Shown piece after piece: positions 1 through 36,584 of a DNA stretch of 36,584 nt. The notes beneath the pieces were generated by a model that worked only from the letters and a program-made list of their open reading frames with translations, did not search any database and had not been told where the DNA came from. The translations under genes and the position numbers were made by a program. The stretch is from Actinomycetes bacterium (GTDB lineage Bacteria; Actinomycetota; Acidimicrobiia; IMCC26256; PALSA-610), in the NCBI GenBank assembly GCA_025463905.1, contig JAODBJ010000127.1, forward strand, positions 1-36,584, given 5' to 3'. The first letter of the stretch is position 1; every line of letters starts with the position of its first letter.

Positions 1-13
1 GCCGCGAGAACCG

Positions 14-550
14 CTAGCTCCCGCGGACGATGGCGGCTTGCCAGGGGCTTTCGGGCCAGCCGTCTTTGCGGCCCCGGCCTACGTGCACGCGGTGCAGGTA
101 GGTCACGACGTCTTCGGGGTCGTGACCGAGACGCACGAGCGCCGCACCGAGCACTGTGCCGGCGCGCCCCCGGCCGCCCATGCAGTGCACGACGACGCCG
201 ATGCCGGCCTCGACGTTCTCGACGACCGCATCCACCGCGGCCCGCACGCGCTCGCGCTCACCGTCAGGGTCGGACGGCGTGCCGCCGTTGTAGAGGTCTT
301 GCAGCCTGACGGCCGTGTACGAGAGCGGCGCCGGGTCGTAGCGGGGTTCGTCGTCGGTGAGGCAGACGACGTGGCCCACGCCTTCGGCTGCGAGGGCCGG
401 CCAGTCGACCCGCCCTGGGTACGCCATCCCGGCGAGGGCGACGGGCTCGAGCGCCACCCAGTAGAAGTCGGCGGGTACGGCGAGGTCGCCGAGAAAGCCG
501 ACGATCGACCCGGGGGGCACGAGCCGCAACGCCGGTGGCCGCATCACCAT
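14..550 (-). CDS. Dual-specificity/tyrosine phosphatase-like protein
   Basis: The product is 178 residues and probably a small cysteine-dependent protein phosphatase. The signature C-x5-R loop is visible as HCMGGRGRAGT near residue 124: Cys nucleophile, phosphate-binding Arg, then Thr. An Asp-rich stretch upstream (near CLTDDEPRYD) may hold the general acid. The length fits a single-domain DSP/CDKN3-like phosphatase. No signal peptide or membrane segment is seen, so it is probably cytosolic. It starts 36 nt after the GGDEF-EAL gene on the same strand and has no clear ribosome binding site, so it is probably co-transcribed with that gene. The start may be the first or second ATG (550 or 544). 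The fold call rests on the motif; the substrate is unknown and could be a phosphoprotein or a phospholipid. Confidence 0.75.
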   Translation of the reverse strand: MVMRPPALRLVPPGSIVGFLGDLAVPADFYWVALEPVALAGMAYPGRVDWPALAAEGVGHVVCLTDDEPRYDPAPLSYTAVRLQDLYNGGTPSDPDGERERVRAAVDAVVENVEAGIGVVVHCMGGRGRAGTVLGAALVRLGHDPEDVVTYLHRVHVGRGRKDGWPESPWQAAIVRGS

Positions 551-586
551 GAGGCGACGGACCGTAGCCGACGAACCTTCGGCCCC

Positions 587-3205
587 TCAGCGACCTTCGT
601 TGACCGCGCGCTTGAACTCGACGACGTTGTGGTCGCTGATCGGCGCGGCCTCGTGGCCCGCCAGCCACGCATCGAACGCGTCGGCGGGGAGCGGGCGGCT
701 GAGGAAGTAGCCCTGCATGTCGTGGCAGGCGTAGGAGCGCAGCCGCTGCACGGTGACCTCGTTCTCCACCCCTTCGGCGATCACCCGTAGCCCGAGGCTG
801 CGGCCGAGGTCGATGGTGGAGCGCACGATGGCGTCGTCGTCGTCGTTGGTGGCCATGTGCAGCACGAACGACTTGTCGACCTTGATGATGTCGACGGGCA
901 GCGATCGCAGCGAGACGAGCGACGAGAACCCGGTGCCGAAGTCGTCGATCGCGATCTTCACTCCGAGCGCGCTGAGCTCGCGCAGCACGCCTGAGCAGCG
1001 TTCGGGGTCCGACATCAGCTGGCTCTCGGTCACTTCGAGCGTCAGCGCCTCGGCGGGCATGCCCGCCACCACGAGCAGGTCGGCGACTTTGCGGGGGAGG
1101 TCGGCGTCGACCAGGTCGCGGGTCGACACGTTGACCGACACCGAGAGGTTGTGGCCGGCCTCGGCCCATGCGGCCCGCCGCCGGAGCGACGCGATCAACA
1201 CGTACATGGTGAGCGGCCGGATGAGGCCGGTGTGCTCCGCGACCGGGATGAACTCGTCGGGCGGGAGCATGCCGCGGGTGGGGTGATTCCAGCGGACGAG
1301 CGCCTCGGCGCCGCGCACCTGGCCGGTGCTCAGGTCGACGACCGGCTGGTAGTAGACCTCGAGATGCTTGTTGTTGATCGCTTCGCGCAATTCGGCGGCG
1401 AGGGCGAGGCGTTCGGCGCTGTTGTGGTCGCGGCCGGGGGAGTACACCTGGCAACTGGTGTGCGTGTCTTTCGCGGTGTACATCGCGACGTCGGCCCGTT
1501 GCAGCAGGGTGGCGGCGTCCTGCCCGTGGTGGGGGAACATCGCGATGCCGATGCTGCCGTTGACCTCGAGGGTCAGGCCGCCGATCGCGTACGGCTGGGC
1601 CACCCCGGCGAGCAACTCTTCGGCCTTGGCGCGGGCCACTTCGGGACCGGCGACGGCGGGCAGCAGGAGCGCGAACTCGTCGCCGCCGAGGCGGGCGACG
1701 GTGTCGGTTTCGCGCAGGTCGCCCACGAGGCGAGCCGCGACCTCGCACAGGAGCCGGTCACCGCTCGGGTGGCCGAGAGTGTCGTTCACTTCCTTGAAGC
1801 GATCGAGGTCGAGCAGCAGGACCGCGACCGAATCGCCAGCGGCCCGGGCGTGCGCGATCGCGTCGTCGAGGTGCTCCGAAAAGGATTGGCGGTTCGGCAG
1901 ACCGGTGAGCGAGTCGTGGAGCGCCTGGAACTCGCGTTCGGCGGCTTCGAAACGCAGTTCGTCGACGAGCCGGCCGTTCTGGAGCGACACGCTGGCGTGG
2001 TTCGCGAGCGTCTGGAACAGGCGCAGATCGTCTCCGTTGAAGGTGTCGATCTCGATGAATCGGTCGGCCACGAGCAGCAGGCCGACGATCCGGCTGTCCG
2101 CCATGAGCGGTGCGGCGATCAGTTCTCGTATGCCGTCACGGTCGAGGCGGGCCCGCATGGCGTCGTCGTCGCGCAGGTTGCGGGCGACGAGGACGGCTTC
2201 GCCGCGTTCGAGCACACGCTGCCAGAGCACGTCGTCGGCGTCGAGGTCGTAGTCACGGCGCACGGGCGGACCGTCGCCGTCGAGTCTCACGATCATGCCG
2301 GTGTCGCCGTCGCCCCGAAGGATGATTTCGGCCCGTTCTGCTCGCAGGAGTTCGCGGGCTTCGTGGAGCACCGCGCCCGTCACGTCGTCGCTCGCGAGCG
2401 ATCCGCTCACGACTCGGGTGAACTGCTGGAGCAGCTCGAGGCTTCGGTAGCGGTCGTGCAGCGCGGCGTAGGAGCGATACGAGACGAACAGCGCCGCGGC
2501 GATCGCGGTGAACAGCACCGCGGCGCGCCCGTCGTGCCAGATCACCTCGACGGCGAGGAGTCCGAGTGACGCGTTCGCGAGGGCGAACAGCACGCCCGAG
2601 AAGACCACGAACATGGCGTTGCGGCCGTCGAAGGTGCCGCGGTACAGGAAGATCGCGAGCGTCACGAGTGCGGCGCCCATGGCGTCGATGGTGATGGTCG
2701 CGCAGACCGCGGCAAGCCAGGCCCGGGGCGAAAGCGGCTGTGCGTTGCCCAGCACGATGCGGAAGATCGCGTACCCGGTGAGGGTCTCCGTGCAGAGCAT
2801 CGAGAGGTTGAAGAGGAGTTTGATGCCGCGCTGGCGGCGGTGGAACACGAGCGCCGCACCGGAGCCGACGGCGTTCACGATGAGCAGGCGGAGCGGGTTC
2901 AGGAAGAACAGCCCGAGCACTACCGGGATCTCGTTCAACGAGAGGGTGTGCGTTTCGCGCTTGAGGTGCAGGTGCACCACGAAGATCTCGCTCAGCGCGA
3001 ACAGCCCGGCGAAAACGGGCCACGGGATGTGGAACGGCGGCCGGACCGGGTGCTGGTGCGTGACGACGCCGACCCACAGCAGGATCGCACCCAGCACGAG
3101 AGCGATGCTGCACAGGACGATGCCCGCCGACCCGCCGGCGCGTGACGACGCAACGGGTGTCTCCGACTCGTAGGCCGGCGCGGTGGTGGGGGTGGAAGGC
3201 TGCAT
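587..3205 (-). CDS. Membrane GAF-GGDEF-EAL cyclic-di-GMP turnover protein
   Basis: The product is 872 residues. Residues about 25-250 form a hydrophobic multi-pass membrane sensor; a GAF domain follows at about 265-405, GGDEF at about 430-590 and EAL at about 605-850. The cyclase motif is intact (RLGGDEF near residue 507) and is preceded by RETD, an RxxD product-inhibition site at the canonical 5-residue distance. The phosphodiesterase half keeps EALVR, the Asn of VNVS, IDDFGTGFSS, IKVDKSF, AEGVE and QGYFLSRP, so both activities look possible. The family makes cyclic-di-GMP from GTP and hydrolyses it to pGpG. The ATG at 3205 has no convincing Shine-Dalgarno sequence, and only 33 nt separate it from a strong hairpin upstream, so how it is transcribed is unclear. 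Confidence 0.93.
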   Translation of the reverse strand: MQPSTPTTAPAYESETPVASSRAGGSAGIVLCSIALVLGAILLWVGVVTHQHPVRPPFHIPWPVFAGLFALSEIFVVHLHLKRETHTLSLNEIPVVLGLFFLNPLRLLIVNAVGSGAALVFHRRQRGIKLLFNLSMLCTETLTGYAIFRIVLGNAQPLSPRAWLAAVCATITIDAMGAALVTLAIFLYRGTFDGRNAMFVVFSGVLFALANASLGLLAVEVIWHDGRAAVLFTAIAAALFVSYRSYAALHDRYRSLELLQQFTRVVSGSLASDDVTGAVLHEARELLRAERAEIILRGDGDTGMIVRLDGDGPPVRRDYDLDADDVLWQRVLERGEAVLVARNLRDDDAMRARLDRDGIRELIAAPLMADSRIVGLLLVADRFIEIDTFNGDDLRLFQTLANHASVSLQNGRLVDELRFEAAEREFQALHDSLTGLPNRQSFSEHLDDAIAHARAAGDSVAVLLLDLDRFKEVNDTLGHPSGDRLLCEVAARLVGDLRETDTVARLGGDEFALLLPAVAGPEVARAKAEELLAGVAQPYAIGGLTLEVNGSIGIAMFPHHGQDAATLLQRADVAMYTAKDTHTSCQVYSPGRDHNSAERLALAAELREAINNKHLEVYYQPVVDLSTGQVRGAEALVRWNHPTRGMLPPDEFIPVAEHTGLIRPLTMYVLIASLRRRAAWAEAGHNLSVSVNVSTRDLVDADLPRKVADLLVVAGMPAEALTLEVTESQLMSDPERCSGVLRELSALGVKIAIDDFGTGFSSLVSLRSLPVDIIKVDKSFVLHMATNDDDDAIVRSTIDLGRSLGLRVIAEGVENEVTVQRLRSYACHDMQGYFLSRPLPADAFDAWLAGHEAAPISDHNVVEFKRAVNEGR

Positions 3206-3238
3206 CGCGTTGCTTGGTCGTGAAGGGTTTCGGACGCG

Positions 3239-3271
3239 AACAGGCCCGCCCTAAGCGGGGGCGGGCCTGTT
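3239..3271 (-). terminator. Intrinsic terminator-like hairpin after the subtilase gene
   Basis: A perfect 12-bp inverted repeat (3239-3250 and 3260-3271) encloses a 9-nt loop and begins about 60 nt after the subtilase stop codon. The arms are GC-rich, AACAGGCCCGCC in the minus-strand sense. The U tract on the minus strand is short, so termination may be imperfect. It also lies just upstream of the next minus-strand gene and should insulate that gene from the protease transcript. Confidence 0.6.
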
Positions 3272-3332
3272 TGTGACATTCCTCACGGCACTTACTCGGC
3301 GCTTGACCGGGTTACCCGCGCGCGAGCACCAG

Positions 3333-5024
3333 TTATCCCCACTCGTTTCCCGACCACGACGAGCCAGACCAGCTACGTCCCGACCAACTTCGTCCGGACC
3401 AGCTCCGCCCCAACCATGTGCTCCCGGTCCAGGTGCTGCCCGACCAGGTGTTCCCGAGCCACAAATCGCCGGTCCACGTTGACCCGTTCCAGCTGGCCGC
3501 GCTCCAGGTGGAGCCGTCCCAGACGTTCCCGAAGATGTCGACCTCGCCCGAAAGTACGGCGCCGTTGCTGTCGACAAGGTGGTAACTGCCGCGGCTGGCG
3601 TCGATGGACCCGAGGCCGTTCGCGAGAGGCCAGGACTGGGCGGCGGGGTTCGCACTGCGCAGCAGGTCGCGAGCGTCGTCGGCGGCGCCGTTCACGTCGA
3701 TGCTTCGCGCGCCCTGGTCGAGGAGCACGCCTTTGTCGGTGCGCAGTTGCCGGCCGCTCGTTGTGAACGCGTCCTTCACCTGGTCGGGGGTGAGTTGTGG
3801 GTACTGCTGCAGGAGAAGTGCTGCTGCGCCGGACACGACGGCGGTTGCTTGCGAGGTGCCGCTGCCGCGGAAGTACCGGTCGCCCTGACGGGCGAGGGGG
3901 TACTGCTGGTCGAGGGTGGAGCCCGGCGCGCGCAGACCCACCACGCCGACGCCGGGCGCCATGAAGTCGGGGCGGCGGGAAATGTCACCGCGGCTGGAGA
4001 AGTTGGCGATCACGTCGTCGCTGGGCGAGCGCGTTCCCTTGTTGTCCGACGCGCCGACGGCCATCACGTACGGGTCGTAGGCCGGGTCGTCGAGCTTGGC
4101 CGTGCCGAAGCCGGTGTTGCCGGCCGACACCACCACCACGATGCCCTTGCGCCACGCGGCTTCCGCGGCGTAGGTGAGGGGATCGGCGACGTAGTCCTGC
4201 ACGCCGTCGGTGCCGAACGACAGGTTCAGTATCCGGATGTTGCGGCCGCCGTCGTGGGCGTGCTGCACGACCCAGTCGATGCCAGCGATGACCTGCGAGA
4301 CGTCGGTGGCGCCGTCGGCTGCGCCTACCTTCACGTTCACGAGGCGGGCGCCGGGGGCGATGCCCGTGAACCGTTTCGCATTCTGGCTGTCCAAGCCCCC
4401 CAACCCACCCAAGCCAACGGGGAGGTTCGGGTCGCGCCCGGCGATCAGGCTCGCCATCGCGGTGCCGTGGCCGTAGGCGTCGACACCCGCGGTGTCAGGG
4501 CCCAGGGCGTCGAACGAGAGGTCGGGACCGTTCACGTACTGACCGGTGAGTCCCGTGACGGGTGCGATGCCGGTGTCGAGAAGGGCGACGTCGATCCCGC
4601 GGCCCGTGACGCCCCGCTGCCAGAGGTCGCCGGCGTTGATGTTCTGTGCGATCGCGTACGGCGAGCCGAGCTGCTGCATCGGGTCGTCGGCATTCGGCGT
4701 CAGGCTCGGCAGGAGCGAATCCATATGGACGGACGCGTCGGTGGTGACTGCCTGCACGACGGGCGACGCTGCAAGCGACGGCAGCGCGTCCGCGGGGACG
4801 TCGGCCGCGAAGCCGCCGATGATGCCGAGGTGAAGCGTGATGTTGCCGCCCAGGTCTTCGACGAGGGTTTCGGCCGGGGAGACGTTGCCGGCCGTTGCCC
4901 GTACGACCACGCCGATCGGCCGGCTGCGGGCTACCGCGCCGGCGGCCGTGGGCATGAGCGCGACGGGGACGGCCGCGAGGATCGCGGCCGCTACGAGGCG
5001 ACGGTGGGAGTGGCTCCCGTCCAT
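3333..5024 (-). CDS. Secreted subtilisin-like (S8) serine protease with tryptophan-repeat tail
   Basis: The product is 563 residues. Residues 1-30 are a signal peptide: basic RRL, hydrophobic core, AAGAVA cleavage region. A propeptide-like region follows at about 35-100. The S8 catalytic triad is present: Asp in VALLDTGIAPV (about 150), His in YGHGTAMASLIAG (about 190) and Ser in GSGTSQATAVVSG (about 390). An oxyanion Asn is plausible in SAGNTG. The last 62 residues are pentapeptide repeats with Trp every fifth position (listed separately). The likely role is extracellular or wall-attached proteolysis after propeptide removal. The ATG at 5024 has GAGAGG a few nt upstream. It is preceded by a structured leader and followed by a hairpin terminator, so it is probably its own transcription unit. 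The substrate cannot be told. Confidence 0.95.
   Translation of the reverse strand: MDGSHSHRRLVAAAILAAVPVALMPTAAGAVARSRPIGVVVRATAGNVSPAETLVEDLGGNITLHLGIIGGFAADVPADALPSLAASPVVQAVTTDASVHMDSLLPSLTPNADDPMQQLGSPYAIAQNINAGDLWQRGVTGRGIDVALLDTGIAPVTGLTGQYVNGPDLSFDALGPDTAGVDAYGHGTAMASLIAGRDPNLPVGLGGLGGLDSQNAKRFTGIAPGARLVNVKVGAADGATDVSQVIAGIDWVVQHAHDGGRNIRILNLSFGTDGVQDYVADPLTYAAEAAWRKGIVVVVSAGNTGFGTAKLDDPAYDPYVMAVGASDNKGTRSPSDDVIANFSSRGDISRRPDFMAPGVGVVGLRAPGSTLDQQYPLARQGDRYFRGSGTSQATAVVSGAAALLLQQYPQLTPDQVKDAFTTSGRQLRTDKGVLLDQGARSIDVNGAADDARDLLRSANPAAQSWPLANGLGSIDASRGSYHLVDSNGAVLSGEVDIFGNVWDGSTWSAASWNGSTWTGDLWLGNTWSGSTWTGSTWLGRSWSGRSWSGRSWSGSSWSGNEWG
3336..3521 (-). repeat. Twelve W-x-G-x-x pentapeptide repeats in the subtilase C terminus
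   Basis: The final 62 residues of the protease read as twelve 5-residue units, each beginning with Trp (WDGST, WSAAS, WNGST, WTGDL, WLGNT, WSGST and so on), closed by WG. Position 3 is Gly in eleven units and position 5 is mostly Ser or Thr. At DNA level this is a degenerate 15-bp tandem array. The even Trp spacing suggests a stacked beta structure or an anchoring/ligand-binding tail; that function is inference. Confidence 0.93.
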
Positions 5025-5032
5025 GGGTTCCT

Positions 5033-5093
5033 CTCAGGGCTGGTGAGCGGAGGTTGCAGCGGGGGCTGCAAGTGCGATTATTCGCGCCCTGAG
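5033..5093 (-). promoter_or_regulatory. Structured 5' leader of the subtilase gene
   Basis: The minus-strand leader holds an 8-bp outer inverted repeat (GCCCTGAG complements, 5033-5040 and 5086-5093) enclosing an inner hairpin (TTGCAG/CTGCAA arms, 5054-5059 and 5066-5071). The 3' outer arm overlaps the GAG of the GAGAGG ribosome binding site, so pairing could hide it. I do not recognise a known riboswitch class. Confidence 0.35.
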
Positions 5094-5112
5094 TGGTGGC
5101 TACAACGGAAAC

Positions 5113-5133
5113 GATGACGTGGTGACGTTCATC
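5113..5133 (-). terminator. Weak terminator-like hairpin after the DUF4395 gene
   Basis: On the minus strand, GATG-A-ACGT and ACGTCATC can pair with a single bulge and a 4-nt loop, beginning inside the stop codon of the DUF4395 gene and followed by GTTTCCGTT. The stem is short and the T-run broken, so this is only a possible terminator. Confidence 0.3.
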
Positions 5134-5677
5134 ACACGCGGACGACGCCGTCCGGCTTTGCCGGCATGGCCGCGTCCGGCTTCGGCTCGCCTCGCCCCAA
5201 ACTGAGGTTGTTGCAACGTTCGCAGACCTCGTCGGGGATGACGCCTGCTTTCATCAGCAGCCCGAACAGCGCGCAGCCGAGGCAGAACGCGAACACCGAT
5301 TCCAGCGTCGCGGCGAACACGATCGCACCGACCAGCACGGACGCGATCACCGGCTGGTCGAACCCGAACCACACGATCACGGCCGCGAGTGACAGCGTTG
5401 CCCCGATCGCTTGCGCGAACCGTTTCGGGGGGCCGGGCACGAATTTCGGCCGCAGTGGTAAGCGGGGCGTGACGACGGTTGTGACGAGCAGGCCGAGCGG
5501 GCTGAGCTTCGGGCCCGTAAGGACACGGGCTACGAAGCCGTAGGCGAGCAACGCGACCAGCCAGCGTTGCTGGAACGCGATCGCCATGACGGCCAGCACC
5601 ACGACGCCACCCGCGACCAGCCGGGCCGACACTTCGTTGACCGGATCGGGAAAGGTGAAGAGCGTTCGGAGTTTCAT
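5132..5677 (-). CDS. DUF4395 family membrane protein
   Basis: About 181 residues of mostly hydrophobic sequence. It matches my memory of DUF4395: an N-terminal FPDPVNE segment, a membrane pair around LVAGGVVVLAVMAIAF, the GPKLSPLG motif, the PPKRFAQAIG motif, then two more membrane segments ending in a Cys motif (FAFCLGCALFG). A cytosolic tail has a second Cys pair (CERC). The function of the family is not established; the paired cysteines could support redox or metal chemistry. I prefer the ATG at 5677 over an in-frame ATG at 5692, because GAGAGG lies 7 nt before the downstream one. It is divergent from the histidine-kinase operon, with 183 nt between, and upstream of the subtilase on the same strand. 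Confidence 0.85.
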   Translation of the reverse strand: MKLRTLFTFPDPVNEVSARLVAGGVVVLAVMAIAFQQRWLVALLAYGFVARVLTGPKLSPLGLLVTTVVTPRLPLRPKFVPGPPKRFAQAIGATLSLAAVIVWFGFDQPVIASVLVGAIVFAATLESVFAFCLGCALFGLLMKAGVIPDEVCERCNNLSLGRGEPKPDAAMPAKPDGVVRV

Positions 5678-5812
5678 TGCTACGCCTCTCAACTCACATC
5701 GCGTTGGAGTATTCCGGCGGGCACGGTCGCGCGGCGGAGAAGCGGTCGTCGGACCCGCGCCAAGACCTGGAAAGGTGCGAACGGGCGGCCGCTACGCAAA
5801 CAACACATCGGA

Positions 5813-5855
5813 TACGGTCGCCTCCAACGGGAGTGCCCGGGCGGGCGCCCGGAGG
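5813..5855 (+). promoter_or_regulatory. Possible promoter and SD-sequestering hairpin of the histidine-kinase operon
   Basis: TACGGT at 5813-5818 fits a TANNNT -10 box. Downstream, CCTCC (5821-5825) can pair with the GGAGG (5851-5855) that serves as ribosome binding site, and CCGGGC/GCCCGG (5837-5842 and 5847-5852) forms a competing inner hairpin. If transcription starts just after 5825, the CCTCC arm would be missing, so the regulatory idea depends on the true start site. Confidence 0.3.
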
Positions 5856-5860
5856 TGTGT

Positions 5861-7600
5861 TTGCAGCACGTCGACGTAACCGAGGTTCCTGCGTCGGAAC
5901 CCGGCGGCGCGACGGTGCGACCGCCGACGCTCGATACCGGCTCGACTCCGACGCACCCACGACGCCGAACGTTCATCGGGCTGCGGCGCGTCACGCTCGT
6001 CGTCATCACGCTCGCGCTCATCACCGTGGTGTCGACGACCGTGCTCATCGGCCATGTCGTCGCCGATAGCGAGCACCGTCAGTTGCAGCAGCGGGCTCGT
6101 GAAGCGTCGGTCGTGTTGCAGTCGCTCGTCGACCGGTTGGAAAGCCCGATGCGCACCGCCGCGGTCGTCATGCGCGGTATCGGCGCGAGTGACCAGATCT
6201 TCCAGCGTCTCGCGGGGCCCGTCAGCGGGCCCGGCAAGACTGTCGCGGCCGCGGCCCTGTTGCGGCTCGACCCACCGCGCGGGGCACCGAGGGTCGTCGC
6301 GCACACGGGTGGTGCGCTTGCGCTGAGCACCGCACCCGCTGCGAGTGGTCTCGGAACCGTCAACGGGCACCTCACGCTCGTCAACCTGCTCCAATCGCGC
6401 CTCGGCCACCGTCTGGGCCTCGTGCTCGGCCCGCCCGCAATGCCCGACGGCTACGCCGTGTACGCGGAGGTGCAGTTCCCGATACCGGGTGTGTCGTTGC
6501 GCGACGCAGAGGTGTTCTCCGACCTCGACTACGCCGTGTACGTCGGCTCCACGCCGCACAAGTCTTCGATGGTCTTTGGCACCGTCGACGCTGCGATCAC
6601 CGGTGAACGTACGACGGCGCGCGTGCCCGTGGGCAACAGCGAGTTTATCCTCGTCGCGAGCCCGCGCGGTCATCTCACGGGAGCGCTCGCGGCCGCGCTG
6701 CCATGGCTCGTGCTTGCGGTGGGGTTGATCGGAACTACGAGCGGTGCGGCCGCGCTCGAGGCGATCGGCAGGCGTCGCGACAGCGCGGTGAAGTTCGCGG
6801 GCGAACTGGCCGAGCGCTCGGCCGAGCTCATCTTGACCCAGGCCCAACTGGCCGAGCTCAACACGTCGCTCGAGCTCGCCGTCGAGGAACGCACGAGCGA
6901 ACTACGAGCCGCGAACCGTGAACTCGAGTCGTTCTCGTACGCGGTGGCGCACGACTTGCGGGCGCCGCTTCGCGCGATCGACGGCTTCAGTCTCGCGCTC
7001 GTCGAAGATTACGGCGATCTCCTCGACGAACAGGGCCGCCACTACGCGCAACGCGTCCGAGCCGCGACGGCGCGCATGGGTGAGCTGATCGACGACCTGC
7101 TCACGTTGTCGCGCGTGGCTCGCTCCGAACTTCAGCGCGAACCCGTCGATCTCTCGTCCGTGGCGCGCTCCGTACTCGCGCGTCTGGCCGAGGCCACGCC
7201 AGCACGTGTGGTCGACATCGTGGTGGTCGACGGTGCGACGGCGCGCGGCGATCCTCGCCTGTTGCGCATCGCGCTCGAGAACCTTCTCGGGAATGCGTGG
7301 AAGTTCTCGAGCACGAAACCGGTGGCACGTATTGAATTCGGCACCACTCGCGACGCCGGACGAAACGCATACTTCGTGCGCGACAACGGCGTCGGGTTCG
7401 ATTCCGAGTACGCGACCAAGCTCTTCAATCCCTTCCAACGTCTCCACTCGTCGGACGAGTTCGAGGGCAACGGGATCGGGCTCGCCACCGTGGCACGCGT
7501 CGTCTATCGCCACGGTGGACGCGTATGGGCCGAAGGCGCGATCGGTGAGGGCGCGACGTTCTACTTCACGACGGGCGATACCCGAGGAGGCGGAGCGTGA
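5861..7600 (+). CDS. Sensor histidine kinase with extracytoplasmic CHASE-like domain
   Basis: About 579 residues. A membrane segment at about 43-63 (VTLVVITLALITVV), an extracytoplasmic region resembling CHASE to about 260, and a second membrane segment near 275-295 are followed by a short coiled coil. The H-box is SYAVAHDLRAPLRAIDGF, with the phospho-accepting His near 362. The ATP-binding half shows the N box (ENLLGNAWKFS), G1 (VRDNGVGFD), an F box and G2 (GNGIGLATVARVV). It resembles the phytochrome-associated kinase group that pairs with Rcp1-type regulators. The start is uncertain: TTG at 5861 is 5 nt after GGAGG, while GTG at 5855 overlaps that site and GTG at 5915 lacks one. It overlaps the next gene by 4 nt (GTGA), so the two are translationally coupled. 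Confidence 0.9.
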   Translation: MQHVDVTEVPASEPGGATVRPPTLDTGSTPTHPRRRTFIGLRRVTLVVITLALITVVSTTVLIGHVVADSEHRQLQQRAREASVVLQSLVDRLESPMRTAAVVMRGIGASDQIFQRLAGPVSGPGKTVAAAALLRLDPPRGAPRVVAHTGGALALSTAPAASGLGTVNGHLTLVNLLQSRLGHRLGLVLGPPAMPDGYAVYAEVQFPIPGVSLRDAEVFSDLDYAVYVGSTPHKSSMVFGTVDAAITGERTTARVPVGNSEFILVASPRGHLTGALAAALPWLVLAVGLIGTTSGAAALEAIGRRRDSAVKFAGELAERSAELILTQAQLAELNTSLELAVEERTSELRAANRELESFSYAVAHDLRAPLRAIDGFSLALVEDYGDLLDEQGRHYAQRVRAATARMGELIDDLLTLSRVARSELQREPVDLSSVARSVLARLAEATPARVVDIVVVDGATARGDPRLLRIALENLLGNAWKFSSTKPVARIEFGTTRDAGRNAYFVRDNGVGFDSEYATKLFNPFQRLHSSDEFEGNGIGLATVARVVYRHGGRVWAEGAIGEGATFYFTTGDTRGGGA

Positions 7601-8046
7601 CCGCCACCTCCGAGCGACCGATTCTCGTCGTGGAAGACAACCCGGACGACATGGAACTCGCGCTGCGCGCGTTGCGGGAGCACGACGCCGGGCATCAGAT
7701 CGCGCTCGCACGCGACGGCGTCGAGGCTTCGGAGTTTCTGTTCGGTTCGAGCGAGCACGACGCGCGGGCGCTGCCGATCGTCGTGTTCCTCGATCTCAAC
7801 CTTCCGAAAGTGAGCGGTTTCGAAGTGCTTCGCCGCATTCGATCCCATGCCCGCACGAGGTTGCTCCCCGTCGTCGTGCTGACGTCGTCGCGAGAAGAGG
7901 AAGACATCGTGTCGAGCTACTCGCTCGGCGCAAACAGTTACGTTCGCAAGCCGGTCGATTACGTCGCGTTTCGCTCCGCCGTACATGCGCTCGGCGACTA
8001 TTGGCTCGCGCTCAATGAGGCTCCGCCCGAGGAGGACGACGAGTGA
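7597..8046 (+). CDS. Single-domain response regulator (Rcp1-like)
   Basis: 149 residues, one receiver domain with no output domain. The acidic pocket is VVEDNPDD, the phospho-accepting Asp lies in VVFLDLNLPK (about residue 63), the switch Thr/Ser region in VVVLTSSREEED, and the conserved Lys in VRKPVDY (about 117). The longer FLDLNLPKVSG loop and C-terminal extension are typical of regulators that partner phytochrome-type kinases. It starts with GTG overlapping the kinase stop and ends overlapping the start of the REC-PAS-GGDEF-EAL gene, each by 4 nt. It probably receives phosphate from the upstream kinase and passes it on or competes for it. Confidence 0.93.
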   Translation: MTATSERPILVVEDNPDDMELALRALREHDAGHQIALARDGVEASEFLFGSSEHDARALPIVVFLDLNLPKVSGFEVLRRIRSHARTRLLPVVVLTSSREEEDIVSSYSLGANSYVRKPVDYVAFRSAVHALGDYWLALNEAPPEEDDE

Positions 8047-10094
8047 GCGCTCCCATTCGTATTCTCGTGGTCGACGACTCCGACGACGACGCCGAGCTTG
8101 TCGTACGCGAGTTGCGGCGCGCTGGTTGGGAACCGGAGTATCGGCGAGTCGACAAGCAGCGCGATCTCGAATCTGAGTTGCGTGCCGGTGGATGGGACCT
8201 CGTCGTTGCCGACTACTCACTGCCCCAACTCGACGCAGTCCGCACGCTGTCGGTTGTGCGCGCGTTCGACGCGAATCTGCCGTGTGTCGTCGTATCGGGA
8301 AAGGCCGGTGAGGAGGCCGCGGTCGAAACCATGCAGGGCGGCGCGCGCGACTACGTCCTGAAAGACCGCCTCGCTCGTCTCGGTCCCGTCGTCGAGCGGG
8401 TCTTGCGAGACGTCGAGCAGCGGCGTGAGAAGGAAGCAACGGAACGGGCGCTGCGAGAGATCGAACAGCGGTTCCATGCCGTCATCGACACCGCGATGGA
8501 CGCCGTCGTGACGGTCGACGAACTCGGGGCCATCGAGACCTTGAACCCGGCCGCCCAACGGCTCTTCGGGTACTCCGTCGAGGAGGCCGTCGGCGAGCCC
8601 ATGGAGATCCTGCTCGGCGAAACACGACCGAGCGGCTACCGCGTCGCCGGGACCAACTACGAACTGCTCGGGCGTCACAAGCTCGGTTCGACGTTTCCGA
8701 TCGAGACGTCGATCAGCGTGGCGCGCGTCTCGGGCCGCGAGATCTTCACGTGGATCGCACGCGACATCCGTGAACGCAAAGCGTTCGAGGCGAACCTCAG
8801 CGAGCAGGCCCTACGCGACCCGCTCACGCGGCTCGCCAACCGAACGCTGCTCATCGACCGCCTCTCGAACGTACTGTTGCGAACGAGCCGGCATCCGGCG
8901 TCGGCGGCGCTGCTGTTCATCGACCTCGACCGATTCAAAGTCATCAACGACAATCTCGGCCACGCCGCCGGTGACGAAGTCCTACGGGTCATCGCGCACC
9001 GACTGACCGTCCTGGTGCGCCCGGCCGACACGATCGGTCGCCTCGGCGGCGACGAGTTTGTCGTGCTGTGCGAAGACATCGACGGTCTGCGCGGGGCCGA
9101 ACTGATCGCCCAGCGCATCGCGCTCGCATTGCAACCGCCAGTGGTCGTCGGTCGCACCGATGTCACGGTGTCGGCGAGCATCGGTATCGCGGTGATCGAA
9201 GGTCCGTCGCTCGACGCCGAGACGTTGCTGCGCGATGCCGACGCTGCGATGTACCGGGCCAAGGCACGCGGACGCGATCGCTTCGAGATCTTCGACCACG
9301 AGATGCGCGCCCAGGCCGCGGCGCGTGCCGAAATGGAGCGAGCGTTGCACCAGGCGCTCGAACGAGGGCAGCTTCAGCTGTACTACCAGCCGCAGTGGTC
9401 CCTCGCCGACGGGAGATTGGTCGCGTTCGAGGCGCTCCTGCGTTGGGAGCACCCCGATCGCGGGACGCTCACGCCGGCGGAGTTCCTCACGGTCGCCGAC
9501 GAAGCCGGGCTGACGATGCCGATCGGTGCCTGGGTCATGGGCGCGGCCTACGCGCAAGCCTCGCGGTGGGCGAGCCTTTTTGCGCGGGCGCCGACGATCT
9601 GGGTGAACGTGTCGGCGCGCCAGCTGGTGCACCCGGAGCTCGTCGCGACGATGAAAGACGCGATACGACGAGCCGGTCCGCACGTATCACTCGGTGTCGA
9701 GATCACCGAAGACGCGTTGATGAACGACCCGGGCACCGCCATTGCCGCGACGCGCGAACTACGCGATCTCGATGTGCGCATCGCGATCGACGACTTCGGT
9801 ACGGGCTACGCATCGCTCAACTACGTGAAGTTGTTCCCAGTCGACACCCTCAAGATCGGCCGGTCGTTCGTCGAGCGCGTCGCGCGCGACCGCCAAGACT
9901 CGGCCATCGTGGCCGCGATCATCGGCTTGTCTCGCTCGCTCGGGTTGGAAACCATCGCCGAAGGTGTCGAAACCGCGGAGCAGGCGGAGGCGCTGCGACG
10001 GCTCGGTTGCGACGCGGCGCAGGGATACCACTTCGCTCGACCGTTACCGGCCGACGAAGCGACCCTCCTCATCGACGGCGCCGGCACCGACTGA
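8043..10094 (+). CDS. REC-PAS-GGDEF-EAL response regulator for cyclic-di-GMP
   Basis: 683 residues. A receiver domain (about 5-125) with acidic pocket VVDDSDDD and phospho-Asp in VVADYSL is followed by PAS (about 140-255), GGDEF (about 260-425) and EAL (about 435-675). RPAD precedes RLGGDEF at the inhibitory-site distance. The EAL half keeps EALLR, the Asn in WVNVS, IDDFGTGYAS, LKIGRSF, AEGVE and QGYHFARP. Both activities may therefore exist, with phosphorylation and the PAS ligand setting the balance. It is the third gene of a coupled operon, with GTG overlapping the previous stop by 4 nt. No membrane segment is seen, so it should act in the cytosol as the output of the upstream kinase. Confidence 0.95.
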   Translation: MSAPIRILVVDDSDDDAELVVRELRRAGWEPEYRRVDKQRDLESELRAGGWDLVVADYSLPQLDAVRTLSVVRAFDANLPCVVVSGKAGEEAAVETMQGGARDYVLKDRLARLGPVVERVLRDVEQRREKEATERALREIEQRFHAVIDTAMDAVVTVDELGAIETLNPAAQRLFGYSVEEAVGEPMEILLGETRPSGYRVAGTNYELLGRHKLGSTFPIETSISVARVSGREIFTWIARDIRERKAFEANLSEQALRDPLTRLANRTLLIDRLSNVLLRTSRHPASAALLFIDLDRFKVINDNLGHAAGDEVLRVIAHRLTVLVRPADTIGRLGGDEFVVLCEDIDGLRGAELIAQRIALALQPPVVVGRTDVTVSASIGIAVIEGPSLDAETLLRDADAAMYRAKARGRDRFEIFDHEMRAQAAARAEMERALHQALERGQLQLYYQPQWSLADGRLVAFEALLRWEHPDRGTLTPAEFLTVADEAGLTMPIGAWVMGAAYAQASRWASLFARAPTIWVNVSARQLVHPELVATMKDAIRRAGPHVSLGVEITEDALMNDPGTAIAATRELRDLDVRIAIDDFGTGYASLNYVKLFPVDTLKIGRSFVERVARDRQDSAIVAAIIGLSRSLGLETIAEGVETAEQAEALRRLGCDAAQGYHFARPLPADEATLLIDGAGTD

Positions 10095-10095
10095 A

Positions 10096-10139
10096 CCGTC
10101 GCAGTACCGTCGCAGTACCGTCGCAGTACCGCCGCAGTC
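10096..10139. repeat. Four tandem copies of an 11-bp unit between convergent genes
   Basis: The unit CCGTCGCAGTA is repeated three times exactly and a fourth time with two changes, beginning one base after the stop codon of the REC-PAS-GGDEF-EAL gene and ending 7 bp before the end of the aldose epimerase gene. There are no spacers, so it is not CRISPR. It may be a slippage-expanded spacer. Confidence 0.9.
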
Positions 10140-10146
10140 TCGGCGC

Positions 10147-11079
10147 TCAGGCGATCGTTGCCCGCCAGGTCGCAGTGAACGTGCCACCGGCGGGTACGAG
10201 AGGCGCGCGCCGGTCCACCAGCGCGTTCACGGGAGCAACCATCGGTTCGATCGCGGCGAAGGTCTTACCGGCCGGTACGTATATCTGGGCGTAGGGATAG
10301 TTGCGGTCGAATCGCAGGGTGAGGCACCGGCGCGCGGTGGCGAGCTCGAAGCGCCGGTCGCGCCCGAGGGCGTAGTGATCGTCGAACGTGCGCCCCGCGA
10401 TTGGTCGGTCTTCCGCGGGTTCGGGTACGAACGCGCCGGTAGGGAGTTGCCTGGCGTCGAGTGTCTCGTGGCGACGGGCGGGAAGTCGGAGACGCCACGC
10501 TGCACGGGACGCGTCCGGGAGCTTGAAGTACGGATGCCAGCCGAACGACACCGGTACGGCGCGCCGGCCGGTGGCGCGGACCGTCGTACGAACGCGTAGT
10601 TCGGTCGCGCCGTTCGGCGTCGTGGCGCGGACGGTCACCTCTATCTCGAGCAGGTGCGGGAATGGAAACGACGTCATGATCGACGGCTGTGCGGCCGCAT
10701 CGAGGCGCGCGACCAAGCGGGCGCGGCCGGCCGTCGCGCCGAGGTACGCCACGTCGAACGGAAGCCCATGCACCGTGCCGTGGATCGGCAGGCCGCGGCG
10801 ATCCACCGGCGCGTCGGGTGCAACCGTTGCCTCGAGGCGGCCGACCCGGTACCTGCGCTGCGCCAATCGGTTGGCCCACGGGTGCAAGATCGGGATGCCG
10901 GTGACGTGCCCGGCGCGGTAGCGAGCGAGGGGTGCGACCGGTGCCAGCAACTCTTCGCCACGGTGCGCGAGCGACACCCCGAGCATCGACACCGACGGCA
11001 GGAACGTTGTCGCGAGATCCCCGGCCGAGAGTGTGACCGCGGGCTCGCCGTGCCATGTCCCGAGCCGGGCCTCTGCCAT
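10147..11079 (-). CDS. Aldose 1-epimerase (mutarotase) family protein
   Basis: 310 residues, the normal length for this beta-sandwich family, which interconverts alpha and beta anomers of sugars such as glucose. The motifs HPWANRL (about 78), IHGTVHGLPF (about 106) and the catalytic-His HPYFKL (about 182) are present. The late acid is plausible in FAAIEPMVAP (about 283). It is cytosolic, with no signal peptide. I place the start at ATG 11079 (MAEARLGTW), because reading further upstream runs into the divergent dehydrogenase. It ends 52 nt from the convergent cyclic-di-GMP gene across the 11-bp repeat array. The exact sugar is not visible; a YihR or YeaD-like subgroup is possible. Confidence 0.88.
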   Translation of the reverse strand: MAEARLGTWHGEPAVTLSAGDLATTFLPSVSMLGVSLAHRGEELLAPVAPLARYRAGHVTGIPILHPWANRLAQRRYRVGRLEATVAPDAPVDRRGLPIHGTVHGLPFDVAYLGATAGRARLVARLDAAAQPSIMTSFPFPHLLEIEVTVRATTPNGATELRVRTTVRATGRRAVPVSFGWHPYFKLPDASRAAWRLRLPARRHETLDARQLPTGAFVPEPAEDRPIAGRTFDDHYALGRDRRFELATARRCLTLRFDRNYPYAQIYVPAGKTFAAIEPMVAPVNALVDRRAPLVPAGGTFTATWRATIA

Positions 11080-11091
11080 CACGGGCGAGCG

Positions 11092-11097
11092 TACGCT
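11092..11097 (+). promoter_or_regulatory. -10 box (TACGCT) for a leaderless dehydrogenase transcript
   Basis: TACGCT matches the actinobacterial TANNNT -10 box and lies 6 nt before the GTG start at 11104, so transcription would begin at or next to the start codon. No Shine-Dalgarno sequence is seen before that GTG. Confidence 0.5.
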
Positions 11098-11103
11098 GCA
11101 GGC

Positions 11104-12234
11104 GTGGTCACCTTGAGTGAACGCACGCCGGACGTGACCGAGCTCATCGCGGCGCGCGGGCACGAGCAGGTGGTGTTCTTTGCCGACCGGTCCGTGGGTC
11201 TGCGCGGCATCATCGCGATCCATTCCACCGCGCTTGGCCCGTCGCTCGGCGGCATCCGGTTCCAGCGGTACGACACCGAGCGCGACGCGCTCGTCGACGT
11301 GCTGCGGTTGTCGGAGGCGATGAGCCTGAAGGCGTCGGTCGCGGGGCTGCACCAGGGCGGCGGGAAGGCGGTGGTGCTGCTCGACGACCCGCGTGCCGCG
11401 CGATCGGAGGCGTTCCTGCGCGCGCTCGGCCGAGCAGTGCACCAACTCGCCGGCCGCTACATCGCGGCCGAGGATGTGAACGCGACGCAAGCCGACATGG
11501 ACGGCATCGCGCTGGAAACGCCGTGGGTCACCGGCGTGGACGTGACGCGAGGTGGATCGGGCGACCCGTCGCCCGTCACGGCGATCGGCGTGCTCCACGG
11601 GATGCACGCGGTCGGCGAGGCCGTGTGGGACACACGTGATCTCGCGGGCCGGCGGGTCGTGGTGCAGGGCGCCGGTCACGTCGGCGCGCATTTGGTGGGC
11701 TTGTTGGTCGAAGCGGGCGCGTCGGTCGCGGTTGCCGACACCGACCGGGCGCGAGTTGAGCGGCTCGTCGCGCAGTACGGAGCCGGTGTGGTCGAGACGC
11801 TCGATGTCGACGATGCGATCGCCGCGCCGTGCGACATCCTCGCTCCGTGCGCGTTGGGTGCGGTGCTCACCACCACGTCGGTCGAGCGGCTTGCCTGCGC
11901 GGCGGTGTGCGGAGCGGCGAACAACCAACTCCTCGACGACGCCGCCGACGAAGCGTTGCTCGCGCGGGGGATTGTGTACGCACCCGACTTCGTCGTGAAC
12001 GCAGGGGGCATCATCAACATCGCGCAGGAGTGGGCCCCGGGCGGCTACTCGCGAGCGAATGCGTTGGCCGCCGCGGCAGTCATCGAACGAACGACCGCTC
12101 AGGTGCTCGCGGCCGCGCGTGAACAGGCAATGCCGACCGGGCGTGCTGCGGTAGCGCTCGGCCGGCGCCGCATCGCCGAAGCGGGCGACCGCCGCTGGTC
12201 CCCAGGCGACCCCATACCCCTCCGCCCCACCTAG
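11104..12234 (+). CDS. Glu/Leu/Phe/Val dehydrogenase (leucine/valine type)
   Basis: 376 residues, the usual length of leucine, valine or phenylalanine dehydrogenases, which oxidatively deaminate branched-chain or aromatic amino acids with NAD. The substrate-side motif MSLKASVAGLHQGGGKAVV holds the two conserved lysines. The catalytic Asp region is IAAEDVNATQADM, the nucleotide fold is VVVQGAGHVGAHLVGLL, and the cofactor-side Asn motif is GAANNQL. VVNAGGIINIAQEW is also typical. The start is GTG 11104, set by the leaderless -10 box; TTG 11113 is an alternative. It is divergent from the aldose epimerase with 24 nt between starts. Substrate preference cannot be read from sequence. A threonine ammonia-lyase at 19630-20847 hints at amino-acid catabolism but is not linked. 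Confidence 0.9.
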   Translation: MVTLSERTPDVTELIAARGHEQVVFFADRSVGLRGIIAIHSTALGPSLGGIRFQRYDTERDALVDVLRLSEAMSLKASVAGLHQGGGKAVVLLDDPRAARSEAFLRALGRAVHQLAGRYIAAEDVNATQADMDGIALETPWVTGVDVTRGGSGDPSPVTAIGVLHGMHAVGEAVWDTRDLAGRRVVVQGAGHVGAHLVGLLVEAGASVAVADTDRARVERLVAQYGAGVVETLDVDDAIAAPCDILAPCALGAVLTTTSVERLACAAVCGAANNQLLDDAADEALLARGIVYAPDFVVNAGGIINIAQEWAPGGYSRANALAAAAVIERTTAQVLAAAREQAMPTGRAAVALGRRRIAEAGDRRWSPGDPIPLRPT

Positions 12235-12241
12235 CGGCTCG

Positions 12242-12311
12242 CCACCAACCCATCCCAAGTTGTTGCAGTTACACCCCCTTGCGGTCGCATAAGTGCAACA
12301 ACCGGTGGTGG
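12242..12311. repeat. Inverted repeat between the dehydrogenase and a GGDEF-EAL gene
   Basis: GTTGTTGCA (12259-12267) and TGCAACAAC (12294-12302) are perfect complements around a 26-nt loop. Outside them CCACCA (12242-12247) and TGGTGG (12306-12311) also pair. It lies just after the dehydrogenase stop and before TAATGT (12342-12347), a possible -10 box for the next gene. It has no T tract, so it could be a terminator, an operator or both. Confidence 0.5.
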
Positions 12312-12374
12312 TGAGCGTTGCAGGGCCACGAGATCCGCGCTTAATGTGGGGATCGTGCGAGCCGATGGCTTCAG

Positions 12375-14252
12375 ATGGCTTCGGTGCAAAAGAGCGGTAC
12401 GCGCCGCGCCGCGTGGCTGCCGTCCGGACGCGCGCTGCCCGCGCGCGTCTGGGATGCGCGTCACCGCGGGATCGTGTTGCTCCTCTGGGCGCACGTCCCA
12501 TTCCTGTTCGCGTTCGGGGTGCTCACGCATCACCCGGCTTGGCACGTGTTGGTGGACCTGCAGCCCGTGATCCTCGCGGCGACGGCCGCGTCCTTGGCCG
12601 CGCTGCCGCGCGGCTTGCGCGCCGGCGTGGCGACGTTCGGGCTGGTCGCGTGCTCGGCGATCCTCGTGCACTTCTCGGGTGGCGTCATCGAGATGCACTT
12701 TCACTTCTTCGTCGTGGTGGGCCTCATCACGCTCTACCAAGACTGGATCCCGTTCAGCGTCGCGATTGGCTTCACGGTCTTGGAGCACGGTGTCGTCGGC
12801 GTTCTCGCACCCACCTCCGTGTACAACCATCACGCCGCGCAATCGAACCCGTGGCTGTGGGCCCTGATCCACGGCGCCTTCGTGCTCGCAGCCAGCGTCC
12901 CGCACATCCTTGCCTGGCGGCAGAACGAGGACCAGGCGTGGCGCGACCCGCTCACGCGCCTCTCGAACCGCACGCTGCTCTCCGATCGCCTCGGGCGCGC
13001 CCTCGCGCAGGCCGAGCGGCGCGATACACCGCTGGCGGTGCTGTTCATCGACCTCGACCACTTCAAGCAGGTGAACGACACGCTTGGGCACCCAGCCGGC
13101 GACGAACTGCTCGTCGCCTGCTCGGCGCGCCTGAGCGCCTGCGTCCGCGACGACGACGTCGTCGGGCGATTGGGCGGCGACGAATTCGCCGTCATCCTCG
13201 TTGGGCCGAGCGCGGATGCCGCCGAAGAGATCGCGCAGCGCCTCATCGACGTGATCGCGCAACCCACCGTTGTGAGTGGGCACGAGATCGTGATGACCGC
13301 GAGCATCGGCATCGCATACGCGTCAGCCCAGCGGACCGCAGAGGAGTTGCTGCGCAACGCCGACCTTGCGATGTATGTCGCGAAATCGTCGGGGCGCGCG
13401 CACTACGAAGTCTTCGACGACGCGATGCACGAGCGCGCGATCGACCGGCTCGAACTCGAAGCCGACCTCAGGCAAGCGGTCGCGGCCGACGAGATCACGG
13501 TCCAATGTCAACCGATCGTTGAACTGAGCACCGGCTGCGTCACCGGCGGCGAGGTGCTCGCGCGATGGACGCACCCCGAACGCGGCGCGGTTCCACCCAT
13601 GGTGTTCATACCGATTGCCGAACGCACCGGATTGATCTGTGCGATAGGCACACGAGTGTTCGCCCTCGCCTGCGAAGTCGCGCAGCGAATCGGCGTGATC
13701 GACCCGTCGCTCACGGTCACCGTGAACTTGTCGCCGGTGCAACTGAACGACGAAGACCTCCCGACCATCTTCGCCGGGATCCTCGCGGAGTATGGCGTCG
13801 ACCCGCGCCGCATCGTGCTCGAAGTGACCGAGACCGTGCTGATGCAGGATCTCGCCGTCGCGGCTCATCGCTTAGCGGAGTTGAAGAAGATCGGCGTGCG
13901 GATCGCGGTCGACGACTTCGGAGTCGGTCACTCGTCGTTGAGTTACCTGCGCAACCTGCCCGTCGACGTCCTCAAGATCGACAAGTCGTTCGTAGACGAT
14001 CTGCCGTCCGGCGGCGACCTCGCCCGGATGATGATCCAGCTCGGCCGCATGCTCGGTCTCGACGTCGTGGCGGAAGGCGTCGAATCGGCGGCCCAGCGCG
14101 AAGCGCTGCAGCTGCTCGGATGCCCGCGCGCGCAGGGTTACCTGTACGCGCGGCCGATGGACTGCGACGCGCTCGTCGACGAACTGGTTGCCGGGCGGCT
14201 AGCAGTCCACCCGAACCAAGTCGGTGCACGCGTGCCGACAACGTCGCCCTGA
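12375..14252 (+). CDS. Membrane GGDEF-EAL protein with His-rich membrane sensor
   Basis: 625 residues. Residues about 35-190 form a multi-pass membrane region containing EMHFHFFVVVGL (about 111-122), a histidine pair within a helix that could bind metal or haem (inference). GGDEF spans about 200-355, with RLGGDEF near residue 270 preceded by RDDD as inhibitory site; EAL spans about 370-610. The phosphodiesterase signature reads EVLAR instead of EALxR; the Glu and Arg are kept. The remaining residues look intact: VNLSP, LEVTET, VDDFGVGHSS, LKIDKSF, AEGVE, QGYLYARP. The ATG at 12375 is the first start in frame and lacks a good ribosome binding site. It converges on the SDR gene across a long palindrome. 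Confidence 0.93.
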   Translation: MASVQKSGTRRAAWLPSGRALPARVWDARHRGIVLLLWAHVPFLFAFGVLTHHPAWHVLVDLQPVILAATAASLAALPRGLRAGVATFGLVACSAILVHFSGGVIEMHFHFFVVVGLITLYQDWIPFSVAIGFTVLEHGVVGVLAPTSVYNHHAAQSNPWLWALIHGAFVLAASVPHILAWRQNEDQAWRDPLTRLSNRTLLSDRLGRALAQAERRDTPLAVLFIDLDHFKQVNDTLGHPAGDELLVACSARLSACVRDDDVVGRLGGDEFAVILVGPSADAAEEIAQRLIDVIAQPTVVSGHEIVMTASIGIAYASAQRTAEELLRNADLAMYVAKSSGRAHYEVFDDAMHERAIDRLELEADLRQAVAADEITVQCQPIVELSTGCVTGGEVLARWTHPERGAVPPMVFIPIAERTGLICAIGTRVFALACEVAQRIGVIDPSLTVTVNLSPVQLNDEDLPTIFAGILAEYGVDPRRIVLEVTETVLMQDLAVAAHRLAELKKIGVRIAVDDFGVGHSSLSYLRNLPVDVLKIDKSFVDDLPSGGDLARMMIQLGRMLGLDVVAEGVESAAQREALQLLGCPRAQGYLYARPMDCDALVDELVAGRLAVHPNQVGARVPTTSP

Positions 14253-14253
14253 G

Positions 14254-14298
14254 GCGTGCGTCGATAGGGGACAAATAATGTCCCCTATCGACGCACGC
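14254..14298. terminator. 20-bp perfect inverted repeat between convergent genes
   Basis: Arms 14254-14273 and 14279-14298 are perfectly complementary over 20 bp with the 5-nt loop AATAA. The element fills the gap between the stop codon of the GGDEF-EAL gene (14252) and that of the SDR gene (14301). It should form a stable hairpin in either transcript and act as a bidirectional terminator or RNA 3' end stabiliser, although no U tract follows on either strand. Confidence 0.75.
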
Positions 14299-14300
14299 GC

Positions 14301-15197
14301 TTAGCGGTTGGGCTTGTCGCCGCTGCGGGCGGCGGCTTCCATTTCTTTGAGGCGTTCGAGGATCGGCATCGGCTCTTGGCCGACTTCGTCGAAGCGGGCT
14401 GCGATCTCCTCAGGAGTCCAGCGCCCCTTCTTGCGCATCTCGCGCACCTCGACCGGCTGGTTCCACACCGCGACCCGGCCGCCGTTCACCGTGTACACCT
14501 GCCCGGTCACTTCGCGCGCCTGGTCGGACAGCAGGAACACCACCATCGGCGCGACGTCTTCGGGTTCGCCCATCTCGATGCCGAACGGCACCTGCCCCGA
14601 CATGCGGCTCTTTGCAACCGGCGCGATGCAGTTCGACGTGACGCCGTATTTCTGCATGCCGGCCGCCGCGGAACGCACGAGCGACACGATGCCGCCCTTC
14701 GCCGCCGAGTAGTTCGCCTGCGCAACGCTTGCCGCGAACGCGCCGGACGTGAACCCGATGAAGGTGCCGCTCTTCTGCTCCCGGAACACCGGCGCCGCGG
14801 CACGGAACACCGTGAACGTGCCCTTCAAGTGGGTTTCGATCACCGGGTCCCACTCTGCTTCGCTCATGTTGAAGAGCATCCGCTCGCGCAGGATGCCCGC
14901 CACGCACACGACGCCGTCGATGCGACCGAACGTGTCGATGGCGGTCTGCACGATCGACGCACCGCCGTCCATCGTGGTGACGCTGCTCGCGTTCGCGATG
15001 GCGTTCCCACCGGCCGCTTTGATCTCCGCCACCACTTCGTTGGCGACCTCACTCGTCGGGTCGCTCCCGTCGACGCTGACGCCGTAGTCGTTCACGACGA
15101 CACTCGCGCCGGCTGCGGCGCACGCCATGGCGACTGCCCGGCCGATGCCGCGTCCGGATCCCGTGACCGCGATCACCTTGCCGTCGAGATAGCCCAC
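14301..15197 (-). CDS. Short-chain dehydrogenase, MFE-2 3-hydroxyacyl-CoA dehydrogenase type
   Basis: 298 residues, NAD-binding Rossmann fold. TGSGRGIG lies at 12-19, a catalytic Ser in FTSGAF near 157, and the YSAAK active site near 170-174. The long loop after VVNDYGVSVDGSDP and HLKGTF in place of the usual N-x-x-G are typical of the hydroxyacyl-CoA/17-beta-hydroxysteroid dehydrogenase branch related to MFE-2. The structural NNAG motif is degenerate here (VCVAG), unlike the paralogue at 24208. About 60 C-terminal residues extend past the core. GTG at 15197 has GGAGGG just upstream. A perfect palindrome sits 14 nt before the start, so the gene is probably repressed by a TetR-type protein. 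The role is likely oxidation of a hydroxyl on an acyl-CoA or steroid; the substrate is inference. Confidence 0.9.
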   Translation of the reverse strand: MGYLDGKVIAVTGSGRGIGRAVAMACAAAGASVVVNDYGVSVDGSDPTSEVANEVVAEIKAAGGNAIANASSVTTMDGGASIVQTAIDTFGRIDGVVCVAGILRERMLFNMSEAEWDPVIETHLKGTFTVFRAAAPVFREQKSGTFIGFTSGAFAASVAQANYSAAKGGIVSLVRSAAAGMQKYGVTSNCIAPVAKSRMSGQVPFGIEMGEPEDVAPMVVFLLSDQAREVTGQVYTVNGGRVAVWNQPVEVREMRKKGRWTPEEIAARFDEVGQEPMPILERLKEMEAAARSGDKPNR

Positions 15198-15210
15198 GAA
15201 GTCCCTCCAG

Positions 15211-15226
15211 GTAGAACGGGTTCTAC
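15211..15226. promoter_or_regulatory. Perfect 16-bp palindrome matching the KstR operator consensus
   Basis: GTAGAAC-GG-GTTCTAC is a perfect inverted repeat. Its core TAGAACGGGTTCTA (15212-15225) fits TNNAACNNGTTNNA, the consensus described for the TetR-family cholesterol regulator KstR. On the minus strand it is 14 nt before the SDR start. TTGGCT (rc of 15242-15247) upstream could be a -35, with the -10 inside the palindrome. Which repressor binds is not shown. Confidence 0.65.
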
Positions 15227-15249
15227 AACGGCGGGCACGCTAGCCAAGC

Positions 15250-15864
15250 TCAGGGGCGCCCGAACTCGTCGAGGCCACCGTCGAGCAGGTCGAGCGCGGC
15301 GCCGACGAGTGTGGGGAGGTCCTCTCGTGCGCCGTTCGCCACCCAGTGACCGAGCGCGGCTTGTAACGCGCCCGATACCGCCGCTGCGATGACGGCGGGT
15401 CGCATGTCGTCGGCCAGATCGACGTGCATGCGGGTCGCGATCGCATCGGCGATCGATTGTTGGAGATCGGCGTGCAACTCGAGGCTGCGGAGGTGCAGGC
15501 CCGGGCTTTCGGCGACGAGGCGCGCCTTGCACAGGACTTCGTCCCGGTCGATCTCATATATGTCGGCCAGACCGAGGAGAGCCGTGCGTACCGCCGTCAG
15601 CGCGCCCTCGTTCGCCGGCCGCTCGAGCAGCGCCGCTCGGAACGTGGCGAGCTTGTCGCGGTGGTCCGACAGGAACGCATCCTCTTTCGAGTCGAAGTAC
15701 CGAAAGAAGGTGCGGGGGGCGACGTCCGCCGCCGCGGCGATCTGCTCGATCGTGACGTGCTCGATGCCGTGCTCGGTGATGAGGTGGTTCGCGGCCTCCG
15801 CGATCTCGCGGCGAGTGCGCAGCTTCTTGCGCTCTCGGAGACCTAGCGGCGGGGCTGTGGGCAC
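15250..15864 (-). CDS. TetR family transcriptional regulator
   Basis: 204 residues. The N-terminal helix-turn-helix spans about 15-62 and shows the TetR pattern: ...REIAEAANHLI, VTIEQIAAAADVAPRTFFRYFDSKEDAF. The C-terminal ligand and dimer domain is not conserved enough to name the effector. It starts at GTG 15864 with no Shine-Dalgarno, but TAAGGT lies 6 nt upstream (leaderless layout). It is divergent from the MmpL transporter and lies directly upstream of the SDR gene on the same strand. Either the MmpL promoter, the palindrome before the SDR, or its own promoter could be its target. Confidence 0.92.
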   Translation of the reverse strand: MPTAPPLGLRERKKLRTRREIAEAANHLITEHGIEHVTIEQIAAAADVAPRTFFRYFDSKEDAFLSDHRDKLATFRAALLERPANEGALTAVRTALLGLADIYEIDRDEVLCKARLVAESPGLHLRSLELHADLQQSIADAIATRMHVDLADDMRPAVIAAAVSGALQAALGHWVANGAREDLPTLVGAALDLLDGGLDEFGRP

Positions 15865-15870
15865 GAAACG

Positions 15871-15876
15871 ACCTTA
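15871..15876 (-). promoter_or_regulatory. -10 box (TAAGGT) for a leaderless TetR transcript
   Basis: On the minus strand TAAGGT lies 6 nt before the GTG start at 15864, fitting TANNNT with transcription starting at the GTG. No -35 box of the TTGACA type is obvious. Confidence 0.5.
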
Positions 15877-15952
15877 TCGGCATATGACACTCGACGCCAT
15901 CATCCGTTCACACGATGTTTGGCGTTCCGTGACAACTGCTAGTGAAAGTAAC

Positions 15953-15982
15953 TTGGCATGCGCTGCCACTTTAGCGTAACGT
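15953..15982 (+). promoter_or_regulatory. Predicted promoter and operator region of the MmpL gene
   Basis: TTGGCA (15953-15958), an 18-bp spacer and TAACGT (15977-15982) form a reasonable promoter about 45 nt before the MmpL start. The spacer holds GGCA-TGCGC-TGCC, and flanking AAAGT/ACTTT sequences add imperfect dyad symmetry, so the divergent TetR could bind here. Confidence 0.4.
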
Positions 15983-16027
15983 GACCCGCAAGACCACTAC
16001 GACGCCCCTACGACGACGGAGATTCGG

Positions 16028-18253
16028 ATGTCGGCATTCCTGGAGCGCCTCGGACGATGGTGCGCCCGTCACCCCTGGCGCACTATCGGCGCATGGTTTC
16101 TGATCGCAGTAGTGGCCGCGGCCGCGGGCGCCACTGCGAAGGGTTTCACCGAGAACGGCACCATCCCGAACACCGACAGCCAGCGCGCCACCGACCTGCT
16201 CCAGCAGCGCTTCGCCGCCCAAGCGGGTGCCACCGCACAGGTCGTGCTGCACGCAACGTCCGGCACGCTCACCGACGCCCCGCACACGGCGGCCATCCGC
16301 CAGGCGCTCACACGCGTCGAGCGCCTCCCGAGCGTGACCGCGGTGGTCGCGCCGAGCGACTTGGGCGCGAACGCGATGTCGCGTGACCACACGATCGGGT
16401 ACGCGGTCGTGAACTACAGCAAGCAGTCGAACGACATCACCAGCGCCGACTTCACGCGTCTCAAAACGGCGATGGCGCCGGCCGCACAGGTACAGACCCA
16501 AATTGCATACGGCGGTGAGGTCGCGCGCGCCGCCGAACGACCGAACCTCGGTAGCTCCGAGATCATCGGACTCCTTGCCGCGGTACTCGTGCTGCTCATC
16601 GCGTTCGGCTCGCTGGTCGCGATGGGGCTCCCGATCGGCACCGCGATCATTGCCCTCGCGGTCGGCACGTCCTTGATCAAGGTCCTCACCAACGTGCTCG
16701 ATATCGCATCGATCGCGACCACGCTCGCGACGATGATCGGCCTCGGCGTCGGAATCGACTACGCGCTCTTCGTCGTCACCCGGCACCGTGAACAACTCGC
16801 CGGGGGCATGACGGTCACTGAGTCGGCCGGGCGGGCGAACGGAACGTCGGGCATGGCCGTCGTGATCGCCGGCACGACCGTCGTCATCGCGATCTGCGGC
16901 CTCGCGCTCGCCGGCATCCCGTTTGTTGCGACCATGGGCTACGCAGCCGCGCTCGTCGTCGCCGTATCGGTGCTCGCCGCCATCTCGCTGCTGCCTGCAC
17001 TGCTCGGCCTCGCGGGAACCAAGATCAACAGCATCCGGCTGCCGTGGGTCAAGCGCCGCCAGCTCGACAGCGCGATGCACCCAGACCGTATTCGTGAAGG
17101 GTTCTGGGCCCGCTGGGCGACCCGCGTGGCCCACCACCCCTGGCGCTACCTGCTCGCCAGCCTCGCCGTGCTCCTCGCGCTCGCGGCGCCGACCCTTTCG
17201 ATGCGCCTGGGCCAGACCGACGCCGGCACGTTGCCGGCGAGCTCCACCCAACGCCAGGCCTACGACCTTCTCGCGACCGGTTTCGGCAAGGGCTTCAACG
17301 GGCCTCTCCTCCTCGTCGCGCAGGTCCCGGCGGGCGGCGGTCAGGCGGCGATCGCGAGCGTCACGCAGGCAGTACGTGCCGACGCCGACGTCGCCGCGGT
17401 CACGCCGGCGAGATTCAATGCGCGCGGCGACACCGCGGTCATGCGGGTCCTGCCGAAATCGTCGCCCCAAGATCCCGCGACGAGCAGCCTCACGTCGCGC
17501 CTTCGAAAAGACGTGATCCCGCGCGCGCTAGTCGGTACGAACGCGCACGTCTACGTCGGGGGTTCGACGGCGGCGTTCATCGACATCTCGAGCCGCATCG
17601 CGTCGCGCCTTCCGTGGTTCATCGCCGCGGTCATCGGGCTGAGCTTCCTGCTGCTCATGGTGGTGTTCCGGTCGGTGCTCGTCCCGCTGAAAGCGGCGGT
17701 GATGAACGTGCTGTCGATCGGTGCGTCGTACGGCGTGATCGTCGCGGTCTTCCAGTGGGGATGGTTGCGCGGACTCTTCGGCGTCCACGAGAGCCTGCCG
17801 ATCGTCAGCTTTATCCCCATGATGATGTTCGCGATTCTCTTCGGCCTGTCGATGGACTACGAAGTGTTCCTCCTGTCACGAGTGCGGGAGGAGTGGCTGC
17901 GCACCGGCGACGCGCGCGCGAGCGTGCCGAACGGGCTGGCGGCGACCGCGCGCGTGATCACGTCGGCCGCACTCATCATGATTTGCGTCTTCATGAGCTT
18001 CGTGCTGGTCAAGGACCCGACCGTCAAGATGTTCGGTCTCGGCCTCGCCGTCGCGGTGTTCGTCGATGCGACGATCATCCGGATGGTGCTGGTGCCGGCA
18101 ACCATGGAGCTGCTCGGGGACGCCAACTGGTGGCTCCCACGTTGGCTCGATCGGATCCTGCCGCACCTCGATCTCGAGGGCCGGCCCGAGCCGTCGTCCG
18201 GCGTCACTGACCCTGACGAAGACCGTGAACTCGTCGGCGCCGGTGCGAAGTAG
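16028..18253 (+). CDS. MMPL/RND family membrane transporter
   Basis: 741 residues with the duplicated RND layout: one membrane segment near 20-38, a large extracytoplasmic loop, a membrane bundle at about 180-330, a second single segment near 375, a second loop and a final bundle at about 525-715. The two proton-relay motifs are GLGVGIDYALFVVTRHRE (about 240) and FGLSMDYEVFLLSRVREE (about 610), typical of MmpL proteins. These use the proton gradient to export lipids, siderophores or drugs. The length is near the short MmpL class (about 700-750). ATG 16028 has GGAG at 6 nt. A divergent TetR suggests ligand-controlled expression. Lipid export fits the neighbouring acyl-CoA genes, but the substrate is not visible. 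Confidence 0.95.
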   Translation: MSAFLERLGRWCARHPWRTIGAWFLIAVVAAAAGATAKGFTENGTIPNTDSQRATDLLQQRFAAQAGATAQVVLHATSGTLTDAPHTAAIRQALTRVERLPSVTAVVAPSDLGANAMSRDHTIGYAVVNYSKQSNDITSADFTRLKTAMAPAAQVQTQIAYGGEVARAAERPNLGSSEIIGLLAAVLVLLIAFGSLVAMGLPIGTAIIALAVGTSLIKVLTNVLDIASIATTLATMIGLGVGIDYALFVVTRHREQLAGGMTVTESAGRANGTSGMAVVIAGTTVVIAICGLALAGIPFVATMGYAAALVVAVSVLAAISLLPALLGLAGTKINSIRLPWVKRRQLDSAMHPDRIREGFWARWATRVAHHPWRYLLASLAVLLALAAPTLSMRLGQTDAGTLPASSTQRQAYDLLATGFGKGFNGPLLLVAQVPAGGGQAAIASVTQAVRADADVAAVTPARFNARGDTAVMRVLPKSSPQDPATSSLTSRLRKDVIPRALVGTNAHVYVGGSTAAFIDISSRIASRLPWFIAAVIGLSFLLLMVVFRSVLVPLKAAVMNVLSIGASYGVIVAVFQWGWLRGLFGVHESLPIVSFIPMMMFAILFGLSMDYEVFLLSRVREEWLRTGDARASVPNGLAATARVITSAALIMICVFMSFVLVKDPTVKMFGLGLAVAVFVDATIIRMVLVPATMELLGDANWWLPRWLDRILPHLDLEGRPEPSSGVTDPDEDRELVGAGAK

Positions 18254-18277
18254 CGGCACACGCGCCAAGATGGCGGT

Positions 18278-18625
18278 GTGAAGCCGAGCGGTGTGCACCA
18301 CGTTGCGATCTGTGTGCCCGACGTCGAGGCTGGCCTCGCGTTCTACCGAGACGTCCTCGGCATGGAGCAGCTCCCGCGGCCCGATCTCGGGCCCGGCCAC
18401 TGGCTCGATGCCGGGGGCCAGCAAGTGCACTTGATGCAATCCGACCAACCCGCGCCAGGTGCCAACCACTTCGCGATCCGCGTCGACGACGTCGACGCCG
18501 CGGTCGACGATCTACGCGCGCTCGGGGTGGAGGTGCACCGCAGCGGGCTCATTCCCGGCGCGGGCCACCAAGCGTTCCTGCACGACCCGTTCGGCAACTT
18601 CCTCGAGCTCAACCAGCCCGAGTAA
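18278..18625 (+). CDS. VOC (glyoxalase/bleomycin resistance/dioxygenase) superfamily protein
   Basis: 115 residues, two beta-alpha-beta-beta-beta units. The N-terminal half opens with GVHHVAICVPDVEAGLAFYRD (metal His in VHHVAI) and the second with NHFAIRVDDVDAAVDDL. The closing FLHDPFGNFLELNQP supplies the usual metal Glu. It could be a glyoxalase-like lyase or an epimerase-type enzyme; there is too little to decide. It starts at GTG 18278, 24 nt after the MmpL stop. CAAGAT lies 6 nt before the GTG, a near-match to the leaderless -10 seen elsewhere here. Its stop codon abuts the stop of the convergent GNAT gene with no base between. Confidence 0.85.
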   Translation: MKPSGVHHVAICVPDVEAGLAFYRDVLGMEQLPRPDLGPGHWLDAGGQQVHLMQSDQPAPGANHFAIRVDDVDAAVDDLRALGVEVHRSGLIPGAGHQAFLHDPFGNFLELNQPE

Positions 18626-19120
18626 TCAGGGTTTCCAGCGGTACGCGAGGAACGGGAACTCGGGGAACCCGTGCACGTCGCGATCGGTGCGACGCACGAA
18701 ACCGAGCCGTTCGTACAAGCGTTGCGCGGGTTCCATGTGCGGCGTGGTGTGCAACAACAGCGGTCGTCCGAGTTCACGGGCGCGTTCCATGCACTCCTCC
18801 ACGAGCGCCTGGCCGATACCGCGCGCTCTCACGGCGGTGTCTACCGCAAGCAGGCGTAACTGCACTTCGTCGGGCTCGGACCATTCGATCCACGGCGACG
18901 ATCGGTCGGACACGAACGTGCACGCGCCGAGCACGTGATCGTCGGCATCGACGGCGACGAGAATCTCGGTGGTCTCGGCGCGTCCCGCGACGTCGAGGAT
19001 CTCGGCGTCGTAACCACCCCAGAGGTGATCGCGCTCCAGTGTGCTGTACGCGTCGATCGTGAGCCGGCCGACGCGCTCGTATTCGTCGACGCGCGCGGCA
19101 CGGATCGCGATGTCGCTCAC
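18626..19120 (-). CDS. GNAT family N-acetyltransferase
   Basis: 164 residues with the GNAT acetyl-CoA fold. The motif A region, VQLRLLAVDTAVRARGIGQALVEECMERA (about 88-116), contains the R-x-x-G-x-G/A pyrophosphate loop. The C-terminal part, AQRLYERLGFVRR, is also typical. The family transfers an acetyl group to an amine on a small molecule or protein N terminus; the acceptor is unknown. I start it at GTG 19120, which overlaps the stop of the NTF2-like gene by 4 nt, so the two are translationally coupled. The longer reading frame upstream only shadows that gene. The end abuts the VOC stop codon exactly. Confidence 0.88.
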   Translation of the reverse strand: MSDIAIRAARVDEYERVGRLTIDAYSTLERDHLWGGYDAEILDVAGRAETTEILVAVDADDHVLGACTFVSDRSSPWIEWSEPDEVQLRLLAVDTAVRARGIGQALVEECMERARELGRPLLLHTTPHMEPAQRLYERLGFVRRTDRDVHGFPEFPFLAYRWKP

Positions 19121-19590
19121 AACTCTTGCTGGCCGAGCAGGTCCCGTAGCTCGCCCTCGAGGTTCACACCCGCGTCGGCGGCGGCTTGGAGATATTCCGC
19201 CAACACGGCCGCGGCCTCTCGCGCGTTGTACACGTCTTCCTGCGACGCCCATCGGCCGTTTCCGGCATACCGGAGGATGCTCACCGACGCGAACTGAAAG
19301 TCGGAGGTGGCGTGGCCGGGCAGCTTTGGGAATTGGTTCCATACGTACCAGATCACGCGTTCACCGTCGACGACGTGCCATTCGACGGGGAATGCCATGC
19401 CGGTTGCGTGGCTCATCGTCTCGACAATCCACTGGCGGATCGCTTCGCGCCCGTAGAAGGTCCCGTACTCGTGCTCGAGGTACACGGCTTCTTCGACGAA
19501 GAGGTCGGCCCACGCCTGCCAATCGCCGCCGTGAACATGACGCTGGTACACCGCGAAGGCGTCATCGATTTCGTCCCGGCTGAAGACCAC
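19117..19590 (-). CDS. NTF2-like / SnoaL-like family protein
   Basis: 157 residues. The N-terminal helices (DDAFAVYQRHVHGGDWQAWADLFVEEAVYLEHEYG) followed by FYGREAIRQWI and strands around WHVVDGERVIWYVWNQF are typical of the NTF2-like cone fold, used by ketosteroid-isomerase, SnoaL-type cyclases and many small-molecule enzymes. I cannot pick the reaction. GTG at 19590 has TAGCTT 6 nt upstream (leaderless layout). It overlaps the GNAT gene by 4 nt and lies 39 nt downstream of threonine ammonia-lyase on the same strand. Confidence 0.8.
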   Translation of the reverse strand: MVFSRDEIDDAFAVYQRHVHGGDWQAWADLFVEEAVYLEHEYGTFYGREAIRQWIVETMSHATGMAFPVEWHVVDGERVIWYVWNQFPKLPGHATSDFQFASVSILRYAGNGRWASQEDVYNAREAAAVLAEYLQAAADAGVNLEGELRDLLGQQEL

Positions 19591-19596
19591 TACGAG

Positions 19597-19602
19597 AAGC
19601 TA
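19597..19602 (-). promoter_or_regulatory. -10 box (TAGCTT) for a leaderless NTF2-like/GNAT transcript
   Basis: On the minus strand TAGCTT lies 6 nt before GTG 19590, inside the 39-nt gap after threonine ammonia-lyase. This suggests an independent promoter rather than pure read-through. Confidence 0.45.
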
Positions 19603-19629
19603 CCCGGAGCGCGAACGTAGAACGGACGA

Positions 19630-20847
19630 CTACGGGCGCGTCACGGCGAACCCATGCGCCTCGAGTTCGCGCACCAGTTGGTCGCTGTGTGCGGCATCTC
19701 GCGTCTCGACCGAGACCTCGAGCATCGTGCTCTTCAGCGCGACGCCAGGTAGGTCGCGGCGGTGCGCCACGTCGACGATGTTGCCGCCAAGATCGGCGAT
19801 TGCCTGCGCGACCGAGGCAAGCACGCCGGGGCGATCCGCCACTTCGATGCGAAGGCGGACGAGCCGACCCGACCGCGCGAGTGCCCGCAGGATGACCGAC
19901 GCGAGCACGCGCAGGTCGATGTTGCCACCCGTGAGCACCACGCCGATCTGCCGGCCGCGGAAACGGTTTTCGTGTTCGAGGACCGCAGCAAGAGCCGCGG
20001 CGCCGGCCCCTTCGACGACGACCTTCTCGATTTCGAGCACCAGTGCGAGCGCGTGTTCGATCGACTGCTCGGACACCACGACGAGGTCGTCGACCAGACG
20101 GCGGATGATCTCGCGCGTGATGACGCCTGAGTGCGCTACCGCAATGCCCTCGGCGATCGTCGGACCACCGGTACCGGGGCCGTGCGTCCCGAGCGTCGCG
20201 AGCATGCTCGGATAGGCCTCGCTCTGCACGCCGACGATCTCGATGCCGGGTCGTACATGTTTCGCGGCGAGCGCCATGCCGGAGATGAGCCCGCCGCCAC
20301 CCACGGGAACCACGAGCACGTCGAGATCCGGAGCCGCGGCAAGCATCTCGAGCGCGACGGTGCCTTGTCCGGCGATGATCGCAGGGTCGTCGAACGCGGG
20401 CACGAAGATCGCGCCGGTGTCGTGGCTGACGCGCAATGCCGCATCGTGCGCTGCGTCGAAGCTCGCCCCTTCGAGCACGACGTGCGCTCCGAGCCGTTCG
20501 GTGCCGGTCACCTTCGAGAACGGTGTGTCCACGGGCATCACGATCGTGGTGGCGATCCCGAGACGCCGCGCGTGATACGCGACGCCCTGCGCGTGATTGC
20601 CGGCCGACGCAGCGACGACGCCCTGGGCGCGCTGCGGTTCGCTGAGTGCGAGGAGGAAATTGCACGCACCGCGTTCCTTGAATGACGCGGTGAACTGGAA
20701 GTTCTCGAACTTCAGCCACACGTCGGCACCGGTGATCTCCGACAGGGTGCGGGACACCGCGAACGGTGTCTCCACGACCGCGCCGCGGATCGCGTCCGCC
20801 GCGCGCTCGACGTCGGCGGCGCTGACGGGGAGCGCGGTGGCGACCAT
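19630..20847 (-). CDS. ilvA: Threonine ammonia-lyase with C-terminal ACT domain
   Basis: About 405 residues. It deaminates threonine to 2-oxobutanoate using PLP. The PLP lysine lies in FTASFKERGACNFLL (about 56), the phosphate-binding glycine loop in PVGGGGLISGMALAAK (about 180), and ASAGNHAQGVAYHA is a family motif. The last 80 residues form an ACT-like domain (LRIEVADRPGVLASVAQAIADLGGNIVDVAH) expected to bind an allosteric amino acid. The length suits the single-ACT class, related to catabolic TdcB and the short IlvA. The start is ATG 20847 or ATG 20865; neither has a strong ribosome binding site. It is divergent from a TetR gene across a 14-bp palindrome. Serine as an alternative substrate cannot be excluded. 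Confidence 0.92.
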   Translation of the reverse strand: MVATALPVSAADVERAADAIRGAVVETPFAVSRTLSEITGADVWLKFENFQFTASFKERGACNFLLALSEPQRAQGVVAASAGNHAQGVAYHARRLGIATTIVMPVDTPFSKVTGTERLGAHVVLEGASFDAAHDAALRVSHDTGAIFVPAFDDPAIIAGQGTVALEMLAAAPDLDVLVVPVGGGGLISGMALAAKHVRPGIEIVGVQSEAYPSMLATLGTHGPGTGGPTIAEGIAVAHSGVITREIIRRLVDDLVVVSEQSIEHALALVLEIEKVVVEGAGAAALAAVLEHENRFRGRQIGVVLTGGNIDLRVLASVILRALARSGRLVRLRIEVADRPGVLASVAQAIADLGGNIVDVAHRRDLPGVALKSTMLEVSVETRDAAHSDQLVRELEAHGFAVTRP

Positions 20848-20881
20848 GCCCGCATTGTTCCGCATCGGGTTCCGTCCCGGC

Positions 20882-20895
20882 GGCCAGGCCTGGCC
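20882..20895. promoter_or_regulatory. 14-bp perfect palindrome in a divergent promoter region
   Basis: GGCCAGGCCTGGCC is fully self-complementary and lies between the threonine ammonia-lyase and TetR starts. It could be the TetR operator, although GC-rich palindromes of this length can occur by chance in such DNA. Confidence 0.4.
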
Positions 20896-20927
20896 ACCGA
20901 GGCGGGGCACGGTTGAGTAATAGCGGT

Positions 20928-20933
20928 TATCAT
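20928..20933 (+). promoter_or_regulatory. -10 box (TATCAT) for a leaderless TetR-led operon
   Basis: TATCAT lies 5 nt before GTG 20939 and 8 nt before the in-frame ATG 20942. It is close to the -10 consensus and there is no Shine-Dalgarno, so a leaderless transcript is likely. Confidence 0.5.
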
Positions 20934-20938
20934 GCCCG

Positions 20939-21550
20939 GTGATGGCCCTCGCAGCAGCCCAAACCACCCGCGAACGCCTCGTGGCCGCGGCGATCGAAGT
21001 GTTCCGCCGCGACGGCTACGAGCGGGCCCGCGTGCAAGACATCGCACGGGAGGCCGGGCTCACCACGGGCGCCATCTACGCCAACTATCGCGGCAAGGCG
21101 GAGCTGCTCGCCGAAGCGATCGGCGAACGGACCGAACGCGAGCTCGAAGCGTTGTTGCGCGACGGCGGGCTCACGTCGTCGGTGGAGATCCTGGCCCTCC
21201 TCGGCGATCGGTTGCTCACCCGCGAAGGCGATCGGCCACTCATCTTGGAAGCCGTCGTCGCGTCCGCCCGCGACCCGGAGCTCGCAACGATGTTGCGCGC
21301 ACGCGTCGCCGATCGTGAATCGCGTTTCGCCGCGCTCGTGGAACGAGGCAAGCGCAACGGCGAGATCGACGACACGATCGAGACCGCGATCTTTGCTCGT
21401 TTCTGCGTGATGGTCGCGTTCGGCGCGGTGGTCATGCGCACCCTCGACGTCCCGGCCGGCGAACCCGAAGCATGGCATTCGTTCATCGGGCTGCTCCTCA
21501 GCGCAACCGCGCCGGCGCAACCCCCAGCTGCATCTGGAGACCATTCATGA
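20939..21550 (+). CDS. TetR family regulator of the acyl-CoA operon
   Basis: 203 residues. The N-terminal helix-turn-helix shows TTRERLVAAAIEVFRRDGYERARVQDIAREAGLTTGAIYANYRGKAELL (about 9-56), a textbook TetR DNA-binding domain. The C-terminal helical domain is unassigned. The start may be GTG 20939 or ATG 20942. Its stop overlaps the ATG of the di-iron gene by 4 nt, so it is the first gene of the operon it presumably controls, with an acyl-CoA or fatty acid as plausible ligand (inference). The 14-bp palindrome at 20882 is the nearest operator candidate. Confidence 0.92.
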   Translation: MMALAAAQTTRERLVAAAIEVFRRDGYERARVQDIAREAGLTTGAIYANYRGKAELLAEAIGERTERELEALLRDGGLTSSVEILALLGDRLLTREGDRPLILEAVVASARDPELATMLRARVADRESRFAALVERGKRNGEIDDTIETAIFARFCVMVAFGAVVMRTLDVPAGEPEAWHSFIGLLLSATAPAQPPAASGDHS

Positions 21551-22614
21551 CGGACACCAAGCAAGAGGTGATCCACTCGGTCACGTCGAACATCGACTCG
21601 GTGTTCACGTGGGACTACGAACGCGCGCGTCCCGCGCTCGTAAAGCTCTACGAAAAGGCGAAGACGTCACAATGGAACGTGTCGACCGACCTCGACTGGT
21701 CGACCGACGTCGACCCGGAGAAGATCGGCACCGAATTGGGTGGCGGCACCGCGATGCGTTTCTCGGTGCTGCGCACCGCCGAAGACTCGCCGGCGCGCAA
21801 GTTCTCCGAGAAGCAGTGGTTGCAAGTGTCGGTGGAGTTACAAAACTCGCTGCTCTCACAGTTCATGCACGGCGAGCAGGGCGCGTTGTTGTGCACCGCG
21901 CGCATCGTTGAAACGGTTCCGTGGATCGACGCGAAGTACTACGCCGCGACGCAGGTCATGGACGAAGCACGTCACGTCGAAGTGTTCGCGCGCTACTTGT
22001 CCGAGAAGCTCGGCCACCAGTACCGCATCAACGACAACCTGAGACTTTTGCTCGACGACATCCTCAGCGACTCGCGGTGGGACATCACGTACCTCGGCAT
22101 GCAGATCATGGTCGAGGGCCTCGCCCTCGCGGCCTTCGGCATGATGCAGCAGATCACCACCGAGCCGTTGCTGAAGAAGCTGCTCCGCTACGTGATGAGC
22201 GACGAAGCGCGTCACGTCGCGTTCGGTGTGCTGTCGCTGCAGGAGTACTACGCCGAACTCACCGACGCCGAGATGCGCGAGCGCCAGGAGTTCGCGTTCG
22301 ACGTCGCGTGCCGGCTGCAGCGGCGCTTCGCGCAGGTGGAGGTATGGGAGCGCATGGGCGTCGACGCCCAGAGCGTGTACCGGATCATGGAGCGCGAAAA
22401 CCCGCCCGAAAACCGGGCTTTCCAGGCGCTGCTCTTCTCGAAGATCGTGCCCAACTGCAAGAAGCTCGGCTTGCTCGACGCCGCCGGCGGTTGGCTGCGC
22501 GAGAAGTTCACCGAGAGCGGTGTGATCCAGTACGAAGACCACCTCGACACCGGCGGCGAGTACGAGCTGCTGGACGAGGTTGCGCGCGATCGCGAGACTG
22601 CCGCCACCGCGTAG
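21547..22614 (+). CDS. Ferritin-like di-iron protein (R2/AurF-like oxygenase candidate)
   Basis: 355 residues. Two half-sites of a carboxylate-bridged di-iron centre are visible: Glu in MHGEQGALL (about 109) with MDEARHVEVF (about 138-147), and Glu in MVEGLALAAF (about 189) with SDEARHVAFG (about 218-227). This E...ExxH twice pattern is that of ribonucleotide-reductase R2-like and AurF-like oxidases, acyl desaturases and related monooxygenases; the length fits. It is likely an O2-dependent oxidase acting on the acyl substrate of this operon. No electron-transfer partner is encoded beside it. It is coupled to the TetR gene by a 4-nt overlap and followed by acyl-CoA ligase 19 nt later. The substrate and reaction are not readable from sequence. 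Confidence 0.88.
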   Translation: MTDTKQEVIHSVTSNIDSVFTWDYERARPALVKLYEKAKTSQWNVSTDLDWSTDVDPEKIGTELGGGTAMRFSVLRTAEDSPARKFSEKQWLQVSVELQNSLLSQFMHGEQGALLCTARIVETVPWIDAKYYAATQVMDEARHVEVFARYLSEKLGHQYRINDNLRLLLDDILSDSRWDITYLGMQIMVEGLALAAFGMMQQITTEPLLKKLLRYVMSDEARHVAFGVLSLQEYYAELTDAEMRERQEFAFDVACRLQRRFAQVEVWERMGVDAQSVYRIMERENPPENRAFQALLFSKIVPNCKKLGLLDAAGGWLREKFTESGVIQYEDHLDTGGEYELLDEVARDRETAATA

Positions 22615-22633
22615 CAACGCAGAAGGGGGAGGC

Positions 22634-24211
22634 GTGACGGTTACCGACGAGCGCGCCGCGCAACTGGCAGCAGCTGAACGCGGCATGTCGCCGTCGTACT
22701 GGGCGGCTCGCCAGCCCGACCGGCTTGCGCTCATCACGGCCGACGGCGATCGCACCTTCGCCGAGATCAACGCGAATTCGAACCGCTGTGTGCGGGCTTT
22801 ACGAGCCCGTGGCATTGTCGCCGGCAACGGCGTCGCGCTGATGTGCTCGAACCGGCCCGAATTCGCCGAAGTGCTGGCCGCGTCGCAACGGGCCGGGCTG
22901 CGGCTCACCACCGTGAACTGGCATCTCACGGGCCCGGAGGTGGGGTACATCGTCGACAACTGTGACGCGGAGGTGTTCGTCGCCGACGCGAGGTTTGCCG
23001 GTGCGGCGGAGCAAGCGGCTGCGCTCGCACCGAACCTGCGCGCCCGCATCGCCGTCGGTGGCGACATCCCCGGTTTCGAACGTTGGGACGACGCCCTCGC
23101 GCCCGAACCCGCCACCGACGTCGACGATCCGGTGCTCGGCATGACGATGCTCTACACGTCGGGTACGACCGGTCGCCCGAAAGGCGTGTTCCGCCGCGGC
23201 ACCGCGCCGACTGCGATCGCGCTCGCGAATCTCTCCGGGTACCACCCCGATCACAGCGTGCATCTCTGCACCGGCCCGTGGTATCACGCGGCACCGCTCG
23301 CCTTTTCGCTCAGTACGCCGGCGATCGCGGGCGTCACGATCGTGGTGATGGACTCGTGGGATCCGGAACACGCTCTCGCGCTGATCGAGCGTCACCGCGT
23401 GACCCACACCCACATGGTGCCCACGATGTTCCACCGGCTGCTGTCGCTCCCCGACGACGTGCGTGCCCGCTACGACACGTCTTCCCTCCAAGTCGTGATC
23501 CACGGCGCGGCGCCCTGCCCGGCCCACGTGAAGCAGCGCATGATCGAGTGGTGGGGTCCTGTGGTCTGGGAGTACTACGCGGCCACCGAAGGCACCGGCA
23601 CCCTCGTGGGCTCGGCCGAGTGGCTGACGAAACCGGGCACCGTCGGCAAGCCGAACCCGCTGGATCAGGTGAAGGTCTTCGACGAAGACGGTGCCGAAGT
23701 CGCACCCGGCACCGTCGGCACCGTGTTCCTCAAGGCACCCGACAAGATCGAGGAGGGCCGCTTCGAGTACTACAAGAGCCCTGAAAAGACCGCCGGCAGT
23801 TACCGGGGCGACTATTTCACGCTCGGTGACGTCGGCTACCTCGACGCCGACGGCTTCCTCTTCCTCACGGACCGCAGCGCCCACCTCATCATCAGCGGTG
23901 GCGTCAACATCTATCCGGCGGAGGTGGAGGCGGCGATCATCGAGCACCCGGCGGTCGGAGACGTCGGTGTGATCGGCGTGTCCGACGACGATTGGGGCGA
24001 GGTCGTGGTGGCGGTCGTAGAGCCGCAGGCGGGGGTTGCGCCGAGTTCCGCGCTCGGGAACGAGCTCATCGAGTGGTGCCGGGACCGCATCGCGCATTAC
24101 AAGTGTCCGCGTCGCGTCGATTTCGTCGAGGCGTTGCCCCGGCACGACAATGGCAAGTTGTACAAACAGGTGCTGCGCGAGCAATACCGCGACAAAGGGG
24201 AACTCGAGTGA
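22634..24211 (+). CDS. Acyl-CoA synthetase (AMP-binding ligase)
   Basis: 525 residues, ANL superfamily. It activates a carboxylic acid to the acyl-adenylate and then the CoA thioester. The P-loop motif YTSGTTGRPKG is near residue 172, an A5-type EYYAATEGTG near 313, the LGDVGYLDADGFLFLTDR hinge and Asp near 397-415, and the C-terminal catalytic Lys in RHDNGKLYKQVL. It resembles FadD-type medium/long-chain and steroid-side-chain ligases. GTG 22634 is preceded by a GGGGGAGG stretch, unusually close. The stop overlaps the next GTG by 4 nt. As the entry enzyme it would supply CoA esters to the SDR and MaoC proteins that follow. Confidence 0.93.
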   Translation: MTVTDERAAQLAAAERGMSPSYWAARQPDRLALITADGDRTFAEINANSNRCVRALRARGIVAGNGVALMCSNRPEFAEVLAASQRAGLRLTTVNWHLTGPEVGYIVDNCDAEVFVADARFAGAAEQAAALAPNLRARIAVGGDIPGFERWDDALAPEPATDVDDPVLGMTMLYTSGTTGRPKGVFRRGTAPTAIALANLSGYHPDHSVHLCTGPWYHAAPLAFSLSTPAIAGVTIVVMDSWDPEHALALIERHRVTHTHMVPTMFHRLLSLPDDVRARYDTSSLQVVIHGAAPCPAHVKQRMIEWWGPVVWEYYAATEGTGTLVGSAEWLTKPGTVGKPNPLDQVKVFDEDGAEVAPGTVGTVFLKAPDKIEEGRFEYYKSPEKTAGSYRGDYFTLGDVGYLDADGFLFLTDRSAHLIISGGVNIYPAEVEAAIIEHPAVGDVGVIGVSDDDWGEVVVAVVEPQAGVAPSSALGNELIEWCRDRIAHYKCPRRVDFVEALPRHDNGKLYKQVLREQYRDKGELE

Positions 24212-25110
24212 CAGGTATTTGTGAGGGGCGTGTCGTGATCGTGACCGGATCCGGTCGCGGCATCGGACGCGAGCACGCACTCGCGTACGCGCGCGAGGGA
24301 GCGAAGGTCGTGGTGAACGACCTCGGCGGCGACGCGAGCGGTGAGGGTGCCGACCTCACGCCCGCGCAGCAGACGGTCGAAGACATCAAGGCGATGGGGG
24401 GCGAAGCGGTCGTGAACGGCGACAACGTCGCCGACTTCGAAGGCGCGCGCCGCATCGTGCAGACCGCGATCGACGCGTTCGGGCGTCTCGACACGCTCGT
24501 GAACAACGCGGGCATCCTGCGCGACCGCATGCTCGTGAACATGACGGAGGCGGAGTGGGACGCCGTGATCGCGGTGCACCTCAAAGGCACGTTCGGCCCG
24601 ACCCGTCACGCCGCCGAGTACTGGCGTGAGCAGACCAAGGCCGGCAACACGGTCGACGCGCGCATCATCAACACGTCGTCGCCCTCGGGTCTCTTCGGCA
24701 ACGCGGGGCAAACGAACTACGGCGCCGCGAAAGCGGGCATCGCCGCGTTCACGCAGATCTGCGCGCTCGAGCTCGGCCGCTACGGGGTGAACGCAAACGC
24801 GATTGCACCCGTCGCGCGCACTCGTATGACCGAGAGCCTCGGCATGGGTCCGGCGCCCGAAGGCGCAACGTTCGACACGCTCGACCCGGCCAACATCTCG
24901 CCGCTGGTCGTGTGGCTCGGTTCGAGCGAGGCAAAGGACGTGACCGGGCGGGTGTTCCTCGTCGCCGGTGACCGCATCGGTGTGGCCGAAGGTTGGCACC
25001 GCGGCCCAACTGCCGAGAACAATGGCTTGCGTTGGGAGCCGGGCAAGCTCGGCGACGTGATACCGAAGCTGGTGGCGGACGCCCGTCCGAACGCCGGAAT
25101 GATGGAGTAG
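24208..25110 (+). CDS. SDR family 3-hydroxyacyl-CoA dehydrogenase (MFE-2 type)
   Basis: 300 residues. TGSGRGIG (about 12-19), an intact NNAGIL (about 95), HLKGTF, the Ser of NTSSPSG and the YGAAK active site (about 171-175) identify an active NAD-linked SDR. The VVNDLGGD... loop is typical of the dehydrogenase half of peroxisomal multifunctional enzyme 2. It starts at GTG 24208, overlapping the ligase stop by 4 nt, and precedes the MaoC hydratase by 15 nt. Together these two genes look like the dehydrogenase and hydratase halves of MFE-2 as separate proteins, giving (R)-3-hydroxyacyl-CoA chemistry. It is a paralogue of the SDR at 14301-15197, which lacks a normal NNAG. Confidence 0.93.
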   Translation: MTGICEGRVVIVTGSGRGIGREHALAYAREGAKVVVNDLGGDASGEGADLTPAQQTVEDIKAMGGEAVVNGDNVADFEGARRIVQTAIDAFGRLDTLVNNAGILRDRMLVNMTEAEWDAVIAVHLKGTFGPTRHAAEYWREQTKAGNTVDARIINTSSPSGLFGNAGQTNYGAAKAGIAAFTQICALELGRYGVNANAIAPVARTRMTESLGMGPAPEGATFDTLDPANISPLVVWLGSSEAKDVTGRVFLVAGDRIGVAEGWHRGPTAENNGLRWEPGKLGDVIPKLVADARPNAGMME

Positions 25111-25125
25111 GGGGAGACTGCTGCC

Positions 25126-25989
25126 ATGCCCATGAATCTGGATTCAGTTGGTTCCGTCTCGAAGCCGGGGGAGCGCTCGTGGGAGCACCAGGACGCGCTG
25201 CTCTACGCGCTCGGTGTTGGCGCGGGTCAGGTCGACCCGACCGGTTTCGAACTCGAGTTCACGACCGAGAACAGCCAGGACGTGAAGCAGCAGGTGCTGC
25301 CCACGTTCCCGGTGATCGTCGGCATGGGTGGCGGCGGCATGCCGAGCTTCGGCGACTTCAACTGGGCGATGCTCGTCCACGGTGAGCAGAAGGTCGAGGT
25401 GTACGGCCCGATCCCTGCTGAAGGCACGATCGTGAGCACCACCCGCGTCGTCGGTATCTACGACAAAGGTTCCGGTGCGCTCGCGGTGATGGAGACCGAG
25501 TCGAGCTACAAAGACTCCGGTCAGCCTGCGTTCAAAACGCGCTTCGGTGCATTCATCCGCGGCGAAGGTGGTTTCGGAGAGAGCCGCGGCGACGAACTTC
25601 CCACCCGGCCGAAGGCGCCCGAGCGCAAGGCTGACCACGAAGTCACGTACGAGACGCGCACCGACCAGGCGTTGTTGTACCGCCTCTCCGGCGACCGCAA
25701 CCCGCTGCACTCCGACCCGTCGTTCGCCAAGCTCGCCGGGTTCCCGAAGCCGATCCTCCACGGCCTGTGCACCTACGGGTTCACGGGACGTGCGTTGCTG
25801 CACGCGTTGTGCGGCTCCGATCCCGCGAAGTTCAAGGGGATGGACGCGCGGTTCTCGAAGCCCGTCTACCCCGGCGACACGCTCACCGTGAAGATGTGGA
25901 CTGAAGCCGATGGTCAGGCGATCTTCCAAACCGTGACGCAAGAGGGCACCGTCGTGATCGACGGCGGCATCTTCGACTACACCCCCTAA
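25126..25989 (+). CDS. MaoC-type (R)-specific 2-enoyl-CoA hydratase
   Basis: 287 residues, a double hot-dog protein. The hydratase-2 motif lies in the C-terminal half: YRLSGDRNPLHSDPSFAKLA, with catalytic Asp, Asn and His, followed by GFPKPILHGLCTYG. The N-terminal half is a degenerate hot dog that would help bind the acyl chain, as in eukaryotic MFE-2 hydratases. The reaction is reversible hydration of trans-2-enoyl-CoA to (R)-3-hydroxyacyl-CoA. The ATG at 25126 follows GGGGAG by 9 nt. It is the last gene of the TetR, di-iron, ligase, SDR, MaoC operon and ends before a large nested inverted repeat. Confidence 0.93.
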   Translation: MPMNLDSVGSVSKPGERSWEHQDALLYALGVGAGQVDPTGFELEFTTENSQDVKQQVLPTFPVIVGMGGGGMPSFGDFNWAMLVHGEQKVEVYGPIPAEGTIVSTTRVVGIYDKGSGALAVMETESSYKDSGQPAFKTRFGAFIRGEGGFGESRGDELPTRPKAPERKADHEVTYETRTDQALLYRLSGDRNPLHSDPSFAKLAGFPKPILHGLCTYGFTGRALLHALCGSDPAKFKGMDARFSKPVYPGDTLTVKMWTEADGQAIFQTVTQEGTVVIDGGIFDYTP

Positions 25990-26009
25990 CCCCGCCCAAC
26001 CCCCCGCCT

Positions 26010-26096
26010 AACCCCCGCCAAAACCCCGCAACTTGCGTCACGAATTGCGGCTGGAGGGGCAGTCCGTGACGCAAGTTCGGAAGAAGGGCGGGGGTT
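26010..26096. terminator. Nested inverted repeat between convergent operons
   Basis: An inner perfect 13-bp stem (26030-26042 and 26065-26077, AACTTGCGTCACG type) lies inside an outer 10-bp stem (26010-26019 and 26087-26096). Unpaired stretches of 10 and 9 nt separate the stems, and the loop is 22 nt. The outer right arm ends at the stop codon of the ROK gene. The likely role is a bidirectional terminator or transcript 3' end structure. Confidence 0.6.
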
Positions 26097-26941
26097 TAGA
26101 CGCGGATGAGGGCGACGCGGGCGGCGCCGATGAGCGGCGCGTCGCGGCCGAGTTTCGCGGGCACGATGCGCGTGCCTTGGCTGAATTCGAGGCGGCAGCG
26201 TGCGTCGATCTCGCGTTGCGCCGCGGCGAAGAACGGGTCGCCGTAGCCGAGCGCGACCGAACCGGCGACGACCGCGAGGTGAAGGTCGAGCAAGTTGGCG
26301 ACCGATGCCACCGCGCGGCCGACGAGCGTGCCGGTGCGTTCGATCATTTCGGGGGTCGCGTCTTTCGGGTCGGCGCCGGTGATGCGCCTGATCGCAAGCC
26401 CCGACGCTTCCGCTTCGAGGCAGCCACGCGCGCCGCAACCGCAAATGTGGCCGTCTGGCTCCACGATCACGTGCCCGATGTGCCCGGCATTGCCGGTCTC
26501 GCCATCGAGCAGACGACCGTCGCACACAATGCCGCCACCGACGCCGGTCGACACCACCATCCCGATGTAGTTGCGGCATCCTGCTGCCGCCCCGGTCCAG
26601 CCTTCGCCGAGTGCGAGCGCCTTGGCGTCGTTGTCGACGAACACGGGCATGCCGGTGAGCGCGGCGAGGCGGGCGCGCAAGGGAAAGTTGCGCCACGCGG
26701 GGATGTTGAGCGGCGACACGTGCTCACCGCCTCGGTCCATCGGACCACCGCACCCGACACCGCACGCGCTCGCTCCGGCGAACGGCAGGTCGAGCACGAG
26801 CGCAGCGAGCGTGTCGAACAGGGCGTCGGCGTCGGTGCCCGCGGGTGTCGGCGCATCGCGCCGTTCGGTCAGCGTGCCGTCCGGTCCGACGATCCCGGCC
26901 GACATTTTCGTGCCGCCGATATCTATGGCGAGCATGTTCAC
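26096..26941 (-). CDS. ROK family sugar kinase (glucokinase-like)
   Basis: 281 residues. The N-terminal ATP phosphate motif is AIDIGGTKMSAG, the catalytic Asp is in VFVDNDAKALAL, and GNAGHIGHV holds a zinc-binding His. The Cys cluster ICGCGARGCLE is the ROK zinc motif, whose first residue often begins CxCGxxGC. The family phosphorylates glucose, N-acetylglucosamine or related hexoses, or acts as a repressor when fused to a helix-turn-helix, which is absent here. The start is GTG 26941, overlapping the acyl-CoA ligase stop by 4 nt; ATG 26935 is an alternative. A sugar kinase as the last gene of a fatty-acid operon is unexpected. Confidence 0.92.
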   Translation of the reverse strand: MNMLAIDIGGTKMSAGIVGPDGTLTERRDAPTPAGTDADALFDTLAALVLDLPFAGASACGVGCGGPMDRGGEHVSPLNIPAWRNFPLRARLAALTGMPVFVDNDAKALALGEGWTGAAAGCRNYIGMVVSTGVGGGIVCDGRLLDGETGNAGHIGHVIVEPDGHICGCGARGCLEAEASGLAIRRITGADPKDATPEMIERTGTLVGRAVASVANLLDLHLAVVAGSVALGYGDPFFAAAQREIDARCRLEFSQGTRIVPAKLGRDAPLIGAARVALIRV

Positions 26942-28530
26942 AGCGCGCGTTTTACAACTTTGCCGGTTGCGTTGCGGGGGAGCTCGTCGACGAACTCCAC
27001 GTCGCGCGGCACCTTGAAGCCGGCGAGGTTGGCCTTCACGTAGTTGCGCACCGTGTCGGCGTCGAGCGGTTGCCCCGGTGCACGCACGACGTATGCCTTC
27101 AACCGTTGCCCGAATTCTTCGTCGGGCACACCGACGACGGCAGCCTCCACGACGTCGTCGCGCGACGACAGCAGGTCTTCGACTTCGCGCGGGAACACGT
27201 TCTCGCCGCCGGACACGATCATCTCGTCTTCGCGGCCTTCGACGAACAGGCGACCGTTCGCGTCGAAGTGCCCCGTGTCGCCGGTGCTCATGAAGCCGTC
27301 GAGCATCGGTTTGGACCCACCGCCCGTGTACCCGTCGAACAGCAGGTCGCTGTGTACGAAGATGCGACCGGTTTCGCCGGTCGGAAGTTCGTTGCCGCGC
27401 TCGTCGAAGATCTTCACGGTTGTTCCCGCGGGCGGCTTACCGGCGGTACCGGGCGCCGCCTCGAGGTCTTCGGGGGTTGCGACGGTCGCGTACCCCACCT
27501 CGGTGGAGCCGTAGAGGTTGTAGATGTTGGGCCCGAACTGCTTCATCCAGCGGGGTGCGAGACCGCCCGGGATTGCGGAGCCCGAAAGCGGAACCAGGCG
27601 CAGCGACGACGTGTCGTACCGCGCGCACACTTCGGGCGGAAGCTCGAGGATCCGTTGCAGCATCACCGGCACGGCAACGAGCACGTTCGCGCGGTGCTGC
27701 TCGATCGCGGCGAGCGTCGCCTCAGGGTCGAAACGTCGTTCGCAGACCATCGTGTCGCCGAGCGCGAGGCCGATCGTGAAGTTGCCGAACCCCCACGAGT
27801 GGAACATCGGCGCCGCGATGAGCATCGTTTCGCCGGCCTCGTACGGGATGCGATCGAGCATCGCAAAGGCAGGGCCGATCGCTGCAGTGTGCTCGCGTGA
27901 CGCGCCCTTCGGGGTGCCGGTTGTGCCGGAGGTGAGGACGATCGTGCGCCCAATGACGGTCGGTCGCGGCGGAGGTGTGGGGTCATGCTGTGCGACCAGT
28001 TGATCGATGGTCGGACCGGTCGAGGTGCGTTCGCTGCCTTCGGTCCATGCGAGCACGATGGGCCCGGCGTCGAATCCTTCGACGATCGGCGTGAATTCCT
28101 CGTCGACAACGAGCGCACCAACCTGCTCACGCGCCACGACTTCGCGTAACTGCGGGACAGAGAACGCGGTGTTGAGGTACAGCGCGTGCGCTCCGACTTT
28201 CGAGCACGCACCGGTGATGTCGACGAAGTAGCGATGGTTCCGGCAGAGAATCCCCACCACCGTGCCCGGCTCCACACCGAGTGCGCGCAACCCATGGGCG
28301 AGCGCGTTGCCGCGCCGGTCGAGTTCGCCGTACGTGAGCGGCCCGCGCTCGTCGATGATGCCGATCCGGTCGCCGAAGCGCGCCGCGCCGGCCGCAAAGC
28401 CCGCGGCAAGACTCATGCCCCAGTAGCGCAGCGCGAAGCCGGCGCGCAGCAGCCGATCGGGGCGCGTCGGCGCAAGCAAACCGGAGCGCGCCAGTGCCCG
28501 CAACGCGCGTGGCGTGTCGACGATCTTCAC
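26938..28530 (-). CDS. Acyl-CoA synthetase (FadD-like AMP-binding ligase)
   Basis: 530 residues. LTSGTTGTPKGASRE (near 194) is the ANL P-loop, LYGSTEVGYATVA the A5 region, STGDTGHFDANGRLFVEGREDEMIVSGGENVFP the hinge, and LPRNATGKVVKRAL supplies the C-terminal catalytic Lys. The N-terminal segment (RALARSGLLAPTRPDRLLR...) resembles actinobacterial FadD2/FadD12-type ligases. I start it at GTG 28530, 7 nt after the enoyl-CoA hydratase stop; the track further upstream is within that gene. It activates a fatty acid for beta-oxidation or lipid synthesis; chain length is unknown. It is the middle gene of hydratase, ligase and ROK kinase. Confidence 0.92.
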   Translation of the reverse strand: MKIVDTPRALRALARSGLLAPTRPDRLLRAGFALRYWGMSLAAGFAAGAARFGDRIGIIDERGPLTYGELDRRGNALAHGLRALGVEPGTVVGILCRNHRYFVDITGACSKVGAHALYLNTAFSVPQLREVVAREQVGALVVDEEFTPIVEGFDAGPIVLAWTEGSERTSTGPTIDQLVAQHDPTPPPRPTVIGRTIVLTSGTTGTPKGASREHTAAIGPAFAMLDRIPYEAGETMLIAAPMFHSWGFGNFTIGLALGDTMVCERRFDPEATLAAIEQHRANVLVAVPVMLQRILELPPEVCARYDTSSLRLVPLSGSAIPGGLAPRWMKQFGPNIYNLYGSTEVGYATVATPEDLEAAPGTAGKPPAGTTVKIFDERGNELPTGETGRIFVHSDLLFDGYTGGGSKPMLDGFMSTGDTGHFDANGRLFVEGREDEMIVSGGENVFPREVEDLLSSRDDVVEAAVVGVPDEEFGQRLKAYVVRAPGQPLDADTVRNYVKANLAGFKVPRDVEFVDELPRNATGKVVKRAL

Positions 28531-28537
28531 GTTTCCG

Positions 28538-29314
28538 TCACGTTCCTTTCCAGGTCGGGGGGCGCGCCTCGCGTGCGGCGAGACCACCCTCTCGGGCATC
28601 TTCGGTGTCGTGTACAACGCGCCGCATCGCCTCGCCCATCCGCACCGCGTCTGTCCACGGGAGTTGCTGGCCGCGGTACGCCATCTCCTTCACTGCGCGC
28701 ACCGCGAGCGGCGCGCCCTGGCACAACCGCGCGGCGAGGCGCCGCGCGGCAGGGAGAAGATCGTCGTGTTCGACGACGTCGAGCGCGAGGCCGATCTCCT
28801 TGGCCCGGGCGGCATCGATGCGGTCGCCGGTGAGCAGCAGCTCGAGTGCGTGCTGCATCCCGATCTTCTTCGGCAGCCGGATCGCCCCGACGATCGTGGG
28901 CACGCCGATGCGGACCTCGGGAAACCCGAACACGGCCCGTTCGCTCGCGATCACGAAGTCGCACGCGGTCACCAGCGTGAGGCCGTAACCGAGGCAGTAA
29001 CCGTTGACGGCCGCAATCGTGGGCTTCCACACCTCGAGACCGCTCTCGAACGAGTTGACCGTCGGTATCTCCCAGAAGGAACCCGGCCAGGTGCCGACCG
29101 AGCCGGCACCGTCTTTGGTGTCGGCGCCCGCACAGAAGGCTCGCCCGGCGCCGGTGACGATGGCGACCCAGGCGTCGTTGTCGTCGCGAAAGCGCAGCCA
29201 CGCCGCGTTCAAGTCCTCACGGAGCGCGGCGTTGATTGCGTTCAGCGCTTCCGGACGGTTGTAGGTGATCGTCGCGACGTGGTCGTCACGCTCGTAGATC
29301 ACGGTCCCCGGCAT
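28538..29314 (-). CDS. Enoyl-CoA hydratase/isomerase (crotonase) family protein
   Basis: 258 residues, the usual length. The oxyanion-hole segments are AFCAGADTKD (about 60-69) and AAVNGYCLGYGLTLVTACD (about 100-118). FGFPEVRIGVPTIVGAIRLPKKIG carries one family acid position (Glu in PEV). Activity could be hydratase, isomerase or another crotonase reaction; motifs do not separate these. ATG 29314 has AGGAGGG at a proper distance. It is the first gene of the minus-strand operon with the acyl-CoA ligase and is divergent from the SARP regulator with 76 nt between. Confidence 0.92.
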   Translation of the reverse strand: MPGTVIYERDDHVATITYNRPEALNAINAALREDLNAAWLRFRDDNDAWVAIVTGAGRAFCAGADTKDGAGSVGTWPGSFWEIPTVNSFESGLEVWKPTIAAVNGYCLGYGLTLVTACDFVIASERAVFGFPEVRIGVPTIVGAIRLPKKIGMQHALELLLTGDRIDAARAKEIGLALDVVEHDDLLPAARRLAARLCQGAPLAVRAVKEMAYRGQQLPWTDAVRMGEAMRRVVHDTEDAREGGLAAREARPPTWKGT

Positions 29315-29377
29315 CCCGCACCCTCCTGGCGAGTAATGACCGCGAAGGTATCGTTCGCCCGCCCTCAGCCCAGCCGG

Positions 29378-29383
29378 TACCCT
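29378..29383 (+). promoter_or_regulatory. -10 box (TACCCT) for the leaderless SARP gene
   Basis: TACCCT lies 7 nt before GTG 29391, with no Shine-Dalgarno in the short spacer, fitting a leaderless transcript. The divergent hydratase promoter shares the same 76-nt gap. Confidence 0.45.
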
Positions 29384-29390
29384 TTGCGCC

Positions 29391-32300
29391 GTGGAGCCGC
29401 TGCGGATCCACCTTTTGGGAGGGTTCCTCCTCGAACAGGGGCACCGAACGCTCCCGCCGATCCCATCGCGGGCGGCCCGGTCACTGTTCGCCTACCTCGC
29501 GGTCAACCGCGATCGCCGTCACACGCGCGATCTCTTGGCCGGTCTCTTCTGGCCCGACCTTCCCGAAACGAAGGCGCGCCGCCGTCTGAGCCAGGCGCTG
29601 TGGCAAGTGCAAGACGTGCTGGCGGAAACATCCGGCGGCGAGCCGCACCTCCTCACCACGGCCGACGCAGTGGTGTTCAACGCGGCGGCGCCCTACTGGC
29701 TCGACGTCGACCTGTTCGAGCGCGCGCTCGACGGCGTCGAGCCGATGGAGCACCTCGACCCGCAAGAACGTTGGCTCGCGCTCGAGCAGTTGCGCGCCGG
29801 CGTCGAGCTGTACCGCGGCGACTTCCTCGCCGGCTTCTACGACGACTGGGTGACCTTCGAGCAGGAGCGGCTGCGGGAGCGTTACCTCAACGCGCTCACG
29901 GTGCTCGTCGACCTTCTCGCCGGCGCCGGCGACAACCAACAAGCGCTCGCCTACGCACGCCGCCTCACCAACCACGACCCGTTACGCGAAACCGCTCACC
30001 GCGCCGCGATCCGTTTGTATTTCCTGCTCGGCCGCGTCAACGACGCGCTCCAACAGTACGAACGCTGCCGCGCCGTTCTTGCCGACGAGCTCGGCACTGA
30101 ACCGTCGCCGGAAACGCAAGCGCTCTACGAACGCATCGTTCGTTACCGCGAGACCGAGCTCGAACCGGTGGGCGCGGTGTTGCAAGCGACGCAGTCGCCG
30201 TTGTTCCGCCGCGACGGCGCGGTGCCGTTCGTCGGCCGCCGCGAAGAACGCGCGATCCTCGTCGACCGGGTGGAGCTCGCGCTGCGCGGCCAGGGCGGCG
30301 TCGTGCTGGTCGAAGGCGACCCCGGCGTGGGCAAGACTCGGCTCGTCCGGGAAGTGTGCGACGACGCGCGCTGGCGGGGCTTCGACGTCTTGTGGGCACG
30401 CTGCCACGGCAACGCGGTCGCGCGGCCGTACGCGCCACTCGCTGACGCGCTCGCGTCCGCACTCACGCCATTGCGGGCTCAGCAGCTTGCCCAACGCCTC
30501 GACCCGATCTGGCTGCACAGCCTCGCTCGCATCGAGCCGCGCATCGCAGAATGGTTGCCCGACCTCCCCGAAGGGCCGCCGCTACGGCCCGGCGAAGAGC
30601 AGGAACGCATCCGCGAAGCGTTGTTGCGTGCCCTCCTCGCGCTGAGCCGGAACGCTCCGTTGCTGCTCGTCGTCGACGACGTCCAATGGGCCGACGGTGA
30701 AACGCTCGATGTGCTGCGCGCGCTGGCCGGCCATCTCGATGGCAGCCGGGTGCTCGTATGTCTCACCGCCCGCAAGGAGGAGTCGCGCGAGCGCGGCGAG
30801 GTGTGGGAGACGTTGCGCGAACTCGACCGCACATGTGGTCGCGGTCGCCTCCTGTTGGGGCCGTTCACCGTGTTCGAACTGGGCGAGCTGGTACGCCGTA
30901 GCCTCGCGGTTGCCACCGTCCCGCCGCGTTTTTGCGCCCGCTTGCTCGACGACACCGGTGGCAACGCGTTGTTCGTCCTCGAAACGCTCCGCGCACTACG
31001 CGACCAGGGTCGACTCGAAACCGGTGTGGTCGAGATCGGCGACCTCGACCAACTCGCCAACACCGAAACGCTCCCGATCACGCCGGGCGTCAAACGGGTC
31101 GTCACGTCGCGCGTTTCTGCGCTTTCCGACGACGAAACGACGGTCATCGAGTTCACCTCGTTGCGAGCGGGCGTGATCGAACTTGAAACCCTCCAGTTCG
31201 CGACGGAACTCCAGCGCGCGCAGCTCCTCGACGCGATCGACAACCTGCTGGCTCGCGGACTCCTGGTCGAGGTCGACGGCGGCTACGCCTTCCACCACGA
31301 ACAGGTTCGCAGCGTCGTGGAGAGCTCGATCCGCGACCAACTCCGGCCGGAGATGCACCGGCGGATCGCGGGCGCGCTCGCCCGCACCCACGCCGACGAT
31401 GTCGAAGCGCTCGCGCATCACTACGCCGAAGCCGGTATTTCCGAAGTGGCGGTGCGGTACCTCGTGGAAGCGGGGAATCGTGCGCTCGAGCTGCATGCCT
31501 ATCGCAGCGCACTGCACTCCTTCGCGCGCGCCGCCGAGCTCGCGCCGAGTGCCGCGTTGTCGCCTCAGGACCGATTCGACCTACTGGCACAGCACGAACG
31601 TTGCCTCGACGTCCTCGGTCATCGCGAGGACCAGTCCGCGGTGCTCGACGAGCTCGTCGAACTCGCTCGGGGCGATGCGGGAATGCAGGCCGAAGCGGCC
31701 CGCCGGCGCGCCTGGTGGTGTGCGCACAGCGCCCGGTTCGACGAAGCCGAGGTGGAAGCCCGCCGCGCGGTGCTGTTGCACGAGCAGGTCGGCGACCGGC
31801 GCGGCGTGGGAGCGTCGCTGGTGGCGTTGGCTGCGGCGTTGCGGTGGTCGGGTCGTTCCGCGGCCGCGGTGCCGAGCTTGCAAACGGCTATCGAAGTGCT
31901 CGACCACGACCCGATGGCGCGTTCCGCGGCGCGCTGCGAACTCGGCCACGCGCTGCGTGAAACGCAGCGCTACCACGATGCCCGTCGCCAACTCGCGCTT
32001 GCCCGCGCCGAGAGCGAAGCGAGCGGCGACGTTCGCGGCGAAGCTGAGGCGCTCGGCGTCACCGGTGTTGTCGCGATGGAACAAGGCGACACCGAGGCTG
32101 CCGAACGCGCGCTACGCGATGCGCTCCAACGGTGCCGCACCATCGGCTACCGCCACGGCGAGGGCGTCCAGCTCCTCAACCTCGCGAACCTCTGCTACGC
32201 GCAAGGACGGGTCGCCGACGCATTGACCGCGTACGGCGAAGCGTCGGTCGTGTTCTCCGAGCTCGGCAACCGCCGCGGTGAGGCAATGGTTTGTGCCAAC

Positions 32301-33263
32301 ACCGCGTGGGTGCGGCACGCGGTGCTCGGCGACGACGACGCGGCCGAGCGTGAGGCGCGTCAAGCGCTCGAATACTTCCGCGGCGTGGGCGACCGCCGCG
32401 GCGAGGCTCATTGTCTCGACGTGCTCGGTGCGGTCGCGGCGCGCGCCGGACGCCTCGACGAAGCCGCCACGTTGTTGAGTCGCGGGCTCAGTGCGCTGCT
32501 CGACGTTCCCGACGCGTGGCTCGAGCTTCAACTTCAACGGTCCTACGCGCTGTTGGAAATCACTGCTGGCAATTACGCGGCCGCGCTCGAGCGGCTCGAC
32601 GCCGCCGTCGCGACCTGTGACGCCACCGGTACCGACGAACAGCGCCCCGGTCTGATTGCGGTGCGCGGCCTGTGCCTGCTCGAACTCGGGCGGGTGGCCG
32701 AGGCGTATCTCGTCACCGAAGTCGCCGTCGATTCACTGGGTGCCGGCGCCGATCACGCGTGCGCGGCGCTGTGGTGGCACCACCGGTGCGCCCTCGCCAT
32801 CGGCGACAACGACGAAGCGGCCATCACTCTCGAGCGTGCGCACGCCGAGCTCGTGCGGCGCGTCGACGGCCTCGAGGCGGATGTGCGCCGCCGGGCGATC
32901 GACCACGTGCCGGAGCACGCCGCCATTGCCGCGGCCCACGCGATCACGAGCCCGACCCGCCAGACGTTGCGCCTCCCGCGAACCGAAGCGCCCCTCGGAC
33001 GGTCGTTGCGGCCCGAGGAGTTGGTGGAGATCACCTGGACGCTCGAATCGCCCGACGACGCGGCCGTCGCCGACGTCGGACAGCGCCGCCGTCGCCAGAT
33101 TCTCCGGCTGCTCGACGAGGCGGCCGAGCAGGGCGCCGCTCCAACCGTCGACGATCTCGCTGATGCCATCGGGTCGAGCCGATCCACCGTCCGTCGCGAC
33201 CTCGCCACGTTGCGCGGCCTCGGCGTGCCAACCCCTACCCGAGGTCACCGAGAGCGCGACTAA
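29391..33263 (+). CDS. SARP/BTAD-AAA-TPR transcriptional regulator with C-terminal HTH
   Basis: 1290 residues. The N terminus (about 5-90) is an OmpR-type winged helix (RIHLLGGFLLEQG, HTRDLLAGLFWPDLPETKARRRLSQALWQ). A BTAD domain spans about 95-245. An AAA/NB-ARC-like ATPase spans about 275-560, with Walker A GDPGVGKTRL near 308 and Walker B LLLVVDDVQWAD near 426. About 670-1170 is a long helical array of TPR-type repeats. The last 60 residues add a second helix-turn-helix of DeoR/LexA type (TVDDLADAIGSSRSTVRRDLATLRGLGV). SARP proteins usually activate secondary-metabolite or stress genes, and the ATPase/TPR part senses a signal. A second DNA-binding end is not usual for this family as I know it. 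A strong-RBS small peptide gene follows 134 nt downstream. Confidence 0.92.
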   Translation: MEPLRIHLLGGFLLEQGHRTLPPIPSRAARSLFAYLAVNRDRRHTRDLLAGLFWPDLPETKARRRLSQALWQVQDVLAETSGGEPHLLTTADAVVFNAAAPYWLDVDLFERALDGVEPMEHLDPQERWLALEQLRAGVELYRGDFLAGFYDDWVTFEQERLRERYLNALTVLVDLLAGAGDNQQALAYARRLTNHDPLRETAHRAAIRLYFLLGRVNDALQQYERCRAVLADELGTEPSPETQALYERIVRYRETELEPVGAVLQATQSPLFRRDGAVPFVGRREERAILVDRVELALRGQGGVVLVEGDPGVGKTRLVREVCDDARWRGFDVLWARCHGNAVARPYAPLADALASALTPLRAQQLAQRLDPIWLHSLARIEPRIAEWLPDLPEGPPLRPGEEQERIREALLRALLALSRNAPLLLVVDDVQWADGETLDVLRALAGHLDGSRVLVCLTARKEESRERGEVWETLRELDRTCGRGRLLLGPFTVFELGELVRRSLAVATVPPRFCARLLDDTGGNALFVLETLRALRDQGRLETGVVEIGDLDQLANTETLPITPGVKRVVTSRVSALSDDETTVIEFTSLRAGVIELETLQFATELQRAQLLDAIDNLLARGLLVEVDGGYAFHHEQVRSVVESSIRDQLRPEMHRRIAGALARTHADDVEALAHHYAEAGISEVAVRYLVEAGNRALELHAYRSALHSFARAAELAPSAALSPQDRFDLLAQHERCLDVLGHREDQSAVLDELVELARGDAGMQAEAARRRAWWCAHSARFDEAEVEARRAVLLHEQVGDRRGVGASLVALAAALRWSGRSAAAVPSLQTAIEVLDHDPMARSAARCELGHALRETQRYHDARRQLALARAESEASGDVRGEAEALGVTGVVAMEQGDTEAAERALRDALQRCRTIGYRHGEGVQLLNLANLCYAQGRVADALTAYGEASVVFSELGNRRGEAMVCANTAWVRHAVLGDDDAAEREARQALEYFRGVGDRRGEAHCLDVLGAVAARAGRLDEAATLLSRGLSALLDVPDAWLELQLQRSYALLEITAGNYAAALERLDAAVATCDATGTDEQRPGLIAVRGLCLLELGRVAEAYLVTEVAVDSLGAGADHACAALWWHHRCALAIGDNDEAAITLERAHAELVRRVDGLEADVRRRAIDHVPEHAAIAAAHAITSPTRQTLRLPRTEAPLGRSLRPEELVEITWTLESPDDAAVADVGQRRRRQILRLLDEAAEQGAAPTVDDLADAIGSSRSTVRRDLATLRGLGVPTPTRGHRERD

Positions 33264-33397
33264 GGGCACCTTGAGTCGCCGCGTTTTGCGGTGAGCCCGA
33301 GGTTTTGCCGGCAGCCCGTGTCGATTGAGACACCGGCGAGACAACGTATTCGCACATTGCGAGGTGCGGGAACGTCGCTAGCAGGGGGAGGTCAACC

Positions 33398-33490
33398 ATG
33401 ACCAAGCGCTTACTCGCCTTCGCAACGACTGTTGGCACTGTCGTCGTACTCTGGGTCGCCCCGGCTGCCGCCGGGATTCGCAACATGTAA
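33398..33490 (+). CDS. 30-residue exported peptide, signal peptide plus short tail
   Basis: 30 codons: n-region MTKR, hydrophobic core LLAFATTVGTVVVLWVA, then PAAA-GIRNM and TAA. APAAA fits a signal peptidase I site (A-x-A), which would release the pentapeptide GIRNM. The ribosome binding site is GGGGGAGG, 6 nt before ATG, one of the strongest in the window, and supports a real gene. TTGAGA (33325-33330) and TATTCG (33347-33352) upstream are a possible weak promoter. It lies after the SARP-TPR regulator on the same strand and ends before terminator-like hairpins. It might be a peptide pheromone precursor or a small membrane peptide; both are inference. It is too short for homology-based naming. 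Confidence 0.6.
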   Translation: MTKRLLAFATTVGTVVVLWVAPAAAGIRNM

Positions 33491-33502
33491 ACGGTGTATC
33501 GC

Positions 33503-33526
33503 GGCGCCCCCAAATCTTCGGGCGCC
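33503..33526. terminator. GC-rich hairpin after the small peptide gene
   Basis: GGCGCCC (33503-33509) and GGGCGCC (33520-33526) pair around a 10-nt loop, 12 nt after the peptide stop. There is no T tract, so it may stabilise the transcript end rather than terminate by itself. Confidence 0.45.
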
Positions 33527-33566
33527 CCCTGATCCGGCCCGGTCACCCCCTGCCTCCGGGCCCGGA

Positions 33567-33616
33567 GCGCGGCGTGGGGTGTGAGACAACCGCCCCTGTC
33601 TCACGCCCCGCCGCGC
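33567..33616. terminator. Bidirectional terminator-like hairpin before the PP2C gene end
   Basis: Two 8-bp stems are in register, GCGCGGCG/CGCCGCGC (33567-33574 and 33609-33616) and GTGAGACA/TGTCTCAC (33581-33588 and 33597-33604), with a small internal loop and an 8-nt loop. On the plus strand CCTTTTGG follows. It sits between convergent transcripts. Confidence 0.55.
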
Positions 33617-33628
33617 AGTTCCTTTTGG

Positions 33629-36208
33629 TTACTTTTGTACCCTCATGGCGATGACGCAGATGTCGTCGAGGCTGGGGCGGCCGCTGTAACGCTCGTCGAG
33701 CAGCGCCTCGCACAACACTTCGAGGTCGGCGTCGGGCGTCGCCGCGACTCTTTGGGCCAGCCATGCGAGGCCGTCGTCGATCGGCGCGGATCGTCGTTCG
33801 ACGAGGCCGTCGGTGAAGAGCACCAGCAGCGCGCCGGGCTCGAGTTCGTGTTGCGCGACTTGGTACTCGGTCGCCATTGCGCCGAGAGGCGTGCCGCCGA
33901 TCGAGTCGAGGAACTCCGTGCGCTCGCCGGTGCAGACGAGTGCCGGAGGGTGACCGGCCCGCGCCCACGACAACACCCGCGTCGTCGGATCGAAGTGCGA
34001 CGCGATCGCCGTGACCATGGCCTCGTCTTCGAGCACGCGCAACACGCGGTCGAGGCGGCGTAGGAGGGTTCCCGGGTCGGGATCCTCGACGGCAAACGCG
34101 CGCGCGGCGTTGCGTACCCGACCCATCAACGTCGCGGCGGCGATGCCGTGGCCGGCGACATCGCCGATCACGATCACGATGCCACCTCCGTCGACGTCGA
34201 ACGCGTCGTACCAGTCGCCGCCGACCTCGATGCCGCTCTCGGCGGGGTGGTAGCACGCGGCGAACTCGAGGCCCGGCACGTTCGGGAGCGCGTCGGGGAG
34301 GATGCTGCTCTGCAGCAACGCGACGAGGCGGTGCTCGGCTTCGAGCTGCGCCTGACTCTCGCGCAGCGCGCTCGCGGCAAGTTCTTGTTCGGATCGCAAC
34401 AAGCGCGCCCGTTCGTACGCCGACGCGCTTCGGCGCCCAAGGTCCATCGCGACTTCGAGGTGCACGTGACCCAGGCGCACCGGCCGGTCGTCGCCGATCG
34501 TCAGCACGCCGACGCAACGCCCGCCCGCGATCATCGGCGCAACGATGCCGGAGCGCCACCCGACTCGTTCGACGATCAGGCGGACGTCGTCGCTCAGCTC
34601 GACCGGCTGCGTCGTGGCCGGCGTACGCGGCAACAACACCGGGCGACCCGACTCGATCACTTCGCGCGACGTCACGCCCCCGTCGAGATCGAGCGCGAGA
34701 AGTTGCTCGAGTTCCGCAACCCGGTCGCGATCGGCGTGCGAAACGGCAACGCGCTGGAGTGCACCGCGCCCGTCGAACAGTTGGATCGTGGCCCAACGAC
34801 CGATGCGGTCGGCCGCGATGTCGGCGGCTACCTGCAGTTGCGTGTCGGGGTCGTCGAGCGCGGCCAGCCGTTCCGAGGCATGGAGGAGGAGACGCAACCG
34901 GTCCTGGACGGTTTGTTCGGCCTCGAACAGGAGCGCACGTTGCAACGCTTGCGCGCACGCTTCCATGACTGCGCCGATGAACGCGCGGTCCTCGTCGGGG
35001 AAGTGGCGCGACTCGTCGAAACCGAGCGCGATGACTCCACCCGGCGTGCCGTCGACGAAGAGCGGGTACACCACGAACGCGCCGTGCATGTCGTCGCGCG
35101 GAAAATGGGGATAGCGCGCGACGCCGTCGACGGGTGATTCCACGAACATCGGGTTTCCCGTTCGCAGCACTTCGGGAGCAGGGAGCGATGCGCTCACCTC
35201 GACGAACCGGTATTGATCGATGAGGTTCGGCGGGTAGCCGACCTGCGATCGCATCACGAGGGTCTGTTGCTCGGTATCGACGGTCGCGAAATACCCCGTG
35301 CGGGCGCCCAGCGCAGAGATGCCGTGCTCGAGGATGAGGTCCGCGATCTCGTCGACGGTGCTCGCGCCCGACAAACCGAGCGTGACGTCTTGCAGGTGGG
35401 TGAGCGCAGCCATCGACCGTTCGGCCGCGCGACGAGCTTCCCGTTCCGACGCCAACAACGTCGCCCGTTCGAGGTCGGCCCGGTGCCGGTCGTCGATGTC
35501 GATCGCAACACCCGTCGCGCCGATGACGTTGCCGGCGGCGTCGAACACCGCCTCACCGCGTCCTTCGATCCAGTGCACCGATCCGTCGGGCCAGATCGTG
35601 CGATGGTCCATGCGGAACTGCGCGCCGGCGGCGACGGCCTTTTCCACGGTCTCGAGCATGCGCTCGCGATCTTCAGGATGCAGCGTCTGCTTCCACGCCT
35701 CGAATGTCTTCTCGAAGGTTCCCGGTTCGACGCCGAACAGCGGTTCGAGCAAGTCGTCCCAGTCGACTGCGTTCGTGCGCATGTCCCATGACCAGCTGCC
35801 CATCCGGCCGGCGTCGAGCGCGAGTTTCAGCCGGCGGGCGAGATCGATCTCGGGCCGCGCCGCCTGCAACTCGGCTTCGCGGCGTGTGCGGCGAGCGGCG
35901 ACGAGCGTGGCGGCGACTGCACCGATCGCGACCACGGCGACGTCGGCCGCCTGTTGCGTACCCGAGATGTCTTGGAGGCCGAGCGATACGGCCGCAGCGA
36001 CGACAGCCAGCGCCCCGACGAACGCGGTCGTCGGCCCGTCGTCGAACACCGCGACGAGGAAGGGCCCGGCGACGACTGCGGGAGCGAGTACCGCGGTGGT
36101 GGCAGCGTCCGCGATCGCGATCGCCCCGATGACCGCGAGCGCCATCGCGATCACCCACCATTGCGAGGCGCGACGGCCCCTCAAACCCCCTGCGGGCCCG
36201 GACGCCAC
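33629..36208 (-). CDS. Membrane PAS-GAF-GAF SpoIIE-type PP2C phosphatase
   Basis: 859 residues from GTG 36208. A membrane region (about 15-110) is followed by PAS (about 130-250), GAF (about 280-435), a second GAF (about 440-610) and a C-terminal PPM/SpoIIE phosphatase domain (about 625-857). The metal-binding aspartates are in EVGGDWYDAF and IGDVAGHG, followed by VLFTDGLVERR and the late SLDDICVIAM. This is the RsbU/RsbP class that dephosphorylates anti-anti-sigma factors. The start at 36208 is preferred over extension to 36331 because TATCGT lies 6 nt before it and the extension would overlap the divergent kinase gene. The divergent RsbW-type ATPase supports a partner-switch role; the sigma factor and antagonist are not in the window. 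Confidence 0.93.
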   Translation of the reverse strand: MASGPAGGLRGRRASQWWVIAMALAVIGAIAIADAATTAVLAPAVVAGPFLVAVFDDGPTTAFVGALAVVAAAVSLGLQDISGTQQAADVAVVAIGAVAATLVAARRTRREAELQAARPEIDLARRLKLALDAGRMGSWSWDMRTNAVDWDDLLEPLFGVEPGTFEKTFEAWKQTLHPEDRERMLETVEKAVAAGAQFRMDHRTIWPDGSVHWIEGRGEAVFDAAGNVIGATGVAIDIDDRHRADLERATLLASEREARRAAERSMAALTHLQDVTLGLSGASTVDEIADLILEHGISALGARTGYFATVDTEQQTLVMRSQVGYPPNLIDQYRFVEVSASLPAPEVLRTGNPMFVESPVDGVARYPHFPRDDMHGAFVVYPLFVDGTPGGVIALGFDESRHFPDEDRAFIGAVMEACAQALQRALLFEAEQTVQDRLRLLLHASERLAALDDPDTQLQVAADIAADRIGRWATIQLFDGRGALQRVAVSHADRDRVAELEQLLALDLDGGVTSREVIESGRPVLLPRTPATTQPVELSDDVRLIVERVGWRSGIVAPMIAGGRCVGVLTIGDDRPVRLGHVHLEVAMDLGRRSASAYERARLLRSEQELAASALRESQAQLEAEHRLVALLQSSILPDALPNVPGLEFAACYHPAESGIEVGGDWYDAFDVDGGGIVIVIGDVAGHGIAAATLMGRVRNAARAFAVEDPDPGTLLRRLDRVLRVLEDEAMVTAIASHFDPTTRVLSWARAGHPPALVCTGERTEFLDSIGGTPLGAMATEYQVAQHELEPGALLVLFTDGLVERRSAPIDDGLAWLAQRVAATPDADLEVLCEALLDERYSGRPSLDDICVIAMRVQK

Positions 36209-36214
36209 GTTCGA

Positions 36215-36220
36215 ACGATA
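36215..36220 (-). promoter_or_regulatory. -10 box (TATCGT) for the leaderless PP2C gene
   Basis: On the minus strand TATCGT lies 6 nt before GTG 36208, with no Shine-Dalgarno sequence in between. Confidence 0.5.
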
Positions 36221-36224
36221 GCCC

Positions 36225-36245
36225 GACCGGCTGCGCGCGCCGGTC
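36225..36245. promoter_or_regulatory. Inverted repeat between divergent PP2C and kinase promoters
   Basis: GACCGG (36225-36230) and CCGGTC (36240-36245) are perfect complements 9 nt apart, placed just upstream of the PP2C -10 box and 30 bp upstream of the kinase -10 box, so one bound protein could affect both promoters. Confidence 0.4.
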
Positions 36246-36274
36246 AGTCGCCTGTCTCGCGCGGGGAGTGTCGA

Positions 36275-36280
36275 TAGGAT
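36275..36280 (+). promoter_or_regulatory. -10 box (TAGGAT) for the RsbW-type kinase gene
   Basis: TAGGAT lies 8 nt before GTG 36289. The same leaderless layout as the divergent phosphatase suggests coordinated expression. Confidence 0.45.
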
Positions 36281-36288
36281 TCCGCGTT

Positions 36289-36584
36289 GTGCCGTCGGTG
36301 GAATTACCCGCAGATCGAACGGCTCCATCACGGGCTCGCCTCTTCGTATCGGCGACGCTGGGCGAGTGGGGTGTGCCGCGCGCCGTCGTCGACGACTCCG
36401 TACTGCTCGTGTCGGAACTGGTCACGAACGCGTTGTTGCACGCGCGCTCCGCGCCGACGGTCGAGCTAGAGCGTTCGCGCGGGTTCTTTCGCTGCACGGT
36501 CCGCGACGACAGCCCGGCGGCGCCTCGCCGGCGTCGCTACTCGACTGACGCGGTAACTGGGCGCGGGATCGCGCTCGTGGAAAC
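36289..36584 (+). CDS. RsbW-type ATP-binding anti-sigma kinase, truncated by window end
   Basis: Partial: 98 codons with the frame still open at the window edge. The HATPase signatures are the N box LLVSELVTNALLHA (about 39-52), then FRCTVRDDSPAAP (about 67-79) as the G1 region, and GRGIALVE as the start of G2. This is the small serine-kinase class that binds ATP and phosphorylates an anti-anti-sigma factor while holding a sigma factor. The GTG start follows a leaderless -10 box. It faces the SpoIIE phosphatase divergently, the classical antagonist pair of partner switching. Sigma-factor binding cannot be judged from the fragment. Confidence 0.82.
   Translation, partial: MPSVELPADRTAPSRARLFVSATLGEWGVPRAVVDDSVLLVSELVTNALLHARSAPTVELERSRGFFRCTVRDDSPAAPRRRRYSTDAVTGRGIALVE

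What the first reader, a model, noticed from the sequence alone, without database searches (positions are those of the whole stretch)
33398..33490. Candidate peptide pheromone gene beside a TPR-containing SARP regulator
Seen: a 30-codon frame with GGGGGAGG 6 nt before ATG, a clear signal peptide (MTKR, hydrophobic core, APAAA) and only five residues left after cleavage (GIRNM). It follows, on the same strand, a regulator with a long TPR array. Known: RRNPP-type systems in Firmicutes sense short exported peptides through TPR domains. Inference: this could be a short-peptide signalling pair outside that group, with the nearby phosphatase/kinase as a possible output. Alternative: a small membrane peptide.
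Basis: partly seen in the sequence, partly recalled or inferred. Interest (0 to 1): 0.82.

Follow-up and report, generated by a model that had tools for sequence, protein, structure and literature searches.

The report
Short secreted peptide paired with SARP
A 30-amino-acid secreted peptide gene, overlooked because it is so small, sits next to and is apparently switched on by a giant regulator in at least 45 actinobacterial loci, and its hypervariable five-to-seven-residue end makes it a strong candidate for a peptide cell-cell signal in a phylum not known for that kind of signalling.

Summary
Homologues of the window's 1290-aa regulator (SARP/BTAD, AAA, TPR, C-terminal HTH) occur in Acidimicrobiia-like genomes and a second class of the phylum. 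In 45 of 48 such loci a 28-34 aa frame follows on the same strand: Shine-Dalgarno, signal peptide with an invariant Ala at -1, then a 5-7 residue tail. The same rule finds 0 of 29 behind a related regulator subfamily lacking the C-terminal extension, and 0 of 920 shuffles. The peptide is under purifying selection. Tails are clade-specific 'pherotypes' (GIRNM, ILRPGH, SISDMS, AVVNIR, GIKNLGL...). Between the genes lies a SARP-type promoter: GAGACA-N5-GAGACA and, 9 nt on, a -10 hexamer. In the window's 4.85-Mb genome the exact box occurs once, here. Best explanation: an autoinduced peptide-pheromone/receptor circuit that works like RRNPP systems but is not one; the receptor is an AfsR-like large SARP. 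Shown: conservation, selection, promoter grammar. Inferred: cleavage, re-import, binding to the regulator. Main rival: the peptide is a secreted effector of the regulator (AfsR/AfsS-like), not its ligand. The neighbouring phosphatase/kinase is not supported as output.

The parts
29391..33263 (+). Large SARP regulator, 1290 aa: N-terminal SARP region with BTAD (104-249), AAA_16 ATPase (279-456), long TPR array (about 655-1190), C-terminal DUF1670/HTH (about 1199-1286); proposed peptide receptor and activator
   Evidence: Pfam; alignments; AlphaFold model of residues 655-1290, pLDDT 93.7
33327..33343 (+). SARP-box direct repeat GAGACA-N5-GAGACA (11-bp period)
   Evidence: the only exact copy in the 4.85-Mb genome
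33353..33358 (+). Predicted -10 element CACATT, 9 nt after the second GAGACA (8 bp after the heptamer)
   Evidence: xAxxxT at this offset in 28 of 36 loci, at most 2 of 36 at any other offset tested
33384..33391 (+). Shine-Dalgarno GGGGGAGG
   Evidence: SD-like motif also before the homologous peptides
33398..33490 (+). Peptide precursor gene, 30 codons plus TAA
33398..33472 (+). Sec-type signal peptide (residues 1-25; predicted signal peptidase I cut after APAAA)
   Evidence: alignment A5: Ala at -1 invariant in 36 of 36, Pro and Ala of the PAxA motif nearly invariant
33473..33487 (+). Predicted mature tail GIRNM
   Evidence: tail of the family, clade-specific; closest are GIKNMGL, GIKNLGL and GVRNLGL of another class

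Best explanation
The pair is an autoinducing peptide-signal circuit. The large SARP (with ATPase and TPR modules and an extra C-terminal HTH) activates a dedicated SARP promoter in front of a 30-codon gene. Its product is exported by Sec, cut by signal peptidase I after PAxA and releases a 5-7 residue peptide (GIRNM here). The peptide returns to the cytoplasm, probably through an oligopeptide ABC importer, binds the cognate SARP (most likely its TPR superhelix) and changes its activity, giving positive feedback with clade-specific 'pherotypes'. Shown by sequence: gene, synteny, selection, export signal, promoter grammar, tail specificity. Inferred: cleavage, import, binding, sign of regulation, intercellular use.
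For: Gene real and linked: 45 of 48 versus 0 of 29 controls and 0 of 920 shuffles; in a 395-genome class search the strong profile hits in small frames lie at regulator loci. Selection: pN/pS 0.24 over within-clade pairs; AVVNIR identical in four genomes while its codons change synonymously. Tails are constant or similar within receptor clades and differ between them, including paralogous regulators in one genome. Invariant Ala at the cleavage site in 36 of 36. SARP promoter with fixed geometry matching the published rule, direct repeats 11 bp apart with the 3' repeat 8 bp from -10 (PMC10936776); box unique in most genomes tested. G143 has lost the leader but keeps SD and tail (MLRPGHGPS), as if the tail were the functional part. 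The TPR model resembles peptide-binding TPR superhelices such as LGN. Six SBP_bac_5 genes in the window's genome.
Against: No binding, export, import or phenotype data. In most genomes the only detected target is the peptide gene, so the output is unknown. Tail distance correlates to a similar degree with most regulator domains and no domain stands out after partialling. The promoter box is diverged or missing in two clades (about 10 of 46 loci). The G143 deletion is a single assembly and could be decay or an assembly fault. TPR resemblance is generic and no RRNPP protein is among the top 50 PDB matches.
Confidence: 0.58

Rival explanations
1. AfsR/AfsS-like effector: the SARP senses something else (for example nucleotide or phosphorylation state) and the small secreted or membrane peptide is its output, acting outside the cell or on the envelope, not a ligand of the SARP.
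For: AfsR, a large SARP with NOD and TPR domains, activates afsS from a box of two 11-bp repeats (PMC10936776), the same circuit layout; the peptide is the only clear target in most genomes; no domain-specific coevolution signal.
Against: AfsS has no signal peptide (own knowledge). The tail is hypervariable between clades yet largely fixed within clades, and paralogous regulators keep separate tail classes, the pattern expected of signal and receptor. In G143 the tail is kept without the leader.
Confidence: 0.28
2. Uncleaved small membrane peptide that tethers or inhibits the SARP or another protein at the membrane.
For: Hydrophobic core preceded by K/R; small membrane peptides are common (own knowledge).
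Against: Ala at -1 is invariant and Pro-Ala of PAxA nearly so, which an uncleaved anchor would not need.
Confidence: 0.09
3. Chance open frame or decaying remnant.
For: The frame is short; one relative (G346) has it interrupted by an inserted sequence.
Against: 45 of 48 versus 0 of 29 controls, purifying selection, own promoter and SD.
Confidence: 0.01

Closest known systems
RRNPP(A) peptide quorum sensing of Bacillota (Rap-Phr, PlcR-PapR, NprR-NprX, Rgg-SHP, AimR-AimP)
   Same: Regulator with TPR repeats followed by a small gene for an exported propeptide; 5-7 residue predicted signal at its C-terminus; clade-specific tails; likely autoinduction.
   Different: Receptor is a 1290-aa SARP-AAA-TPR-HTH protein, not a 250-500 aa receptor; different phylum; SARP-type promoter; no RRNPP structure among the top 50 fold matches.
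AfsR/AfsS of Streptomyces (large SARP with small target gene)
   Same: Large SARP with ATPase and TPR modules, box of two 11-bp repeats at the -35 region, small target gene.
   Different: Target is an exported 30-aa precursor with a hypervariable tail; the regulator carries a C-terminal DUF1670/HTH extension.
Leaderless communication peptide LCP with RopB (PMC10518010)
   Same: G143 resembles a leaderless version: MLRPGHGPS with SD and no signal peptide.
   Different: The other members have a signal peptide; the receptor is unrelated.

Membership tests
RRNPP(A) quorum sensing | Receptor of 250-500 aa with peptide-binding TPRs (strict definition of RRNPP_detector, PMC10075063) | tested here: not met
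   1290 aa with BTAD, AAA_16, TPR_12 and C-terminal HTH_11/DUF1670
RRNPP(A) quorum sensing | Adjacent propeptide gene with SD and export signal | tested here: met
RRNPP(A) quorum sensing | Mature peptide binds the TPR domain in the cytoplasm | not testable with these tools
   Only a receptor model was made
RRNPP(A) quorum sensing | Re-import by an oligopeptide permease | tested here: inconclusive
   Six SBP_bac_5 genes in the genome; none tied to this locus
RRNPP(A) quorum sensing | Occurs in Bacillota (Firmicutes) | tested here: not met
   Homologous loci carry titles such as Acidimicrobiia and Nitriliruptoraceae
Large SARP (AfsR-like) | SARP region with BTAD, followed by ATPase and TPR | tested here: met
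   PF03704, PF13191, PF13424
Large SARP (AfsR-like) | Target promoter with direct repeats 11 bp apart, 3' repeat 8 bp from -10 | tested here: met
   Repeat with a -10-like hexamer at fixed offset in 28 of 36 aligned loci; rule from PMC10936776. Binding itself not tested
AfsR-AfsS system | Target gene encodes AfsS | tested here: not met
   30-aa signal-peptide precursor without a Pfam match

The most novel reading that the evidence does not exclude
A non-RRNPP class of intracellularly sensed peptide pheromones in Actinomycetota: short Sec-exported peptides with clade-specific tails, each read by its own SARP-ATPase-TPR-HTH receptor that drives the peptide's dedicated promoter and, in some lineages, an EAL or tyrosinase gene.
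Probability: 0.5. Interest if true: 0.93.

Novelty: new variant of a known kind. Interest (0 to 1): 0.85.

Why it matters
The RRNPP literature describes Actinomycetota as signalling typically with small molecules and Bacillota with peptides (PMC10075063). A conserved peptide-regulator pair across two actinobacterial classes would change that, would give the TPR module of large SARPs (called a tentative sensor domain in AfsR) a candidate ligand, and makes both directly testable with synthetic five-to-seven-mers. The genes are short enough to escape ordinary gene callers.

Tried and rejected
First genome-contig scan with the window regulator alone found nothing; the alignment-based scan worked. 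Rfam: no known RNA in five loci. Other exact GAGACA boxes in G264, G301 and G203: the G264 and one G203 site appear to lie in coding sequence and none precedes a peptide-like frame; one-mismatch sites in the window's genome: none convincing. PP2C/kinase as output: neighbours not conserved. Specificity-determining positions: a small cluster on two neighbouring TPR A-helices (881-897, 921-937) with Asn930/Asn970 conserved, but partial correlations do not single out that region and Asn930 is also kept in the control subfamily, so no binding site is claimed. A Chloroflexi-titled full-length relative (L092) lacks the peptide.

Full report
Observation. The window holds a 30-codon frame at 33398-33490 (+), MTKRLLAFATTVGTVVVLWVAPAAAGIRNM, with GGGGGAGG six bases before its ATG, 134 nt after the stop of a 1290-aa regulator at 29391-33263. 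The regulator matches BTAD, AAA_16, TPR_12 and, at the C-terminus, DUF1670 and HTH_11.

Conservation. A 61-genome search found one convincing relative of the peptide, in G058, of the same class but another order (54% identity, E 0.0016), lying just behind a 42%-identical full-length regulator. Searching the class and phylum with regulator alignments gave dozens of homologues, including a second class of the phylum; loci titled Acidimicrobiia and Nitriliruptoraceae carry the pair. A fixed rule (SD, at least two K/R near the N-terminus, hydrophobic core, A-x-A-type site, tail of 4-10) was applied to the 450 nt after the regulator: 43 of 46 family loci hit; G310 and G207, whose regulator ends and peptides sit on separate contigs, were added by eye, giving 45 of 48; 0 of 29 loci of related SARP-AAA-TPR proteins, most of them shorter and without the C-terminal extension; 0 of 920 family shuffles and 0 of 580 control shuffles. 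The rule was written after seeing the family, and the loci are related by descent, so the counts are not independent trials. The three misses are informative: G346 has foreign sequence inserted in the frame, G264 has a divergent frame, and G143 has MLRPGHGPS, the tail with SD but no leader.

Selection. Over within-clade pairs pN/pS is 0.24 (leader 0.22, tail 0.37). In the AVVNIR clade the tail is identical in four of five genomes and one residue different in the fifth, with many synonymous changes. In the xxNWGx paralogue clade the six tail codons hold 46.9 of 120.9 nonsynonymous but only 10.1 of 130.1 synonymous pairwise differences (summed by hand; pairs overlap and are not independent), so that tail diversifies around a conserved W.

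Tails. GIRNM (window); ILRPGH, IWRPGHS, TWRPGHG; SISDMS, SVSDMS, SGSLMS, SIGNMT; AVVNIR, AVLNML; SVVNIH; TGDFHR; AHGNWG; NGDWGV, DANWGN, NVNWGT; GIKNLGL, GIKNMGL, GVRNLGL, GTLNMG. On the regulator tree each class follows its clade, and f38 genomes keep two regulators with two tail classes.

Promoter. Between the genes lies GAGACA-N5-GAGACA (33327-33343). In 36 loci with up to three mismatches, the hexamer 9 nt downstream fits xAxxxT in 28, against at most 2 at any other offset tested. This is the published SARP geometry (PMC10936776, PMC5930380). The exact box occurs once in G000, and once, at the peptide, in eight of twelve other genomes. With the -10 included, further sites occur upstream of the regulator in G465, G443 and G659, before an EAL gene (Pfam E 1.9e-48 in G465) and a tyrosinase gene (E 3e-30), the EAL gene ending 29 nt before the regulator in G465. 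Two clades (f38a, f31) lack a recognisable box.

Structure. Residues 655-1290 model with confidence (pLDDT 93.7) as a long TPR superhelix with a C-terminal domain. Closest solved structures include LGN and APPBP2, which bind peptides; this is generic to TPR proteins.

Interpretation. The sequence evidence strongly supports an exported peptide under control of the adjacent SARP. That it is the SARP's ligand is inferred from the pherotype pattern, the autoregulatory layout, the TPR module and the leaderless case. The AfsR/AfsS analogy is the strongest alternative. Membership in RRNPP fails on receptor type and phylum, so the claim is 'works like', not 'is'. The library searches found no description of such a pair; most subscription papers and all preprints were not searchable.

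Provenance. The 13 same-family genomes searched lack the regulator and the peptide, so gain by transfer or widespread loss is likely.

Noticed in passing
L053 (G143), about 85 nt after the regulator stop: Leader apparently deleted in frame: SD then ATG CTG CGC CCC GGA CAC GGA CCT AGC TAA (MLRPGHGPS); no leadered copy found in that genome.
   Followed up: partly
L089 (G346), downstream of the regulator: Peptide frame interrupted after MRRRIAFVALTAAT by inserted sequence that looks like a transposase gene.
   Followed up: partly
L278 (G659), L279 (G443), L280 (G465): Second SARP-type promoter upstream of the regulator, before a tyrosinase gene (G659) or a membrane EAL-domain gene next to the regulator (G443, G465).
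   Followed up: yes
L022, L055, L056, L057 downstream of the peptide: Conserved stretch (GATCCAGAGC ... GACGTACGCCCAGGGG ...) before a terminator-like hairpin in family f19; no Rfam match in three of these loci.
   Followed up: partly
window 33581-33604: Inverted repeat GTGAGAC...GTCTCAC between the convergent peptide and SpoIIE-type genes; possible terminator, carries a half-box.
   Followed up: no
L092 (Caldilineaceae title, Chloroflexi): Full-length relative of the regulator (36%) with C-terminal HTH but no small peptide behind it.
   Followed up: partly
window 33629-36331 (-) and 36268-36582 (+): PAS/GAF/SpoIIE phosphatase and a divergent HATPase_c_2 gene running off the contig end; not conserved with the pair.
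   Followed up: partly
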